A DNA stretch of 64,000 nucleotides from Marinobacter bohaiensis (GTDB lineage Bacteria; Pseudomonadota; Gammaproteobacteria; Pseudomonadales; Oleiphilaceae). Numbering within the stretch: position 1 is the first letter of the stretch; every line of letters begins with the position of its first letter. The stretch is taken from contig NZ_QGEH01000001.1 of NCBI RefSeq assembly GCF_003258515.1, forward strand, positions 1,054,001 through 1,118,000. Reading direction: 5' to 3'. Under the pieces are notes generated by a model. It saw only the letters and a program-made list of their open reading frames with translations. It ran no database searches and was not told where the DNA came from. This document shows positions 1-64,000 of the stretch, piece by piece. Both the position numbers and the translations under genes were made by a program.

Positions 1-312
1 CTCGGGCGATGTGGCATTGGGCATGGTGAAAGGTGTATCAGCGGGTTTGTGAGTGGCCGGCACATTTAACCGTATTAGAGAAAGCCGGGACAATGTTCCT
101 GGGGTAGCCTGCACAATCATACTGGCGGCGCGGCTTGCCGGCGACGCTCCGTTGATTGTTTCCGGGAAGCCCTTGCGGATTGAAACCGTACAGCACAACT
201 CTTACCCTCACAGGCATTGTGATCCGCTGTGCGAGTAAGGGATCACAGTGTAACCGTGCCAGCTTGAGCTCTTCCCGGAGTGCTCGATAGTCGACGAATA
301 GAGGGGGGCGCC
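1..312. other. Left-edge region without a confident gene
   Basis: No convincing complete gene lies here. A short open frame entering from the left edge on the plus strand ends with TGA at 50-52 and may be the last 16 codons of a gene outside the window, but it is too short to identify. A 61-codon plus-strand frame (53-238) has no recognisable ribosome site or family features and I do not call it. An inverted repeat sits at 215-250 and is listed separately. The rest is the presumed promoter region of the MFS transporter gene at 313. Confidence 0.4.
215..250. promoter_or_regulatory. Inverted repeat upstream of the MFS gene
   Basis: Arms TGTGATCC (218-225) and GGATCACA (240-247) are perfectly complementary and extend to 11 bp with one mismatch (215-225 and 240-250), with a 14-nt centre. 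There is no T-tract, so an operator or a factor-dependent terminator hairpin of the upstream gene are both possible. It lies 63 bp before the MFS start codon. Confidence 0.35.
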
Positions 313-1617
313 ATGAAGTCGTTATCGAGTACCGGTTTCGCGCTGTTCGGCGCTTCGCTGATCGCCATCAGCTACGGTCTGGCGCGCTTCGCCTTTGGTT
401 TGTTCGTACCTCCCATCCGGGCCGATCTGGGCCTGACGCCCTACGTTATCGGTATTATCGGCGCGCTGCCGCTGATCAGCTTCCTGCTGGCCTCGTCGGT
501 GGCCTCCTTTCTGGCGGTTCGTTTCGGCGCCCGTAACACGGCGGTGCTGTCCGGCGCGTTTGGCGTGGTCGGGCTGGCGCTGATCAGTCAGGCGTCCGGC
601 GCGCTATCGCTGGGCGCGGGCGTGTTTGCCTGCGGCCTCTGCACCGGTCTGATGATGCCGGCGCTGACGGCGGCCATGCAGGTACTGGTCGACCGCTCCG
701 TCCATGGCCGCGTGAGCGCAGTGATGAATGCGGGAACCAGCGTGGGCATCGCCGTTGCCGTACCCGCCGTGCTGTTTCTGGCGGGCATCTGGCGGTACGG
801 GTACATGGCGTTTGCGATTCTGGCGGCCATCGGGATGTTGGCCGCCTGGTACGTGATTCCGTCGGTATCCCGGGTGACGCCGGCCAATGCGGCGCCGCCG
901 CCTCCCATCAGCGCGTTGCAGTGGGCGCGCCTGTTCCGGCTATCGCTGTTTGCGTTTGCGATGGGCTTTGTGTCGTCCGCTTACTGGATCTTTGCGCCCG
1001 ACCTGGTGGTGACCCTCGGCGAGTTGCCGCCGTCCGCGACCGGCTGGCTCTGGCTGGCGGTGGGGGTTGCCGGGCTGGGCGGTGCCGTCGTGGCGGATCT
1101 GGCCGACCGCAACAACCCGCCCATCACCCAGGCCCTGATGCTGATGATGCTGGCAGCGAGCCTGGCGCTGCTGGCGGCCAGCCCGGCGCAACTGGTGTTG
1201 GCGACCTTTTCCGCGCTGGTCTTCGGCCTGTCCTACATGAGCCTGACCGGGCTCTACCTGATGACCGGCATCCGCCTGTTACCGGGACGGCTGTCGCTGG
1301 GGCCGGTGCTGCCTTTCATGGCCGTCTCGCTCGGCCAGGCGTCGGGCTCGCCGATCCTCGGCATGCTGGTGAACCAGTTTGGCTACAGCGACGCGTTTGC
1401 CATGTTCGCCGCCATCGGCATTCTCGTGGCCATTCTGTCACCGCTGTACCCGCGCCACATCGATCACGCGGCCGAGGACGAAGCCGAAGAAGAAACCGGT
1501 CTCCAGGCGGCGTACGACTACCAGCTTCAGGACGAAGAGGGTGAGCCGTACACGTATGAGTCGTATGACGCGGATGAGGCCGAGCCGACGGAAAAGGGCG
1601 TTAGCGGTCCCCGGTAA
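313..1617 (+). CDS. MFS transporter (YbfB/CynX-like)
   Basis: A 434-residue inner-membrane protein with about 12 hydrophobic segments, in the range of major facilitator superfamily permeases. The first helix carries an ARFAFGLFVPP stretch as seen in YbfB-like MFS proteins, and helix 4 contains the loop SVHGRVSAVMNAGTSVG typical of the family. A charged, acidic C-terminal tail (about residues 385-434, rich in Glu, Asp and Tyr) follows the last helix and is unusual for the family. The ATG at 313 is chosen because GAGGGGGG lies 5 nt upstream; an in-frame ATG at 280 has no such site. The substrate is unknown. The gene is convergent with the reductase gene at 1643. Confidence 0.85.
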   Translation: MKSLSSTGFALFGASLIAISYGLARFAFGLFVPPIRADLGLTPYVIGIIGALPLISFLLASSVASFLAVRFGARNTAVLSGAFGVVGLALISQASGALSLGAGVFACGLCTGLMMPALTAAMQVLVDRSVHGRVSAVMNAGTSVGIAVAVPAVLFLAGIWRYGYMAFAILAAIGMLAAWYVIPSVSRVTPANAAPPPPISALQWARLFRLSLFAFAMGFVSSAYWIFAPDLVVTLGELPPSATGWLWLAVGVAGLGGAVVADLADRNNPPITQALMLMMLAASLALLAASPAQLVLATFSALVFGLSYMSLTGLYLMTGIRLLPGRLSLGPVLPFMAVSLGQASGSPILGMLVNQFGYSDAFAMFAAIGILVAILSPLYPRHIDHAAEDEAEEETGLQAAYDYQLQDEEGEPYTYESYDADEAEPTEKGVSGPR

Positions 1618-1642
1618 ACGGCCGGGGCGCTCTCCGTTCCCG

Positions 1643-2299
1643 CTATCGCTCGCGAACGTTCGCCTGGACCGCCTCCCGGATCGGCGTGGTGCCCTGGTTC
1701 AGTTCCAGAATACGCTGGCCCATGCGCGGCTCATGCAACAGGGTAGCGAGGGTTTCGGCGACATCTTCCCTCGCAACCTGTTCGTGAAACGCGGCCGGTC
1801 CGAGGGAAACGGTTCCCGCGCCCGGTTCGTCCACCAGCAGGGACGGGCGCAGGATCAGCCAGTCCAGGTCGCTGCGGCTGAGCGCAATATCGGCGCCTTT
1901 CTTCACGGCGAAGTAGTATTCCACGTCCTCGCCCAGTTCCCGCTCACGCCAGGACTCCGGCAGCACGGAGACCAGTGCAAAGCGCCGGACGCCCGCCCTG
2001 CGCGCTGCCTCGATGGCTTTGTCGACGCCGTCGCCATCGATGGCCCGGGTGACGTCCGGCCGGCCGCCGTTTGAACCGGCGGTGAAGACGATGGCGTCCG
2101 CATCGCCGATGGCCTCGACGAGTGCCTGTGTGTCCATGTGGGCCAGATCACCAACTTGTGAAGGCACGCCCTGGGCCTCAAGTTCGGCGTGCTGCTCCTG
2201 GCGGCGGACGAGTCCCCGGACGGTATCGCCCCGAGCCTGCAGTTGCCGGGTCAGCAGGCGTCCTATGCTGCCGCTGATGCCAATAATGAAGACGTTCAT
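1643..2299 (-). CDS. NAD(P)-binding NmrA/SDR-like reductase
   Basis: A 218-residue protein with an N-terminal Rossmann fold: GISGSIG at residues 7-13 fits the GxxGxxG dinucleotide motif and is followed by basic residues (VRRQEQ) that suggest NADPH. It matches the atypical SDR/NmrA-like family of NAD(P)H-binding oxidoreductases (YwnB/YtfG type, about 210-290 residues). An SDR-type YY-x-V-KK stretch occurs in the middle. The ATG at 2299 has AAGGAG 8 nt upstream. It is transcribed divergently from the TetR gene, and palindromes between them suggest that regulator controls it. The substrate is unknown; quinone or redox-stress roles are plausible for such TetR-linked reductases but are inference. 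Confidence 0.8.
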   Translation of the reverse strand: MNVFIIGISGSIGRLLTRQLQARGDTVRGLVRRQEQHAELEAQGVPSQVGDLAHMDTQALVEAIGDADAIVFTAGSNGGRPDVTRAIDGDGVDKAIEAARRAGVRRFALVSVLPESWRERELGEDVEYYFAVKKGADIALSRSDLDWLILRPSLLVDEPGAGTVSLGPAAFHEQVAREDVAETLATLLHEPRMGQRILELNQGTTPIREAVQANVRER

Positions 2300-2493
2300 T
2301 TTCAGTGCTCCTTGGTTGCTCAGCGATTGCCCTTCCATCACGGTCGGGCTGCCGACGGGTTACGCCGAAGCCGGAATGCACCCGATGACGCTCGTCTCGA
2401 ATCCAGACCGGCCAGCCCCGTCTCGCCCACGGTGTTAACGCAGCGGATCGCTCGGTATGGCTCTCGCCTTCCGCCGTCGCGGGTTCGTCGTTA

Positions 2494-2562
2494 AGATACG
2501 CGGCGTATGTCAATTAAATCTAACATACGCGCCGTATGTCAAAGGGCGTGCGAGCCGTATGT
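2494..2562. promoter_or_regulatory. Tandem palindromic operators for the TetR regulator
   Basis: The intergenic region between the reductase and the TetR gene has a perfect palindrome ACATACG-CGC-CGTATGT (2523-2539). A near-identical copy, AGATACG-CGG-CGTATGT (2494-2510, one mismatch between arms), has its centre 29 bp away. A third, degenerate copy keeps the right arm CGTATGT (2556-2562). TetR dimers bind palindromes of this size and normally autoregulate, so these are likely the operators controlling both divergent genes. Confidence 0.75.
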
Positions 2563-2593
2563 TGAATTGGTCTGTTGAGAGCAGGAGACATCC

Positions 2594-3187
2594 ATGGCCG
2601 GGAAAAAACGGGTCCAGATGGTAGAGGAGACTCGCGCCAAGCTGATTCAGTCGGCCCGGGAGGCGTTCGCCGCCAAGGGCTATGCGGCGTCGTCGATGGA
2701 CGATCTGACCGCCGCGGCGGGCCTGACGCGAGGCGCGCTCTATCACAATTTTGGCGACAAGAAGGGACTGTTGCAGGCGGTCATCGACCAGATCGATGCA
2801 GAAATGCTGGGGCGGATGAGCGCGGCTAAGGAAAAGGCCGGCAGCGTCTGGCAGGGATTCATGGAGGAGAGCATCGCCTACATGGAGATGTCTATGGAGC
2901 CGGAGATTCAGCGCATCGTGATGCTGGACGGCCCCGCCGTGCTGGGCGACCCCTCGCAATGGCCGAACCAGAGTGCGTGCCTGCGCACCACCATGAACAC
3001 CATCCAGGCGCTGATGCAAGAAGGTACCGTACGACCGGTGGACCCCGAAGCGGCGGCCCGGATGCTCAACGGGGCGGCCCTCAACGCCTCTCTCTGGATT
3101 GCCTCCGCCGACGAACCCGAAGTCGTGCTGGGTAAGGCGGTGGATGCCTTTCGCTGCCTGGCAGAAGGGTTGCTGCAGAGGGACTGA
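2594..3187 (+). CDS. TetR/AcrR family transcriptional regulator
   Basis: A 197-residue protein. Residues 10-57 form the TetR-type helix-turn-helix: the family hallmarks TRAKLIQSAREAFAAKGY, then the recognition helix LTRGALYHNFGDKKGLL. The C-terminal helical part resembles the TetR_C domain of AcrR-type repressors that bind a small hydrophobic ligand. The start ATG at 2594 follows a GAGCAGGAGA stretch about 8 nt upstream. The divergent neighbour at 1643-2299 and the palindromes at 2494-2562 indicate local, autoregulatory repression. The ligand cannot be inferred. Confidence 0.9.
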   Translation: MAGKKRVQMVEETRAKLIQSAREAFAAKGYAASSMDDLTAAAGLTRGALYHNFGDKKGLLQAVIDQIDAEMLGRMSAAKEKAGSVWQGFMEESIAYMEMSMEPEIQRIVMLDGPAVLGDPSQWPNQSACLRTTMNTIQALMQEGTVRPVDPEAAARMLNGAALNASLWIASADEPEVVLGKAVDAFRCLAEGLLQRD

Positions 3188-3347
3188 GCCGAGGGCGCTT
3201 ATCCGTATTCCACCTTCGCTTCGATCATGCGTCCCTTGACCCCAACGCAATCAGGCTTAGGGTTAAGAGGGATGGGCCGGTTTTCGGTATCCGGGAACCG
3301 GCGCGCGGGACAATCGACACTCACAGGACAGGCGAAAGGAGAACGCA

Positions 3348-5081
3348 ATGGGCAACACGATCCAGGTGACATCGCCACTGGTCATCCTCCACGGCGACGA
3401 GATGGCCCAGGTGGCTTTCGAGGCGCTCCTGAAGACGTTTGTCACGTCGAGGCTGGATATCGAACTCAAGGAGATCGACCTGTCGGCGGAGAACCGTCTG
3501 GCCACCAACGGCCATGCGGTCACGGAGGCCATCGAGGCCATCAAAGAGTACGGCGTCGGCATCAAGAACGCGGGCATCACGGTCAACCGGACCCAGCTTG
3601 ATGAACTCCTCAAGAAGTACCCGGACGTGGACGGCAACAACCTGGATCCATTGGCCACCAAATCCCCCAACGGGGCCATCCGCAAGGGCATTGGCGGTAA
3701 CATCACCCGCGAGGACATCCAGTTCCGCAACCTCCGCGTGCGCCGGCCCGACTGGATCGGCCGCGACATCGACGTGATGACCATGGATGACGGCGGCATC
3801 AAGGACAGCTTCAACGAACTGGCTCGCGCCACCGGCATTATCAAACTGATGTTCGTGGGCAGCAGCGGTGACCCGGAGGAGCTGCATCGCCGGGAGATCC
3901 ACAAGGGCGATCCACTGTTGCTGGCCACCAACGACATGGCGGATGTCGAGGACTGGGCCCGCCGGTTTTTCCAGCGCGCCCTGGACGAGAAGCGGGACAT
4001 CTACCTGGGGCTGAAAGACACGGTGATTCCAGGCTACGACGGCGCCATGCGCACGGCCATTGAGACAATCTACAAAGATGAGTTCCAGGCACAGGTGGAA
4101 GCGGCGGGGCTCGACTTCCACTACGAGCTGATCGATGCCCAGGCGGCGCGGATCGTGTCCAACCCGCCGGAACGCGCGCTCTGGGGCGTGCCGGATAACA
4201 CCACCGGTCGCAAGCTCTTCAAGCTGGTCAACCAGCTCAAGCGCTACGGCATTCCCGACAGGCACGTGCACGTGTCCATCTCCCGCATGAGTGCCGGCGG
4301 CGGTGACCAGTACGGCAGCTTCAACGCACCGGCGCGGGAGGACGGCATCGTCAAGGTGGTGGTGGACGGCGAGGAGCGCCACGCCCGGCACATCAGGAAG
4401 GGTGACCCGATGCTGCTGATGTCCAACGACCGCAAGGCCATCAAGGACTGGGTCAGCCAGGTATTCCGGGACGCGTCGCGCAAGGACAAGGAGGTCTACT
4501 TCGGCCTGAAGCGGGAGTACATGGAGTACGACGAAGTCTTCAGCGAGGTGATCACCGAAGTGCGTCGGGAGCTGGCCAAGGAGGACACCCCGCCGCCATC
4601 CTTCATGATCATGCGGCCGTCGCGGCAGCTGATCAAGATGATCACCGACCCGCCCCGCAACGCGCTCTACCCGTCACAGAATCTGGACGGCGATATTTTC
4701 TCGGACATCTCCGCCGCCCTGGGTGGCAGCCTGGCCACGGCCAGCTCCATTATCGAGAGCAAGGACGGCGCCATGCTGTTTGAAGCGCCCCACGGCACCG
4801 CCCATGACCTGTACGTGAAATACCAGGAAAGCGGCGGCAAAGAGGCGCATTTCAACCCGTCGGCGCTGATCTATGCACTCGGTAACGCCCTGGAAACCCT
4901 GGGCGAGCGGGACGGCAACCGGCCGCTGGCGGACTATGCGGGCCGGCTCAAGCAGGCGCTCAAGGACACGGTGGCCGATGGTTACATCACCGCGGACCTC
5001 AAGGGCAAGATCACCGATCCGGACGCCGAGAAAGTCGTGGACCTGTACGGGTTCATTGATGCCTTGCAGGAGCGGCTCTGA
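3348..5081 (+). CDS. NADP-type isocitrate dehydrogenase homologue with internal duplication
   Basis: A 577-residue protein of the isocitrate/isopropylmalate dehydrogenase superfamily, nearest by eye to the eukaryotic-type (type II) NADP-IDH, which converts isocitrate to 2-oxoglutarate. Substrate-binding SPNGAIRKGIGG lies at 106-117 with Arg112 and Arg121; IGR is at 137-139; the catalytic-type Lys223 is in LGLKDTVIPGYDG. The family is normally about 400-450 residues. The extra length comes from a repeat of the central part: about residues 135-290 and 305-455 align (shared GDPxLL..ND, DW....F..A, Y.GLK, PPxxAL). The usual GDQY (319-322) and metal-binding DGD (447-449) occur only in the second copy. 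The start has AAAGGAG upstream. It may be active or diverged; the exact substrate is not certain. Confidence 0.75.
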   Translation: MGNTIQVTSPLVILHGDEMAQVAFEALLKTFVTSRLDIELKEIDLSAENRLATNGHAVTEAIEAIKEYGVGIKNAGITVNRTQLDELLKKYPDVDGNNLDPLATKSPNGAIRKGIGGNITREDIQFRNLRVRRPDWIGRDIDVMTMDDGGIKDSFNELARATGIIKLMFVGSSGDPEELHRREIHKGDPLLLATNDMADVEDWARRFFQRALDEKRDIYLGLKDTVIPGYDGAMRTAIETIYKDEFQAQVEAAGLDFHYELIDAQAARIVSNPPERALWGVPDNTTGRKLFKLVNQLKRYGIPDRHVHVSISRMSAGGGDQYGSFNAPAREDGIVKVVVDGEERHARHIRKGDPMLLMSNDRKAIKDWVSQVFRDASRKDKEVYFGLKREYMEYDEVFSEVITEVRRELAKEDTPPPSFMIMRPSRQLIKMITDPPRNALYPSQNLDGDIFSDISAALGGSLATASSIIESKDGAMLFEAPHGTAHDLYVKYQESGGKEAHFNPSALIYALGNALETLGERDGNRPLADYAGRLKQALKDTVADGYITADLKGKITDPDAEKVVDLYGFIDALQERL

Positions 5082-5187
5082 CGGGCGGTCCGGACCAGGC
5101 GGGTCCATGTCGAAACCCGCGGCGCTGGTTCGACCAGGTAATGCCTTCCATTGAAAGGCGTTCCAAAACCTGATCAGGAGAACCGCT

Positions 5188-5640
5188 ATGCCCGGCAACA
5201 CGATCCGCCTGCACCGCATCCTGCGCGGCAGCCCCGAGCGTGTCTATCGCGCCTTTGTCGATCCCGATGCCCTGGTGAAGTGGCTTCCGCCCCACGGTTT
5301 CATCGGCCACATCGACGAGATGGACGCTTGCGAGGGCGGGGGCTACCGAATGTCCTTCACCAACTTCACGACCGGCAACAGGCACTCGTTCAGTGTGCGT
5401 TTTGACGAACTCAAGCCCGGCGAGCTGATCCGCCACACCGACCGTTTCGACGATCCCGGTCTGCCCGGTGACATGCAGGTGACCATCCGCCTGAGACCGG
5501 TGCTGTGCGGGACAGAACTGACCATCGAGCAGGCCGGCGTGCCCGAGGTGATTCCGGCGGAAATGTGTTACCAGGGCTGGCAGGAGTCGCTGAGTCTGCT
5601 GGCGTTGCTGGTGGAACCTGAAATCCCGGATGAGGTTTGA
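5188..5640 (+). CDS. SRPBCC / AHSA1-like domain protein
   Basis: A 150-residue single-domain protein. The N-terminus (RILRGSPERVYRAFVDPDALVKWLPP) matches the start of the AHSA1/YndB-like START superfamily, and the end (YQGWQESLSLLALLVEPE) matches its C-terminal helix, which usually reads GW...L..L. Such proteins form a helix-grip cavity for hydrophobic ligands; the cellular role is not known. The ATG at 5188 is preceded by CAGGAGA. It follows the isocitrate dehydrogenase by about 105 bp on the same strand, and whether the two are cotranscribed is unclear. Confidence 0.85.
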   Translation: MPGNTIRLHRILRGSPERVYRAFVDPDALVKWLPPHGFIGHIDEMDACEGGGYRMSFTNFTTGNRHSFSVRFDELKPGELIRHTDRFDDPGLPGDMQVTIRLRPVLCGTELTIEQAGVPEVIPAEMCYQGWQESLSLLALLVEPEIPDEV

Positions 5641-5687
5641 TGCCGCATACGGGACACCCGGGCCAACCTCTGCCGCAGGCGCGTGGA

Positions 5688-6986
5688 TCAGGCCTTGGCG
5701 GCCATCTGAGTGTCTGCCTGGGCGGCAATGCTGCCACGGATCAGCGGACTGATGCTCGACCCCTGCACGATGATCGAGAAAATCACCACGATGTAGGTGA
5801 TTAACAGAATCAGCGCGTGCAGGTCCACGCCGTTGACGTAGGCCTGCCCGCTGGGAATCGACGCGGCCATGGCCAGCGCCAGGCCACCGCGCAGGCCGCC
5901 CCAGGTGAGAATCAGCACCGAGTGCTTGTCGTAGGTCCGGAAGCGCTGGAACACCGCGTAGGGCAGGCTGACGCTGATCAGCCGCGCCAGCAGGACGGCC
6001 GGAATGGCCAGGAGGCCGAGCAGGATCTGTTGCCCGGTGACCGGCAGTATGACCAGCAGCAGACCGATCAGCAGGAACAGGAAAGCGTTCAGAACGCCTT
6101 CCACCGCATGCCAGAAATTGCGGATGTTGCGAATGCTGCTCAGGCGGCCCATGGAGGCCGCCTTGGCACGGGTGACGTTGCCGATGAAAATGCCGCTGAC
6201 CACCATCGCCAGCGCGCCGGATACGCCGATGATGTTCGCCAGGGCAAAACCGGCGGTCGGAATACAGAAGGTGAGCAGCAAGCGGATGTTGCCGTCGGTG
6301 CTCTTGGTCAGCAGGAAATGCCCTACAAGGGCCAGCAGCATGCCAAATGCGATGCCGCCGAGGGCTTCGGTCAGGAACAGTTCGGCGACGTTGCCAAAGG
6401 TGGGTTCGGCGCTGGTGAAGGCCAGGGCAAAGATCGTCGTGAACACCACCAGGCCGACGCCGTCGTTGAACAGGGATTCGCCTTCCACCTGGATGGATAT
6501 GGAGGGTGGCGCCTTCATCTGTTTGATGATGGCCAGGACCGCAATCGGGTCGGTGGGGCTGATCAGCGCGCCGAACAGCAGGCAGTAGATAAACGGTACG
6601 GCCCAGCCCATCCATCCCAGCAACCAGAAAAGGAACAGGCCCACCAGGAAGGTGGATGCCAGGGTGCCGAACAACACCAGGATGGTGATTTCCCAGCGGC
6701 GCTTGCGCATCGCCCGCAGATCGATTTCAAGCGCCCCCGCGAACAGCAGGGGGCCGAGCATGCCCTCCAGCAATAACGATTTGAAATCCACACTGCCCAG
6801 CATGCCGGAGATGGCCGCGGCGGTCTGGTTGCCGAGCACTTTCCCCGACAGGATCAGCAGCAGCGACAGGACCACCGCGCCGGCCGTAATGGCGATGGTG
6901 GTTTGCATGTTGAGGAAAAACTGGTTGGCGAAGGCGACGAGTATCGCAATCGCGGAAAGGAAACACAGCAGATACCACGTATCCAT
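5688..6986 (-). CDS. CPA1-family Na+/H+ antiporter
   Basis: A 432-residue membrane protein with 12-13 hydrophobic segments. It carries the cation:proton antiporter-1 signatures SPTDPIAVLAI (about residues 147-157) and GESLFNDGVGLVVF, whose Asn-Asp pair lies in the ion-binding site. A later GGLRGGLALAMA motif is also typical of bacterial NhaP/Nhe-type exchangers. It is expected to exchange Na+ (or K+/Li+) for H+ at the inner membrane, contributing to pH and salt homeostasis, consistent with a saline habitat. The ATG at 6986 is preferred over one seven codons earlier because GGGAGAG lies just upstream. Confidence 0.9.
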   Translation of the reverse strand: MDTWYLLCFLSAIAILVAFANQFFLNMQTTIAITAGAVVLSLLLILSGKVLGNQTAAAISGMLGSVDFKSLLLEGMLGPLLFAGALEIDLRAMRKRRWEITILVLFGTLASTFLVGLFLFWLLGWMGWAVPFIYCLLFGALISPTDPIAVLAIIKQMKAPPSISIQVEGESLFNDGVGLVVFTTIFALAFTSAEPTFGNVAELFLTEALGGIAFGMLLALVGHFLLTKSTDGNIRLLLTFCIPTAGFALANIIGVSGALAMVVSGIFIGNVTRAKAASMGRLSSIRNIRNFWHAVEGVLNAFLFLLIGLLLVILPVTGQQILLGLLAIPAVLLARLISVSLPYAVFQRFRTYDKHSVLILTWGGLRGGLALAMAASIPSGQAYVNGVDLHALILLITYIVVIFSIIVQGSSISPLIRGSIAAQADTQMAAKA

Positions 6987-7402
6987 CGACTCTCCCGGGC
7001 AAGACATCGGTTGAAAGCCAGACGCCGCCGTCTGGTGATTGAGTGTGATCTACAGCTTGGTATGAACGGGGCGACAGGGCGGGACCATCGGCGTCGTTGA
7101 CGTGCAGCCGCAACGTGGGTTGCCAGCCACTCATTCATCAAGGAGCAGAACGTCGAGTCGGGAAACAGACCCGGCGTCTACAATGATAGCCAATTACCGG
7201 TTCCTTGCGGTCGTCAATGATGATCTGGCTAAACATCCAGCCGTTGCAGCCGATACATCTATTGTTGAGCGGCTGGGGTGTGGCGTGAACCACTGCCCAC
7301 CTTGCCAGCCGACTCGTCGCGTGGATGAGTGAGGGGGATCTCCCGGCCGGCCAATGAGGGCCTTCATCTCTGTCGTCTTCTCCCATTACAGGACTGTTGT
7401 CG
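6987..7402. other. Intergenic region between antiporter and chemoreceptor
   Basis: About 415 bp between divergently transcribed genes. The short frames present lack ribosome sites and family features. It should hold promoters for both neighbours, but I see no clear paired -35/-10 boxes, repeat or RNA gene. Confidence 0.4.
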
Positions 7403-8719
7403 ATGTTTGGAAACGAACTGCGAAAAGAAAACGCCGCCCTGAAGGAAGAGCTCTACATGCTGCGGCAGTTAGTCGCGGACATTTCGACGGAAGTGATGAA
7501 GCTGGAGCTGGATACCGGTGGGCGGATCATCTCCTGTAACGGGAATTTCGAGGCCGAGTTTGGCGGCGGCCTGTCCGCGTTGGACGGCCGACACGTCCGG
7601 GATCTGGTGCCGACCTACTTGCGTGACACCGAGCACTATCGCCGGATGATGGACGCGATTGATACCGGTGCGTTCTGGGTCGGAGCCTGGCAGGTGCAGA
7701 ACCCGGCGGGGACGCATTTCTGGCTGCGCGCCTCGGTGTGCCCGATCAAGCGCAGCGATGGCAATCTGGATCACTTCACCATCTTCGCCAACAACCTGAC
7801 CCGCACCATCGAATCCTCCCGCCAGCACGAGAACCTGATCCAGGCCATGCAACGTTCGACGGCCGTGATCGAGTTCGATATGGGCGGTCACGTACTCAAC
7901 GCCAATAACCTGTTCCTGGACGCGATGGGCTATTCCCTGGAGGAGATCAAGGGCAAGCATCACCGCATGTTCTGTCCGCCCGAGGTCTACAACTCCAGCG
8001 ACTACGAGCAGTTCTGGAACCGGCTGGGGCAAGGCGATTTTGTCGCCGACCGCTTCAAGCGGGTCGACCGCTACGGCCATGAAGTCTGGCTGGAGGCATC
8101 CTACAACCCGCTGACCGACTCGCGGGACGAGTACTACAAGGTGGTCAAGTTTGCGACGGTCATCACCGACAAGGTCAAGCAGGACCAGGAAGTGGCCAAC
8201 ACCGCCAGTGTCGCCTACGAAACCTCCCAGGACACCGACGCCAGTGCCAAGCGCGGCATGGAGGTGATGCAGAAGACCGCGGAGGTGATGCAGCAGCTCG
8301 CCGAACAGATGGAGAAAGCCGTCGACGGCATCGGCGAGCTGGACAAGCAGTCGCAGACCATCAATAGCATCATCCAGAACATCAGCGGCATTGCCGACCA
8401 GACCAACCTGCTGGCCCTCAACGCCGCCATCGAAGCGGCCCGCGCCGGTGATCAGGGCCGCGGCTTCGCGGTGGTGGCGGATGAAGTGCGCCAACTGGCC
8501 TCCCGGACCTCCGATGCGACCGAAGAGATCTTCGGTGTGGTCGGCAAGAACCAGACGCTCACCTCCGACGCCGTCCGCATCATCGAATCGGGCAAGACCC
8601 AGACCGAAGAGGTGAGGGGGCTGGTCAACGAAGCCAGCGGCGTGATAAACGACATTCAGGACGCGGCGCGTAAAGTGGTGGATGCGGTGTCGCAGTTCTC
8701 GAACCGGTTGGAGCGTTGA
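7403..8719 (+). CDS. Soluble PAS-PAS methyl-accepting chemotaxis protein
   Basis: A 438-residue cytoplasmic chemoreceptor without transmembrane segments. A short N-terminal coiled coil ([15 protein letters not shown]) precedes two PAS domains (about 30-140 and 145-265). The second has the [16 protein letters not shown] pattern of BdlA/Aer2-type haem- or flavin-binding PAS domains. The C-terminal signalling hairpin has the highly conserved tip for CheA/CheW contact ([20 protein letters not shown]). The architecture resembles the P. aeruginosa biofilm-dispersal receptor BdlA, so redox or oxygen sensing is plausible. The ATG at 7403 is chosen because AGGA lies 9 nt upstream; a TTG two codons earlier is too close to it. 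Confidence 0.88.
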
Positions 8720-8799
8720 CCCGGCGTCGGCCTTGCCTGATCTGATCCCATTGTCCCGGCGTAGCTCTCAGTCCAGTCATTCCGGAGTGGAGCGAGCCG

Positions 8800-9666
8800 A
8801 TGCCCGAAGGCCCTGAAATCCGACGGATGGTCGATGACATCAGCCACGCCGTTGCCGGTCAGACGGCCGAGCGGGTCCTGTTCGCCTTCGACCGGTTCAA
8901 GCCCTTTGAAAGTTTGCTGAGGGGGCGGAGGGTGACCAGCGTCGAAGCCCGGGGCAAGGCGGTTCTGGTGTTTCTGGCCGCGACCGACGAGGACGGCCCC
9001 TGGTGCGTCTACAGCCACAACCAGTTGTACGGGAAGTGGCAGATTGGAACCCCGGAACGGGAACCCCAGACCCAACGCCAGCTCCGTTTCGCGGTATTCG
9101 GCCTGCGCAAGGCGGCCCGGCTGTATAGCGCGTCGGACATCCGCCTGGTGCGGCCGGACGAGTTGGATCAGGTGGACTACCTGACACGACTTGGCCCGGA
9201 TCCGCTCAACCAGACCGTATCGGTCGAGGATTTGCTGGCGGTGTTCGACGATCAACGATTCCGCGGCCGCAATCTGGGCGGGTTGCTGCTCGACCAGGGT
9301 TTCGTCGCCGGCATTGGTAACTACCTGCGCTCCGAGATCCTGTTCGAGGCTCGTCTGGCGCCAATGCGACGCCCGAGGGAGCTGGACGACAGCGAGCGCC
9401 TCCGGTTGGCCGAGGCGATTCTGAAAATGATCGAACGCGCCTATCGCCTCAAGGGCATCACCAACGATCCGGAACGAGCCGAACGCCTGAAACACAACGG
9501 CTGGACCTATGGCCAGCGCCGCCACATGGTGTTCAATCGAGACGGTCAGGCCTGCCACGAGTGCGGTGGGGCTATCGTGAAGACAACCCGGGCGAGCCGC
9601 CGGTTGTACCATTGCCCCGGCTGTCAGGCACCGGAGGAATCGGCGAAGCACCCGCCGGTGCCTTGA
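8800..9666 (+). CDS. nei: Endonuclease VIII (DNA glycosylase/AP lyase)
   Basis: A 288-residue Fpg/Nei-family base-excision repair enzyme. It starts MPEGPEI: Pro2 is the Schiff-base nucleophile and Glu3 the catalytic acid. The middle helix-two-turn-helix region (DQGFVAGIGNYLRSEILF) is conserved, and the C-terminal zinc finger has CHEC and CPGC pairs with the DNA-binding Arg in between. The N-terminal sequence MPEGPEIRRMVDDI favours Nei (oxidised pyrimidines) over Fpg. GGAG precedes the ATG at 8800. It is downstream of the chemoreceptor by 80 bp and probably independent of it. Confidence 0.92.
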   Translation: MPEGPEIRRMVDDISHAVAGQTAERVLFAFDRFKPFESLLRGRRVTSVEARGKAVLVFLAATDEDGPWCVYSHNQLYGKWQIGTPEREPQTQRQLRFAVFGLRKAARLYSASDIRLVRPDELDQVDYLTRLGPDPLNQTVSVEDLLAVFDDQRFRGRNLGGLLLDQGFVAGIGNYLRSEILFEARLAPMRRPRELDDSERLRLAEAILKMIERAYRLKGITNDPERAERLKHNGWTYGQRRHMVFNRDGQACHECGGAIVKTTRASRRLYHCPGCQAPEESAKHPPVP

Positions 9667-9769
9667 AGATCGGCTCGCCCATGACCTTGTTCGCCACTCG
9701 TGCTAGCGTTCGTGCGTCGACTGGCGCTGGAGCGCCTCTATTCTTTTCTGACGAACCGGACCTTTACAC

Positions 9770-10858
9770 GTGCTCGTTCTCGATCAGCCAACGGCCCAAC
9801 GCATTGTCGAGCGGACAATGCTCGCGATTGGCCATTCCGTAAATGTAATGAGCCCGGACGGGGTGATTATTGCCTCCGGTGAACCACGCCGGGTCGGCAG
9901 CGTTCATGCTGCAGCGCGACTGGTTGCGCAGCGTTGCGAGCCACTGCTTATTGAGGCGGCCGATGTTCACGAGTATCCCGGGTCGAAGCCCGGGGTGAAC
10001 CTGCCCGTCACGGTAGGCGGGCAGCTGGCGGCGGTCGTGGGTATTTCCGGCTCCCCCGGCGAGGTGTCACACCTTGCCGATCTGGTCTGCATGACGGCCG
10101 AGCTCATGCTGGAGCAGGCCGCGTTACTCGCTGCGGGTCAGCATCGTCGTCGGCAGATTGAAGAGACACTGCTGGCCGCTTGTGAGGGTAAGCCGGTCCC
10201 GGCCGTCTGGTTCGAACAACTGGGCATCGATATGAGCCGCCAGCGCGTTGCGCTGCTGGTTGAGGCGACCAGCCAAAAGTCTGTTGATCAGGTGCTGGCT
10301 CCCCTGTTGCCGGCAGTCGAACAGCGTCATAAAACGGCGCTGGCGATGCATCTGTCGCCCCGGCAACTATTGCTGTTCCTGGAAACCGAACAGCCACAGC
10401 CTGACCCCGAGGAGGTCCGACGACTACTGAACCTGCCGCTGCGGGATGACGTCATACTGGCCGTCGGGGCGACCTTCTCGACGCACTTCCAGATGGGCTA
10501 TCAGTCGGCCCGGATGACCCTTGAGGTCGGCCGTCGTCAGGCACCTGACAAACGGGATCTCCACTACGCGGATTTCCACGTCGCTGTGCTCTGGCACAGC
10601 CTGGGGCCTGGCTGGCAGCAATCCCAGTTGCAAGCCGTCTTGGACGGCCTGCTCGACCATCGCCATGGGGCGCTCTATCTGCGGACACTAGAACGCTATA
10701 TCGATTGCGATGGACAGATCCCGTACTGCGCGGAGCAACTCCATGTCCACCCCAACACGGTGCGCTATCGCCTGCACAAGGTTGAGTCGCTGACGGGCCT
10801 GTCGCCCTTTTCGATGCGGGATCTGCTGGTGCTGCAGTTGGCTCTGGTGACGCGCTGA
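9770..10858 (+). CDS. cdaR: CdaR-type sugar diacid/glycerate regulator
   Basis: A 362-residue activator. The N-terminal diacid recognition domain (about 1-135) starts LDQPTAQRIVERTMLAIGHSVNVMSPDGVIIASG, typical of CdaR. The middle region is GGDEF-like/PucR-type, and the C-terminal helix-turn-helix of the PucR family (about 300-355) is LHVHPNTVRYRLHKVESLTGL. In E. coli CdaR activates genes for glucarate, galactarate and glycerate use. Here the genes for a GntP permease and glycerate kinase follow directly, which supports the assignment. The start is GTG at 9770; no strong ribosome site is visible, so the start is less certain than the identity. Confidence 0.9.
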   Translation: MLVLDQPTAQRIVERTMLAIGHSVNVMSPDGVIIASGEPRRVGSVHAAARLVAQRCEPLLIEAADVHEYPGSKPGVNLPVTVGGQLAAVVGISGSPGEVSHLADLVCMTAELMLEQAALLAAGQHRRRQIEETLLAACEGKPVPAVWFEQLGIDMSRQRVALLVEATSQKSVDQVLAPLLPAVEQRHKTALAMHLSPRQLLLFLETEQPQPDPEEVRRLLNLPLRDDVILAVGATFSTHFQMGYQSARMTLEVGRRQAPDKRDLHYADFHVAVLWHSLGPGWQQSQLQAVLDGLLDHRHGALYLRTLERYIDCDGQIPYCAEQLHVHPNTVRYRLHKVESLTGLSPFSMRDLLVLQLALVTR

Positions 10859-10869
10859 GTTGTCCAGGT

Positions 10870-10907
10870 GAACAATTTTCTCGGTTTCAGAAAGCTGATT
10901 TCTGTTC
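10870..10907. promoter_or_regulatory. Candidate CdaR operator upstream of the permease
   Basis: In the 159-bp gap before the permease gene there is a palindrome CAGAAA-GCTGA-TTTCTG (10888-10904). It is nested with outer inverted elements GAACA (10870-10874) and TGTTC (10903-10907). Its position 110-150 bp upstream of the permease ATG, right after cdaR, fits an activator site. Binding by CdaR is inference. Confidence 0.4.
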
Positions 10908-11017
10908 TATTGGCTAACGACCTGTCCGGGCTCAGCTTCTAAACTGACGCACTGGACTCTGGCTCCACACCAATAACGCTCCATACCAACAACAATGTTT
11001 TCCAAAGGAGAGTATTC

Positions 11018-12361
11018 ATGCACTTGGTTCTGATCCTGGTGGCGCTGATTGTGTTTATCGTCTTCGCGACCAGCAAGCTCAAGCTGAACCCCTTCATTAC
11101 CCTGCTTCTGGCATCGTTCCTGGCGGCCTTTGCGTTCGGTTTGCCCCTCGACTCAATTGAGCAGACCATTCGCACCGGTTTCGGCAATATCCTCGGCTAT
11201 ATCGGGCTGGTTATCGTGCTCGGGACGATCATCGGGGTTATTCTCGAACGCACCGGTGCGGCGATTGTCATGGCGGAAACCATCATCAAGGCGTTGGGGC
11301 AGCGGTTCCCGTCGCTGACGATGTCCCTGGTCGGCTTTATCGTTTCCATACCGGTTTTCTGTGACTCGGGCTTCGTGATTCTGAACAGTCTGAAGCGCTC
11401 CATGGCCCGGACCCTTTCCGTGTCCCCCGTTGCCATGACCGTTGCCCTGTCCACCGGGCTGTTTGCGACCCATACCCTGGTTCCTCCGACACCGGGCCCC
11501 ATTGCGGCAGCCGGCAACCTCGGCCTCGAGGACAGTCTCGGGCTGGTGATTGCCGTAGGCTTTGTATTTGCTGTTATCGCCGCGTTGGCCGGCCTGTTCT
11601 GGGCGTCTCGCTGCCGGAAGCTGGACAGCCGGGAGCTGGATCTGGCGGAAGAGGCATTCGAGGAAGCGAAGGAACACTACGGCGAGTTGCCGTCGGCCTG
11701 GGCGTCTTTTGCGCCGATCTTTGTGCCTATTGTCCTGATCTGCCTGGGATCGGTGGCCAACTATCCCACAGCGCCCCTGGGCGAGGGCGGTCTCTATGAA
11801 GCGCTGAACTTCCTGGGCAAACCGCTGAACGCTTTGATGATCGGTCTGGGGTTCGCCCTGTTGCTGTTGCAGGGGGACAAGAAACTGGAAGAGTTCGCCC
11901 GTCATACCCAGAAAGGGCTGGAAGTCTCCGCACCGATTATTCTGATTACGGGTGCCGGCGGTGCGTTCGGGACGGTCCTGGCGGCCACGCCGCTGGGTGA
12001 ATATCTGGGTGACACGTTGTCGACACTGGGGCTGAGTGTGATTATGCCGTTCCTGGTGGCGGCGGCACTGAAGTCGGCGCAAGGTTCTTCGACCGTAGCC
12101 CTCGTCACAACCTCAGCCCTGGTCGCGCCTCTGCTGGGCCAGTTGGGTCTGGACTCCGAGTTTGGGCGTGTACTGACCGTCATGGCGATAGGTGCCGGTG
12201 CGATGACAGTCTCCCACGCGAACGACAGCTATTTCTGGGTCGTCTCCCAGTTCAGCAAGATGGACGTCGCTACGGCCTACAAGTCCCATACTGCCGCGAC
12301 GTTGCTCATGGGGCTGGTCACGATCGTGTGCGTCTGGCTGGTTGCTCAGGTAGCACTCTGA
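11018..12361 (+). CDS. GntP-family permease (probably glycerate/gluconate)
   Basis: A 447-residue inner-membrane transporter with 12-14 hydrophobic segments. GntP-family motifs include GFGNILGYIGLVIVLGTIIG, SIPVFCDSGFVIL, THTLVPPTPGPIAAA and AQGSSTVALVTTSA, plus SHANDSYFWVV near the C-terminus. The family takes up gluconate and related hydroxy acids by proton symport. The next gene encodes glycerate kinase one nucleotide away, so glycerate is the likely substrate. AAAGGAG precedes the ATG at 11018. Confidence 0.9.
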   Translation: MHLVLILVALIVFIVFATSKLKLNPFITLLLASFLAAFAFGLPLDSIEQTIRTGFGNILGYIGLVIVLGTIIGVILERTGAAIVMAETIIKALGQRFPSLTMSLVGFIVSIPVFCDSGFVILNSLKRSMARTLSVSPVAMTVALSTGLFATHTLVPPTPGPIAAAGNLGLEDSLGLVIAVGFVFAVIAALAGLFWASRCRKLDSRELDLAEEAFEEAKEHYGELPSAWASFAPIFVPIVLICLGSVANYPTAPLGEGGLYEALNFLGKPLNALMIGLGFALLLLQGDKKLEEFARHTQKGLEVSAPIILITGAGGAFGTVLAATPLGEYLGDTLSTLGLSVIMPFLVAAALKSAQGSSTVALVTTSALVAPLLGQLGLDSEFGRVLTVMAIGAGAMTVSHANDSYFWVVSQFSKMDVATAYKSHTAATLLMGLVTIVCVWLVAQVAL

Positions 12362-12362
12362 C

Positions 12363-13502
12363 ATGCGCGTTGTTATCGCACCGGACTCGTTCAAGGAATG
12401 CCTGTCTGCTAACGCTGTGGCTGCAGCAATTGCGCGCGGCTGGAAGCGGGGCGCTCCGGGGGATGATGTCCTGGAAGTGCCCCTCGCCGATGGCGGTGAA
12501 GGCAGCACGCTTGCCCTGGTTGAATCGCAGGGTGGTGACTTGCACTCGGTGGAAGTAACGGGCCCGCTTGGCCGGCCCGTTCGCGCCTCGTACGGCCTGG
12601 TGAACCGGGGCCGCACCGCGATCGTTGAGGTCGCTGAGGCCAGTGGCCTGCACCGGGTGCCCGTGGCGGAGCGGGACGCTTTGTGCGCGACCAGTTACGG
12701 CACCGGTGAGCTGATCCGTGCGGCAATCGCCCATCGTCCCGAGAAACTGGTGCTGTGTCTGGGTGGAAGTGCCACGACGGACGGCGGGGCGGGTCTGCTC
12801 CAGGCACTGGGTGCAGAGCTGCTTGATGCGGCCGGTGACGATGTCTGTCCCGGTGGCGTGGGGCTGACTCAGCTCGCGCGTATCAATATGGTGCCGGCGC
12901 TTGAGAAACTGGCGGGCATCGAGCTGACAGCGGCTTGCGATGTGACGAATCCGCTGCTCGGACCAAACGGCGCAGCGGCTGTGTTCGGTCCGCAGAAAGG
13001 GGCGACGCCGGACATGGTTCGTACTCTGGACGCCGCATTGTCGCGCTTTTCCGATCTGGCCGGAGGCGCCGGGTTTGACATGCATTCTTTTGCCGGCAGC
13101 GGAGCCGCTGGCGGTATTGGTGGAATGCTGGGAGGCGTCCTCGGTGCCCGACTCCAATCGGGGATCGAATTGATCATGGAAACGGTGGGGCTGGAAGACC
13201 GGATTCGCGGTGCTGATCTGGTGATCACCGCCGAGGGGGCCATTGACAGCCAGAGTGCCCAGGGGAAAACGCCTGCGGGCGTTGCTTCCCTGGCGCTCAA
13301 GCATGGTGTTCCCGTCATAGGGCTGGGAGGCCGAGTCGGCAACGATCTCCAGGCGCTTCACGCTATCGGGCTGACGGCCGCTTTCCCGGTCGTCCAGGGA
13401 CCTTCTTCCCTGGCCGATGCCATAGACGCGGCAGACGCAAACCTGGTTCAGTCCGCCGAACAACTGGCTCGTTTTGCCGGTGCCCTGGGCTCCCGCCGAT
13501 AA
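12363..13502 (+). CDS. glxK: Glycerate kinase (GarK/GlxK family)
   Basis: A 379-residue type I glycerate kinase that phosphorylates D-glycerate to 2-phosphoglycerate. Family hallmarks are the N-terminus MRVVIAPDSFKECLSA, PLADGGEGS, GGSATTDGGAGLLQALGA, the TAACDVTNPLLG block and the ITAEGAIDSQSAQGKTP block. The start lies 1 nt after the permease stop codon, so the two are cotranscribed and probably translationally coupled. With cdaR upstream this completes a glycerate (or hexarate breakdown) module. The hexarate dehydratase and aldolase genes are absent from the window, so free glycerate is the likelier input. Confidence 0.93.
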   Translation: MRVVIAPDSFKECLSANAVAAAIARGWKRGAPGDDVLEVPLADGGEGSTLALVESQGGDLHSVEVTGPLGRPVRASYGLVNRGRTAIVEVAEASGLHRVPVAERDALCATSYGTGELIRAAIAHRPEKLVLCLGGSATTDGGAGLLQALGAELLDAAGDDVCPGGVGLTQLARINMVPALEKLAGIELTAACDVTNPLLGPNGAAAVFGPQKGATPDMVRTLDAALSRFSDLAGGAGFDMHSFAGSGAAGGIGGMLGGVLGARLQSGIELIMETVGLEDRIRGADLVITAEGAIDSQSAQGKTPAGVASLALKHGVPVIGLGGRVGNDLQALHAIGLTAAFPVVQGPSSLADAIDAADANLVQSAEQLARFAGALGSRR

Positions 13503-13556
13503 CGCGTTGCTACGGCCTGGCGCTGCATGATGTCAGGCGTGTACGGGGAGTGCGGC

Positions 13557-13586
13557 GGGAACCGGCGATGATTCCCGCCGGTTCCC
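13557..13586. terminator. Hairpin between convergent glycerate kinase and binding-protein genes
   Basis: Perfect 11-bp arms GGGAACCGGCG (13557-13567) and CGCCGGTTCCC (13576-13586) enclose an 8-nt loop between two convergent genes. There is no T-tract on either side, so termination strength is uncertain. Confidence 0.5.
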
Positions 13587-13605
13587 GGTCATTGCAGGGG
13601 AACGA

Positions 13606-14349
13606 TCAGAACCCGTAGGAACGTGAGATGGTGTCCTTGTCGCCGGACTGAACCAGTGCCCGATAGGCTTCGTTCAGTTCGTTCAGGATTTCCGGATCGG
13701 TGTTCTTGTTCACGGCCAGATACATCGGCGTTTCGCGGAACACCAGCACTCGCTTCAGGTTGGTGACGTCGGAGGCGTCGGCGGCGAGGTAGGGGCCGGC
13801 CAGGCCATCAGCCACCCACAGGTCGATCTGGTCTTCCACCAGGCGACGGGCGTTCAGGCCGTTGTTGCTGATAGCGGTGACGTCGAAGCCCTTTTCCGCC
13901 AGGTACGTCGTCATGACGTCGCCTTTGTAGCCGCCGATTTTGTACTTGCGGGCATCGTCCAGGTCATCGAGTTCAATCGAGGAGCCGGGCTTGGCGAACA
14001 GGGTCCACTCGATGGACGACAGCGGTCCCACCCAGTTGAAGAATGGTTCGCGCTCATCGGTCTTGGAGACGCAATAGATGGCGTGATTGGGATGCTGCTC
14101 GGTCCGGTTCATGCCGTAGGCGAGGTCACGCAGCTTGATGCTGTGTTCCAGGTCGGTCTTCGCCAGCATGGCTTTCAACACGTCCGTACACAGGCCGGTG
14201 ATGTCTTCCGCCGAGTGGGCGAACGGCTGTCCGTTGGTGGTCATGTTATAGGGAGGATACTGCTCGGTGTATACCCGCAGCTCCTCGGTGGCAGTGGCGC
14301 AACCGGCCATCATCAGTAAGGCGCAAAGCAGCCCGACTTTTCCTTTCAT
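13606..14349 (-). CDS. Extracytoplasmic substrate-binding lipoprotein (PF00497 type)
   Basis: A 247-residue protein with a lipoprotein signal peptide and lipobox MAGC (Cys17). It is followed by an SBP_bac_3-like fold that opens with LRVYTEQYPPYNM, as in polar amino-acid-binding proteins. The later stretch ARKYKIGGYKGDVMTTYLAEKGF matches the domain's second half. No ABC permease or ATPase genes adjoin, so it may be an orphan binding or sensory protein, as often found near chemoreceptors. GGAG precedes the ATG at 14349. The ligand is unknown. Confidence 0.8.
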   Translation of the reverse strand: MKGKVGLLCALLMMAGCATATEELRVYTEQYPPYNMTTNGQPFAHSAEDITGLCTDVLKAMLAKTDLEHSIKLRDLAYGMNRTEQHPNHAIYCVSKTDEREPFFNWVGPLSSIEWTLFAKPGSSIELDDLDDARKYKIGGYKGDVMTTYLAEKGFDVTAISNNGLNARRLVEDQIDLWVADGLAGPYLAADASDVTNLKRVLVFRETPMYLAVNKNTDPEILNELNEAYRALVQSGDKDTISRSYGF

Positions 14350-14401
14350 GAACTCGCTCCATTCATTCCAATAAACGTGATCTGGGAGCGCGGCATGATA
14401 T

Positions 14402-14415
14402 TGAACGTTTGTTCA
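14402..14415. promoter_or_regulatory. Palindrome upstream of the binding-lipoprotein gene
   Basis: TGAAC-GTTT-GTTCA (14402-14415) is a perfect inverted repeat located 53-66 bp upstream of the start codon at 14349. Its form resembles operators of TetR-type repressors. No regulator gene is adjacent, so the binding protein is unknown. Confidence 0.35.
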
Positions 14416-14588
14416 GTGCAACAGGTCCGTTCTTTCTTCTTTACACTTTTGCAACATGTTGAAACGCAAGAAAAAGTCACTCTCAGGTGATGCGTTTTGG
14501 CAATTCGTAGAAACCGGAACAGATCCTGTTCGACGCGGCGGCGTCGGGTCGGCGCGAGGGGCTCCGGCACGTCCGGAGCCCGCTTCGG

Positions 14589-15761
14589 TTACTCGACCGG
14601 ATCGGCTTCGGCCGTCCGTTCTATAGCCTGCTCGATCATTCCTCGCCATTCTGCCGTCACCGGCAGTCCGAAGGTGTCCCGCAGCACCTGCTCCAGACCC
14701 TCTGCATCCAGCTCCAGGCGGTGGGAGGTGCCATCCGGAAACTGCGTGGTGAGCCGGCCATTGAGCAGTTTGTAGCGAGCGTCGGGTGTGGTGCGTGCCA
14801 CCATCAGGTGTGAGCGGAACGGCGACTGCGGGTAGGTCGATGTGTACCAGTTGGCCACTTCGTAGTCGCCGTTCAGCAACGGCTCGCCGGACAGCTCGTA
14901 AACCGGTCGCCAGTCTCCATCGATCTGCGCCTGCAGCAGCAAGCCCGGGCCGTAGGGAATGAGGCGGAAAGTCTCGTGCTGGGTGGGCTGAGGCTCGGTG
15001 GTGTCCATGCGCAACGGTGTGGTGAGGACGTTGCCGCCGAAGCCGACGTCCACCAGCCAGGGCCGGTGGTCGATCCAGACCTTCAGGGCCATGTGCGAGT
15101 GCGGCTGCGGCGCCGAGCCCGGTCTGGCCATCCAGCGCACGCGCGCGGTCAGGCCCTCCACGTGGAAGCCGAGCGCCTCCAGTACCCGTTTGAACAGCCC
15201 GTTGTGTTCAAAGCAGTAGCCGCCGCGGCCGGCGTGGATCAGCTTGTCCTCCACGGCTTTGGGCGAGATGTCCACGCCCCGGTCCAGCAACACGTCGATG
15301 GCTTCGAAGGCGATGGCGTCGGGGTGACGTGCATGCAGACCTTGCAGGGTCTCCAGCGTCGGGGTGAGCGGGCCGTGGTAGCCGATGCGCGCGCAGTAGG
15401 CGTCCAGGTCCGGGACAGGCGGTTGCTCCCGGTCCAGGGCAGCAATGATCTGGTGTGCGGCAAAGGGGGCGTAGGTATCGAGCAGGCGCACCCCGGGGTG
15501 GCGCTGGCGCAACCGGGCTTTCAGTGCGTCGCCGGCCTCACCCAGTAGCCCCCGGCCCAGGGCAATCAGGTCGAAATCCCGCGCGTCGAAGTGGTCCGCT
15601 GCGCTCTCTGGTGATGCCGTGCCCCGGGCCTCGATGCCAAACGCGGTCAGCTCATCCAGAACCGTTTGCAGGACGGCGTCCGAGCGCCCCAGAACCAGAA
15701 CTTTCCTGGCCACTGGCGGTTGCTCGGTGGTGCCTGTTTCGGGCTTGATGTCCTGATTCAT
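14589..15761 (-). CDS. Arylamine N-acetyltransferase with receiver-like N-terminal domain
   Basis: A 390-residue protein. Residues about 116-390 are an arylamine N-acetyltransferase (acetyl-CoA:arylamine). The catalytic Cys183 is in GRGGYCFEHN, His223 in HSHMAL and Asp238 in WLVDVGFGG. The Cys-His spacing of 40 and His-Asp spacing of 15 match the family triad. NAT enzymes are about 270-290 residues. The extra 18-112 region (KVLVLGRSDAVLQTVLDEL...) has the alternating strand/helix pattern of a Rossmann or response-regulator receiver fold, but the phospho-acceptor position reads ALG. The start ATG at 15761 has AAGGAG upstream. The role of the extra domain is unknown. Confidence 0.82.
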   Translation of the reverse strand: MNQDIKPETGTTEQPPVARKVLVLGRSDAVLQTVLDELTAFGIEARGTASPESAADHFDARDFDLIALGRGLLGEAGDALKARLRQRHPGVRLLDTYAPFAAHQIIAALDREQPPVPDLDAYCARIGYHGPLTPTLETLQGLHARHPDAIAFEAIDVLLDRGVDISPKAVEDKLIHAGRGGYCFEHNGLFKRVLEALGFHVEGLTARVRWMARPGSAPQPHSHMALKVWIDHRPWLVDVGFGGNVLTTPLRMDTTEPQPTQHETFRLIPYGPGLLLQAQIDGDWRPVYELSGEPLLNGDYEVANWYTSTYPQSPFRSHLMVARTTPDARYKLLNGRLTTQFPDGTSHRLELDAEGLEQVLRDTFGLPVTAEWRGMIEQAIERTAEADPVE

Positions 15762-16093
15762 GAATCCGTTCTCCTTGTCGTGTTTTGGGGCTGGCCTGAG
15801 GTGATGGTCCACGAACATAGTTCCTCAAGTTAAGTTGAGGTCAAGGGTTTTGGCGTAACGAATGAAAACGACATTTGTACAGGAAACGGAGGCCCGCGGC
15901 TCCGGCGCCGGGTCAGTTGTAAAAGCGTGTAACAAATGAACCGTTTTTGGAAGCAACCTGATGTTTTTGCGATCAGTCGCCAGTACTATCGGGCGCTCGC
16001 GTCGATGCTCGGGAAGGAGCGTCACCGATTTCTCAAAGCGTGTCGACATCGGACGTCAGGAATGCTTTGCGCCTTAATGCGAGAGACAACCTC
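15762..16093. other. Intergenic region between divergent NAT and chemoreceptor genes
   Basis: About 330 bp without a credible gene; it is relatively AT-rich near 15815-15990. It should hold both divergent promoters. An alternative GTG start for the chemoreceptor at 16040 falls inside it. Confidence 0.4.
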
Positions 16094-18058
16094 ATGAAGC
16101 TCAAGTCGAAGTTGCTGGCGGCGCTTCTCGGAACCACCCTGATCCCGGTCCTGATCGTCTCGACGGTCACTGTGCGCAACGCCATCCAGCAGGCGCAGCA
16201 GGACTTTGTGGAGACCAGTACCACCAATATTTCCATCGTCGACGACTCGTTCAGCAACTTCCTGAACGTCATGGGCTACCAGGTGTCCTTCATGGCCGAC
16301 GCCGCGGCCGTGAAGGACGCTCAGGCTGGTAAGCTGTCCACCTATTTCGGCGAGGCGCGCAAACCATCGCAGGTGGCCCGCGAGCAGGGCGGTCGGGAAG
16401 AAGCCATCTTCGATCTGTTCAGCAGCATCGGCGACAACAACCCCATGCTGGGTTACGTCTACATGGGCGACAAGCACGGCGGTTACGCCGAGTGGCCCGG
16501 AACCGCCGGCTATGGCGACTGGGACCCGCGCGCCAAGCCCTGGTTCGATATGGCGAAGGACGGCAACTACGACGTCGTCCGCCGGGACGGATACTACTGG
16601 GAGCCGGACGACGCCTTCTACGTGTCCATCCTGAAGGCGTTCAGGAACAACGCCGGCGACTTCGAGGGAGTGGTGGCCCTGGACGTGTCGCTCAAATCCC
16701 TGACCGAGATGGTCAAGAAGGTGCGTTTCGGTGACACCGGCTACCTGATGATCATCCAGGGGGACGGCAACATCCTGGTGGACGGTGGCCATCCGGAGAA
16801 CAACTTCAAGCCGCTGGACGGCATGGAGGCGGGGTATTTCTCGCAGATCGCCGATACCGACAACGGCGTGATCGACGTCACCGTCGACGGTGTGGACTAC
16901 ATGGCCAACGTCTACGAATCGCCGGATCTGGGCTGGAAGTTCGTCGGCTTCAAGCAGAGCAGCGAAATCTTCGCCAGCGCCCGGGAAGTGGGTGTGAACA
17001 CCGCGATCATCAGTGCGGTGTTGGTGATCCTGTTCGGGGCCATCGGCCTCTATATCGCCAACCGCATCGTGACACCGATCAACCAGGTGAAGGACAGCCT
17101 CAAGACCATCGCTGAGGGTGAAGGCGACCTGACCACCCGCATTGAGGTGTCCAGCAAGGACGAAGTCGGTGAGCTGGCGACGTGGTTCAACCAGTTCATC
17201 GAGTCGACCCGCGAGATGATCGATGCGATCAAGGAGACCTCGCGGAAAATGGAAGGCGTGTCCACCGAGACCAATTCCCGGTCCGTGGAACTGGCGGACA
17301 GTTCCACCAGGCAGCTGTCGTCCATCGAGCAGATCGTCACCGCGGTGACCGAAATGGCGGCGGCGGCCAACGAGGTGGCCACCAACTGCGTCGACACGGC
17401 GTCCATGTCCGAGAAAGGGCTGGAGGCGACCCTGGCCGGCAAGGACGTGATCAACCGCAGCGCGGCCAGCGTCAAGGAGCTGGGCGAGCGCATCGGTTCG
17501 TCCACCGATATGATCCGCGAGCTGGAGAAGGAAACCAGCAACATCAACAGCATCCTGACGGCCATCCGCGATATCGCCGAGCAGACCAACCTGCTGGCGC
17601 TCAACGCCGCTATCGAAGCGGCCAGGGCCGGCGAGCAGGGGCGGGGTTTCGCGGTGGTGGCGGATGAAGTCCGCAGTCTCGCCAAGCGTACCCAGGCGTC
17701 GACCGAGGAAATCAACGAGATCCTGGGCAACCTGGTCAACCGGACCCGGGACGTGTCCTCGGCCATGACGCAGAGCGCCGAGGAGTCGACCGCTGCGGTG
17801 ACCGCCTCCGGCGAAGCGCTGGAAGCCTTCGATAACATTGAGAACGCCGTCGAGCGCATCCGCGACGTGTCCACCCAGACCGCCAGCGCGGCGGAAGAGC
17901 AGCATTCGGTGACCGAGGAGATCAATCGCAACATCGTCACCATCAACGACTCGGCCAATGACGTGACCGAGGTGTCCACCAAAGTGGACCAGCTCTGCTC
18001 CGACCAGGCGGATCTCAATCTGCGCCTGACGCAATTGGTGTCGCGCTTTAAGACCTGA
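16094..18058 (+). CDS. Methyl-accepting chemotaxis protein, Cache sensor
   Basis: A 654-residue transmembrane chemoreceptor. TM1 is at about residues 8-30 ([21 protein letters not shown]). A periplasmic double-Cache domain (about 35-295) includes [14 protein letters not shown] and a YVSILKAF...GVVALDVSL motif. TM2 is at about 300-322, followed by HAMP and the signalling hairpin with [20 protein letters not shown]. dCache receptors commonly bind amino acids, amines or organic acids. The ATG at 16094 follows GAGAGA and places TM1 at the N-terminus; an upstream in-frame GTG (16040) is less likely. No CheR pentapeptide is seen at the C-terminus. Confidence 0.92.
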
Positions 18059-18066
18059 TGGCGTCG

Positions 18067-18096
18067 AACCCGGGAGGTGGCTGGCCTCCCGGGTTT
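18067..18096 (+). terminator. Intrinsic-type terminator after the chemoreceptor gene
   Basis: Arms AACCCGGGAGG (18067-18077) and CCTCCCGGGTT (18085-18095) form an 11-bp GC-rich hairpin with a 7-nt loop, ending in a short TTT, 9 nt after the stop codon. Confidence 0.7.
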
Positions 18097-18266
18097 ATCC
18101 CGCTCTCCGTTTTTATAACCACCCGTTCCAATAAAAGGCAGAATTCGTCTAGGCAGGGCATTGTTGTTTTGCTAACGGTGTCTTATCGTTCTGGTTCTAA
18201 AAACACTTGTCACTTATTCTCAAGCTGAATATGTGAATGCTGTGCAATCAGGGAGCGCTGTCAGTC

Positions 18267-19301
18267 ATGCCGAATGCTTTTTCATCCGTCTTCACATCCC
18301 GCAAGGGCCGGGCGCTGGGTGCCCTGGCGCTGGTTCTGTCGCTGGCCGGCCCGGCTTCGGCGGCGGATCGTCAACTGCTGAACTCGTCCTACGATATCGC
18401 GCGGGAACTGTTCGCCGACTACAACGAACTGTTTGCCAGGCACTGGCAGGAAGAGACCGGTGAAACCGTCGAGATCCAGCAGTCCCACGCTGGTTCCTCC
18501 AAGCAGGCGCGCGCCATCCTGCAGGGGCTCGACGCGGACGTCGTGACCTACAACCAGGTGACTGACGTGAACATCCTCGCCGAGCGCGGCCGCCTGATTC
18601 CCGAGGACTGGGCCTCGCGCCTGCCCAACAACAGCTCGCCGTACTACTCCACCATGGCGTTCCTGGTGCGCGACGGTAACCCCAAGAACATCGAGAACTG
18701 GGATGACCTGATCCGTGAGGACGTGGAGCTGATCATGCCCAACCCGAAGACGTCCGGTAACGGCCGCTACACGTACCTGGCGGCGCTGGGCTACGCCAAG
18801 GACAAGTACGGTGATGACCAGGATAAAATCGACGCTTTCATGAGCGAGCTGCTCGGCCACGTCAAGGTGTTCGACTCCGGCGGTCGTGGCGCCACCACCA
18901 CCTTCGTTGAGCGCGGCCTGGGCGACGTATTGCTGACGTTCGAGTCCGAGGTTAACAACATCCCCGAGCTGAACCCGGACAAGCAGTTCGAAGTGGTGGT
19001 GCCGAAGGTCAGCTTCCTGGCCGAATTCCCGGTGGCGTGGATCGACAAGAACATCGAGAAGAAGGGCAACGAGAAGCTGGCCAAAGAGTACCTGGAATAC
19101 CTCTACTCCGAGGATGCCCAGCGCCTGCTGGCGGGTTTCAACTATCGGGTCCACAACGAAACCGTGCAGAAAGAGATGGCGGACAAGTTCCCGGACCTCA
19201 AGCTGATGTCGATCCAGGAGATCGCTGGCAGCTGGGAAAGCGCCATGCAGACTCACTTCGCCAGCGGCGGCAAGCTCGACCAGCTGCAGCGTCAGCGCTA
19301 G
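18267..19301 (+). CDS. sbp: Sulfate ABC transporter substrate-binding protein
   Basis: A 344-residue periplasmic protein with a Sec signal peptide ([23 protein letters not shown], cleaved after about residue 33). The mature start [20 protein letters not shown] is the classic Sbp/CysP signature, followed by the ligand-loop sequence [11 protein letters not shown]. It delivers sulfate (or thiosulfate) to the CysTWA permease encoded immediately downstream. The ATG at 18267 has GGGAG 11 nt upstream; an ATG ten codons earlier lacks a site. The AT-rich stretch at 18100-18240 likely holds a CysB-type activated promoter, but I cannot define the site. Confidence 0.93.
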
Positions 19302-19317
19302 GAACGTGCGTTGATCC

Positions 19318-20190
19318 ATGGCGACCACTGATGTGCCCGCGCGGTCGGCTTCCCGCCTGACCGCGCCCAAATCCAAACGCGTGTTGCCGGGGTTCGGTCT
19401 AAGCCTCGGCATTTCGCTTTTCTTCATCAGCCTGGTGTTGCTGCTGCCGATCGCCGGTCTGGTGATCCGTGCCGGCGGCATGGGCTGGGACCAGTTCTGG
19501 TTCGTGATCACCGACCCGCGCGTGGTGGCTTCCTACAAGGTCACCGCGCTGGCGGCCTTGGGCGCGTCCCTGTTCAACTGCGTGTTCGGGCTGTTGATGG
19601 CCTGGGTACTGGTGCGTTATGACTTCCCGGGCAAACGCCTGCTGGACGCGATCATGGATCTGCCATTCGCGTTGCCCACGGCGGTGGCCGGCATCACCCT
19701 GGCGACGTTGTTCGCCGAGAACGGCTGGTACGGGCAGGTGCTGTCGTCGATGGGCATCGAAGTGGCCTACACGCCGCTGGGCATTGTGGTGGCCATGGCG
19801 TTCACCAGCGTGCCGTTCGTGGTGCGCACGGTGCAGCCGGTGCTGGAAGAGCTTGCACCGGAGGACGAAGAGGCGGCCATGAGCCTGGGCGCTTCGGATT
19901 TCACCGTGTTCCGCCGCATCCTGTTTCCCGCGCTCTGGCCGGCGGTGGTTACCGGCGGCGCCCTGTCGTTCGCGCGCAGTCTGGGTGAGTACGGCGCGGT
20001 GATTTTCATCGCCGGCAATTCCCCCTACGTCAGCGAAGTGATCAGCCTGATGATCTTCGTGCGGCTGGAGGAGTACGACTTCCCGGCCGCCAGCGCCATT
20101 GCGGCGGTGGTCATGACTGTGTCGCTGTTGCTGCTGCTGGCCATCAACATCTGGCAGGGGCGCTACCTCAAGCGCCTGCACGGAGGTTAG
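19318..20190 (+). CDS. cysT: Sulfate ABC transporter permease CysT (CysU)
   Basis: A 290-residue inner-membrane permease with six hydrophobic segments. The BPD_transp_1 coupling loop EEAAMSLGASDFTVFRRILFP carries the EAA motif that contacts the ATPase. It has the CysT-typical DLPFALPTAVAGITLATLF. It forms a heterodimer with CysW in the sulfate importer. It starts 16 bp after sbp; the ribosome site is weak (AGGAACG, about 13 nt away). Confidence 0.93.
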   Translation: MATTDVPARSASRLTAPKSKRVLPGFGLSLGISLFFISLVLLLPIAGLVIRAGGMGWDQFWFVITDPRVVASYKVTALAALGASLFNCVFGLLMAWVLVRYDFPGKRLLDAIMDLPFALPTAVAGITLATLFAENGWYGQVLSSMGIEVAYTPLGIVVAMAFTSVPFVVRTVQPVLEELAPEDEEAAMSLGASDFTVFRRILFPALWPAVVTGGALSFARSLGEYGAVIFIAGNSPYVSEVISLMIFVRLEEYDFPAASAIAAVVMTVSLLLLLAINIWQGRYLKRLHGG

Positions 20191-20193
20191 GGG

Positions 20194-21024
20194 ATGAGTG
20201 CACCGAAACATCGTCGCGTTGGCGACGGCGCGCTGATTCGCCGTAGCCTGATCGGGTTGGCCGTGTTGCTGACCGTGCTGCTGCTGTTCATGCCGCTGGT
20301 GCTGATCTTCGTGCAGGCGTTTGCCGACGGCTGGGGCAGCTACATCGCCAATATCTTTGATCAGTACACGCTCCACGCTATCGGCCTGACCCTGTTCGTG
20401 GCCCTGCTGACGGTGCCGCTGAACATGGTGTTCGGCATCTTCCTGGCGTGGCTGGTGACCCGTTTCCGCTTCCCGGGGCGCAAGCTGCTGACCACGCTGA
20501 TCGACATCCCGTTCGCCGTGTCGCCGGTGGTGGCCGGTTTGCTCTATCTGCTGCTCTACGGCAGCAATGGCTGGGTCGGCCAGTGGCTGGGGCAGTATGA
20601 TATCCAGCTCATGTTCGCCTGGCCCGGTATCGTCATGGTGACGGTGTTCGTGACCTGCCCGTTCGTCGCCCGCGAGCTGATCCCGCTGATGCAGCAGCAG
20701 GGCCGCGAAGAGGAAGAGGCCGGCGTGGTGCTGGGCGCCTCCGGCTGGCAGTTGTTCCGCCGCATCACCCTGCCCAACATCCGCTGGGCGTTGATCTACG
20801 GGGTGATTCTCACCAACGCCCGGGCCGTGGGCGAGTTCGGCGCGGTGTCGGTGGTGTCCGGCAACATTCGCGGCGAGACCAACACCCTGCCGCTGCACGT
20901 GGAACTGCTGTACCAGGACTACAACATCGCCGGGGCGTTTGCGGCCTCGTCCCTGCTGGCGGGCATCGCGCTGATCACGCTGGTGGTGAAAGCCATCGTG
21001 GAATGGCGCCAGAGCCGAATTTAA
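20194..21024 (+). CDS. cysW: Sulfate ABC transporter permease CysW
   Basis: A 276-residue permease paralogous to CysT, with six membrane segments and the EAA loop EEAGVVLGASGWQLFRRITLP. The region DIPFAVSPVVAGLLYLLLYG is CysW-like. It is separated from cysT by 3 nt with GGAGG upstream, so it is part of the sbp-cysT-cysW-cysA operon. It is expected to pair with CysT in the membrane channel. Confidence 0.93.
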   Translation: MSAPKHRRVGDGALIRRSLIGLAVLLTVLLLFMPLVLIFVQAFADGWGSYIANIFDQYTLHAIGLTLFVALLTVPLNMVFGIFLAWLVTRFRFPGRKLLTTLIDIPFAVSPVVAGLLYLLLYGSNGWVGQWLGQYDIQLMFAWPGIVMVTVFVTCPFVARELIPLMQQQGREEEEAGVVLGASGWQLFRRITLPNIRWALIYGVILTNARAVGEFGAVSVVSGNIRGETNTLPLHVELLYQDYNIAGAFAASSLLAGIALITLVVKAIVEWRQSRI

Positions 21025-21033
21025 GGGTTTTCC

Positions 21034-22158
21034 ATGAGTATCGAAATCCAGGGCATCAACAAGTTCTTCGACCAGTTCCAGGCGCTGCACGACATTGACC
21101 TGACCATCCCCGATGGCCAGCTCACGGCGCTGCTGGGGCCGTCCGGTTCCGGCAAGACCACGCTGCTGCGCATCATCGCGGGCCTGGAAACTCCGGAGCG
21201 GGGCAGGATCCTGTTCAGCGGCCGTGACGTCACGCAACTGCACGTGCGCGACCGCCGCGTTGGCTTCGTGTTCCAGCACTACGCGCTGTTCCGCCACATG
21301 ACCGTGGCCCAGAATGTGGCCTTCGGTCTGGATGTGCTGCCGCGTGGTGAGCGTCCGGGCAAGCCCGAGATCCGCAAGCGCGTCAAAGAGCTGCTGGAGA
21401 TGGTCCAGCTCGACCACCTGGCCGGGCGTTACCCGGCGCAGCTGTCTGGTGGCCAGAAACAGCGCATCGCCCTGGCGCGCGCCATGGCCATGCGCCCGGA
21501 AATCCTGTTGCTGGACGAACCCTTCGGCGCGCTCGACGCCAAAGTGCGCAAGGACCTGCGCCGCTGGCTGCGCAATCTGCACGACGAGCTGCACTTCACC
21601 AGTGTGTTCGTCACCCATGACCAGGAAGAGGCGCTGGAGCTGTCCGACCAGGTGGTGGTGATGAGCAACGGTCGGGTGGAGCAGGTGGACTCGCCGCTGG
21701 AACTCTACGCTCGTCCGGACAGCCGTTTCGTGTTCGAATTCCTGGGGCAGGTCAACGTGCTGTCCGGCCGCATCAGCGACGGCGCCATCCGTCAGGGCGA
21801 CGCCTGGGTGCGCCTGCCCGAGAGCTGCGACAACGACGACGCCCAGCTTTACCTGCGCCCCCACGAGGTACGCCTGACTCAGACACCGGGCGAGGACGCC
21901 CACCTGCCGTTCCGCATCGAGGCGATCAACGTGATCGGCGCCGAAGTCCGCATCGAACTCAAGCCCGATGGCTGGGCCTGCGACGAGCTCTGGGAAGTCG
22001 GCATCAGCCACACCGAGTTCAACGCCCGCCGGCCCCAGCGCGGCGACCGCTGCTACGCGGTGCCGGAAGTGGGCCACCTGTTCTGCGAACACGCCGAGGA
22101 GCCGCGCACCCTGGACTGGGCGCAGCGCCAGGATGCCGAGATGCATCAGACGTCGTAA
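21034..22158 (+). CDS. cysA: Sulfate/thiosulfate ABC transporter ATPase CysA
   Basis: A 374-residue ATPase. Walker [10 protein letters not shown] lies at about 34-42, the Q-loop and signature [14 protein letters not shown] follow, then Walker [13 protein letters not shown] and the H-loop VTHDQEEA. The C-terminal about 130 residues form the TOBE-like regulatory domain ([10 protein letters not shown]). It energises sulfate import and starts 9 nt after cysW. It is the last gene of the operon. Its length is usual for the family. Confidence 0.95.
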
Positions 22159-22243
22159 TCTCGGCGGGGCCCGTCACTGCTAAGCTGTTTGGGTCCGGTA
22201 CGATGTCCGCCGGGCCCATCGAACCAGCAGGGCAGGACGCACC

Positions 22244-22741
22244 ATGTTGACGAAATGGCTTGTCATTCCACTCCTTTCGCTGAGTGTCTATCTGCTTGCC
22301 GGCTGCAGCACGGCACCTCAATCCGGAGCGCCCGATCCCCGGCCTGATCCCGAAAACAACGCGGCAGCCGCCTCGGGTGCCTCCGGCGCGGTCGACGTGG
22401 TCCGGCGCTACTACGCGGCGCTCAGTGTCGGCGACTACGACACGGCCTATGAACTGTGGGGCGATTCCGGCCCGCCGAATCAGTCCTACGCAGACTTCGT
22501 CAGCGGCTACGATCGCACCAGACAAGTGGCGGTCGGCGTAACGGGCGATGTCCGGCTCGAAGGCGCCGCCGGTTCCCTCTACGCCACCGTGCCGGTGATC
22601 GTCCGGGCGACGCGGGACGACGGCCAGGCTCAGCGCTTCTCCGGTCACTACATCCTGCGCCGCGTCAACGACGTGCCCGGCGCATCCGCCGCGTCGCTGC
22701 GCTGGCATCTGTATGACGCGGACCTGCAGCCGGTACGCTGA
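22244..22741 (+). CDS. Putative lipoprotein of unknown function
   Basis: A 165-residue protein with a lipoprotein signal peptide and lipobox LAGC (Cys21). A Pro/Ala-rich linker of about 30 residues follows, then a compact domain that begins VDVVRRYYAALSVGDYDTAYELWG. That opening resembles NTF2-like/SnoaL folds, which often start with a Y..A...GD..A.. helix. The function is unknown. A second small lipoprotein gene follows after 38 bp on the same strand. AGGA precedes the ATG. Confidence 0.75.
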   Translation: MLTKWLVIPLLSLSVYLLAGCSTAPQSGAPDPRPDPENNAAAASGASGAVDVVRRYYAALSVGDYDTAYELWGDSGPPNQSYADFVSGYDRTRQVAVGVTGDVRLEGAAGSLYATVPVIVRATRDDGQAQRFSGHYILRRVNDVPGASAASLRWHLYDADLQPVR

Positions 22742-22779
22742 AACGGATCTCAAGGAAGCCCCTGGGGGAGAGCCCTGTC

Positions 22780-22968
22780 ATGAAACGTCTCACCCTGTGC
22801 GTGGTCACGCTGCTGCTTGTGGGCTGTTCCAGTCGCGGTACGTACGACAGCATTCAGGATAGCGGCAAGCGGGAATGCGCCCGACAGCCGCCGGGCGCTT
22901 ACGAAAGCTGCATGGAGCGCTACGGGCTGGATTACGATGAGTATGAGCGGGAGCGGTCAGCGCTTTAG
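22780..22968 (+). CDS. Small lipoprotein, unknown function
   Basis: A 62-residue protein with a signal peptide and lipobox LVGC (Cys16). The mature part is about 46 residues with two Cys (ECARQPP and ESCMERYG) and a charged C-terminus ending YDEYERERSAL. A strong GGGGGAGAG site precedes the ATG. It resembles short conserved lipoproteins of gammaproteobacteria with an ECARQPPGAYESCMER-type motif, whose function is unknown. Confidence 0.72.
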   Translation: MKRLTLCVVTLLLVGCSSRGTYDSIQDSGKRECARQPPGAYESCMERYGLDYDEYERERSAL

Positions 22969-23142
22969 CCGCTTGTCTGGCCAGAATGAAGCCCAGCCGC
23001 CGCGCCTTGAGCAGCGCCCGGATCCGGTTGTCACCGTCGAACCGTGCCGGCATTTCCAGGGTGGCCTGCTGGCGCGGGTTTAAACTTCGCACGATATCCG
23101 TCGGGTGCTCATATTTCTAGTTGGGCAATCAGGCGGCCCGGC

Positions 23143-25746
23143 TCATCGGCCCTTCCCGGCACTCTCGTCGGCCGTTTGCCGTAACGCCCAGCGACAGAAC
23201 TCATCCACCGGCATGGGCTTGGCAAACAGGTAGCCCTGCAGCCGGTGGCAGCCCAGCTCGTCGAGCTTCGCCACGGTGGACTGGTCCTCCACGCCTTCGG
23301 CCACGCTTTCCAGGTTGAGGGTGCGGGCCAGTTTCAGGGTGTTCTTGACGATTTCCAGGTCGTTGCGGTTGGAGCACATCTGGCTGATGAAGCAGCGGTC
23401 GATCTTCAGTTCGTGGATCGGCAGGCGGCTCAGGTACGCCAGTGACGAGTAGCCCGTGCCGAAATCGTCCAGCGCAATCCGGCAACCGCTGTCGGCGATG
23501 AGCAGCAGGGACCCAATGACCGACTCCATGTTGTGCATCATGGAGGTCTCGGTCACCTCGAAGATCACGCGATCCATGGGAATGCCATGTTCCCGAATGC
23601 CCTCGAGCGCGTCCGGGATGAAGTGGCGGTCGGTCAGGTTCTGAACCGACAGGTTAATGCTGCAGGTGATGTCCAGGTGGCGTTCGCGCAGGGCCTGCAT
23701 GGTTCTCCAGGACTGCGCAACGACGTAGCGCGAGAGCAGGTCCATCAGGCCGGAATTCTCTGCAATCTCAATGATTTCCCAGGGTGGCACGGGGCCGAAG
23801 CGCGGGCTGTGCCAGCGCAACAGGACTTCCGCCCCGACGAGCTCGCGCCCCATATCGGTCATTTGTGGTTGCAGGTACAGCTCCAGTTCGCCGGCTTCGA
23901 TGGCCGATGGCAGGGCCGTCAGCAGTTCCAGTCGGCGTCGGGCGAAGCCGGAAATGTCCTCACTGTACACTTGCACCGGCACCTTGCTGGCCGCACTGCT
24001 GTCCCGCGCGGCCGAGGCGTGCTGGTAGAGGATTTCCGTGCTGTCACCGTGTTCCGGGAAAATGGCTACGCCGCAGTGCAGGTTCATGAGCACGGGAAGC
24101 CGGACGGTGTGGAACGACACTTCATGGTGCCCGACCACCTGTTCGACGTATGGCCGCAGCCTGCCTTTCAGGTGTTCCAGTTCGACGATGAATGCCGCTG
24201 AACCGAACTCGGGGATCGCAATGTATGCCGGTTGTCTGGTTTCCAGGCAAATGGCGCCGCCGAGCATGGCGAGCGTGTGGTTCAGTTTCTTCGTCAACTG
24301 GCAGAACATTTCCTCCGCCAGATGGCGTCCCATGCTGGACGCTATGTCTTTGACCTGCGGGTAGTGGACCAGCACCAGAGCGACCGTTTGCTCCCGGCTG
24401 ATGACCGTTTGCAGCTGTTGGTTGAGCATTGAGGTGTTGGGCAGGTTGGTGACCGGGTCATGCATGGCTTGCTCGAGACTCTGAATTTCCAGATCCCGAA
24501 TCTGATTCTCGGCCAGTTGGTGTCTTTGCAGGGCCGCCAGTTTACGCGCCCGTTCGTCCTTGATGCGGTGGGCCAGGGCAAAGGAGAGCAGCAGCACCTC
24601 GGCGGCCGAGCCGGCCTGCATGGCATGGTTGGTGAGAGCGTTGACCGGCAGAAGATTGAAGACACTCAGCAGATACAGGGCGGCCCCCACGGCAAACGCG
24701 GCCCAGGCCAGTACGAAGTAGCGGGCGCTGGCGACGCCGTCCCTCAGGGCCGCGAGCCCAACGGAGATGACCAGCACGATCACCAGGGTACCCAGCAATC
24801 CGGCAAACAGGGCGCCGTTGGTGGGATCGAGCCAGGTATAGACGATCAGTATCCCGGCCAACCCGGCGGTGATGCCCAGGCTACGTTCCCAGCGATAGGA
24901 AATCTCCTCCCACTTCAGGAAACTGCGAGCAAACATCACGGCAAACAGGGACACCAGTGCGGTGCTGGTGGGGAGGGCATAGCGGGTCAGCAGAGGCTCC
25001 CCGCTCCAGATCCAGGCGCTGCCGGCCCCGGAAATGCAGAGCATCAGCAGGCTGATGGAGCCAATGTAGAGCACATAGTAGCCGTAGGCTGAGTCCCGTA
25101 TCGAAAGAAACAGGAACAGGTTGTAGGTGGCCATGGCCGCCAGGATGCCGAAGTAGATGCCCCAATAGAGGCTTTCCCGGGAAAAGTGGTTCAGCAGACG
25201 ATCCTCACTCCACAGTTCGACCGGCACCTGCAGGGATGTGGCGGAGCTGGCCCGCAGCACCAGGGTCACCTGGCCGCTCAGATCCCGGGGCAAGGGCAGC
25301 GCCACCTCGTAGCTGTGGGCCTGTTTGCGCTGGTTTTCGGTCTTCTCGCGACTGGTGTGGTAGCTCGCCGGTAATTGTCCGTTGGGCAGGATGAACAGGT
25401 CCACTTCCTCAAGCAGAGGGTAGGGGATGACCAGGAACCATTGCTGGCGTAGGGGGCCCGGGATGGTGAGGGAGGTCCGGATCCAGACCGATTGATCGGT
25501 GAATCCCAGGTTCAGCACCCGATCGTCGGACTTGGCCTGCCATGGCTCCTGCTGTACGACTTGCTCAAGAGGCCGGGTACCGTCCAGCCGGTATTCTATG
25601 CGGTCGTTGAGACGGAACTGGCCGCTGTCGCCGTCAATCGACAGCGTTTCGGCGAGGGCCGGCAGGGCGCACGCCAGCCACATGGCCACCATCACCCCCT
25701 TCCACATCGTCACCGGCCCGGTGGTCCATCTGCCGAGATGCATCAT
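23143..25746 (-). CDS. 7TMR-DISM receptor with degenerate GGDEF and EAL domains
   Basis: An 867-residue membrane protein with a signal peptide (1-32). A periplasmic 7TMR-DISM extracellular 2-type domain (about 38-180, with FTDQSVWIR) and seven transmembrane helices (about 192-395) follow. Next are a short coiled coil, a GGDEF-like domain (about 425-595) and an EAL domain (about 605-855). The GGDEF site is lost: the region reads IPEFGSAAF at 511-519. The EAL domain keeps EVL (640-642), Asn698, Glu730, DDFGTGYSS (760-768), Lys781, Glu817 and Gln837, so c-di-GMP phosphodiesterase activity is likely. It starts 18 bp after the PilZ gene, suggesting an operon. DISM sensors generally perceive carbohydrates or other small molecules; the ligand here is unknown. 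Confidence 0.88.
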   Translation of the reverse strand: MMHLGRWTTGPVTMWKGVMVAMWLACALPALAETLSIDGDSGQFRLNDRIEYRLDGTRPLEQVVQQEPWQAKSDDRVLNLGFTDQSVWIRTSLTIPGPLRQQWFLVIPYPLLEEVDLFILPNGQLPASYHTSREKTENQRKQAHSYEVALPLPRDLSGQVTLVLRASSATSLQVPVELWSEDRLLNHFSRESLYWGIYFGILAAMATYNLFLFLSIRDSAYGYYVLYIGSISLLMLCISGAGSAWIWSGEPLLTRYALPTSTALVSLFAVMFARSFLKWEEISYRWERSLGITAGLAGILIVYTWLDPTNGALFAGLLGTLVIVLVISVGLAALRDGVASARYFVLAWAAFAVGAALYLLSVFNLLPVNALTNHAMQAGSAAEVLLLSFALAHRIKDERARKLAALQRHQLAENQIRDLEIQSLEQAMHDPVTNLPNTSMLNQQLQTVISREQTVALVLVHYPQVKDIASSMGRHLAEEMFCQLTKKLNHTLAMLGGAICLETRQPAYIAIPEFGSAAFIVELEHLKGRLRPYVEQVVGHHEVSFHTVRLPVLMNLHCGVAIFPEHGDSTEILYQHASAARDSSAASKVPVQVYSEDISGFARRRLELLTALPSAIEAGELELYLQPQMTDMGRELVGAEVLLRWHSPRFGPVPPWEIIEIAENSGLMDLLSRYVVAQSWRTMQALRERHLDITCSINLSVQNLTDRHFIPDALEGIREHGIPMDRVIFEVTETSMMHNMESVIGSLLLIADSGCRIALDDFGTGYSSLAYLSRLPIHELKIDRCFISQMCSNRNDLEIVKNTLKLARTLNLESVAEGVEDQSTVAKLDELGCHRLQGYLFAKPMPVDEFCRWALRQTADESAGKGR

Positions 25747-25764
25747 GGGATTATCCCGTCCGCT

Positions 25765-27093
25765 CTATTCATCCAGGGGCCTGACCAGGCGGCCGGTGAA
25801 ACCGAGCCGCTCCGCCTGTCGGCAAAAATGGTCGAACCCGCCTTCCGCGATGTCCGGCTGGTTCAGCAGCACCAGGGCTTCCACGAGGCATCCCGGAATA
25901 TCCCGGTTGTTCCAGTCCGGCATGCGCGGCCACATCATGAACTGATCGTGGGACAACACGATTTTCTCCACCTCGATCCGGTTTTCCTGCAGGCGTTCCC
26001 GGACTTTCAGGCTGATGCAGGGATGGGTGTCGTCGGCGATCATCGCGCCCGCTGGCATGTGGGTGTACAGGTCCAGCACGTCATCGCCGCGCTGGGTGAG
26101 GGCAATGTAGAGCGGCTGGTCGTGCAGGTGCTCCAGCGACGCGGTTTGCAGGACCGTGCCCTGGTCGGTGGTGATCTCGTTGTCCTCCTCGTAGCGGGGA
26201 TCGAGGCCAATCACCCGGTCGTACAGGCTGGTGAGATCCTGGCACACGGCGTTGCCGATGCGTCCGGCCCCGCCCAGCACCACAATGCTGTTCTGCTCGC
26301 GGTACTGTGGCCGCTCACGCATTTGCCGGGCGATATCCCAGATCATGTAGCGGGTGCCCAGACTGCCTTCCACCAGGGGCGGGGCGATCTCTATGCCGGC
26401 CTTCTTGACGAAATTGGGCAGGCGCCCGACCAGCGCGATCCGCCGGGCTTCGGGGAAGTCCTGTTGCAGCCGCTCGATGTACAGGCGCACCTTGTCGGAG
26501 TCGGCCTGTAGCTCATCCTCCAGGAACTGCGGCGCGACCATCAGCCCGCGCATGTTCTCGTTGCGGATGAACCCCAGAAGCAGATTGAACGGCATGCGTC
26601 TGGCCATGGCCGGCGTGAAATAGGAGCGCACCTGCTTCTCGTTGCCGTACACCGCGAAGATGAATCTGGGCCTGACCAGGGCCAGTATGAGCGAGCGCAG
26701 ATAGGTGTTGGCCGAGAATACGGCGAAGCGACGGCCCTGCTTCCACAGGGCGCGTCTGGTTCTGGTGCTCAGCCGTTGCCAGAGGGGCGCCACTTCGTAG
26801 AACGCCCGCAACTCCGGGCCCGTAAAGCGACGGTCGTAGAACTGCACACCGATATGGCTCTGGCCGGTATGCATCACCGTCGCCACGACCTTTGTGTCGG
26901 CCTTGTCGCGGAAGTGGATGTCGACCTTTTCGCCGGCGCGGATGAAGATTCCTTCCGGTCGTTTCAGGCGCAACCCGCTTACGGAGATGTCGAGGGTGCT
27001 GGTTTCGAACGCGTGATCGGCATAGCTCACCGTCACCGGTATTCGGATCCCTGACCGCAAATGCCGGCGATACTCCCCATGCATCCTTATCAT
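25765..27093 (-). CDS. PilZ domain protein with C-terminal Rossmann-like domain
   Basis: A 442-residue cytoplasmic protein. Residues 5-110 form a PilZ c-di-GMP-binding domain with RRHLR (RxxxR, Arg9/Arg13) and DISVSG (35-40, D/NxSxxG). The remaining 330 residues look like a dehydrogenase-type fold: VVLGGAGRIGNAV (271-283) is a glycine-rich dinucleotide loop, and LDPR (297-300) puts an Asp at the end of the second strand, favouring NAD. The region between (RPRFIFAVYG..., 141-265) is unassigned. PilZ proteins with an enzyme-like partner are uncommon. The ATG at 27093 follows AAAGGAA; an in-frame ATG 26 codons earlier does not. The next gene encodes a likely c-di-GMP phosphodiesterase. Confidence 0.8.
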   Translation of the reverse strand: MIRMHGEYRRHLRSGIRIPVTVSYADHAFETSTLDISVSGLRLKRPEGIFIRAGEKVDIHFRDKADTKVVATVMHTGQSHIGVQFYDRRFTGPELRAFYEVAPLWQRLSTRTRRALWKQGRRFAVFSANTYLRSLILALVRPRFIFAVYGNEKQVRSYFTPAMARRMPFNLLLGFIRNENMRGLMVAPQFLEDELQADSDKVRLYIERLQQDFPEARRIALVGRLPNFVKKAGIEIAPPLVEGSLGTRYMIWDIARQMRERPQYREQNSIVVLGGAGRIGNAVCQDLTSLYDRVIGLDPRYEEDNEITTDQGTVLQTASLEHLHDQPLYIALTQRGDDVLDLYTHMPAGAMIADDTHPCISLKVRERLQENRIEVEKIVLSHDQFMMWPRMPDWNNRDIPGCLVEALVLLNQPDIAEGGFDHFCRQAERLGFTGRLVRPLDE

Positions 27094-27276
27094 GGCGATT
27101 CCTTTCCGCTCTTTCGAAAATGGAGCAACTGTCCCATTCACAGTCTGGGTCAATCTGCGACAGGTCGCCATTCGTAATCGGGGCCAATCTGTTTCCGCGG
27201 GTCCGTTTGAACCGATAATCGGAGAAGCGCGCTGCTATCGATGGCGCGTTGGGGCGCGTGAAGGGAGCCGGCTTGC

Positions 27277-28170
27277 CTATCGGTTTATCTCAAGTCGCAG
27301 CCATTCGGCCAGTCGTTCCCCCCGGCGATGGGACACGTAGTGCGGCAGCAGCAGGCACAGTCGTCCGCTGGTCTCAATCGATCCCCAGGGGGCCACCAGC
27401 CGTCCGCTGGCCAGGTCCCCCTCCACCAGCAGTCTGGGCGCGATGGCCACGCCCAGCCCGGCCAGGGCGGCTTCGATCAAATAGTAGAGGTGGTCGAAGC
27501 CCTGGCCGTTCCGCAGGGCCTGTTCCAGGCGTGATTCGTCCAGCCCTTGTGCGCGAGCCCATTGCGGCCAGGCCTGCGGGCGTGAGCGGGTGTGAAGCAG
27601 GGGGGCGGTGAAGATCGAGTCGGGGCGTTGCGGATCGAACGGGTGCGCCTGGGCAGGACTTGCCACCGCACAGATGTCTTCCGGCGCAAGCTCTATGGCC
27701 TCCATATCGGCGGGAAACGGGGGCTCGGAGAAGAGCAGGGCGGCACCGCCCTCGCTGCGCCTCGGGTCCAGTTCGCTGTCGCTGTCGCCGACCTGGAGCT
27801 TGATGTCGGGCAGTTCCCGCTGAAAGCGTTCCAGGCGCGGAATAAACCAGCGTGACAGGAGACTGCCGGGGCAGTTCAGCACGAACGGCGCCTCTTCGGT
27901 GGCGCGCTTGAGTTCCCCGCAACTTTCCCGCAGGCGGGCAAAGGCCTCGCCGACGCCGTTCTGCAACTGTCGGCCCTGTCTTGTGAGCCGGATGCCACGC
28001 CCGGCTTTGCTGAACAACGGAGCGCCGAAGTGTTCGTCGAGGCTGCGCAGCTGTCGACTGACGGCGCCGTGGGTCACGTGCAATTCGCGCGCAGCGGCGG
28101 TCACGCTGCCCAGCCGGGCGGTGGCCTCGAACGCGCGCAGTGCGCTCAATGGGGGCAGATCCTGGCTCAT
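27277..28170 (-). CDS. trpI: LysR-family regulator of tryptophan synthase genes
   Basis: A 297-residue LysR-type regulator. The HTH is at about 8-66 (SALRAFEATARLGSVTAAARELHVTHGAVSRQLRSLDEHFG), and a substrate-binding domain follows (FVLNCPGSLLSRWFIPRLERF), as in GcvA/TrpI proteins. It is transcribed divergently from trpBA, exactly as in Pseudomonas, where TrpI activates trpBA in response to indoleglycerol phosphate. The ATG at 28170 has GGAG 10 nt upstream; an ATG 11 codons earlier is possible. Confidence 0.85.
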   Translation of the reverse strand: MSQDLPPLSALRAFEATARLGSVTAAARELHVTHGAVSRQLRSLDEHFGAPLFSKAGRGIRLTRQGRQLQNGVGEAFARLRESCGELKRATEEAPFVLNCPGSLLSRWFIPRLERFQRELPDIKLQVGDSDSELDPRRSEGGAALLFSEPPFPADMEAIELAPEDICAVASPAQAHPFDPQRPDSIFTAPLLHTRSRPQAWPQWARAQGLDESRLEQALRNGQGFDHLYYLIEAALAGLGVAIAPRLLVEGDLASGRLVAPWGSIETSGRLCLLLPHYVSHRRGERLAEWLRLEINR

Positions 28171-28175
28171 TATTC

Positions 28176-28192
28176 TGTGACTCCAGCTCACA
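28176..28192. promoter_or_regulatory. Candidate TrpI-type operator
   Basis: The trpI/trpB intergenic region holds TGTGA-CTCCAGC-TCACA (28176-28192), an inverted repeat with 7-nt spacing that overlaps the ribosome site of trpI. The position fits autoregulation plus activation of trpB 90 bp away. Assignment to TrpI is inference from context. Confidence 0.45.
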
Positions 28193-28280
28193 TATAGCTG
28201 CAATTCTATCGATTTTTTCCCGCCGTTGTCTTCGATAGCCTTTCGGTTAATCCAATTCCTTTCTTTCAGACAGGTGGCTT

Positions 28281-29525
28281 ATGAAAGAGACATCCATGCA
28301 GCCTGACGCCGACGGGTTCTTCGGACCGTTCGGCGGCAGCTTTGTCGCCGAGACGCTGATGCCCCTGATCCAGGAGCTCCAGACCTGTTACCAGGAAGCA
28401 CGTGACGACCGCGATTTCCAGGATCAGCTGGCGTACTTCCAGAGTGACTACGTGGGCCGGCCCAGTCCGCTTTACCGGGCCGACCGGCTGACCGAGCATT
28501 TCGGCGGCGCGACCATCTATCTCAAGCGCGAAGAGCTCAACCACACCGGCGCGCACAAGATCAACAACTGCATTGGCCAGATCCTGTTGGCCAAACGCAT
28601 GGGCAAGAAACGCATCGTCGCCGAGACAGGCGCGGGCATGCACGGGGTCGCTACGGCCACAGTGGCGGCCCGGTTCGGCATGCCCTGCGTGGTCTACATG
28701 GGCCAGACCGACATGGAGCGCCAGCAGCCCAACGTGTTCCGGATGAAGCTGCTGGGCGCGGAAGTGATCCCGGTCAGCAGCGGCACCGGTACCCTCAAGG
28801 ACGCCATGAACGAGGCGCTGCGCGACTGGGTGGCCCACGTGGACGATACCTTCTACATCATCGGCACCGTGGCCGGACCGCACCCGTACCCGGCCATGGT
28901 GCGTGACTTCCAGGCGGTGATCGGCCGTGAAACCCGGAGCCAGATCCTCGACAAGGAAGGGCGCCTGCCCGACTCGCTGGTGGCCTGTATCGGCGGCGGC
29001 TCCAACGCCATGGGGCTGTTCCATCCCTTCCTGGGTGATGGATCCGTGGAGATGGTCGGCGTGGAAGCCGGTGGCCTGGGCGTCGACAGCGGCAAGCACG
29101 CGGCGAGCCTTAACGGCGGCGTGCCGGGTGTGCTCCACGGCAACCGCACCTACCTGCTGCAGGACGACGACGGCCAGATCACCGACGCCCACTCGATTTC
29201 GGCCGGGCTGGATTACCCGGGCATCGGCCCCGAGCACGCCTGGCTGCACGAGCAGCAGCGCGTCGACTACGTCTCGGTGACCGATGATGAAGCCCTCGAA
29301 GCCTTCCAGCTGTGCTGTCGCCTGGAAGGCATCATTCCCGCGCTGGAATCCGCCCACGCCCTGGCGGAAGTGGCCAAACGGGCACCGAAGCTGCCACCGG
29401 AACACCTGATGGTGGTCAATCTCAGCGGTCGGGGTGACAAGGACATGATGAGCGTTGCCGACTATCTCGGCAGTAACCGACAAGGTGGCCACGATCACCA
29501 GCCAGCGGAAGAGGGGAACGCGTGA
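28281..29525 (+). CDS. trpB: Tryptophan synthase beta chain
   Basis: A 414-residue PLP enzyme that condenses indole with serine to give tryptophan. The pyridoxal-binding Lys is in the motif [10 protein letters not shown], with ETGAGMHG and the phosphate-binding glycine loop [10 protein letters not shown] following. The start [15 protein letters not shown] is the standard TrpB N-terminus. Length is normal. It overlaps trpA (TGATG). Control by the adjacent trpI is expected. The first five codons before the second Met (28296) might not be used. Confidence 0.97.
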
Positions 29526-30340
29526 TGAGCCAGGCAACCCGACTGGAAACCCGTTTTGCAGCCATTCGATCTGAAAACCGGCCGGCGCTGGTGACCTACG
29601 TGACCGCCGGCGATCCCGACCCGGACACGTCGCTCGACATTCTGCGCGGTCTGCCAGCGGCGGGCGCGGACGTGATCGAGCTGGGCATGCCCTTCACCGA
29701 CCCCATGGCCGACGGCCCGGCAATCCAGAAGGCGGCGCAGCGGGCGTTGCGTAACGGTCAGACCCAGCGCAGAACGCTGGACATGGTGCGTCGGTTCCGC
29801 GAGGAAAACAGCGACACGCCGCTGGTGCTGATGGGGTACTACAACCCGATCTACCGCTATGGCGTCGAGCGCTTTCTGGCGGATGCGGCCGAGGCCGGGG
29901 TGGACGGGCTGATCATCGTCGACCTGCCGCCGGAGCATGACAGGGCGCTGTTCGCCTCGGCCACGGACCTGGGCATCGACCTGATCCGCCTGGTCACGCC
30001 GACGACCCACGGTGAACGGCTGGCCCGCGTGCTGGAGGGCGCCTCCGGGTTCGTTTACTACGTCTCCGTGGCCGGTGTGACCGGTGGCGCGTCAGCCAGC
30101 CTGGACAGCGTGGACAGCGCGCTGGCCCGTTTCCGCGAGCACACGGACCTGCCCATCGCGGTGGGATTCGGTATCCGCAACGCCGACCAGGCCGCCGCCA
30201 TTGGCCGGATCAGCGACGCGGTGGTGGTGGGCTCGGCGCTGGTGGAGTGTATCGAGCGATCCAAGGATTCGGCCGGAGCTCGCGACGCGGTGCTGGGACT
30301 GACCCGCGAGCTGGCCGACGGGGTACGCCGGGCTCGCTAG
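29525..30340 (+). CDS. trpA: Tryptophan synthase alpha chain
   Basis: A 271-residue TIM-barrel enzyme that cleaves indole-3-glycerol phosphate to indole and glyceraldehyde 3-phosphate and channels indole to TrpB. The catalytic Glu and Asp are in [19 protein letters not shown]. The loop motifs [23 protein letters not shown] and [10 protein letters not shown] are conserved. The ATG at 29525 overlaps the trpB stop by one base, so translation is coupled. A GTG codon just before it is also in frame. The gene is convergent with the NCS1 permease, only 9 bp away. Confidence 0.97.
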
Positions 30341-30349
30341 CGGGCTGGG

Positions 30350-31825
30350 TTAAGACGCCACCTTGCCTTTGTGATACCGCGCGCCGGCTTCCCGAACCGC
30401 CGACGACATGGCCATGGCGTACATGGCCGCTCCGATCGCGGCGCCCAGTAGCCAGGCATAGCCGGACAGCTCGCTCATCTCCTCGACCCAGACGCTGGAG
30501 ACCGAGAACACAGCACCGATGACAAAAGCAAACAGCGCCTTCTGGTTCCAGCCCGCTTCATAGGCGTAGGCACCCGCCGGGTCGGTGCTGTAGAGGTCCT
30601 GCAACTTGAGGCGCTGTTTCTTCACGATGAAGTAGTCCATCACCATGATGCCGTAGAGCGGTGCCAGGGTGGCGCCGAGGGTATTCACGAATCCGCTGAT
30701 GCCGATGCGGCTGATGAAGCTGACCCAGAACCCGCCGATCACCAGGGCGAAGAGCGAGGTGATCCAGCCCGCGCGTTTGAAGTCGAGCCGTGCCGGGGCC
30801 ATGTTGGCGATGCCGTTGACGGCGGGGATGAAATTGGCGACCAGGTTAATGCCCACGGTGGCGGCGAAGAAGGTGACGGCGGCAATCACGCTCAGCAGGG
30901 CGCTGTCGGTGCGCTCCACGATCTGTGACGGGTTGGTGATGTTCTCGCCGTATATGACCGCCGCACCGGCGGTGATTAGCAGCGCCAGGGCGGAAAACAG
31001 CACCATGTTCAGCGGCAGCCCCACCAGGTTGCCGAGTTTCATGGAACGGTGGCTGCGCGAATAGCGGGAGAAATCGCTGAAGTTGATCATCACCGCTGCG
31101 AAGTAGGCCACCATGGTGCCGACGATGGCGACAAAACCGTTGAACTCGCTGGTCCAGGTCGGGTTCTCCGGCGCGAAGATGGTCTGGGCGGCGTCCCACA
31201 GCTGGCCGTCGGACTTCTGCCAAAGCACCACCAGCAGGCCCAGCATCACCAGGTAGACGAACGGCCCGGCCAGGTTGAGGAAGGTGCCGACCCAGTTCAT
31301 GCCCCGCGAGAAGATCGCAATCTGCAGCGCCCAGACGATCAGGAAGGATACCCAGCCCAGCGCCGACAGACCCATCCATTCGCTGGTGCTCTCATAGCCG
31401 GTAAGGGTCACCAGCAGCAGGTAGAGCGCGGTCGAGGCAAAATAGGTCTGGGCGCCGTACCAGAACACCGCCACCGTGGCGCGCAACACCGACGGGAGCT
31501 TGGCGCCTCGCACGCCCATACTGGCACGCGCCAGAACCGGGTAGGGAATGCCGTGCTCCACGCCCGGCTTGCCGGAAATATTGACCAGACACATCACCAG
31601 CAGACTGGCGGTCAGCAGCGCCAGAAACGCCGTCCAGCCGGTGACGCCGTAGGAGATGAACAGCGAGGCCACCAGGGAGTAGCCAAACAGGCTCTGGATG
31701 TCGTTGGCCCAGACGTTGAAGATCTCGAACCAACCCCACTTCTTCTCGTCCTTGGGCAGCGGGTGCAGCGAGTCGTTGTCCAGTTCGCCCGCTGCCCCCT
31801 CGGTGTGTCCGTGCATGCTCGCCAT
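30350..31825 (-). CDS. NCS1-family nucleobase/hydantoin permease
   Basis: A 491-residue inner-membrane protein with about 12 helices. It shows the nucleobase:cation symporter-1 pattern: WFEIFNVWANDIQSLFGYSLVASLF near the N-terminus, ARASMGVRGAKLPSVLRATVAVFWYGAQTYFA, NFSDFSRYSRSHRSMKLGNLVGLP and a late MVMDYFIVKKQRL. The substrate could be cytosine, allantoin, hydantoin or a vitamin; no catabolic genes adjoin to decide. The ATG at 31825 follows GAGGAAGC; a reading frame 32 codons longer exists but lacks a site and membrane logic. Confidence 0.88.
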   Translation of the reverse strand: MASMHGHTEGAAGELDNDSLHPLPKDEKKWGWFEIFNVWANDIQSLFGYSLVASLFISYGVTGWTAFLALLTASLLVMCLVNISGKPGVEHGIPYPVLARASMGVRGAKLPSVLRATVAVFWYGAQTYFASTALYLLLVTLTGYESTSEWMGLSALGWVSFLIVWALQIAIFSRGMNWVGTFLNLAGPFVYLVMLGLLVVLWQKSDGQLWDAAQTIFAPENPTWTSEFNGFVAIVGTMVAYFAAVMINFSDFSRYSRSHRSMKLGNLVGLPLNMVLFSALALLITAGAAVIYGENITNPSQIVERTDSALLSVIAAVTFFAATVGINLVANFIPAVNGIANMAPARLDFKRAGWITSLFALVIGGFWVSFISRIGISGFVNTLGATLAPLYGIMVMDYFIVKKQRLKLQDLYSTDPAGAYAYEAGWNQKALFAFVIGAVFSVSSVWVEEMSELSGYAWLLGAAIGAAMYAMAMSSAVREAGARYHKGKVAS

Positions 31826-32125
31826 TGTCGCTTCCTCAGAGAAGGTTGTTTTTGGAACCTCGATGATCATACGAGTGAGCATGGACTGTGCCAGGGCCAA
31901 AAGGGGTGCTGTGAAAAGCACTGGTCATACCGGAATGGCTCAATTTGGTGCGGAGAGGCGTATCCACGGACCATGGCGCGCGATTCGGGGGCTAATGACC
32001 CATCCGGTCTGTTTTTCCGCTTCCAGTGACGGTTGTGTCCGGTGCGGCGACGGGAATGTCTGGACCGGATGGCCCCATTCGGATAGATTCCGCCCTTTCA
32101 TTCGCCAGACAGGGAGTTAGCGAAT
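31826..32125. other. Intergenic region between NCS1 permease and desaturase genes
   Basis: Three hundred bp between divergent genes with no credible gene, repeat or RNA structure that I can see. It presumably carries both promoters. Confidence 0.4.
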
Positions 32126-33253
32126 ATGAGCCAGCGCTTGCGGGACAAGTATGAGGACGTCGACCTGACGCCGGGTAATGGCAAGGGCAGTGCGACCGTG
32201 TCCATTTTCTTCGGGGCCATGTCGTTGTTGGGTGCCTTGTGCTTTCTGATGCCCGAACTGCTCACCATGCCCGAATTCCGCGCGGCCTATAACCCGGAGG
32301 TGATGCGCTATCTGCTGCAGTTGAGCATCGCCGTGAGTTTCGGTTTCGGACTGTTCGCCATGGCCCGACACGAATCGCCCGGATACGGCCTGACCGGGAT
32401 GGGACTGGCGGTTGCGGCGGCCCTGCTGGCGTCGGGCCGGATTGAGGCGCCCAACATCGACAGCCGCGGGCTCTACGTGGGGCTGGACTACTTCATTCTC
32501 ACCCTGGTGGTTCTGGCGCTGGTCTTTATTCCGTTGGAGCGTGCCTATCCGAAGGATTCCCGGCAGAGCATCCTGCGCAAGGGCTGGATCACCGATCTGA
32601 AGTATTTCATGGTGAGTCATATGGGCGTGCAGCTGATCAGTTTCTTCACGGTGATCCCGATCCAGGTCTTCCTGCACAGCGTGACCACCTGGGACCTGCA
32701 GCTCTGGGTCGCGGCCCAACCGGTGTGGCTGCAGTTCATTGAGATCCTGCTGGTGGTGGATCTGGGCACCTACTGGCTCCACCGGGCAATGCACGAAGTG
32801 CCGGCGCTGTGGAAATTCCACGCCATCCACCATTCCACCGAGCAGATGAACTGGCTGGCGTCGTCGCGTCTGCACCTGCTGGAAATCCTGGTGAACCGGT
32901 TTGCCGGCTACCTGCCGATCTTCGTGCTCGGGTTTGCTCCCTCGGCACTCTATGCCTACCTGATCTTCATCTCGTTCCACGCGATCTTTATCCATTCCAA
33001 CGTGCGCTTCCGTTTCCCGGTGCTGCGCTGGATCCTGGCGACGCCGGAATACCATCACTGGCACCATTCCTCCGAAGACGCGGCCATCGATAAGAACTAC
33101 GCCGGCTTCCTGCCGATCTACGACATACTGTTCCGCACCGTCTATTTGCCGAAGCATCTGGCCAGCCGTTACGGCACCGTCTCCGACGATATTCCGGACG
33201 GGATTGTGGGGCAGTTCCTGTTCCCGTTTCGTGGGTGGTTCCGCCGGGACTGA
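32126..33253 (+). CDS. Sterol desaturase / fatty acid hydroxylase family membrane protein
   Basis: A 375-residue membrane protein with several N-terminal helices, then the three histidine clusters of the di-iron fatty acid hydroxylase superfamily: HRAMH (in YWLHRAMHEVP), HAIHH (in WKFHAIHHST) and HHWHH (in EYHHWHHSSED). It probably oxygenates or desaturates a lipid at the membrane. Bacterial members act on carotenoids, hopanoids, sphingolipid-like or ornithine lipids, and the substrate here is unknown. The ATG at 32126 lies 8 nt after a GGGAGTTAG site. Confidence 0.87.
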   Translation: MSQRLRDKYEDVDLTPGNGKGSATVSIFFGAMSLLGALCFLMPELLTMPEFRAAYNPEVMRYLLQLSIAVSFGFGLFAMARHESPGYGLTGMGLAVAAALLASGRIEAPNIDSRGLYVGLDYFILTLVVLALVFIPLERAYPKDSRQSILRKGWITDLKYFMVSHMGVQLISFFTVIPIQVFLHSVTTWDLQLWVAAQPVWLQFIEILLVVDLGTYWLHRAMHEVPALWKFHAIHHSTEQMNWLASSRLHLLEILVNRFAGYLPIFVLGFAPSALYAYLIFISFHAIFIHSNVRFRFPVLRWILATPEYHHWHHSSEDAAIDKNYAGFLPIYDILFRTVYLPKHLASRYGTVSDDIPDGIVGQFLFPFRGWFRRD

Positions 33254-33287
33254 GGGAGGCCTGGACGGGATAGACCAAACGCGCGCG

Positions 33288-33307
33288 GTGTAGGCAATTT
33301 CCTACAC
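33288..33307. promoter_or_regulatory. Inverted repeat before the BPSS1780-like gene
   Basis: GTGTAGG-CAATTT-CCTACAC (33288-33307) has perfect 7-bp arms and lies about 115 bp upstream of the next start codon. A related GATGTAGG copy follows at 33309. It may be an operator; no T-tract supports a terminator. Confidence 0.35.
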
Positions 33308-33421
33308 GGATGTAGGTCATAGCGCATTCCGAAAGATTAACATTCTGTTAGGGTTGCGTGCCTGATCCAGCGATCTGGATCGTTATCTGGCCACGGTATA
33401 GAAACTCAAGGAATTTCAAGG

Positions 33422-34300
33422 ATGAATACGCAGTCTGAGGCTTTTTCCGATACATCGACCGCCATCGAGGTCCGCAAGATCAAAGCGGGGCCGCCGCTGA
33501 GCTGGATCATCGATGCCTATCGCCTGATTCGTGCTCACTGGAAGACCATTGTTCCGGCTTATCTGATCGTGACGATTGGGACTGTCCTGATCCAGTTTGG
33601 CATGGTAGCGGCGCAGCCGCGTAATCCCGGCTTCGGAACGCTGGTGCTGATCATGGTGTGTATGTTCGTAGCCATGTTGCTGCAGTCGGGCATGATGGCC
33701 CTGTTCCATGGCACCGCCGAGCAGCAGCCCAGGATCAATGACGTATTCCGGGGCTTCCGGGGGCGCAGCATCCTGGGGATTTTCCTGCTGATCATCGCCA
33801 TGCTGCTGGTGACGGCCGTTTACGGTCTGCTGGTTTACCTCGCCTTCGAACTCTTTGGCTCCAGCGATGCGATGATGGGCATTCTCAATCCCCACGGCAG
33901 CTACGACCGGATGATGGGCTCGATGATGGGTGGCACCAGCATCGTTTTTGCTCTGGTTCTCCTGGGGGTGGCGGTGGTCACGGCGCTGTTCTGCTACGCC
34001 ATCCCGCTCATCATCGTGTCGGGCGCCGGCGTTATTTCCGCGCTGGCGAACAGCTTCCGGGCGAGCTTCAAGAATCTGTTCGTACTGTGCATTTTCGCCA
34101 TGAACATCGGGGCCGTTTATTTCCTGGTGTTGCTGATCCCGATGATTGGCGGTGCGCTCAGCACCTCGATGGTGATCTTCCTGATCGTCATGGCGCTGGC
34201 CGTCTGGCTGTTCGCGCTGGTGATCAACGGCGCTTACTACCTCTCTTTCCGGGACGTGCTGCTGGCGGGCCGCGTTGATGAGGGCGTCGCTGTGGAGTGA
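33422..34300 (+). CDS. BPSS1780-family membrane protein
   Basis: A 292-residue integral membrane protein with about six helices. It begins IEVRKIKAGPPLSWIIDAYRLIRAHW, a pattern shared with the BPSS1780 family, whose members start with a V.A..GW.W...G..L....P-type segment. It is rich in Met-Met-Gly in the central loop (DRMMGSMMGG). The function of the family is unknown. The ATG at 33422 is preceded by AAGGAATTTCAAGG. A strong terminator follows, so it is monocistronic. Confidence 0.7.
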   Translation: MNTQSEAFSDTSTAIEVRKIKAGPPLSWIIDAYRLIRAHWKTIVPAYLIVTIGTVLIQFGMVAAQPRNPGFGTLVLIMVCMFVAMLLQSGMMALFHGTAEQQPRINDVFRGFRGRSILGIFLLIIAMLLVTAVYGLLVYLAFELFGSSDAMMGILNPHGSYDRMMGSMMGGTSIVFALVLLGVAVVTALFCYAIPLIIVSGAGVISALANSFRASFKNLFVLCIFAMNIGAVYFLVLLIPMIGGALSTSMVIFLIVMALAVWLFALVINGAYYLSFRDVLLAGRVDEGVAVE

Positions 34301-34329
34301 GCTTCACGACCGAAATGATGAACGCCAGC

Positions 34330-34359
34330 AAAAGCCGCGCGGTAAAACGTGCGGCTTTT
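34330..34359 (+). terminator. Intrinsic terminator
   Basis: AAAAGCCGC (34330-34338) pairs with GCGGCTTTT (34351-34359), 30 nt after the stop codon of the membrane protein. The A-rich left arm and T-run on the right make it potentially bidirectional. Confidence 0.85.
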
Positions 34360-34444
34360 GTGTGTCTGGCGCCGGCGGCTGATCCGCATCCCGCCAATGG
34401 CGGCTATACTGAGAAAACCAGCGACCCACCCAGCGGGCAAACGT

Positions 34445-34957
34445 ATGCGCGAGATCGATGCCCTGGAATTCTGGCAGGCGCAGGGATCCGCCTACTTTTG
34501 TGAACTCTCTACCTTCGGAGCGTTGCCGGAGACTGTGGTTCTGGAACTGTTGCAGGCAGGTCGCGTACTCGCGCTGGATGCGGGTGAGCACCTGTATGAA
34601 GTGGGCGAGCGGAGCGACGCTTTCTACATCGTGCTGACCGGCCAGATGAAAAGCTATATGCCCCGGAGCGACGGCGGTTGGACACTCGCACGCTGCCACG
34701 ATCCGGGCGACGATATGGGGTTCGTACCCATGATCGCGCTACTGGCACGCCCGGCCTTCGCCATGGCCGTGGAGGACGCGGTGGTGCTTGAGATCACCTC
34801 CGGTCACTTCCTGGACCTTCAGCAGCAGAAACCGGACGCCTTTGGTCTGATGCTTCTCAACCTGGTGCGCGGCACAGCGCGGGCCTTCATCAACATGGCG
34901 AGCACGCTCGCGGAACAGGATTACGAGCTGCACCATAGCTACCAGAAGGGACACTAG
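34445..34957 (+). CDS. Cyclic nucleotide-binding domain protein without HTH
   Basis: A 170-residue protein consisting almost entirely of a Crp/Fnr-type cNMP-binding domain (about 15-130: LPETVVLELLQAGRVLALDAGEHLYEVGERSDAFYIVLTGQ). A short helix follows and no DNA-binding helix-turn-helix. Crp-family regulators are about 210-250 residues, so it is either a stand-alone sensor domain or a truncated regulator. The phosphate-binding cassette is not the classical RGExxGE...R(T/S) form; it reads HDPGDDMGFVPMIALLARPAFAM. The start at 34445 is the best domain fit, but the ribosome site is weak. Its stop codon shares the palindrome CTAG with the stop of the convergent LysR gene. Confidence 0.78.
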   Translation: MREIDALEFWQAQGSAYFCELSTFGALPETVVLELLQAGRVLALDAGEHLYEVGERSDAFYIVLTGQMKSYMPRSDGGWTLARCHDPGDDMGFVPMIALLARPAFAMAVEDAVVLEITSGHFLDLQQQKPDAFGLMLLNLVRGTARAFINMASTLAEQDYELHHSYQKGH

Positions 34958-35877
34958 CTCTCCGGCAGCCGCGAAGGGTCCACCAGCCAGTTGCGGAAAT
35001 GACGCATGGCCGCTGTCATATGCCGGTGGGTCGGGGTGAACAGCGAGAGTGAGCCCTGACTGGGTAGCCGCTCGGGCAGCACCTGAACCAGGTTGCGTTG
35101 CTCCAGATCCTCCCGCAGCAATTTGGCCCAGCCGAGCGTAACACCTTGTCCGGCCAGCGCGCCGTTCATCAGCAACTGGTAACTGTTGGCCCGCAGCGTA
35201 CGCTCGGGTGGGTGCCAGTCGAACCCCAGCGCTTCGAACCAGCCCTGCCAGGTGAGCCAGTCGTGGTAGTGATCTTCCACCACCATCAGCGTGTGATTGC
35301 GCAGCAGGTCCCCGGCATCTGCGGGCTTCCCGCTCTGGTCCAGGTACGATGGTGCGCAGACGGCGATCACGTCCTCGTTGGCGAAGATGGGTTCGCAGCT
35401 CAGCCCCGGCGGTTCCACTTCTCCGGGCACGTGGTAGTAGATGCCCAGATCGAACTCGGACAGGTCCAGACGATGCGGGTCCTCGACGGTCAGGATACGG
35501 ATGGCGATGTCCGGGAACAGCGCCTGAAATTCCGGCAGCTGGCGGGCCAGCCAGATGGACGCGATGGTGGGGCTGGAGGCGATGGTCAGTCGGTCATCGT
35601 CGCCACGGGCGCGCAGATGGGTGGTTTCGTTGGCCAGCTCCCGCAGCAGGCGCTGGACCACGCGGAAGAAGTGTTCGCCGGTGGGCGTCAGGGTCAGGCC
35701 GTCGGCGCGGCGCTCGAACAGCGGGCGCCCCAGATCGTCCTCCAGCCGTTTGACCTGGCGGCTGATGGCGCTCTGGGTGAGGCTGAGTTCAGCGCCCGCC
35801 TGGGTGAAGTTGCAGTGACGCGCCGCCGCTTCGAACGCCTGGAGACAGGACAGCGGCGGCAGGGACGATCGGGACAT
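34954..35877 (-). CDS. LysR-family transcriptional regulator (GcvA-like)
   Basis: A 307-residue LysR protein with the HTH at about 8-65 (CLQAFEAAARHCNFTQAGAELSLTQSAISRQVKRLEDDLG). The substrate-binding domain begins LTIASSPTIASIWLARQLPEFQ. The GcvA-like subclass is indicated by the start SLPPLSCLQAFEAAAR. The ATG at 35877 has GGAG 7 nt upstream. It is the last gene of a minus-strand group with the CocE-type hydrolase (59 bp upstream) and a BCCT transporter, and likely regulates them. The 3-bp overlap of stop codons with the gene at 34445 leaves no space for a terminator. Confidence 0.9.
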   Translation of the reverse strand: MSRSSLPPLSCLQAFEAAARHCNFTQAGAELSLTQSAISRQVKRLEDDLGRPLFERRADGLTLTPTGEHFFRVVQRLLRELANETTHLRARGDDDRLTIASSPTIASIWLARQLPEFQALFPDIAIRILTVEDPHRLDLSEFDLGIYYHVPGEVEPPGLSCEPIFANEDVIAVCAPSYLDQSGKPADAGDLLRNHTLMVVEDHYHDWLTWQGWFEALGFDWHPPERTLRANSYQLLMNGALAGQGVTLGWAKLLREDLEQRNLVQVLPERLPSQGSLSLFTPTHRHMTAAMRHFRNWLVDPSRLPES

Positions 35878-35936
35878 GGCACGCTCCGGGAACATCGAGT
35901 GCCCCGGAGCATACCATGCGGAGCCGGCGCTGCGGC

Positions 35937-37952
35937 TCACACGGCGGTGCGCGGGATGACCCGTTCCCACGTCTTGTGGTGGACCAGTTCCCGCTCCTCG
36001 AACGCCTTCTGTTCCGCCTTGAGATAGAAGTTGTCGGCGTCGCAGGTCAGCCAGTGGTAGCTTTTCACGGTGACGTGGAATTGCCCGTCACCCTCGCTGC
36101 GGCCGGCTTCGTAGTGCCACTCGATCTCGGCGCGGGCCTTGTCGGCATCCTCGGGATCAGCGGTGTAGATCTCGCGGCAGTGCTGATCGACCCAGAGGCC
36201 GTGGTCGAGGAAGCGCATGGCGCCCAGGTCGTCCTCGATGATCACCGACACCTCGCCGCTGGCCACATCCTCGCGAACGGTGCGACGCGGGGCCCCGGCG
36301 CGTAGCGTCTCCAGCCGCGCCGGCTCGGCGGATTCCGCCGCTTCGAACGGGCAGTCGATGGCGTCGCCGGTGAAGACCGGCAGACTCAGGCGTTGCAGGC
36401 CCGCTTCCAGACGCAGGTCGGCGCGTTTGCGAGCCGGCCACAGCAGCGGGAAGTTGGCGGAGCTGACCGAGACCCGCAGCTTGTGCCCGGGCGGCAGGCG
36501 GTAGCCCACCATATCCAGCTTCAGGGTGACGTCCATCGGCTCACCCGGCACCGGCGGCTCGTAGGTGGCGCGGTCGTTGCGCAGCGCCAGGTTGAGCACC
36601 CCGTAGGTGACCATCGCCACCTTGCCGTCGGGGCCCACATCGTTGAGGCGCACGGTGAGCTGGCCGCAGTCTTCCGGGCTGGACAGCCGCAGGTTCACTT
36701 CCGGCTGGCCCAGGATCGGCAGCCAGTCGTCCGCCGCCTCGCTGTCGAAGGTCAGGGCACAGGCATCGTCCCGGCGCTGGTCGGTCGGCAGGTCCGGGCC
36801 GAACCAGATGGCGCAGTACTCGCCCTGGCCGGTGCCGGCGGTCAGCGGCGTGGTCATGGTCTGCGGCGCCGCCAGCGGGGATGCCTCTGATTGCAGACCG
36901 GATTCGGTCAGGAAGTACTCACGTGCGGCCACGGCCTCGCCCGGCCAGGCTTCGGTTTCCACCCAGGTGCCCGGGCGTTCGCTGTGCATGGCTTTGGGCG
37001 GCAGACCGTCCTGCAGGTAGAAGCGGGCCGGGGCCTCGTCCATCACGCCGGTGTCGATGTCCTTGAGCCAGTAGTCCCACCAGCGCAGCGCCTCCTGCAG
37101 GAAGCCGACGGACGGCTCGGGCAGGGCGAAGTGCGGGTACTTGTGGATCCACGGGCCGACCATGGCTTTCTTCGGTCCCGGAAGGTGTTCCATCAGGCGC
37201 GGGATGCTGTTCTTGTAGGCGTCGCCCCAGCCGCCGACGCAGTAGACCGCTGCTTGGATGTCGCGGTAGTCCTCGCACACTGAACCGTGACGCCAGTAGT
37301 CGTCGCGGGTGGGGTGGGACATCCAGGTCTCGGCCATCAGTGGCATGTTGTTCAGCCGGTGCTTCCACATCTCGCGCCACTGGTCGCCGACCAGCTGCGG
37401 GTCGGGCACGGCGGCGGAGAAGCTCAGCATGGTCGAGGCCCAGCCCAGGTTCTCGTTGAGCAGGTTGCCGCCCTTGTAGTGGATGTCGTCGGCGAAGCGG
37501 TCGTCGGTGGAACACAGGGTGATGATCGCTTTCAGCGGCTCCGGACGCAGGGCGGCCAGTTGCAGGGAATTAAAGCCACCCCAGGAGATACCCATCATGC
37601 CCACCTGGCCGCTGCACCAGGGCTGCGCCGCCAGCCAGGCGATGACTTCCAGGCCGTCCTTCTGCTCCTGCTCGGCGTACTCGTCCGCCATCAGGCCGTC
37701 GGACTCGCCGTTGCCGCGCATGTCCACCCGCAGGCAGGCGTAGCCGTGACCGGCGAAGTAGGGATGCGTCAGGGCGTCGCGCACGGCGGTGCCGTCGCGC
37801 TTGCGATATGGCAGGTACTCGAGGATGGCCGGCACCGGCTCCTCGGTATCCGGCCGCCACAGGCGGGCGGCCAGTTTGGTGCCGTCGGACAGCGGGATCG
37901 TGAAATGCGCCGTTTCGGTCACCGCATACGGAAAGTCGTGCTTGATGCTCAT
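35937..37952 (-). CDS. CocE/NonD family hydrolase (X-Pro dipeptidyl-peptidase-like)
   Basis: A 671-residue alpha/beta-hydrolase. The N-terminal half has YLPYRKRDGT, VRVDMRGNGESDG-like oxyanion region (LRVDMRGNGESDG) and the nucleophile elbow GISWGG. The triad His is probably in VGPWIHKYPH. A C-terminal jelly-roll X-Pro dipeptidase domain (about 420-660, with PPGHKLRVSVSSANFPLL) completes the architecture of CocE esterase and glutaryl-7-ACA acylase. It has no signal peptide, so it is likely cytoplasmic. The BCCT transporter gene lies 37 bp upstream and a LysR gene downstream, which suggests hydrolysis of an imported, perhaps ester or amide, quaternary-amine compound (inference). Confidence 0.87.
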   Translation of the reverse strand: MSIKHDFPYAVTETAHFTIPLSDGTKLAARLWRPDTEEPVPAILEYLPYRKRDGTAVRDALTHPYFAGHGYACLRVDMRGNGESDGLMADEYAEQEQKDGLEVIAWLAAQPWCSGQVGMMGISWGGFNSLQLAALRPEPLKAIITLCSTDDRFADDIHYKGGNLLNENLGWASTMLSFSAAVPDPQLVGDQWREMWKHRLNNMPLMAETWMSHPTRDDYWRHGSVCEDYRDIQAAVYCVGGWGDAYKNSIPRLMEHLPGPKKAMVGPWIHKYPHFALPEPSVGFLQEALRWWDYWLKDIDTGVMDEAPARFYLQDGLPPKAMHSERPGTWVETEAWPGEAVAAREYFLTESGLQSEASPLAAPQTMTTPLTAGTGQGEYCAIWFGPDLPTDQRRDDACALTFDSEAADDWLPILGQPEVNLRLSSPEDCGQLTVRLNDVGPDGKVAMVTYGVLNLALRNDRATYEPPVPGEPMDVTLKLDMVGYRLPPGHKLRVSVSSANFPLLWPARKRADLRLEAGLQRLSLPVFTGDAIDCPFEAAESAEPARLETLRAGAPRRTVREDVASGEVSVIIEDDLGAMRFLDHGLWVDQHCREIYTADPEDADKARAEIEWHYEAGRSEGDGQFHVTVKSYHWLTCDADNFYLKAEQKAFEERELVHHKTWERVIPRTAV

Positions 37953-37989
37953 GGGGTGTCCTTGAGTCTTGATGGCTTTTGAAACTGGA

Positions 37990-39522
37990 TTACTTGGGTT
38001 TGGATGGCGGCAACTGCAGCCGCTCCGGATGACGCAGCCAGATCCACAGTGCGCTGGTGGCCAGCAGGATGATCAGCATTGCCGGCAGGCCGCCCAGGTT
38101 GGAGAGCATCTTGACGCCGTCGACGCCGATGAAGCTCACCATCACCCAGGACACGATGCCGACGATCGCGCCCCACAGGACCTTCATTTTCAGGCCCGCG
38201 TTGAGGTCGGAGTCCGCGGTCAGGCCCCGGGTGCACAGGTTGCCGATGGCATCGGTATTGGAGTCCGCCGCCGTCACGTAGGAGATGTAGGCGATGAACA
38301 GCAGCAGCGGCACCCACAGCCCGGACAGCGGCAGCTCGCCAAACACGGTGTAGAGCACGTGTTCCACGCCCTGATCGTTCAGCACTGCGTACAGGTCCAC
38401 GCCCGCTTCGCGCTGGAGGTAAAGGGCGGTGCCGGAGAAAATGATGATCCAGGTGCCGGAGAACGCGGCCGGGAACAGCAGGTTGATGCGGAGGAACTCG
38501 CGCACGGTATAGCCCCGCGAGATCTTGCCCAGGAACAGCGCGGAGACCGGCGCCCAGGCGAACCAGATGGCCCAGTAAAAGATCGACCAGCCGTAGGGCC
38601 AGTTGTCCTGTCCGGCGGCACCGGTGAACAGGCTCTTGGCGAAGAAGTCGTCCAGGTACACGCCCAGGGATTCGGTGCCCAGTTGCAGTATGAACACGGT
38701 CGGCCCGGCGATGAACACGAACAGCCCCAGCGCCAGCAGCAGCCAGGCGTTGAGCGCGGACAGTCGGGCAATGCCTTTCTTCAGGCCGCTGGCGGCGGAA
38801 ATCACAAAGGTCACCACCACGATGGAAACCACAACGCCCAGACGCAGTGGCGAGGTATCCCCCGGCAGGTACTGGCCCACGCCGCCGGCCAGGGTCAGCG
38901 CACCGGTGCCCAGGGTGGACGCCATGCCGGCGACCAGCGAGTAGAGCGCGAGCGCATCGATCAGCCCGCTGAAGCGCTGGATGCGAGGGCCGACCAGCGG
39001 TTCGAGCATGCTGGAGATGGAGAAGCGCTGGCGACGGTTGTAGAAGGCCAGGGCGAAGATCAGCGCCGGTACCGCGTAGATGGCGTAGGGCGTGATGGTC
39101 CAATGCAGGAACATGGTGGACATGGCAAACAGCATGGCGTCGCCGGAGCCGGCTTCGATGCCGGACGAGCCGGGCGGGCCCATGAAATGATAGAGCGGTT
39201 CGGCGGTGGTCCAGAACAGCACGCCCACGGCGAGGGTCGTGCACAGGGTGATGGAAAACCAGCGCAGCCGGGAGAGCAGCGGCGTGGCGCCTTCCCCGCC
39301 GATGCGGATGCGGCCGATGGGGGAGAAGTAGACGATGACCGCAAGGATCACCAGGTAGAGACTGCCCAGGCTGAACAGCCAGGAAAAGTGGTCGAGAATC
39401 TCGCTGTTCAGTTCCTTGGTGACGGACAGGAACGCATCGAGGTCGACGTAGCTGGCCACAACGGCCGACATCAAAATGATGAATGTGGGCCAGAAGACCC
39501 CGTGTCGCAGAGAGCCCTGCAT
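37990..39522 (-). CDS. BCCT-family betaine/choline/carnitine transporter
   Basis: A 510-residue transporter with 12 helices and the BCCT signatures: WTTAEPLYHFMGPP, a glycine-rich stretch in TM3 (GMASTLGTGALTLAGGVGQYL), and the tryptophan-rich WPYGWSIFYWAIWFAWAPVSALFLGKISRG that lines the substrate box. It imports quaternary ammonium compounds with Na+ or H+. It lacks the long charged C-terminal tail of osmosensory members such as BetP, so a nutritional role is likelier. GGAG precedes the ATG at 39522. It heads the BCCT/hydrolase/LysR group. Confidence 0.93.
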   Translation of the reverse strand: MQGSLRHGVFWPTFIILMSAVVASYVDLDAFLSVTKELNSEILDHFSWLFSLGSLYLVILAVIVYFSPIGRIRIGGEGATPLLSRLRWFSITLCTTLAVGVLFWTTAEPLYHFMGPPGSSGIEAGSGDAMLFAMSTMFLHWTITPYAIYAVPALIFALAFYNRRQRFSISSMLEPLVGPRIQRFSGLIDALALYSLVAGMASTLGTGALTLAGGVGQYLPGDTSPLRLGVVVSIVVVTFVISAASGLKKGIARLSALNAWLLLALGLFVFIAGPTVFILQLGTESLGVYLDDFFAKSLFTGAAGQDNWPYGWSIFYWAIWFAWAPVSALFLGKISRGYTVREFLRINLLFPAAFSGTWIIIFSGTALYLQREAGVDLYAVLNDQGVEHVLYTVFGELPLSGLWVPLLLFIAYISYVTAADSNTDAIGNLCTRGLTADSDLNAGLKMKVLWGAIVGIVSWVMVSFIGVDGVKMLSNLGGLPAMLIILLATSALWIWLRHPERLQLPPSKPK

Positions 39523-39791
39523 AAGTACCGCTCCGTTATCGTTATGTACAAAGAGTCGCTTATGGCGAGCTATTGTAGGGAGCGGGGGTAGGGGGCCGGC
39601 AAACGCTTTCTCGTCATTGGGGTATGCGCCTGGCGCATGGCTGTGGTCTTGCAGGGCCTGGAATCGGGCGCCGGTCGATGCTTGTGTTGCATGGGGTGGC
39701 GTTGCCTCTTCCGGACGGGGCCGGAAGGCCGGTTGTCGTTCCCCTCACCCGGGGCGGGCGAGGGGAGGCGATCCGGCTTTGGCGGTGGGCG

Positions 39792-41168
<1,377 letters not shown>

Positions 41169-41207
41169 GCTCGGTTCCTTAACGGTGTTGGTTGTGGGTG
41201 TGGGAAA

Positions 41208-41570
41208 TCAGTCGGGGCGGGACAGGCTGGGGCAGAAGAAATGCGAGAGCGTGCTGATCTCCTGCAACAGGCCCTGGAGCTCTTCGTGCCGTTCGTCGCT
41301 GCCGGCCAGGCGTTGCAGGCAGCACAGTGGCCGCACCAGTTGGTCCAGACAGAAAACGCGCCAGTGGGAGGGGTTCAGCTCGTCGGTAAACGTTTCCAGA
41401 AGCAGGTCGACGGCGTCTCGATAACAGCGCCACTGCTGATCGCACGGGGAACCGGCGCACTGGTTATCCTCGAAGTCGAGCCACATCATGACCAGTGCCG
41501 GGTTGTCCGGTTCCAGGCCGTGGCGGATTCGGGTTCTGAGTCGCTGGGCAAAGGGCGTTGAGCCTGGCAT
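41208..41570 (-). CDS. fagA: FagA-like Fur-associated protein
   Basis: A 120-residue protein of unknown function. The stretch GLEPDNPALVMMWLDFE and the later SHWRVFCLDQLVRPLCCLQRLA resemble FagA, the Fur-associated protein encoded before fumC in pseudomonads. Seven Cys residues are present, including CC at the centre, but no standard metal motif. AAGGACCGAT precedes the ATG at 41570. It is cotranscribed with fumC, and a Fur box lies 59 bp upstream. FagA is induced by iron starvation in Pseudomonas; the biochemical role is not known. Confidence 0.78.
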   Translation of the reverse strand: MPGSTPFAQRLRTRIRHGLEPDNPALVMMWLDFEDNQCAGSPCDQQWRCYRDAVDLLLETFTDELNPSHWRVFCLDQLVRPLCCLQRLAGSDERHEELQGLLQEISTLSHFFCPSLSRPD

Positions 41571-41628
41571 ATCGGTCCTTACTGGAAGCCGGCGGAATGA
41601 CGCGCCAGCTTTCCTGATCCTCTTTAAT

Positions 41629-41647
41629 GAGATTGATTTGCATTCTC
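41629..41647 (-). promoter_or_regulatory. Fur box
   Basis: On the minus strand GAGAATGCAAATCAATCTC matches 14 of 19 positions of the Fur consensus GATAATGATAATCATTATC, 59 bp upstream of fagA. Together with the fagA-fumC order this supports repression by iron-loaded Fur. Confidence 0.75.
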
Positions 41648-41809
41648 TTTGTGTGGAGGCGCATCGTCAAGCTCGTTGAGGAGGCGGGTCATGCGGTTGC
41701 GGGATCGGTCGAGTGTCGTGGCAGGGTGGCTATCTTTGAGGATGGGGGACTGGTAGCCTCGGCAGTGAATCAAAAACTCCCAACGTTATCCCAATCGCCG
41801 GGCCACACT

Positions 41810-42016
41810 ATGGATGTTGCTTCCATCGCCAGCTTCAGCACCCAGCTTAGCCAGAGTCAGCTCCGGGAGCAGGTGCAGATCAGCGTCCTGAAATCCGCCC
41901 AGGACATGGCCGCCAGTGGCGCGCTTCAACTCCTCGAAGGCGTGACCGAAGCGGCGCCGACCACGGCCACCAGTGCCAACCCCAACATCGGCAGCCAGAT
42001 CGACGTCCGCGTCTGA
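41810..42016 (+). CDS. YjfB-family putative motility protein
   Basis: A 68-residue protein beginning MDVASIASFSTQLSQSQL and ending NPNIGSQIDVRV. This is the pattern of the small YjfB_motility family (PF14070: MDIxxLSxxxSQ... then N.G..IDI.V). The family is linked to flagellar regulons, with no known biochemical function. The ATG at 41810 is the only start that gives the family N-terminus; the ribosome site is weak. It is divergent from fagA, so the Fur box at 41629-41647 could also affect it. No other flagellar genes are in the window. Confidence 0.72.
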   Translation: MDVASIASFSTQLSQSQLREQVQISVLKSAQDMAASGALQLLEGVTEAAPTTATSANPNIGSQIDVRV

Positions 42017-42040
42017 ACGCGCGGGCGTTTTCTCCCCGGA

Positions 42041-42679
42041 TTAATCCGCCAGCCAATCCAGCCCCAGCACCAGGCGGGGCAAGCGGCTGGCGTCCGGCGA
42101 GCGGTGCACCAGCCCCCGGCCTTCGTTGCCGATCCAGGCTTCCCCTTTCAGAAGCGCCACCGCGCCGGGTGGAACCTGCTGGATCTCTCCTTCCCCTGGC
42201 GTCTGGTTGGGCAGAGGGTCGGCACCGACGCCCCGGGCGACGGCGGACTCGGGCAGCCACTCGGTCCCGGTTCCCCGGTAGGTGCATAGCAGGCGCACGG
42301 GAACGCGGTCGGTGTGGAAGCGCGGGCACATGGTGCCGTTGAGCGCGTGCAGGCGGACGCCCACCGCATCGGGCTCGAACAGGCAGCGATACATGTCGAT
42401 GAGCTGATTGACATCATCCAGCCAGGCGGCCGCGCCATCGAGCTGGCGGGCCCAGTCCGGCAGCAGGGCGTTGGCCGGTTCCCCGGGACCGAGGTTGATG
42501 AAACGCTCCAGCTTGTTCGTGTGGGCAAACAGCGACTGGGCGAATGTCTGGGCGCCGGGGAGCGGCGGACGCTTCCAGACGGTCAGGTTGACGTCGTCCC
42601 GGAAAATTTCGGTCAGACATTCGGCTTGGGTGCTTTCAACGGCCAGTGGCTGGGAAATCGTTTCGGGGAAATGGGTCAT
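42041..42679 (-). CDS. DUF1826 domain protein (zinc-limitation associated)
   Basis: A 212-residue protein of the DUF1826 family. The start NLTVWKRPPLP and the conserved core LCTYRGTGTEWLPE and HRSPD....RLVLGLDW match it. The family has a cupin-like or 2-oxoglutarate oxygenase-like pattern (HTDRVPVRLLCTY), but the function is unproven. In pseudomonads DUF1826 genes sit next to a COG0523 GTPase in the Zur regulon, exactly as here: divergent from zigA with a Zur box between them. GGAG precedes the ATG at 42679. Confidence 0.85.
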   Translation of the reverse strand: MTHFPETISQPLAVESTQAECLTEIFRDDVNLTVWKRPPLPGAQTFAQSLFAHTNKLERFINLGPGEPANALLPDWARQLDGAAAWLDDVNQLIDMYRCLFEPDAVGVRLHALNGTMCPRFHTDRVPVRLLCTYRGTGTEWLPESAVARGVGADPLPNQTPGEGEIQQVPPGAVALLKGEAWIGNEGRGLVHRSPDASRLPRLVLGLDWLAD

Positions 42680-42737
42680 GGTCGTCGCTCCAGGTATTTG
42701 ATCAGGGCAAGTCATGACGCTTGCGTGATTGTGTTAT

Positions 42738-42752
42738 TGTTATGTTATAACA
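42738..42752. promoter_or_regulatory. Zur box
   Basis: TGTTATGTTATAACA (42738-42752) matches the Zur palindrome TGTTATANTATAACA at all but one fixed position. It lies between divergent DUF1826 and COG0523 genes, 59 and 101 bp from their starts. It predicts derepression of both genes under zinc starvation. Confidence 0.85.
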
Positions 42753-42852
42753 TGCTATTTGCAATGCATAGCGATGATGAAAACGCACACGACCTTTGCG
42801 GGCCGTGTCGCCGTTAATGCCTCTCGCCCTATAAAACATGAGGAGACCCACC

Positions 42853-44055
<1,203 letters not shown>

Positions 44056-44079
44056 ATCCGGGATGTCTGGAGGGCCCGT

Positions 44080-44925
44080 CTAGAACAGGCCCATCTGGGA
44101 GGTGTCGTCCACCAGGTCGAGGGTGTCCGCCTGCGGCAGGCGTTCGTTGAGCAGGGTGCTCCACAGCGAGGCCAGGGACAGCGCATCGCCGTTGTCCGGC
44201 ATGTGCATGAACACGAACGGCCGCTGGCCGGCCTCGATCCAGCCGGCGACCCGCTCCACCCAGGGCGCGAGGAAGGGCCGGTTGGCCTCCAGGTCCGGGT
44301 GGCCGATGTAGCGCACGACCGGCGGGGCGTCGACCGGCAACAGGTGCACCGGCACCTGGGGTTTCTTGCGCTGGGCATCGACGGTGGCGTCGCAGTCCGG
44401 CACCGCTGAGAAGAGCCCGCGGCTGTCGAGGCAGACCCGCGCCACCTGACGTTCCCGCAGTCCGCGATTGAGCTGTTTCTCCGCTTCGCCCTTGCCGAAG
44501 AATGCGCTGTGCCGGACCTCGACCGTACAGCTCAGCGGCGCCGGCAGGGCCTCAATGAACCCCCACAGGTTACTCAGGTGCTCGGGGCCAAAGGCGGCCG
44601 GCAACTGGATCAGGAACGGCCCCAGCACGTCGTCGAGTGGGGAGAGGATCTCCAGGAAATCCCGCACCTGGGCGTCCACGCCGGTCAGCAGGCGGTCGTG
44701 GCTGATGGCGCGGGGAAACTTGAACAGGAAGCGGAAGTCAGCCGGCACCTGGCTGCGCCACTGGCGGCATTGCTCCTGGCTGGGTGTGGCGTAGAAGGTG
44801 GTGTTGCCTTCCACAGTGTTCATCACCTGGCTGTAGCGCTCCAGCGGGCTGCGGCCGGACGGAAGCTGGGTGTTCCACTTGGGATCGTGCCACTGAGGGC
44901 TGCCGAGAAAGTAGGGGCGGGTCAT
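44080..44925 (-). CDS. DUF72 family TIM-barrel protein
   Basis: A 281-residue protein of the DUF72/YecE family. It begins YFLGSPQWHDPKW (family G..GW..P.W), then ERYSQVMNTVEGNTTFYATP and FLFKFPRAISHDRLL, and ends FVFMHMPDNGDA. The family is a TIM-barrel with an active-site-like cleft; the function is not established. No strong ribosome site precedes the ATG at 44925. It is convergent with zigA, 24 bp apart. Confidence 0.85.
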   Translation of the reverse strand: MTRPYFLGSPQWHDPKWNTQLPSGRSPLERYSQVMNTVEGNTTFYATPSQEQCRQWRSQVPADFRFLFKFPRAISHDRLLTGVDAQVRDFLEILSPLDDVLGPFLIQLPAAFGPEHLSNLWGFIEALPAPLSCTVEVRHSAFFGKGEAEKQLNRGLRERQVARVCLDSRGLFSAVPDCDATVDAQRKKPQVPVHLLPVDAPPVVRYIGHPDLEANRPFLAPWVERVAGWIEAGQRPFVFMHMPDNGDALSLASLWSTLLNERLPQADTLDLVDDTSQMGLF

Positions 44926-44976
44926 GGTCCAGTCGGGATTGTGGTGGATCGTCGCGTCTTGGGTTCGCCGCTTATT

Positions 44977-45483
44977 CTACCGATGTGTGTGCCCGGATCG
45001 AGCGTAAAAGTCGTGTTGCGCCAGCTCCTCACGAATCCGGCTCACCAGCCCGTTGCTCAGTTGGCGGTAGTCCGGGTAGGGCGTCAGCAGCAGGCGACGG
45101 TCGGGGTCGATGGCCACGCCGGGACAGCGATCGAGCGGTCGGGCGTTGTGACTCAGGCCCTCGAAGCGTTGCAGGTTGTCCTTGCCGCCGATCCAGTGCC
45201 AGCCGTCGATCTTCAGCAACTGCGGCGTAAAGCACAGGGCCGTCTGTCCGAACAGAGCGTCGTCCCGGAAACGGCGCCAGTCGTCCGCCGCCGGGCTGGT
45301 GATTTTCGACAGCAGTGTGACGATCTTGCGCCAGTGATTGGAGTTGGCGGCGACCAGGGCGTCCGCCCGGGGATCGTCTACAAGCTGCGCCAGGCCGTTC
45401 GGTCGGTGCGGCAGGTAGAGTGCCAGGCGGGGAGCGGCGGCGCCGAGGCTATCCGGCTGGGTTGAGGTGTCGGATGGTGGCAT
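44977..45483 (-). CDS. Conserved hypothetical protein
   Basis: A 168-residue soluble protein that I do not recognise with confidence. Conserved-looking stretches are PRLALYLPHRPNG, NSNHWRKIVTLLSKI, LIGKDNLQ-like GWHWIGGKDN, and DYRQLSNGLVSRIREEL. It lies 2 nt after the stop codon of the LysR gene on the same strand, with GGAG in that gene's end serving as its ribosome site, so the two are cotranscribed. A longer in-frame reading exists upstream but overlaps the LysR gene and has unnatural composition. Confidence 0.65.
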   Translation of the reverse strand: MPPSDTSTQPDSLGAAAPRLALYLPHRPNGLAQLVDDPRADALVAANSNHWRKIVTLLSKITSPAADDWRRFRDDALFGQTALCFTPQLLKIDGWHWIGGKDNLQRFEGLSHNARPLDRCPGVAIDPDRRLLLTPYPDYRQLSNGLVSRIREELAQHDFYARSGHTHR

Positions 45484-45485
45484 GG

Positions 45486-46367
45486 TCAGCTCCGATACGG
45501 CGCCCGCAGGCTGTCGATAAAGCGCGGCAGGCACGGATTGGGGTTGGCGTCGTTCCAGTAGACGCCCTGTTCCACGTCGGATGACTCCTCCAGCGGCAGG
45601 AACACGGCGCCGCGCAGCTGCATCCGGCGCATCGAATCCGGCACCAGCGCGACCCCGAGGCCCTGTGCCACCAGGTTGACGATGGTCTGCTGCAGGTGCG
45701 TCTCCACGCGGATGCTGGGATCGAAGTCGTACAGCCGGCAACAGGCGGTGACCGCCTCGTGCAGCGCCGGCGCCGTGCGGCTGGGGAAGGTGATGAACGG
45801 GTCCGACGCCAAGTCACCCACCGACACTTGACGCGCGCCGGCAAGCCGGTGCGTCTCCGGTAGGACCGCACAAAGCGGTTCCCGAAACAACGGGCGGTAT
45901 TTCAGTGTATGCGCAAAGCGCAGCGGGAAACTGATGCCCACGTCTGCGGTACCCTGGATCAGGGCCTCATGCAGGTCCCGGGGCAGTGTTTCGTTAAGGC
46001 CTAGTGATACGTCGGGGTGTGTCTCCGAGAAGGCGGCGACCATCTCGGGCAGGGTATTCCACGCGGCGTACATGGTGAAGGCGATGGTCAGGGTGCCGCG
46101 TTCCCCCAGGGCCGCGGCCCGCGCCGAGGTCACGGCCACGTCCAGATCACCGAGTAGCCGGCCGACGTCCCTGCGGAACTGGTCGCCAGCGGGAGTCAGT
46201 TCCACGGCCCGGGAATGACGTCGGAACAGCGGTGTGCCCAGATCGGCTTCCAGGGCGGCGATCTGCCGGCTCAACGGTGGCTGGGTCATATTCAGGCGCT
46301 CGGCGGCCCGTCTGAAGTTCAGCGTTTCTGCCAGCACCAGGAAACTGCGCAGTTGGCGAAGGTCCAT
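45486..46367 (-). CDS. LysR-family regulator divergent from AEC transporter
   Basis: A 293-residue LysR protein. The HTH MDLRQLRSFLVLAETLNFRRAAERLNMTQPPLSRQIAALEADLG is of the CatR/BenM/AlsR type, followed by a substrate-binding domain (LTIAFTMYAAWNTLPEMVAAF). BenM-like members respond to aromatic or organic acids. It is divergent from the AEC transporter gene at 46478, whose expression it probably controls. The start at 46367 gives the canonical N-terminus. Confidence 0.9.
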   Translation of the reverse strand: MDLRQLRSFLVLAETLNFRRAAERLNMTQPPLSRQIAALEADLGTPLFRRHSRAVELTPAGDQFRRDVGRLLGDLDVAVTSARAAALGERGTLTIAFTMYAAWNTLPEMVAAFSETHPDVSLGLNETLPRDLHEALIQGTADVGISFPLRFAHTLKYRPLFREPLCAVLPETHRLAGARQVSVGDLASDPFITFPSRTAPALHEAVTACCRLYDFDPSIRVETHLQQTIVNLVAQGLGVALVPDSMRRMQLRGAVFLPLEESSDVEQGVYWNDANPNPCLPRFIDSLRAPYRS

Positions 46368-46477
46368 TTCATTGATGCGTATTGGGTATCGAAAGGTTAT
46401 ATATATAGCATTAGACGGTATCGGTGACCAAGGGTAGGCTGGCGCTTTCTATTCGGGCGTTTGAGTGGAGTCTGCCG

Positions 46478-47404
46478 ATGATGGCTGTGGTGAATGTGTT
46501 GTTGCCGATCTTTGGGTTGATCCTGGCCGGTTACGTGTGCCGCCGGACCGGTCGCCTGGGAGACACCGCCGCCTCCGAACTCAACCGCTTCGTGGTCTGG
46601 CTGTGCCTGCCGGCACTGCTGTTCATGTCCACCGCAACCGCCTCCGCCGAGGAAATCTGGCATCCCGGTTTTATTGCGGTGGTGACCCTGGGAACGCTGC
46701 TGGTGTTCGCGATCACCGTTGGCTACCGCTGGCTGGTCCGGCGCGACCTGGCGGATGCGAGCATCGACGGCCTCAGTGCGTCCTACGCCAATACCGGTTA
46801 TATCGGCATTCCGCTGTGCATTCTGGTGTTGGGGGATGACGGCCTTGAGCCCGCCCTGATCGCCACGCTGATCGTGGTGTGCCTGCTGTTTTCCATTGCC
46901 ATCGTCTGCGTCGAGGTGGGCCTGCAAAACGAACCTTCGGCGCTGCGGGCCGTGCGCAAGGTGGTGGTGGCGCTGGCCCGCAATCCACTGGTGGTGTCGC
47001 CGATCCTGGGCGGCGCCTGGGCCCTGTCGGGATTGGAGCTGCCCCAGGCGGCGGGGCAGTTCCTCGACATGCTGGGCGCCGCCACCACGCCCTGCGCCCT
47101 GGTTTCCCTCGGTGCGTTCCTGGCCCAGCGCGAGCGCGGCCCGGCCAACGGCGCGCTGGGGCTGGTCGGTATCAAGCTGATCGTCCACCCGCTGCTGGTC
47201 TGGTGGTTGGCGGTCCACGTGTTCCACCTACCGCCGTTCTGGGCCAAGGCGGCCCTCCTGCTCAGCGCGCTGCCCACGGGCACCGGGCCGTTCATGCTGG
47301 CGGAATTCTATCGGCGCGAGGCGTCGGTGGTGGCCAGTTCGGTGTTGTTTTCGACGGTGGGGTCGCTGGTCACGTTGTCGTTTTGTCTTTACTGGATGGG
47401 GTGA
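46478..47404 (+). CDS. AEC (auxin efflux carrier) family transporter
   Basis: A 308-residue membrane protein with about 10 helices in two inverted halves. The family pattern is VVNVLLPIFGLILAGYVCRRTGRLG at the start, LNRFVVWLCLPALLFMS, and the mid-protein SASYANTGYIGIPL. The C-terminal half repeats with ALLLSALPTGTGPFMLAEFY. AEC proteins export or import carboxylates such as malate or malonate; the substrate is unknown. GTGGAG precedes ATG 46478; an upstream in-frame GTG at 46424 is less likely. The 3' end overlaps the convergent LysR gene by 35 bp. Confidence 0.88.
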   Translation: MMAVVNVLLPIFGLILAGYVCRRTGRLGDTAASELNRFVVWLCLPALLFMSTATASAEEIWHPGFIAVVTLGTLLVFAITVGYRWLVRRDLADASIDGLSASYANTGYIGIPLCILVLGDDGLEPALIATLIVVCLLFSIAIVCVEVGLQNEPSALRAVRKVVVALARNPLVVSPILGGAWALSGLELPQAAGQFLDMLGAATTPCALVSLGAFLAQRERGPANGALGLVGIKLIVHPLLVWWLAVHVFHLPPFWAKAALLLSALPTGTGPFMLAEFYRREASVVASSVLFSTVGSLVTLSFCLYWMG

Positions 47405-48287
47405 CGTCGCCGCCGATGAGGTGATCGATCAATGCCTGTGAAAACGGTGACAGGGTGGCCTTGGGATGGGTGCAGATCTTTAGATCACGCTGGGCCCAGT
47501 CTTCTTCCACTTCGATGACGGCGAGGGACTGGTTACCGGACTGCCTGAGCGCTTCTTTTGGCACCAGGCCAATGCCAACACCGGCGGCCACCATGCGGCA
47601 TACCGCTTCAAAGCTTTTGACCTGAACTCGAACGTTCAGGTGTGCTCCCAGGCCAGACGCGGTATTCATGGTAAAGGTGTGAATGGCCGAGCCGGCATGA
47701 AGCATCACGAACGGCTCTGACAGGACGTCTGCGAAGGAAATCGACGCCGTACCGGCCAGGGCATGCCCTTCTTCGGTAATCAGCACCAGACGGTCCTCCC
47801 GGTAGGGTTGTAGCGTTACTTCCTGGTGGTCATCGTGCCCGGCTACGATCCCGATCTCTGCTTCTCCGCGGGCCACGCCGGCGAGAATGTCGGAGCTGGT
47901 CTGTTCCTCCAGGTTCACGCTGATCCGCGGGTTGTGACTGAGGAACGCTGCAAGATCGTTGGGTAAGTAGCTGTGAATGGCATGGGTGTTGGCCCAAAGC
48001 AGCACATGGCCCTGCACGCCATCGGCATAGGGGGCCAGATCGGAGTGCATCTGTTCCAGCTTGGCGAAAACCTGCCGGGCATGGCGCAGGAAAACCTCCC
48101 CGGCACGGGTGAGCTGAACGCCGCGGGCACGCCGTCGCAGCAGCGCAGTGCCCAGGGACGATTCCAGGATCTTGATTCGGTGACTTGCCGACGACGGAGC
48201 CAGAAATGCCCTTTCGGCACCGTGCGTCAGGCTCTGACATTCAGCGATGGCAATGAACAGACGTAAGTCGGTCAGATTGTATTTCAT
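47370..48287 (-). CDS. LysR-family regulator divergent from DMT transporter
   Basis: A 305-residue LysR protein with the HTH MKYNLTDLRLFIAIAECQSLTHGAERAFLAPSSASHRIKILESSLG. A substrate-binding domain follows (HVLLWANTHAIHSYLPNDLAAFL). The ATG at 48287 gives the canonical LysR start; no clear Shine-Dalgarno precedes it. It is divergent from the DMT transporter at 48397, with two inverted repeats in the 109-bp gap. Probable local regulator; inducer unknown. Confidence 0.88.
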   Translation of the reverse strand: MKYNLTDLRLFIAIAECQSLTHGAERAFLAPSSASHRIKILESSLGTALLRRRARGVQLTRAGEVFLRHARQVFAKLEQMHSDLAPYADGVQGHVLLWANTHAIHSYLPNDLAAFLSHNPRISVNLEEQTSSDILAGVARGEAEIGIVAGHDDHQEVTLQPYREDRLVLITEEGHALAGTASISFADVLSEPFVMLHAGSAIHTFTMNTASGLGAHLNVRVQVKSFEAVCRMVAAGVGIGLVPKEALRQSGNQSLAVIEVEEDWAQRDLKICTHPKATLSPFSQALIDHLIGGDVTPSSKDKTTT

Positions 48288-48295
48288 CGAGAGAA

Positions 48296-48378
48296 TTCGT
48301 AAATAACGAACAGTGGTTTGGTGAAATAGCAATTCTAGCAGGCGTCTGTGGTTTATAGGATTCATATTATCGAATCCT
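48296..48378. promoter_or_regulatory. Two inverted repeats in the LysR/DMT intergenic region
   Basis: TTCGT-AAATA-ACGAA (48296-48310) lies next to the LysR start, and AGGATTC-(8 nt)-GAATCCT (48357-48378) sits just before the DMT gene. The first has LysR-box geometry and is a candidate autoregulatory site; the second may be an operator or a leader hairpin. Confidence 0.45.
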
Positions 48379-48396
48379 TTATGATGAGTCCTCTCG

Positions 48397-49293
48397 ATGC
48401 TCACCCAGATGTCTTCCCGGCAGTCCGGCATGGTACTCGCGGTACTGGCTGCCTTCGGTTTCTCTTTCAAGGCGATCTTCGTCAAGCTCGCCTACCAGGT
48501 GGCACCGGTCGATGCCGTAACCTTGTTGTCCCTGCGGATGATGTTCTCTTTGCCGTTGTTCGTTATCACGGGCTATGCCTACCTGCGCAGCGGGCCCGCT
48601 CTGGGCTGGAAGGATTGGCTGTTGCTGGTATTTCTCGGGCTAACCGGCTATTACGGTGCCTCGATACTGGATTTCATGGGGTTGCAGTACATTTCGGCGG
48701 GGCTGGAGCGGGTCATCCTGTTTACCTACCCGACCATCACGATTCTGATTGGCCTGCTGTTCCTCAACAAACCGCTCAGCGTCAGACTGAGCATTGCACT
48801 GGCGCTGTGTTATGCCGGCGTCAGCCTGGTTTTTATCAGCGACAGCCAGGTGTCAGAAGACAGTGCCGCCCCCTGGATTGGCGCGGGTTTGGTGTTTGCC
48901 TCAGCGGTGTCGTACGCGGCCTACAATGCTTTCTCGGAAGTTTCGATCAGCAAACTCGGAGCCGCCCGCTTCTCGGTTCTTGCCCTGGTGATTTCGATTG
49001 CCGCTGCGCAACTTCATTTCCTGGCGGTAAATCCGGTCAGCGACCTCGTTCAGCCGCTGCCGGTCTACGGGTATTGCGCCGCAATGGCTCTGTTCTCGAC
49101 GGTGATGCCGATATTCTTTCAGTCAGGAGCGATCCAGCGCATTGGCGCGGGGCGGACCGTGCTTGTGGGCATGCTCGGTCCGGTCATGACGATCTTTTTC
49201 AGCTGGCTGATACTGGCTGAGCCGATGACCTGGGCGCAGCTGTGTGGAACGGCCCTGGTGCTGGCCGGCATCTATCAGGTCCGGCGGTCGTGA
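48397..49293 (+). CDS. DMT/EamA-family transporter
   Basis: A 298-residue membrane protein with ten helices in two EamA repeats (about 10-140 and 155-295). Typical segments are FSFKAIFVKLAYQ, GLTGYYGASILDFMGLQYISAGLERVILFTYPT and GRTVLVGMLGPVMTIFFSWLILAEPMTWAQLCGTALVLAGI. EamA transporters move amino acids, nucleotides or other metabolites, usually outward; the substrate is unknown. The ribosome site is weak. Confidence 0.88.
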   Translation: MLTQMSSRQSGMVLAVLAAFGFSFKAIFVKLAYQVAPVDAVTLLSLRMMFSLPLFVITGYAYLRSGPALGWKDWLLLVFLGLTGYYGASILDFMGLQYISAGLERVILFTYPTITILIGLLFLNKPLSVRLSIALALCYAGVSLVFISDSQVSEDSAAPWIGAGLVFASAVSYAAYNAFSEVSISKLGAARFSVLALVISIAAAQLHFLAVNPVSDLVQPLPVYGYCAAMALFSTVMPIFFQSGAIQRIGAGRTVLVGMLGPVMTIFFSWLILAEPMTWAQLCGTALVLAGIYQVRRS

Positions 49294-49419
49294 CGGCCAC
49301 CGCAAGTGCGTCAGCCGGGCCGGAGTCATTTTTCGCCGCGAAGAGCATAGACATGAGCTCGCGCGGGTTTGCGCTCCTTCAGGAGGATGATCGTCAGGGT
49401 GCGGGTATGGGGAGAGAGA

Positions 49420-50343
49420 TCAAAGACGGTTCAGATTGAGTGGTGCCAGCACCTGCCGCTCGTCGGCTCCGAAGGTGTCGGTGAACAGGTCGTCGATCTG
49501 GCGCTGCTTGTCCTCATCAGGCAGGGCGGCGTCCAGAATGAGGCGCTTCTGTTCGAGGTAGCGGGTTCGCCGTTGAGGCCAGTTGTCTACCTCGATCAGG
49601 TCCGTTTGCAGGGTATTGTTGAGGGCCTTGCTGCGTTTGAGTTTTTCCTCGAGGTTCAGATCCGGATTCGCCTGCAGTCGGCGTGCGGCCAGCATGTATT
49701 CAAAGTGGGCGTCGGATGCGCGGAATAGCTGATTGGCGAGCTCTTCGCCGAGCTGGCTTACGCGTAATTGCTGCAAGCCTCGGTACCTCTGTTCGGGGGA
49801 CGTCGGAGAGCGGCCATCCGCCCCGTTCGGGGCGGCCAGCGTTCGGCGCGCTTCGAGGAAACGGTAGTAGTCGCTGGCCAGCGTTGCGGTCTGTTCGCCG
49901 GCCGGGCCCGGCAGACCCGCCCGGATCAGCTCTGCCAGGTGGCCAAGCTGTTGCTCGGACAGCATCAGTGCTCCGTTATGGAAAATCCGTTCGAGAGCCT
50001 GACGGGCATTGTTATCGGGTACCAGATTACCGGTATCGTCCAGCCGCATGGCCTGAACAAGCTGGAAAACACCGTCCACAGTAAACGGGATGTCCGCAAC
50101 CGGTTCACCAGACATTCCGTCGTCCCGACGTCCTTTTGCGACGGGCAGCGGTTTCCCGGGTCTCGGTTGTGGTATGGGGGAGGCCTCATGCTGCTCGGCC
50201 GGAAGCTCGCTTCCGCTTGCGTGGGCAGATGGTTTGGGCGACGGCTCTGGCCAGAACCAGACGCTGCCAGCGACGAGCAGTAGCAGCGTGGTCCCCAGCA
50301 GAGCCGCCCGCCGCGGGTTTGGCCGCCCATCGCTGTGACTCAT
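49420..50343 (-). CDS. Lipase-specific foldase (Lif/LipB)-like chaperone
   Basis: A 307-residue membrane-anchored periplasmic protein. It has a short cytoplasmic N-terminus, one TM helix (about 13-31), a Pro/Ala-rich linker (32-78) and a helical region. The block VDGVFQLVQAMRLDDTGNLVPD (89-110) corresponds to the DG-x-L-..-D..GNLV start of lipase chaperone mini-domain 1. LGEELANQLFRASDAHFEYMLAARRL and NPDLNLEEKL resemble mini-domain 2. The family RxxFDxxLS motif is changed here to RQALERIFHNGALML. Lif proteins fold secreted class I lipases. None is nearby; a PETase-like hydrolase is. The ATG overlaps the AraC stop (ATGA), so it is translationally coupled to that regulator. Confidence 0.72.
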   Translation of the reverse strand: MSHSDGRPNPRRAALLGTTLLLLVAGSVWFWPEPSPKPSAHASGSELPAEQHEASPIPQPRPGKPLPVAKGRRDDGMSGEPVADIPFTVDGVFQLVQAMRLDDTGNLVPDNNARQALERIFHNGALMLSEQQLGHLAELIRAGLPGPAGEQTATLASDYYRFLEARRTLAAPNGADGRSPTSPEQRYRGLQQLRVSQLGEELANQLFRASDAHFEYMLAARRLQANPDLNLEEKLKRSKALNNTLQTDLIEVDNWPQRRTRYLEQKRLILDAALPDEDKQRQIDDLFTDTFGADERQVLAPLNLNRL

Positions 50344-51212
50344 ACCGCCACCCGGCTTCCCAGCAGCGGCGCCACCAGTTCCAGGGCGGACTCGTCCACC
50401 AGCGGATGCAGGTACGGTGGCTGCAGGAACATGGCGGACGGGCTCATGCCGTTCACGGTCCGGTAGCAGCGCGACAGGTGTGCCGAGCTGGAAAAACCGG
50501 CGTACATGGCGGCGTCGGTCATCGAGTGGCCGAGAGCCATGAGGATGGTGCTGATCGAGACCCGGTAGCGGATGCGGTACTGGGTGATGGTCAGGCCCAC
50601 CTGTTTCTTGAACAGCTTCTCCAGCCGCGAGCCGGACAGATGTACCGAGGCGGCCATTTCTGCCAGCGGGCACGGCGCGCCCAGGGATTCCCGGATGCGA
50701 TGAGCCACGCGCACGATGCGGGCGTCGAAGCCGGGCAAATCGGCCTGGCGCGGGGTGTTGGGCAGAAGACGCCGACGCAGGCGCTGGCGTGCGGCATTGG
50801 GGCTGATGTCCGGGGCGTTACGGATGGCGATCAGCTCGCGGATCAGCGCCTCCTCGTCCGGATGCTGGTAATAGATGCCGGGGGAGGCTTCCCGCATCAG
50901 CCGGCCCAGGGAGGCGTAGTCCCGTGAGAAGGGTGGCAGGAAGAAAATCGCCACCACCGCCTTGCGGGTGTCGAGGACCGAATGGTCGAGCCAGAGACCG
51001 GCCGGGGTGAGACAGCTGCGCGTGGTGATGGGGGCGCCGTCGGCGCCGCGTAAGGTGAAGGTGCCGTTCAGGCACAGGGTCAGTCGTTCCTGGGTGGTTC
51101 GGTGCGGTTCCTGGCGGGCGTAATGCGTGCCGAGAAACACACCCTCCCGGTTCCACAGGCACAGTTTCGGGGATCGCAGGCTAACGGGGGCAAGGTTGTT
51201 TTTGTTGTCCAT
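50340..51212 (-). CDS. AraC-family transcriptional regulator
   Basis: A 290-residue regulator. The N-terminal part (about 1-170) is a sensor region that reads like a cupin-type arm (LTLCLNGTFTLRGADG, LDTRKAVVAIFFLPPFS). The C-terminal pair of HTH motifs (about 180-265) is typical: CPLAEMAASVHLSGSRLEKLFKKQVG and MTDAAMYAGFSSSAHLSRCYRTVNGMSP. GGAG precedes the ATG at 51212. It lies 156 bp downstream of the PETase-like gene and overlaps the Lif-like gene by four bases, so it probably controls this locus. Inducer unknown. Confidence 0.88.
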   Translation of the reverse strand: MDNKNNLAPVSLRSPKLCLWNREGVFLGTHYARQEPHRTTQERLTLCLNGTFTLRGADGAPITTRSCLTPAGLWLDHSVLDTRKAVVAIFFLPPFSRDYASLGRLMREASPGIYYQHPDEEALIRELIAIRNAPDISPNAARQRLRRRLLPNTPRQADLPGFDARIVRVAHRIRESLGAPCPLAEMAASVHLSGSRLEKLFKKQVGLTITQYRIRYRVSISTILMALGHSMTDAAMYAGFSSSAHLSRCYRTVNGMSPSAMFLQPPYLHPLVDESALELVAPLLGSRVAV

Positions 51213-51271
51213 CGCGTGCTCCGGTTGGCGGAGTCCGTTGTCGGACCGTCCGTGTCCAGTGAACAGGTAGA

Positions 51272-51290
51272 CCGGGCCACCCGGGCCCGG
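51272..51290. terminator. Hairpin between PETase-like and AraC genes
   Basis: CCGGGCC (51272-51278) and GGCCCGG (51284-51290) form a perfect 7-bp stem with a 5-nt loop, about 80 bp after the hydrolase stop codon. No T-tract follows, so it may only attenuate or stabilise the transcript. Confidence 0.4.
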
Positions 51291-51368
51291 CCGTGGAAAC
51301 GTCCTACGTCTCTTCGCAGCATAGACGGGTTTTCAACCGCGGTTCGCGGCATCGACCGTTTTTGCCGG

Positions 51369-52247
51369 CTAGTACGGGCAAGTGCCGCGATATTCGGAGA
51401 TCCGATACTGGTCTTCATGGTCCGGGCCGCACAGGAACGGCGCGTAGCGGGTGTCCTGGTCGATGTGCAGTTTCATCCAGGAGACGCCGTACTTGCTGAG
51501 CACCGCGTTGTTGAGGTTGCCGCCGTTGGCGCAGAAGTGATCGCCGTTGTTGATCTCGAAGAAGGCCTTGGCGGTGGAGCCGGGAATGTCGTTGTAGAAA
51601 GGCGAGGCGTGGGAAGACACCGGCGCGACCACGTCGTTCTCGCAGGCGAAGATCAGCGTGGGTGTCTCGATCTCATCGAAATCGTTGAAGCTGGAGTTCC
51701 AGGGAGCCAGTGGGATGGCCGCGCTGAGTCGGTCGTCGGCGGCCAGCTGCAGCGTGCCGCCACCGCCCATGGACCAGCCCACGGCACCCAGGCGATTCGG
51801 ATCCACCATGCCGCTGATGGCGCTGAAGGAGGAATCGCTGCGGTCGATCAGGTAATCCAGCGCGGCGTCGATCTGGTCACGGCGCGATCCCGGCTGATCG
51901 TAGATGGTGATGGTGTCGATGGTCATGACCACAAAACCGTGCGACGCCAGTTGCTCGCCCCACCATTCGATGGACGATTCGTAGGACACGTAGCCCGGAA
52001 TCACGACGATGGCGCCCATCTGGCCGGTGGTGTCGGTCGGGTAGTGAATGGTGCCGCCGCCGAAGCCGCTGACCAGCGATGAAACGTTGACCGTGTCGAC
52101 GTTATAGGGTCCGCTGCTGGCCTCCAGGTAGGCTTCCGTGGGATCCGGCCCTCGGGTGAAGTCGGCGGATGCGGTGCTGACGTGCAGCGACGCCGCGAAC
52201 GGCAGCGCACAGACCAGCGCGTAGCTCAGCTTTTTCAATGTGTTCAT
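51369..52247 (-). CDS. PETase-like secreted polyester hydrolase (type II)
   Basis: A 292-residue secreted alpha/beta-hydrolase (dienelactone hydrolase/cutinase-like) with a Sec signal peptide (about 1-28, STASA). The mature start [14 protein letters not shown] and the core match Ideonella PETase along the whole length. The triad is Ser159 (GWSMGGGG), Asp205 (CENDVVAP) and His237. Oxyanion/aromatic residues are Tyr86 (PGYVSYESS), Met160 and Trp183 (APWNSS). Trp158 before the Ser is as in PETase, where cutinases have His. Phe238 replaces the PETase Ser238. Cys202-Cys239 and Cys273-Cys290 give both disulfides of type II PET hydrolases. It likely hydrolyses polyesters or cutin-like esters; activity on PET is inference. 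Downstream are AraC and Lif-like genes. Confidence 0.9.
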
Positions 52248-52563
52248 GGCATTACCCCTGACTGATTGACGCTTGTTGTGATGTTGTTACCGCGTTGGCC
52301 GTCGTCGTCCGGACGACCGCCATCCAGGCCGACGCTACTGGATGATCCCGCCGACGGCTTTCACGATCTGGCACTTCCGGCGTTCTGCTGGTACTTCCCG
52401 GGGCTGGCGAGGGTCTTTGTTCGTTTTGTTGGGCCGTGTCTGGATCGGCTGCCTCCAAAAACACGGTTCGGCAGTAGTCACCTTGAGGCCGCTTCGAAGG
52501 ACGCCGTGAAGCGCGCCGGCATTCCAACAAATATGCCCACATTCCAATGAACAAGGTGACGAT
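52248..52563. other. Divergent intergenic region between PETase-like gene and lipoprotein
   Basis: About 315 bp between divergent genes. No credible gene or RNA is seen. It should carry the promoters of both, and any AraC operator would be expected here, but I could not find a clear direct-repeat pair. Confidence 0.4.
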
Positions 52564-54597
52564 ATGGAACGCACGCACGTGTCTGGAAACGCAGAATGGC
52601 CGAAACGGACGCTTCTCGCCCTCGCCGTTTCGAGTCTGGCCCTGGGACTCTCCGGCTGCTGGCTGGACGATGATGACGACGACGATGATAGGGTGGGTGG
52701 CGGCGCGCCGGAATTCGCCGCGGCAACCGTCTACGTTGCCAGCAACAGTGGCGGCGGAGACACCAATGTCCGCGTTCGCGACGAAGACCTGGAACTGATG
52801 AACACCTACACCACCGGTGCCAATGAGGGCGTCCTGGTCAATGAGGCCGGCCACCTGGTGCAGGCCGGCGACCTGATGAGCACCGGCCGGCTGGTCACCG
52901 CCTGCAACGCCGAGACTCGCATGACGGGTGACGCCAGCTACGAAATCACCGGCGCCACCACCACCTTTTCCAGCCCCAAGGGCATTGCCCGAATTGCCAG
53001 TGAAGGCCTGATCGCGGTCGCGAACAACGGCGCCAGCACGGTGCTGCTGATGGGAGCGTCGGCCTCGGGCGATGTGGCCCCCGTGGCCACCGTCGCTCTC
53101 GCCGCCAACGCCTGGGACCTGGTCTATGACGACGCCTCCGACCGCCTGTTCGTAGCCCAGGTGGACGGCACCGTCGCGGTGTTCGACCGCTTTGCCCAGG
53201 ATCAGGGCGTGGGCGGCGCCAACCGCACCTTCTCCATCGTCGACGGCGACGGGGAACCCTCGGTCAACCTGCACGGCATTGACTACGATGCCGACGGTGA
53301 CCGCCTGGTGATCGGCGACGTCGGCGAGGCCGGCTCGGACGACGACGGTAAGCTGTACGTGGTCGACAGCGCCAGCACCGCCGACGGCCAGGTCATTGCC
53401 ACCACCACGATCAAGGGTGACCAGACGCGCCTGGGCAATCCTGTGGACCTGCAACTGACCGGCACCGACGTGCGCATTGCCGAGAAGGCCAACGGCGGCG
53501 GCTCGGTGCTGGTCTACCAGAACATCTTCAGTCGTTCGGGCGGCAATGTGGCCGCCGATCGGGTGCTGGATACGCCGGCCCCCGAGTCGATCGAAGTGGT
53601 GCTGGAGACGGACCCGGCGCCCGGCGTGACCGATATCCTCGACCCGGACACCGCCTACCAGTTGCTGACCACCAGCAACCCGGCGACCGGTTCGGCCACG
53701 TCCGGTCAGTTGTTCACCAATGAATCGACGCTCGCCGCGGCGCCGGCGCTGGCGTTCGACGCCGGACTCGACAGCGTAGAGAACGTGACCCTGGATCGCG
53801 ACGGCAACGCCTACATCACCTACGACGACGGCACCACCGCCAACAGCGGTATTGCGGTGATCGGCGCGATCGATGCGCGGGATAATTTCGACGGCAGCCG
53901 GGACCGGCTGATCACCGGCTCCAACACGCGGCTGATGTCGCCCAAGGGCATCGAACTGGCGGACGACCTGGGCCTGATGATCGTCGCGGAGCAGGCCGGT
54001 GCGGAAGTGCTGGTCTTCAGCGCCTGCGCCAGCGGAAACGCCACGCCGACGGTGGTCAGCACCGGTGGCGTCGCGCCCTGGGACAGCGACTACGACGCCG
54101 AGGGCGATGCGCTTTACGTGGCCCTGACCGATGGCACGGTAGCGGCCTACGACGACTTCTCCGCCGACCTTGGCGACGGCGGCCCGGACCGGCTCATCAC
54201 GCCGGCCATGGGTGGTACTCCGTTCGCCGCGCCGACCAACATCCACGGCATTCGCTACGTGGCGTCGGACGACGTGCTGATTATCAGCGATGTGGGGTCC
54301 GGTGCGGCGGCTGACGATGGCGCGTTGATGACGATTCCCGACGCATCGTCTTCCGACGGCACCACCAACGTAGGCAAGCGCATCGCCAACCCGGGTGATG
54401 GCTCCGACCTGACGGGGCTGGGCAATCCGGTGGACATCGCGTTCGACGGCGCGGACCTGTACGTGGCGGAGAAGATCAACGGCCAGATCCAGGTCTGGCG
54501 TGATTTCCTCAGCGACGCCGCCCTGACCGGCAATGTGGCGCCGAGCGACAGCGTGGCGGCCACGGCACCGGAGTCGATCGTGCTGAAGCCGGAATAG
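52564..54597 (+). CDS. Beta-propeller-like lipoprotein with duplicated repeat
   Basis: A 677-residue lipoprotein with lipobox LSGC (Cys32), followed directly by a tract of eight Asp (35-42). The body is two homologous halves of about 230 residues. Each opens SPKGI and continues through a DGTVA.(F/Y)D.F segment, then HGI.Y, (I)(G/S)DVG, DDG.L, GNPVD and AEK.NG, and closes with APESI. These short repeated strand patterns suggest six- to eight-bladed propellers (SMP-30/NHL-like). The function is unknown; it may be surface exposed. AAGGTGAC precedes the ATG. It is divergent from the PETase-like gene and ends at a strong bidirectional terminator. Confidence 0.78.
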   Translation: MERTHVSGNAEWPKRTLLALAVSSLALGLSGCWLDDDDDDDDRVGGGAPEFAAATVYVASNSGGGDTNVRVRDEDLELMNTYTTGANEGVLVNEAGHLVQAGDLMSTGRLVTACNAETRMTGDASYEITGATTTFSSPKGIARIASEGLIAVANNGASTVLLMGASASGDVAPVATVALAANAWDLVYDDASDRLFVAQVDGTVAVFDRFAQDQGVGGANRTFSIVDGDGEPSVNLHGIDYDADGDRLVIGDVGEAGSDDDGKLYVVDSASTADGQVIATTTIKGDQTRLGNPVDLQLTGTDVRIAEKANGGGSVLVYQNIFSRSGGNVAADRVLDTPAPESIEVVLETDPAPGVTDILDPDTAYQLLTTSNPATGSATSGQLFTNESTLAAAPALAFDAGLDSVENVTLDRDGNAYITYDDGTTANSGIAVIGAIDARDNFDGSRDRLITGSNTRLMSPKGIELADDLGLMIVAEQAGAEVLVFSACASGNATPTVVSTGGVAPWDSDYDAEGDALYVALTDGTVAAYDDFSADLGDGGPDRLITPAMGGTPFAAPTNIHGIRYVASDDVLIISDVGSGAAADDGALMTIPDASSSDGTTNVGKRIANPGDGSDLTGLGNPVDIAFDGADLYVAEKINGQIQVWRDFLSDAALTGNVAPSDSVAATAPESIVLKPE

Positions 54598-54611
54598 ACG
54601 ACCGCGAAATG

Positions 54612-54645
54612 AAAAAGACCCGGGCCTGGCCCGGGTCTTTTTTTT
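54612..54645. terminator. Strong bidirectional intrinsic terminator
   Basis: Arms of 14 bp (54612-54625 and 54629-54642) around CTG, with A-run on the left and T-run on the right. It can end the lipoprotein transcript and the convergent anti-sigma transcript. Confidence 0.93.
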
Positions 54646-54666
54646 CTGACGGACGTTAGCGGAACA

Positions 54667-55386
54667 CTACAGCGCCACGGCCCGGCCGATGTACTCGATC
54701 GGCCCGGTGGGACGACCGATCGGCGAACCGCTGGCGTCTTCCAGGGTGATCTCGAACAGCTGGTTGGGCTGCAGCGGTGGCAGGTCGTTCAGGTTGATGC
54801 GCAGCGGCTGGCCGGGTTGCACCAGGCCCAGCGATACCGGGCCGCTCCAGTCGTCGGCCTTGGTCCAGAACTCCAGGGCCTTGCCCTGCGGCACGTCGAA
54901 ATTGCCCAGTGCGGTCAGGGTCAGTGTCTGGCGATTGCTGGCTTCCACCACCCAGCCTGGCGCGTGACCATCCGGTGTGGCGAGCACCACCATGTAGTTG
55001 GGCTGCGGTTGCTGGAAAATCAGCCCGATGCCCATGAGCAGCGCCAGCGCGAAGCCGGCTGCCGTGAGGCCACGCCACAGGGCCAGGCTGTGCCACCAGC
55101 CATCCCGCTTCCGCCGTGGTGTGTGCAGTGGAGCCTGTGGTGACGGTGCCGGATCGCTGGCAATGCTGTCGCTGATGCGTTGCCAGACGCTGTCGGGGAC
55201 CGGCATCGGGTCCACAGTGTCGCACAGCGGCACCAGACGGTTTTCCCAGTACGCTACCCAGCCTGCCAGCTCCTCATCGGTCTTCAGGCGTTCGATGACC
55301 TCTCGGCGCTCCGCTTCGGGCAGGGTGCCCAGGACGTACTCGCCGGCCAGCTCGAACAGCGGCTCCTGATCGCTGTGATCGGTCAT
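54667..55386 (-). CDS. Anti-sigma factor, RskA/SigK-type
   Basis: A 239-residue single-pass membrane protein. The cytoplasmic N-terminus (LFELAGEYVLGTLPEAERREVIERLKTDEELAGWVAYWENRL) is the conserved anti-sigma zinc-finger-like helical region. TM is about 95-117 (LWRGLTAAGFALALLMGIG), followed by an RskA periplasmic domain (PF10099: VVEASNRQTLTLTALGNFDVPQGKALEFWTK). It sequesters the ECF sigma factor encoded just upstream. The ATG at 55386 overlaps the sigma stop (ATGA) and has AAGGAG 8 nt upstream, so translation is coupled. The released signal is unknown. Confidence 0.88.
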   Translation of the reverse strand: MTDHSDQEPLFELAGEYVLGTLPEAERREVIERLKTDEELAGWVAYWENRLVPLCDTVDPMPVPDSVWQRISDSIASDPAPSPQAPLHTPRRKRDGWWHSLALWRGLTAAGFALALLMGIGLIFQQPQPNYMVVLATPDGHAPGWVVEASNRQTLTLTALGNFDVPQGKALEFWTKADDWSGPVSLGLVQPGQPLRINLNDLPPLQPNQLFEITLEDASGSPIGRPTGPIEYIGRAVAL

Positions 55387-55943
55387 GCGAGGCACTCCTT
55401 CAGCGCCACAAGACTGCGCTTGATCCAGGACTTCACGCTGCCCAGTGGGGCGCCCAGCAGGTCGCTGATCTCACTCTGGCTGTAGCCGTTGACGTAGGCG
55501 TGGTAGAGGCAGGTGCGACGCTCCGGCTCCAGCGCCATGATGCAGTCATGCACCCGATCGTTCTGCATGCCCCAGTGGCTGGTGTTGACGCGCTCGCACC
55601 ACTGGCTGTCGCTGACGTCCGGCAGCTCGTCGGGGGATTGGTCCCGGGGTTCGCGGCGGCGTGAAAACCGGATGGCGTCGAGCGCCAAATGGCGGGCGAT
55701 GGAATAGATCCAGCCGCGACCGGTACCGCGGGACGGATCAAAGGTGTGGGCTTTCTGCCAGATGCGCAGGAACAGGTCGTGGATCAGATCTTCGGCGGCG
55801 GCTCGATCCCGGACGATGTTGTAGATCACCCCCATCAGGCGGCTGGCTTCTTCCCGGTAAAGCGATCGCAGGGCCGTCTGGTTGCGGGCGGCGCAATCGC
55901 GCAAACAGGTCTCGTAGTCGAATGCATGGTTATCTTCTGGCAC
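55383..55943 (-). CDS. ECF sigma-70 factor (SigK-type)
   Basis: A 186-residue ECF sigma factor. Region 2 (about 22-90) includes RDRAAAEDLIHDLFLRIWQKAHTFD, and region 4 (about 128-182) contains the HTH VNGYSQSEISDLLGAPLGSVKSWIKRSLVALK. Its gene precedes the anti-sigma gene with a 4-base overlap. ECF factors with RskA-type partners respond to envelope, redox or nutrient signals. It might control neighbours such as the lipoprotein or the monooxygenase cluster, but that is inference. Confidence 0.9.
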   Translation of the reverse strand: MPEDNHAFDYETCLRDCAARNQTALRSLYREEASRLMGVIYNIVRDRAAAEDLIHDLFLRIWQKAHTFDPSRGTGRGWIYSIARHLALDAIRFSRRREPRDQSPDELPDVSDSQWCERVNTSHWGMQNDRVHDCIMALEPERRTCLYHAYVNGYSQSEISDLLGAPLGSVKSWIKRSLVALKECLA

Positions 55944-55986
55944 GCGTTCCCCATCAGCACAGCCGGGACCTGCCCGGCATCATCGT

Positions 55987-56014
55987 CGGTTTGGAAACCG
56001 TTCGGTTTTGAAAC
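55987..56014. repeat. Direct repeats upstream of the ECF sigma gene
   Basis: CGGTTTGGAAAC (55987-55998) and CGGTTTTGAAAC (56003-56014) differ at one base and are 16 bp apart, start to start. The first overlaps a small palindrome AAACCG-TT-CGGTTT (55995-56008). They lie 44-71 bp upstream of the sigma start and may be a promoter element or operator. Confidence 0.4.
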
Positions 56015-56151
56015 AGTGTAGATAGGTTACGCCCGGTTTGCGATTTGGATGCAGGTGCGGCGGGAAATGTTTGGAAATCCTCAGGAAAAGGGATGGCCGG
56101 CGCGCTCTGACGGGCGCGCCGGCGGGCCTCCGGAAGCGGCTTCCAGAGGCC

Positions 56152-57699
56152 TCAAACGGCTTCCGTGGTCCGTGCTTGTCGGCGCCGCCGAGCCTTCGCC
56201 GGTGCCGCCGCTTTCTGGCGTCGGGAGACGACGTGGTAGTCCTCCAGCCGGAACGTGCTGAGCCGCTGTTTCAGCCTGCCCAGCGACCAGGGCCAGGCGG
56301 CGAAGTTGCGGCCGTTCTGGTCCAGGTAGTAGCTGCTGCAGCCGCCGGCGTTGAACACGGTGGATTGCAGGTGTTTCTGCACCGTGCGGTTGTGACGGCG
56401 GACCACGGAAGGCTTCACCGCAAGTTTGCCGATGCGCCGGTCGCGGATCTTCTTCAGGCCGTCGATGATGTAGTCGAGCTGGGCTTCGGCCAGGCGAATG
56501 AAGGAATCGTAGACCAGCACGTTGGGGCCGAGGATCAGGAAGGCGTTGGGTACTTTCTCGATCGCTGTGCCCAGGTAGGCCTCGGGTGAGCTGTCCCGCC
56601 ACAGGTCCGCGAGGCGCTCGCCGCGTTCGTTGAAGACCCGATTGCCGATCGGCGGATGCGACACGTCGAATCCGGTGCCCCAGATGATCACGTCCACCTC
56701 GCGGCGTTCGCCGTTGGCGGCGATCACTGTGTTGCCGTCCACTGCCACCAGGCCACTGGGGATCAGCGTGGTGTTGTCCGCCTGCAGCGCCGGGTAATAA
56801 TCGTTGGCGAACAGGATGCGCTTGCAGCCCAGCAGGAAGTTGGGTGTCACCGCCTTGCGCAACTGCGGATTGCGGACCTGCAGCCGCAGCAGCTGTCTGG
56901 CGGCGGTGCTGACCGGTTTCAGGGCCACCGGATTACGCAGTCCGAAGTTGATCGCGTTCAACGAACCGGCCACCGCCGCGCGCCAGCCCTGCTGGATGGC
57001 GGGGAAGCGGTCGATCACTTTTTTGGCTGTGTCGTTGAGCGGCAGGTCCGGTTTGGGCAGCACCCAGGGGGCGGTGCGCTGGAACACATGCAGCTCGACG
57101 ACTTTGGGCTGGATGCGCGGCACGAATTGGATGGCCGAAGCGCCGGTGCCGATCACCGCCACACGCTTGCCGCTCAGGTCGACATCGTGATGCCAGCGGG
57201 CGGAGTGGAACATCTCGCCGGTGAAGGTGTCGAGGCCGGGAATGGCCGGCGTCTGCGGCTCGGTGATGGGGCCGGTGGCGAAGACCACCGTGCGCGCCCG
57301 GTACAGGCCTCGCTCGGTCTCCAGCCGCCACAGCTGATCGGTGTCGTCCCAGCGGGCGCTTTCCAGCGCGTTGTTGAACTCGATCAGCGGGGTGATGCCG
57401 AAATCGTCGCTGACGGTTTCCAGGTAATCCAGAATCTCCGGCTGCTTGGCGAACAGGTGACTCCAGCGGCTGCTCGGCGCGAACGAGTAGGAATACAGCG
57501 CCGAGGGCACGTCGCAGCCGCAGCCGGGGTAGGTGTTCTCGCGCCAGGTGCCGCCGACTCGATCGGCTTTCTCGATGAGGGTGAAATGGTCGTAGCCGTT
57601 CTGTTTCAGCTTGATGGCCGTCGCCAGGCCGGAGATGCCGGCGCCCACGATCAGGGTGTCGTATATGGGGGCGGTGTTGTTTTTGGTGGAAGCTGCCAT
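56152..57699 (-). CDS. Flavin monooxygenase, Baeyer-Villiger type (AlmA-like)
   Basis: A 515-residue FAD/NADPH enzyme. The FAD motif is GAGISG (18-24) after LIVG; TGAS with VAVIGTGASAIQ is the NADP-binding loop. The Baeyer-Villiger fingerprint FxGxxxHxxxW is present as FTGEMFHSARW. GGTWRENTYPGCGCDVPS is conserved in this group. AlmA and related Marinobacter, Acinetobacter and mycobacterial enzymes oxidise long-chain alkanes, ketones or cyclic ketones. It ends with a basic tail. With the SDR and PF10118 genes upstream (57736, 58616) it forms a likely operon for lipid or hydrocarbon oxidation; the substrate is not known. Confidence 0.85.
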   Translation of the reverse strand: MAASTKNNTAPIYDTLIVGAGISGLATAIKLKQNGYDHFTLIEKADRVGGTWRENTYPGCGCDVPSALYSYSFAPSSRWSHLFAKQPEILDYLETVSDDFGITPLIEFNNALESARWDDTDQLWRLETERGLYRARTVVFATGPITEPQTPAIPGLDTFTGEMFHSARWHHDVDLSGKRVAVIGTGASAIQFVPRIQPKVVELHVFQRTAPWVLPKPDLPLNDTAKKVIDRFPAIQQGWRAAVAGSLNAINFGLRNPVALKPVSTAARQLLRLQVRNPQLRKAVTPNFLLGCKRILFANDYYPALQADNTTLIPSGLVAVDGNTVIAANGERREVDVIIWGTGFDVSHPPIGNRVFNERGERLADLWRDSSPEAYLGTAIEKVPNAFLILGPNVLVYDSFIRLAEAQLDYIIDGLKKIRDRRIGKLAVKPSVVRRHNRTVQKHLQSTVFNAGGCSSYYLDQNGRNFAAWPWSLGRLKQRLSTFRLEDYHVVSRRQKAAAPAKARRRRQARTTEAV

Positions 57700-57735
57700 G
57701 GTGTTGCCTGCGGGGTCAATGGTCTGAAAAGCCGT

Positions 57736-58572
57736 TTACTTGAACAGCCGGTAGGAGAGGCCCAGGGCCTTGGCGTAGAGATTGGGCGAGGCCCGCTTCA
57801 TCAGCCAGAACAGCTTGGCGTCCACCTGGGGCGTGGTGTAGAGGTGGCCGCTGTCGAGGCGGTTGAGGGTCAGCTTCGCCACGTCGTCGCTGGTGGTCAG
57901 GGCGTAGTTCATCAGGGCGTGGTCGGCGAGTTTGGCGTAGCGGCCGGGGAGGCGACCGTTCTTGATGATGTCCGTGGGCACCAGCGTCGGGCACAGTACG
58001 TTAACCCGGATACCATGCTTCCTGAGCTCCGCCGACAGGGTTTCCGACAGCGCCAGCACGCCCGCCTTGGTGACGTTGTAGGCGCTCATTTCCGGAGCCG
58101 CGGTGTAGGAGGCGGCCGACGCCACGTTAATGATGGCGCCGCGCCCCTGCTGCTTGAAGCGCGGCACGAACTCGTGGCAGCCATGGATGACGCCCCACAG
58201 GTTGATGCTCACGCACCACTGCCAGTCGTCCAGGGTCAGCTCGTCGAATTTGCCGCCCAGGCCCACCCCGGCGTTGTTGATGACCAGGGTCGGGGACTCG
58301 CCAAAGTACGCGTCCGCCTGCTCGGCCAATTGGCGGACCTGCTCCGCCTCGGCCACATCGCAGCGCACCGCCAGGCCGCTTGCGCCCAGTTGCTCGATGC
58401 GGGCGACCGTCTCCTGCGCCGCGGCCAGGTTGATGTCGGCGCAGACCACGGAACCGTGACGCTGCGCCAGCTCCAGCGCGAAGCTGCGGCCGATCCCGCT
58501 GCCGGCACCGGTGACCACGGCGCGGGCTTCGCGGCTTGGCAGCCCGTGCTTGCGTGAGAAGAATGGAACCAT
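57736..58572 (-). CDS. Short-chain dehydrogenase/reductase
   Basis: A 278-residue classical SDR. Cofactor-binding TGAGSGIG is at 21-28, NNAG is at about 96-99, and the catalytic Ser and YxxxK are in VASAAS and YNVTK. A C-terminal extension of about 40 residues (LWLMKRASPNLYAKALGLSY...) is longer than usual and seen in mycobacterial and gammaproteobacterial acyl-chain SDRs. It probably oxidises or reduces an alcohol/ketone in the same pathway as the adjacent monooxygenase. It lies 36 bp upstream of that gene. Confidence 0.88.
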   Translation of the reverse strand: MVPFFSRKHGLPSREARAVVTGAGSGIGRSFALELAQRHGSVVCADINLAAAQETVARIEQLGASGLAVRCDVAEAEQVRQLAEQADAYFGESPTLVINNAGVGLGGKFDELTLDDWQWCVSINLWGVIHGCHEFVPRFKQQGRGAIINVASAASYTAAPEMSAYNVTKAGVLALSETLSAELRKHGIRVNVLCPTLVPTDIIKNGRLPGRYAKLADHALMNYALTTSDDVAKLTLNRLDSGHLYTTPQVDAKLFWLMKRASPNLYAKALGLSYRLFK

Positions 58573-58615
58573 AATGCGTTTCCCGAAAGGATCGTTGTTG
58601 TATGTCCGGGCGCGC

Positions 58616-59554
58616 TCAGGCGCGCACCGGCGGCACCACTTCCTTGACCAGGTAGGGCGCCAGCAGCCCGGTCTCGGGGTTCAGCAGGCGCTCCTTGTAG
58701 TAGGCCAGGTACTCGGACGTATCGTGGTCGTTGGGGTGAAAGCCGGGGCGCAGGTAGTCGAAGACATGGCCCAGTGTGCTGCCGTAGATGCCGTTCCTGC
58801 GGCCGGCGATCAGCCCCACGCTGCGCCGGGCGTCGCGCCAGAAGCGGCGGCTGAACAGGTTGCGGGGCTTGCGCAGCAGGGGAATGCCGAGGCCGCCCAG
58901 CGCCACCAGGAACCAGATGGTAAACAGCGCCATGGCGAAGCCGCTGACGCGCAGCACGTAGTTGCCATTGAGCGTCTGGTAGACGTCGTAAGCGATGTCC
59001 TTGTGTTCCGATTCCTCCAGCATGTGCCACATCCAGAGGGCGCGCTGCTTTTCGTCGTCGGACTCGAAGAAATAGTCCTCGTGTTGCATGAAGAACTGCG
59101 CCAGCACCGCGGTGAAGTGCTCGATCCCCGCCATCAGCGACAGCTTCAGCGGCTGCGGGAAACGCAGGAAACCGTGTTCGAACACGTTCCGGGCCAGGAA
59201 GCGGTAGAAACTGACCGGGAAGCGATGCATTTCAAGAATGTCGTTCCACTCGTCGTGCACCTTGGAGTGCAGGGCCTCCTGGCCGATCAGCGCGGTGACC
59301 CGCTGTTTCAGCACCGGGTCCTTGAGGAAGTCCCGGTGGTAACGCGCGGTCTCGATGACCAGGTCCTCGCCGAACGTCAGGAAGATCGACAGGGCCGAGA
59401 AATAGCCGCTGGCCAGTTCGGTGTTCAGGTAGAAGTGAGTGTCGACGGACTTGGCGTCGAACTCGAACTTCATGTGCCGGATGGGAATGCCCGGCCGCCG
59501 GCTGTCGGAGTCGGTTGCGGCGCCTGTCGGCGCCTTCAATGCTGCGCTGTTCAT
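58616..59554 (-). CDS. PF10118-family metal-dependent protein
   Basis: A 312-residue protein of the PF10118/COG3687 'predicted metal-dependent hydrolase' family. It has two ExxH-type motifs, EALHSKVHDEW and EESEHKDIAYD, typical of di-iron four-helix bundles, plus ETARYHRDF. It also has an apparent membrane-associated segment (VSGFAMALFTIWFLVALGGL). The actual reaction is unknown; the fold hints at an oxygenase or ferritin-like centre. The ATG at 59554 follows GGGGAAAACC. It is the first gene of the cluster with the SDR and monooxygenase genes. Confidence 0.82.
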   Translation of the reverse strand: MNSAALKAPTGAATDSDSRRPGIPIRHMKFEFDAKSVDTHFYLNTELASGYFSALSIFLTFGEDLVIETARYHRDFLKDPVLKQRVTALIGQEALHSKVHDEWNDILEMHRFPVSFYRFLARNVFEHGFLRFPQPLKLSLMAGIEHFTAVLAQFFMQHEDYFFESDDEKQRALWMWHMLEESEHKDIAYDVYQTLNGNYVLRVSGFAMALFTIWFLVALGGLGIPLLRKPRNLFSRRFWRDARRSVGLIAGRRNGIYGSTLGHVFDYLRPGFHPNDHDTSEYLAYYKERLLNPETGLLAPYLVKEVVPPVRA

Positions 59555-59883
59555 GGTTTTCCCCGTTATCAATGCGAACGTGAAATGAGCGCTAACTCGT
59601 TGCTAACAGGTTAATTTTCGACATTGTTCGGATTCAATTCGGACCCTGGCGAGAACAGAGGGCGGCGGTGGGGCGGCGCGCCGCCGTCCGTAAGTGCGCC
59701 AATCAGCGGCTAAATTCGGACGCTGTGTCTGGCGGCGTCTTGTCCGGATTGGAGGCTGTGAAGGGAAGCGCTCGCCAAAGTGAGCGCTTGTTCGGGTTTT
59801 GACGTGCATCGGGCCGGCGCCGACTTTCGCATGCGCGCGGCATGCGCTAGCTTTCCTGTAAACGCCGCCGGTCGGGCAATGTC
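59555..59883. other. Divergent intergenic region with two hairpin-forming sequences
   Basis: About 330 bp between divergent genes. It contains a GC palindrome GGCGGCGCGCCGCC (59672-59685). It also has a hairpin AAGCGCTC-(8 nt)-GAGCGCTT (59766-59789), followed by a moderately T-rich stretch. No gene reading is credible. The second hairpin could mark the 3' end of a small RNA or an operator; I have no direct support. Confidence 0.4.
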
Positions 59884-60981
59884 ATGCTGGAATCCCTGGA
59901 AAGCGCTCTGCAGGCCTGGTTCCTGCCGGGTCTGACGGCACTGGCCGCGGTGGCCGCGACGTATGTGATCTACCGGCTCGCCCTGTGGCTGACCCGCCAT
60001 GTCACCGACTCCCGCACGGTGCCGCGCCTGTTCCTCGACGCCGCCGCCCGTGCGCTCGGTGTGGTGTCCTGCCTGCTGGTGCTCAACGGGATGCTCAAGG
60101 CGGTGCCCGACGACCTCCCGTTGCTGGCACTCATCCAGCAAATTGCGACCCTCCTGCTGATCCTGGCGCTCACCTGGGCGGCGGTGCGCCTGACCTCGGC
60201 GATCGGCGAGGCGATCGTCCACCTGAACCCGGTTTTGGAAGGACAGTGGAAGCGGGCCCGCAAGGTCGAGACGCAAACGCGGTTCCTGGTGCGCTGCCTC
60301 AATGTGCTGATCGTCATTGTCGGCCTGGGTGCCGCCCTGATGACGTTCGAGTCCGTGCGCCAACTGGGCGCCAGCCTGCTGGCGTCGGCCGGCGTCGGCG
60401 GCATTATCCTGGGCTTTGCGGCGCGCCCGGTGCTGAGCAACCTGCTGGCGGGGATGCAGATCGCCCTGACCCAGCCGTTCCGGATCGACGATGTGCTCCA
60501 CGTTCAGGGCGAATGGTGCTGGGTGGAGGAGGTGACGGCCACCTATGTGGTGCTGCGTGTATGGGATCTGCGGCGCCTGATCGTGCCGCTGCAGTGGTTT
60601 ATCGAGAACCCGTTCCAGAACTGGTCCCGCAATACGGCGGAATTGCTGGGCACGGTGTTTCTCTGGGTCGACTACACCATGCCGGTGGCACCGCTGCGCG
60701 AGGAGTTCGGCCGCTTACTGCGTGACAGCCGGCAATGGGACGGTCAGGTGGAAACCGTGCAGGTCACCGATGCCAGCGATCAGGCGATCCAGATCCGCTT
60801 TCTGATGAGTGCGCCAGACTCAAGCCAGAGCTGGGACCTGCGCTGCGCGGTGCGTGAAGGCCTGGTGACGTATATCCAGCAGCATTACCCGGAGCAGTTG
60901 CCCCGCGTCCGGGCGCGGCTTTTGGAAGCCAACCGGGAAGATCCGGACAGGGACGGCGGGGCCGGCGCAGAGAGCGACTGA
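59884..60981 (+). CDS. Small-conductance mechanosensitive channel (MscS family)
   Basis: A 365-residue membrane protein with about five N-terminal helices. The MscS pore helix and beta domain follow at about 150-230: GASLLASAGVGGIILGFAARPVLSNLLAGMQIALTQPFRIDDVL, then the conserved VEEVTATYVVLRVWDLRRLIVPLQWFIENPFQNW. It releases osmolytes on membrane tension. The pore helix has the family's Gly/Ala packing. The ribosome site is weak (GGTCGGG upstream). Confidence 0.92.
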   Translation: MLESLESALQAWFLPGLTALAAVAATYVIYRLALWLTRHVTDSRTVPRLFLDAAARALGVVSCLLVLNGMLKAVPDDLPLLALIQQIATLLLILALTWAAVRLTSAIGEAIVHLNPVLEGQWKRARKVETQTRFLVRCLNVLIVIVGLGAALMTFESVRQLGASLLASAGVGGIILGFAARPVLSNLLAGMQIALTQPFRIDDVLHVQGEWCWVEEVTATYVVLRVWDLRRLIVPLQWFIENPFQNWSRNTAELLGTVFLWVDYTMPVAPLREEFGRLLRDSRQWDGQVETVQVTDASDQAIQIRFLMSAPDSSQSWDLRCAVREGLVTYIQQHYPEQLPRVRARLLEANREDPDRDGGAGAESD

Positions 60982-61000
60982 CCCCCCGCGCTGGCCCGGC

Positions 61001-62296
61001 CTACATCAACGACGGCAGCCAGAGCACGGCCGCTGGCACCAGCACCAGGAACACCAGGCGGATACCGTCGGCCAGCAGGAACGGCAGGATGCCGCGGAAA
61101 ATATCGGTGAGGGGGATCTCCGGCAACGTGGCTTTAAGGACGAAGCAATTCAGGCCAACCGGTGGGGTAATCATCGCCAGTTCGACGACGATGATGGTGA
61201 TGACGCCCCACCAGATGGGGTCCATGCCCAGGCCGAGGATGACCGGCACCACCACGGGCACTGTCAGGAAGATCATGGCGAACCCGTCAAGGAACATACC
61301 CAGCACCAGATAGAACGCGAGGATCGCGAACACCACGGCAATCGGGCTCATGTGCATCGACTGGATGAAGTTGACCACGTCGGTGGGAATACCGGCCAGG
61401 TTCACGAACTGGTTGAGCACCATGGCGCCGGAGGCCACGAAATAGATCATGCCAGCGGTCTTGGCGGTGTCGGTGAGACACTCGACGAAAATCTTCCAGG
61501 TCATCTTGCGGCGCAGGATGGCGAACAGTAGCGCTCCGCCGGAGCCGATGCCGCCAGCTTCGGTGGTGGTGAACCAGCCGAAGAAGATGCCCAGCACGAT
61601 CAGCATGAACAGGACCAGCACGCCCCAGACCGACTTGAGCGACGACAGGCGCGCACCCCAGCTGTATTTTTCACCGCGCGGCAGCCAGTTGGGCAGGAAA
61701 GCCGCTATCGCCGCGATCACGCCCATGTACACCACCACTTGCAGTGAGGCGGGCACCAGCGCCGCCATGAACAGGCCGTCAAGGTTGGTCTGGGTGAGGA
61801 GGCCATAGATGATGAGCGCGCCACTTGGGGGAATCATCAGGCCCAGGGTGCCGCCGGCGGCCACGGAGCCGGCGCTGAAACTGTCGTCATAGCCGTGCTT
61901 GCGCATCACCGGCAGGGCCAGGCGCCCCATGATGGCGACCGATGCGGCGGAATTGTGGGACAGGGACGAGAAGCCCGCGCAGGAGGCGATGGTGGCCATA
62001 CCCAGACCGCCACGGAAACGGCCGAGCCAGCGATTGGCGGCCTCGAACAGGTCATCGGCGAGGCCGGCGCGGGCCACGAATACGCCCATCGCCAGGAACA
62101 GCGGCAGCACCGAGAACTGGTAATTCATGGCCAGTGCCACGATTTCGTTCTGGGCGACAGTGGCCGCAGCCGGCAGTCCGCGAGGGTGGATCCAGGCGAT
62201 GCCGCCGATGCCGCACAGCATGAGATTGAACCCGAGCGGGATTCGGGTGAACACGATCAGCGCCATCAGCGCTACGATGACAGTCAGGACAACCAC
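61001..62296 (-). CDS. dctM: TRAP transporter large permease (DctM)
   Basis: A 431-residue TRAP large membrane subunit with about 12 helices. Signatures are ARAGLADDLFEAANRWLGRFRGGLGMATIASCAGFSSLSHNSAASVAIMGRLALPVM, AGGTLGLMIPPSGALIIYG and MFLDGFAMIFLTVPVVVPVI. It uses the Na+ gradient to import the ligand delivered by DctP. I prefer GTG at 62296 because GGAG lies 10 nt upstream; a TTG three codons earlier also opens the frame. It is the last gene of dctPQM and 20 bp from the convergent channel gene. Confidence 0.9.
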   Translation of the reverse strand: MVVLTVIVALMALIVFTRIPLGFNLMLCGIGGIAWIHPRGLPAAATVAQNEIVALAMNYQFSVLPLFLAMGVFVARAGLADDLFEAANRWLGRFRGGLGMATIASCAGFSSLSHNSAASVAIMGRLALPVMRKHGYDDSFSAGSVAAGGTLGLMIPPSGALIIYGLLTQTNLDGLFMAALVPASLQVVVYMGVIAAIAAFLPNWLPRGEKYSWGARLSSLKSVWGVLVLFMLIVLGIFFGWFTTTEAGGIGSGGALLFAILRRKMTWKIFVECLTDTAKTAGMIYFVASGAMVLNQFVNLAGIPTDVVNFIQSMHMSPIAVVFAILAFYLVLGMFLDGFAMIFLTVPVVVPVILGLGMDPIWWGVITIIVVELAMITPPVGLNCFVLKATLPEIPLTDIFRGILPFLLADGIRLVFLVLVPAAVLWLPSLM

Positions 62297-62368
62297 AGTT
62301 CCCAATCTCCGTTAGAGGCGTTTTGTCAGAGGCGTTGGTGCATTGCTTGCCGGATTTGCGGCGAGGCT

Positions 62369-62875
62369 TCAGGTGTCGTCGTCATGGATGCCGACCCGAA
62401 GCAGCCGGAAGAAACCGATTACGGTGGCGATCAGCGCCAGCACCGCGAACGCGTAGACGGAATACCCCAACTGGACTTCCAGGAACTTGGTCAGCATTTG
62501 GGCATCCAGCAGCTTCTGGGCCTTGACGAACATCAGCCAGGTGATGCCGACCATCGACAGGAACGACACGGCGGCGGTAAACACCCGTTCGACGACCCGG
62601 AGGCGGGCGGGATAGCGCGTCACCGCCAGGCCGGCGACGATGTGACTGTTGTTTCGAACCACCAGCGACATGCCGGCGAAGAAGGCGATGCCGAGCAGGG
62701 TGGAGATGAACTCCGCGGCGCCGGGCAGTGGCGTCGCAAAGTGACGGCCGGCTACGTCGACGAAGGTGACCACGATCATCGCGAACACCGAGACGCAGGC
62801 GATCACCTGCGCCAGCCGAAAAAGGCCGCTGTCGAGGCGGTCGACAGCGGCAGAGAAGGAGCGCAACGGGGTCAT
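62369..62875 (-). CDS. dctQ: TRAP transporter small permease (DctQ)
   Basis: A 168-residue protein with four transmembrane helices. It carries the DctQ pattern LIACVSVFAMIVVTFVDVAGRHFATPLPGAAEFISTLLG in TM1-2 and a conserved WLMF in TM3. It pairs with DctM and begins 2 nt after the dctP stop, so it is cotranscribed. The ribosome site is weak, consistent with coupling. Confidence 0.88.
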   Translation of the reverse strand: MTPLRSFSAAVDRLDSGLFRLAQVIACVSVFAMIVVTFVDVAGRHFATPLPGAAEFISTLLGIAFFAGMSLVVRNNSHIVAGLAVTRYPARLRVVERVFTAAVSFLSMVGITWLMFVKAQKLLDAQMLTKFLEVQLGYSVYAFAVLALIATVIGFFRLLRVGIHDDDT

Positions 62876-62877
62876 GA

Positions 62878-63951
62878 TTATTCGGCTTCGTCCATGGTTG
62901 CCTGTGCGGTGGTATTCGCCGCCTTGAGTTGGCCGGCGTAGATGTCCTCCATGCGCGAGCGGTAAAACTCGAAGGCGTTGGCGGCATCGTCCAGGTGGCG
63001 TTTCTGGGCATCAGCGATCCATGCCTGCTTCATCGGCGCCAGTGCGTGCCGGAGCTTGTCGACGAAGGCGGGATCGGCATCCACGATATCCAGGTTCAGT
63101 TCCTTGAGCGCTCTGTCCTTGCGTTCGTCCATGGCGATGCCGGTACGGCGCGGCAGTCCGTCCGCGGCGCGCAGCACGGCGGCCTGCTGCTCAGCGTTGA
63201 GTTCGTTCCAGGCGTCCTGGTTCATCACCACAGCCCAGGTGGCGGAGCCCATGCCGCCCGGGAAGCGGGTCATGGCCTTGACGTGATCGCCCAGACTGGC
63301 GGCGAGGATGGTGCCGGTACCGATCATCGCGCCGTCGACCGTGCCCTTGGAGACGTATTCGAACAGTTGCGGGAAGTAGGAGTGCACGGGGACGGCGCCG
63401 ACGGTTTCCAGTGCATCGGTCTGCTTGCCGGCGGTGGCCCATATTTTTTTGCCGTCGAAGTCGGCCATGCTGCGGATCGGCTGCTCCCGGCCCACGAAAT
63501 TGACCCCCGGCAGCACGTGCATGGAAAGCAGTTTGACGTCGTTGAATTCGTTGACCTTATCGAAATACTTCTGCTGGGTTTCCCAGATCGCCACGGAGGC
63601 GGATTCACCCGACAGCGAATTGAACGGCATGTCCCCAAGCAGTGGCAGGCCGGTTTGGGCGCGGCTGGCGTAGACCGAAATCATGGCCATGTCGATGATG
63701 CGGTCCTTGACCGCACTCAACTGGCCGTCTGGTTTGGTGAGAGAGGAACCGGGTATGGTGATTTCGATGCTTCCACCGGATTCTTTCTCGATACGCCGGC
63801 TGAAGTCGTCGATCGACGTGCGACGCATGGGGTCGTGTTTGGGCAGGTAGGTGTTGTAGATGAGCTTGACCGGGTCGTCCGCCGCCTGGGCGCTCGAGAC
63901 GCCGGCCAGCAGGGACAGGCCAAGTATGGCAGTGCAGGTAAGTCGCAGCAT
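62878..63951 (-). CDS. dctP: TRAP transporter substrate-binding protein (DctP)
   Basis: A 357-residue periplasmic protein with a Sec signal peptide (about 1-23, SSAQA). The mature core includes LIYNTYLPKHDPMRRTSIDDFSRRIEKESGGSIEITIPGSSL, and the ligand loop is near FVGREQPIRSMADFDGKKIW. DctP-type proteins bind carboxylates through a conserved Arg; the exact ligand is not deducible. GAGGAG precedes the ATG at 63951. It heads the dctPQM operon, whose promoter lies in the last 49 bp of the window or beyond. Confidence 0.9.
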   Translation of the reverse strand: MLRLTCTAILGLSLLAGVSSAQAADDPVKLIYNTYLPKHDPMRRTSIDDFSRRIEKESGGSIEITIPGSSLTKPDGQLSAVKDRIIDMAMISVYASRAQTGLPLLGDMPFNSLSGESASVAIWETQQKYFDKVNEFNDVKLLSMHVLPGVNFVGREQPIRSMADFDGKKIWATAGKQTDALETVGAVPVHSYFPQLFEYVSKGTVDGAMIGTGTILAASLGDHVKAMTRFPGGMGSATWAVVMNQDAWNELNAEQQAAVLRAADGLPRRTGIAMDERKDRALKELNLDIVDADPAFVDKLRHALAPMKQAWIADAQKRHLDDAANAFEFYRSRMEDIYAGQLKAANTTAQATMDEAE

Positions 63952-64000
63952 GATGTCTCCTCGGTCTTGTTGGTTATAAATGGAGAAAATCAGTTGTATG

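Follow-up and report, generated by a model that had tools for sequence, protein, structure and literature searches.

A LifA-type gene beside a type II PET-hydrolase-like gene in Marinobacter bohaiensis, part of a recurring gene set that may form a helper system for secreted polyester hydrolases

Steric chaperones of the Lif/LipB/LipH type accompany lipases of families I.1 and I.2. They have an N-terminal anchor and a helical clamp fold, match Pfam Lipase_chap and are encoded next to a secreted alpha/beta hydrolase; activation of the lipase depends on their foldase motif (PMC7046727). A membrane-bound chaperone of the type II secretion system (T2SS), CpaB, also has a single N-terminal anchor and a gene adjoining that of its secreted client and, according to PMC4713064, is needed for the T2SS export of this client. 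Its periplasmic domain is of another kind, however (SRPBCC by DELTA-BLAST), and the client is a protease (same passages). A Lif-type chaperone tied to polyester breakdown is found in Burkholderia vietnamiensis, where lip1/lipO serves extracellular mcl-PHA degradation and the lipase chaperone and the T2SS are implicated (passages of PMC13101487). There, lip1 is annotated as a triacylglycerol lipase and lipO as a lipase secretion chaperone, and these passages mention no second Lif or Lnt. The polyester hydrolases PE-H, PET5, Ple628 and Ple629, in the published passages searched, appear as lone enzymes with no partner mentioned.

The window, a stretch of 64,000 nucleotides of the M. bohaiensis genome, contains a gene for a Lif-like protein, LifA, which shares the anchor, the clamp fold and the Pfam family with the classical chaperones (Table 1). 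In contrast to these, its neighbour is a PETase/cutinase-type hydrolase, the RxxFDY motif is replaced, and the gene set to which it belongs also encodes another Lif-like protein, LifB, and Lnt2, which is paralogous to the apolipoprotein N-acyltransferase Lnt. We read this set as a dedicated periplasmic maturation or escort system for secreted polyester hydrolases, with a probability of roughly 0.6. The order of hydrolase, AraC regulator and Lif-like gene, the last two overlapping by ATGA, had been proposed by a sequence-only reading and is confirmed. The long open reading frame of LifA begins at 50673; the ATG overlapping the AraC stop was chosen as the start instead. The two ORFs overlap by 4 bases at two other loci as well (L081 and L121). 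Besides AraC and the hydrolase, an EamA transporter neighbours lifA; no family I lipase adjoins it. In the AraC protein, 76.5% identical to its counterpart at the same place in genome G004, no N-terminal sensor family was matched in Pfam at E <= 0.01.

Table 1. Features of the locus in the window
Feature	Position	Strand	Basis or remark
Type II PET-hydrolase-like enzyme (PF12740)	51369..52247	-	signal-peptide-like N-terminus, judged by eye; triad S159/D205/H237; 4 conserved Cys
AraC-family regulator (HTH_18)	50340..51212	-	HTH_18, E 3.5e-15; HTH_AraC
AraC stop and LifA start, overlapping as ATGA	50340..50343	-	TGA at 50342-50340, ATG at 50343
LifA, Lif-like protein (307 aa); membrane helix predicted at the N-terminus	49420..50343	-	Pfam; fold prediction

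The hydrolase, 292 aa long, scores 377.6 bits against the Pfam PETase family (E 4e-113, cut-off 28). Its best relatives in the PDB are LipIAF5-2 (7ec8), Ple628 (7vmd), 8otu, 8ais, 8ait, Ple629 and 6sbn, a 'polyester hydrolase' which we take to be PE-H; 2fx5 is presumably the cutinase/lipase of Pseudomonas mendocina. Identification of 8ait as the Oleispira enzyme was dropped, as its score with L095 is far lower than a self-match would give. Twelve key residues were read from the sequence: Y86, W158, S159, M160, W183, C202, D205, H237, F238, C239, C273 and C290. They include a Ser-Asp-His triad in a GWSMG context and the cysteine pairs C202/C239 and C273/C290, which by homology are probably disulfide-bonded. 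The triad and the four cysteines are invariant across 13 aligned PETases, none of which shows a lipobox by a simple pattern. The proposal of a type II PET hydrolase stands on the Pfam score, the triad, W183, Y86 and the four cysteines, and the enzyme belongs with PE-H, PET5, Ple628 and Ple629 by family, residues and cysteines; it is a type II PET-hydrolase-like enzyme with predicted polyester hydrolysis. A large aromatic residue after the catalytic histidine excludes type IIb (passages of PMC7031157), and F238 at this place, by this residue alone, sets the enzyme outside that type. Against the NCBIfam BHET hydrolase equivalog NF051441 it reaches 321.1 bits, below the curated cut-off of 520.

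LifA exceeds the cut-off of Lipase_chap PF03280 (47.1 bits vs. 25.7, E 3.6e-12), a family matched by all 34 LifA proteins at E <= 0.01. It lies below both NCBIfam lipase secretion chaperone equivalogs (57.8 bits vs. 285 and 32 vs. 542), and sequence alone leads only weakly to a solved lipase chaperone (phmmer against the PDB, E 0.005). Modelling predicts a Lif-type fold and an N-terminal helix that would anchor it in the membrane. None of the 34 LifA keeps either aromatic residue of RxxFDY, the foldase motif in mini-domain 1; its place is mostly taken by LxxL(D/N)(E/Q/A/R), and by RxxLER in the window protein (P0001). The Tyr position is aromatic in none of the LifA but in 41 of 43 other Lifs, a set that includes one protein twice. 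Since LifA differs at the motif needed for lipase activation, the classical Lif mechanism cannot simply be transferred to it, and the change counts against an escort system. The same holds for the 40.5% identity of LifA between two genomes whose PETases share 84.1%, which seems odd for a strict partner. LifA probably diverges fast, so that a single-protein search of genome contigs yielded 29 pattern matches and no confirmed relative; alignment of PETases succeeded instead. The 'PETdiv' pairs (L084-L088), first seeded into the Lif profile, form a separate group, and the L122 Lif falls among the other Lifs; neither was counted as LifA.

The Lif-like gene might instead serve a family I lipase of the ordinary kind, whose gene is located elsewhere, and adjoin the PETase merely through joint induction, as could be suggested by the GHSHGG-motif hydrolase beside 21 of the 43 other Lifs of the order, within the short flanking DNA covered. 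This is very unlikely: LifA groups apart from 42 of the 43 in quick trees (SH-aLRT support only) and lacks their foldase motif, and the only PF03280 matches of the M. bohaiensis genome are its two LifA, both encoded beside polyester-hydrolase-like genes.

The second LifA gene belongs to a module with a cutinase-like hydrolase on another contig, beside which LifB and Lnt2 are encoded. G004 likewise has two hydrolase modules, each with its own LifA. LifB is the shorter Lif-like protein and seems to lack the second (last) mini-domain; 10 of 28 LifB, including that of M. bohaiensis, do not match Lipase_chap at E <= 0.01, another point against an escort system. The Lnt2 of M. bohaiensis resembles Lnt in its LNT_N and carbon-nitrogen hydrolase domains and its score above the TIGR00546 cut-off (196.4 bits vs. 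132.9). TIGR00546 is matched by 26 of 26 Lnt2 at E <= 0.001, and the E-K-C triad is invariant in these 26; Lnt2 is thus polytopic and acyltransferase-like, and its triad is intact. Unlike Lnt, it is a second copy in the M. bohaiensis genome, coupled to LifB; a better-scoring Lnt is also present (LNT_N 131.8 bits vs. 63.4 for Lnt2). A possible target of acylation by Lnt2 was sought in a glycine-rich stretch past the signal-peptide-like region. Many linked PETases have it, but so do unlinked Marinobacter ones, and it is absent from Oleispira and Ketobacter relatives; hence, it does not discriminate.

A grouping seen in one window may be due to chance, but this one recurs in other genomes. Among 79 named PETase loci, taken from the best 80 of 306 confirmed stretches (short contigs and genomes with more than one locus among them), the flanks contain LifA in 20, LifB too in 19 and all three genes in 18, at our own cut-offs of 100 bits for LifA, 40 for LifB and 300 for Lnt2. 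The 40 regions inspected were our choice, some of them for PETase and Lif matches already close together. In an unbiased set, the 12 genomes of the order that score highest for PETase (>350 bits, a threshold placed after the gap between 356 and 292 bits had been seen), seven have a Lif-like gene within about 7 kb of the PETase. The linkage of the Lif-like gene to PETase homologues is thus conserved. The dedicated PETase module of the sequence-only reading was right in this respect and incomplete in another, as LifB and Lnt2 are recurring parts too; AraC, present here and at some loci, is lacking at others and thus optional.

Carriers include Oleispira, Bermanella, Shewanella, Glaciecola and Arenicella. 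The same genes recur across several families in co-directional, divergent and convergent layouts, and many genomes with a PETase have Lnt2 even where the two are not linked. Both facts make it highly improbable that the genes are neighbours by coincidence or through common ancestry, with no functional meaning, a reading already disfavoured, although none of the three genes flanks 58 of the 79 loci. Lnt2 was traced with a profile (A5) whose source loci lie close to PETase or Lif genes. Ten of these loci belong to a set of 390 genomes; among the remaining 380, Lnt2 was found in one (G278). We picked 38 named genomes from the 79 loci. Eleven had supplied profile members, and 19 of the other 27 have Lnt2; the Halopseudomonas group accounts for 12 of these 19. 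These 12 have no LifA or LifB near Lnt2 and no LifA in the genome at E < 1e-50. A hypergeometric P of 2e-14 was obtained with genomes treated as independent and the M. bohaiensis genome included; in the same analysis, ten loci were labelled 'full' from the locus alone. Eight of the 38 have neither a LifA-type gene nor Lnt2. In the genomes examined, the helper system is missing in Pseudomonas-type and reduced to Lnt2 in Halopseudomonas-type ones. The 58 loci, the eight genomes and the lone Lnt2 count against an escort system, as do G048, where hydrolase 2, AraC and LifA stand together (L089) but the genome has no Lnt2, and L093 and L151, where two PETase ORFs adjoin one LifA.

PET5 is a published PET hydrolase, and its gene is located inside an operon of this gene set; G353 is presumably Oleispira antarctica RB-8, as supported by the PET5 primers. 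Passages of PMC5881046 report PET5 among genes cloned singly in E. coli and coding for active enzymes, and PE-H was active when produced in E. coli (passages of PMC7031157). A need of the Lif partner for folding, which had been supposed, is partly contradicted by the single-gene PET5 clone: a dedicated helper for the hydrolase is likely, and strict folding dependence goes beyond present support. The word 'chaperone' is absent from the main texts of PMC9350882, PMC7666164, PMC12224614, PMC12886402, PMC7031157 and PMC5881046. A Lif partner indeed lies outside the usual picture of PETases, as the papers searched treat type II PET hydrolases as lone enzymes; the two E. coli results, with no chaperone mentioned in the main texts on PET5 and PE-H, also weigh against an escort system. 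No earlier description of a PETase with LifA, LifB and Lnt2 was found in open-access full texts (a corpus without bioRxiv and with few subscription journals).

Activity from E. coli would also suit another arrangement, in which LifA, LifB and Lnt2 form an envelope acylation or lipid-handling complex, with the Lifs as scaffolds rather than folding helpers. The PETase-like enzyme would be among the working enzymes of this complex, its substrate being an ester or lipid of the cell itself. The loss of the foldase-motif aromatics in all LifA fits such a complex, as does the tight coupling of LifB and Lnt2, found together away from any PETase at L003, L230-L232, L253, L255 and L256; at L251, Lnt2 directly follows a hydrolase, and the stretch contains no Lif-like gene. 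On the other hand, the hydrolases begin with a signal-peptide-like stretch and have the active site of secreted polyester hydrolases, LifA retains a predicted Lif architecture, and each hydrolase module of M. bohaiensis and G004 has its own LifA. We consider this arrangement unlikely.

For the escort system, the genes, their recurring grouping, the prediction of a Lif-type fold, the altered foldase motif, the intact triad of Lnt2 and a GspD in the genome are established. The window would then contain half of a maturation system that is conserved and dispersed. The PETase would be exported to the periplasm by Sec, where LifA, tethered to the inner membrane by its N-terminal helix, would wrap it with a helical clamp and escort it to the type II secretion machinery, each LifA being tied to its own hydrolase module. 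LifB, probably a partner of LifA, and Lnt2 could form a coupled pair serving more than one hydrolase-LifA module per cell. The pair would act on the same complex and might acylate the hydrolase or a partner. The role of Lnt2 and its acylation target, lipoprotein-type acylation included, are a guess. In a bolder version, which we hold to be a long shot, the LifA and LifB clamps of marine Gammaproteobacteria would present the exported hydrolase to Lnt2, which would fatty-acylate the enzyme, or a partner bound to it, with no need of a lipobox cysteine, and so anchor or activate it at hydrophobic polymer surfaces; the well-studied lone PETases would either stem from lineages in which the complex has been lost, wholly or in part, or have been taken out of it.

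PET hydrolases are heavily engineered while their natural setting is little known, and the partner set hints at native folding, secretion or anchoring. It provides candidate genes, LifA, LifB and Lnt2, for better secretion of PET hydrolases, and makes their natural role testable by deletion. The results suggest a helper system for polyester hydrolases that is apparently new to the open-access literature. The presence of Lnt2 draws attention to the substrate that a second Lnt might acylate and, if the reading is true, the Lif steric-chaperone family would gain a new class of client with a changed recognition motif.

The window hydrolase matches the Pfam PETase family (PF12740) with 377.6 bits (cut-off 28); its closest solved structures are LipIAF5-2 and Ple628, other PET hydrolase entries ranking lower. 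The residues named by the sequence-only reading (triad S159/D205/H237, W183, Y86 and four cysteines) are all present, as is the gene trio in which the stop of AraC overlaps the ATG of the Lif-like gene on the minus strand. With F238 following the catalytic His, subtype IIb is excluded under the rule in PMC7031157. The Lif-like protein (LifA) scores above the Pfam Lipase_chap (PF03280) cut-off and far below the NCBIfam equivalog cut-offs. Next to the trio, neither the EamA transporter nor the acidic protein shows any sign of belonging to the module. The acidic gene is divergent from the hydrolase, with the anti-sigma and sigma factor genes alongside (52564-55943).

Genes in and around the window module and in the second module (locus L003) of the same genome
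Locus	Feature	Position	Strand	Remark
Window	EamA transporter	48397-49293	plus	
Window	LifA, 307 aa	49420-50343	minus	Pfam Lipase_chap; ATGA overlap
Window	AraC regulator	50340-51212	minus	
Window	Hydrolase, 292 aa	51369-52247	minus	Pfam PETase
Window	Acidic protein	52564-54597	plus	Lipoprotein-like start; weak NHL match
Window	RskA-type anti-sigma factor	54667-55395	minus	
Window	ECF-like sigma factor	55383-55943	minus	
L003	Short ORF (LifB)	6293-6820	plus	Own Lif profile; no Pfam match
L003	Apolipoprotein N-acyltransferase paralogue (Lnt2)	6817-8394	plus	Overlaps LifB by 4 bases
L003	Lif-like (LifA2)	8336-9160	minus	PF03280
L003	AraC, different type	9170-10216	minus	Arabinose_bd domain
L003	Hydrolase 2	10375-11187	minus	PF12740, 47.1 bits

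The window module is not the only one in this genome. A PF03280 search gave two matches, both above the cut-off, and the other lies on contig 3 (L003) in the same gene order of hydrolase, AraC and Lif-like gene. There, LifB and Lnt2 face these three genes from the plus strand. The best PDB relatives of hydrolase 2 are 9w68 ('PETase'), 9k0h, 9hl5 and 2fx5 ('lipase'), at E 1e-86 to 3e-80. Three of the six genomes of the genus (G000, G001, G004) possess a related hydrolase, each with a Lif-like gene nearby; G004 carries both modules and G001 the second. Compared with G004, identities are 84.1% for the PETase, 76.5% for AraC and 40.5% for LifA in the first module, and 83.3%, 70.7% and 46.3% for their counterparts in the second, with 42.7% for LifB and 62.0% for Lnt2.

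The association extends well outside the genus. A strong PETase (PF12740 >350 bits) is found in 12 of the 390 genomes of the order. LifA lies within ~7 kb of it in seven (G000, G071, G103, G131, G253, G336, G353) and at another genomic site in two (G178, G238); the PETase regions of G066, G275 and G364, genomes that match named Pseudomonas and Stutzerimonas loci, lack LifA. Among the best 79 of 306 confirmed stretches found when named genomes were scanned with the PETase alignment, the flanks contain LifA in 20, LifB in 19, all three genes in 18 and none of the three in 58. In Aestuariicella, Lnt2 alone falls in the flank (L135), as the nearest part of a set in which LifA is ~6.6 kb away from the PETase (L230). 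The 20 LifA carriers comprise Oleispira (1), Bermanella (2), Shewanella (4), Arenicella (3), an Ectothiorhodospiraceae bacterium (1), Glaciecola, Aliiglaciecola and other Alteromonadaceae (4) and records named at higher rank only (5). Some loci have all genes in one direction (PETase-LifA-LifB-Lnt2, interrupted by AraC in Oleispira and one Bermanella); in L092, L093, L101/L132 and L151, LifA-LifB-Lnt2 diverge from the PETase. Since layouts differ, function seems likelier than an inherited neighbourhood to hold the set together.

A more distant PETase-like hydrolase is divergently paired with a Lif-like protein of a separate group in two further families of the order (L084-L088), with no Lnt2 in the region. 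Two genomes have another LifA-like gene apart from the single LifA that adjoins their two PETase ORFs (L093, L151, L233, L265); in L233 it immediately follows a PETase-related hydrolase. Adjacent PETase ORFs occur in Marinobacter and Pseudomonas-group genomes (L126, L145, L147, L148, L152, L159), three in succession in L148. Many Lif-linked PETases have glycine-rich stretches directly after the signal-peptide-like region (L180-L199), and two Burkholderiales ORFs (L186, 5440-6804; L197, 5401-6804) are extended at the N-terminus by a long stretch that may be an extra domain.

Lnt2 is an extra copy in this genome, as another Lnt has a far better LNT_N score (131.8 vs. 63.4 bits). This genome's Lnt2 combines an LNT_N with a carbon-nitrogen hydrolase domain and is similar to solved Lnt (E 1e-14). 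The 26 aligned copies measure 525-580 aa, and all match TIGR00546 and keep E270, K332 and C387. Within the order, Lnt2 (E <= 1e-60) is found in 11 of 390 genomes, nine of them among the 12 with a strong PETase. The remaining two are G363, with a second-type hydrolase, LifB, Lnt2 and LifA at another place, and G278, where Lnt2 sits on a 3.3 kb contig. With scores of at least 518 bits (next lower match in any of the 38 genomes, 152), Lnt2 occurs in 30 of 38 named PETase genomes, including all 17 with a LifA-type protein (E < 1e-50); eight have neither. These counts are biased, the Lnt2 profile having been derived from loci close to PETase or Lif genes and the 38 genomes having been picked from the 79 loci. 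Three Marinobacter genomes carry LifB-Lnt2 and a LifA-like ORF close together, on a contig different from that of the PETase. Twelve Halopseudomonas-group genomes, including H. aestusnigri VGXO14, source of PE-H, possess Lnt2 with no LifA or LifB in the 14 kb of DNA around it and no LifA (E < 1e-50) genome-wide. By eye, this lone Lnt2 (L254, L257-L264, L266-L268) adjoins an acyltransferase-like and/or FAD-protein-like gene in five of six loci inspected. In Alkalilimnicola ehrlichii, a PETase-related hydrolase resembling hydrolase 2 is directly followed by Lnt2 (L251, 6104-8641); a different contig (L252) bears a LifB-Lnt2 pair.

On a provisionally rooted 58-row PETase tree, the four set states require nine changes (27.6 on average after shuffling), and the linked state is found on either side of the drawn root. 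One nested group holds seven Pseudomonas/Stutzerimonas rows without the set; a second, separate one holds 13 Halopseudomonas-group rows with Lnt2 only (one from Alkalilimnicola). Vibrio ruber and Noviherbaspirillum lack the set too and are placed singly. The simplest reading is that the set was lost in these lineages, partly in the Halopseudomonas group; PE-H comes from one such lineage. Transfer may also account for the pattern.

Both PET5 primers printed in PMC5881046 agree exactly, in their gene-specific parts, with the PETase gene of L095; for the forward primer this holds from codon 2 onwards (with the primer's own ATG included, there is no match). By this primer match, the PET5 gene is part of a PETase-AraC-LifA-LifB-Lnt2 operon. 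PET2, PET5, PET6 and PET12 were cloned in E. coli, and PET5 is among the genes reported by that paper to encode active enzymes. This supports the view that an enzyme from such an operon acts on polyester, and it shows that PET5 can become active in that host without its partners.

Lif-client pairs, type II PETases and Lnt are already known kinds. In the open-access texts searched, no paper was found that combines 'PETase' with 'lipase chaperone' or 'apolipoprotein N-acyltransferase', or that associates a PETase with LifA/LifB/Lnt2; the combination, with its two Lif-like groups, appears new.

A mechanism can be proposed from the recurring gene set, the predicted folds, the motif change in LifA and the intact Lnt2 triad; GspD is also over its cut-off in this genome. 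Periplasmic LifA would hold the exported hydrolase and pass it to type II secretion, as Lif and CpaB, a membrane-bound chaperone of that system, do for their own clients (PMC4713064). Strict folding dependence for all members is unlikely. Lnt2 might, as a guess, acylate the hydrolase or a molecule associated with it; in a rival explanation, the Lif-like proteins would themselves be scaffolds of an acylation complex. The gene layouts of this genome and G004 suggest that each hydrolase module would have its own LifA and that LifB-Lnt2 would be shared between modules.
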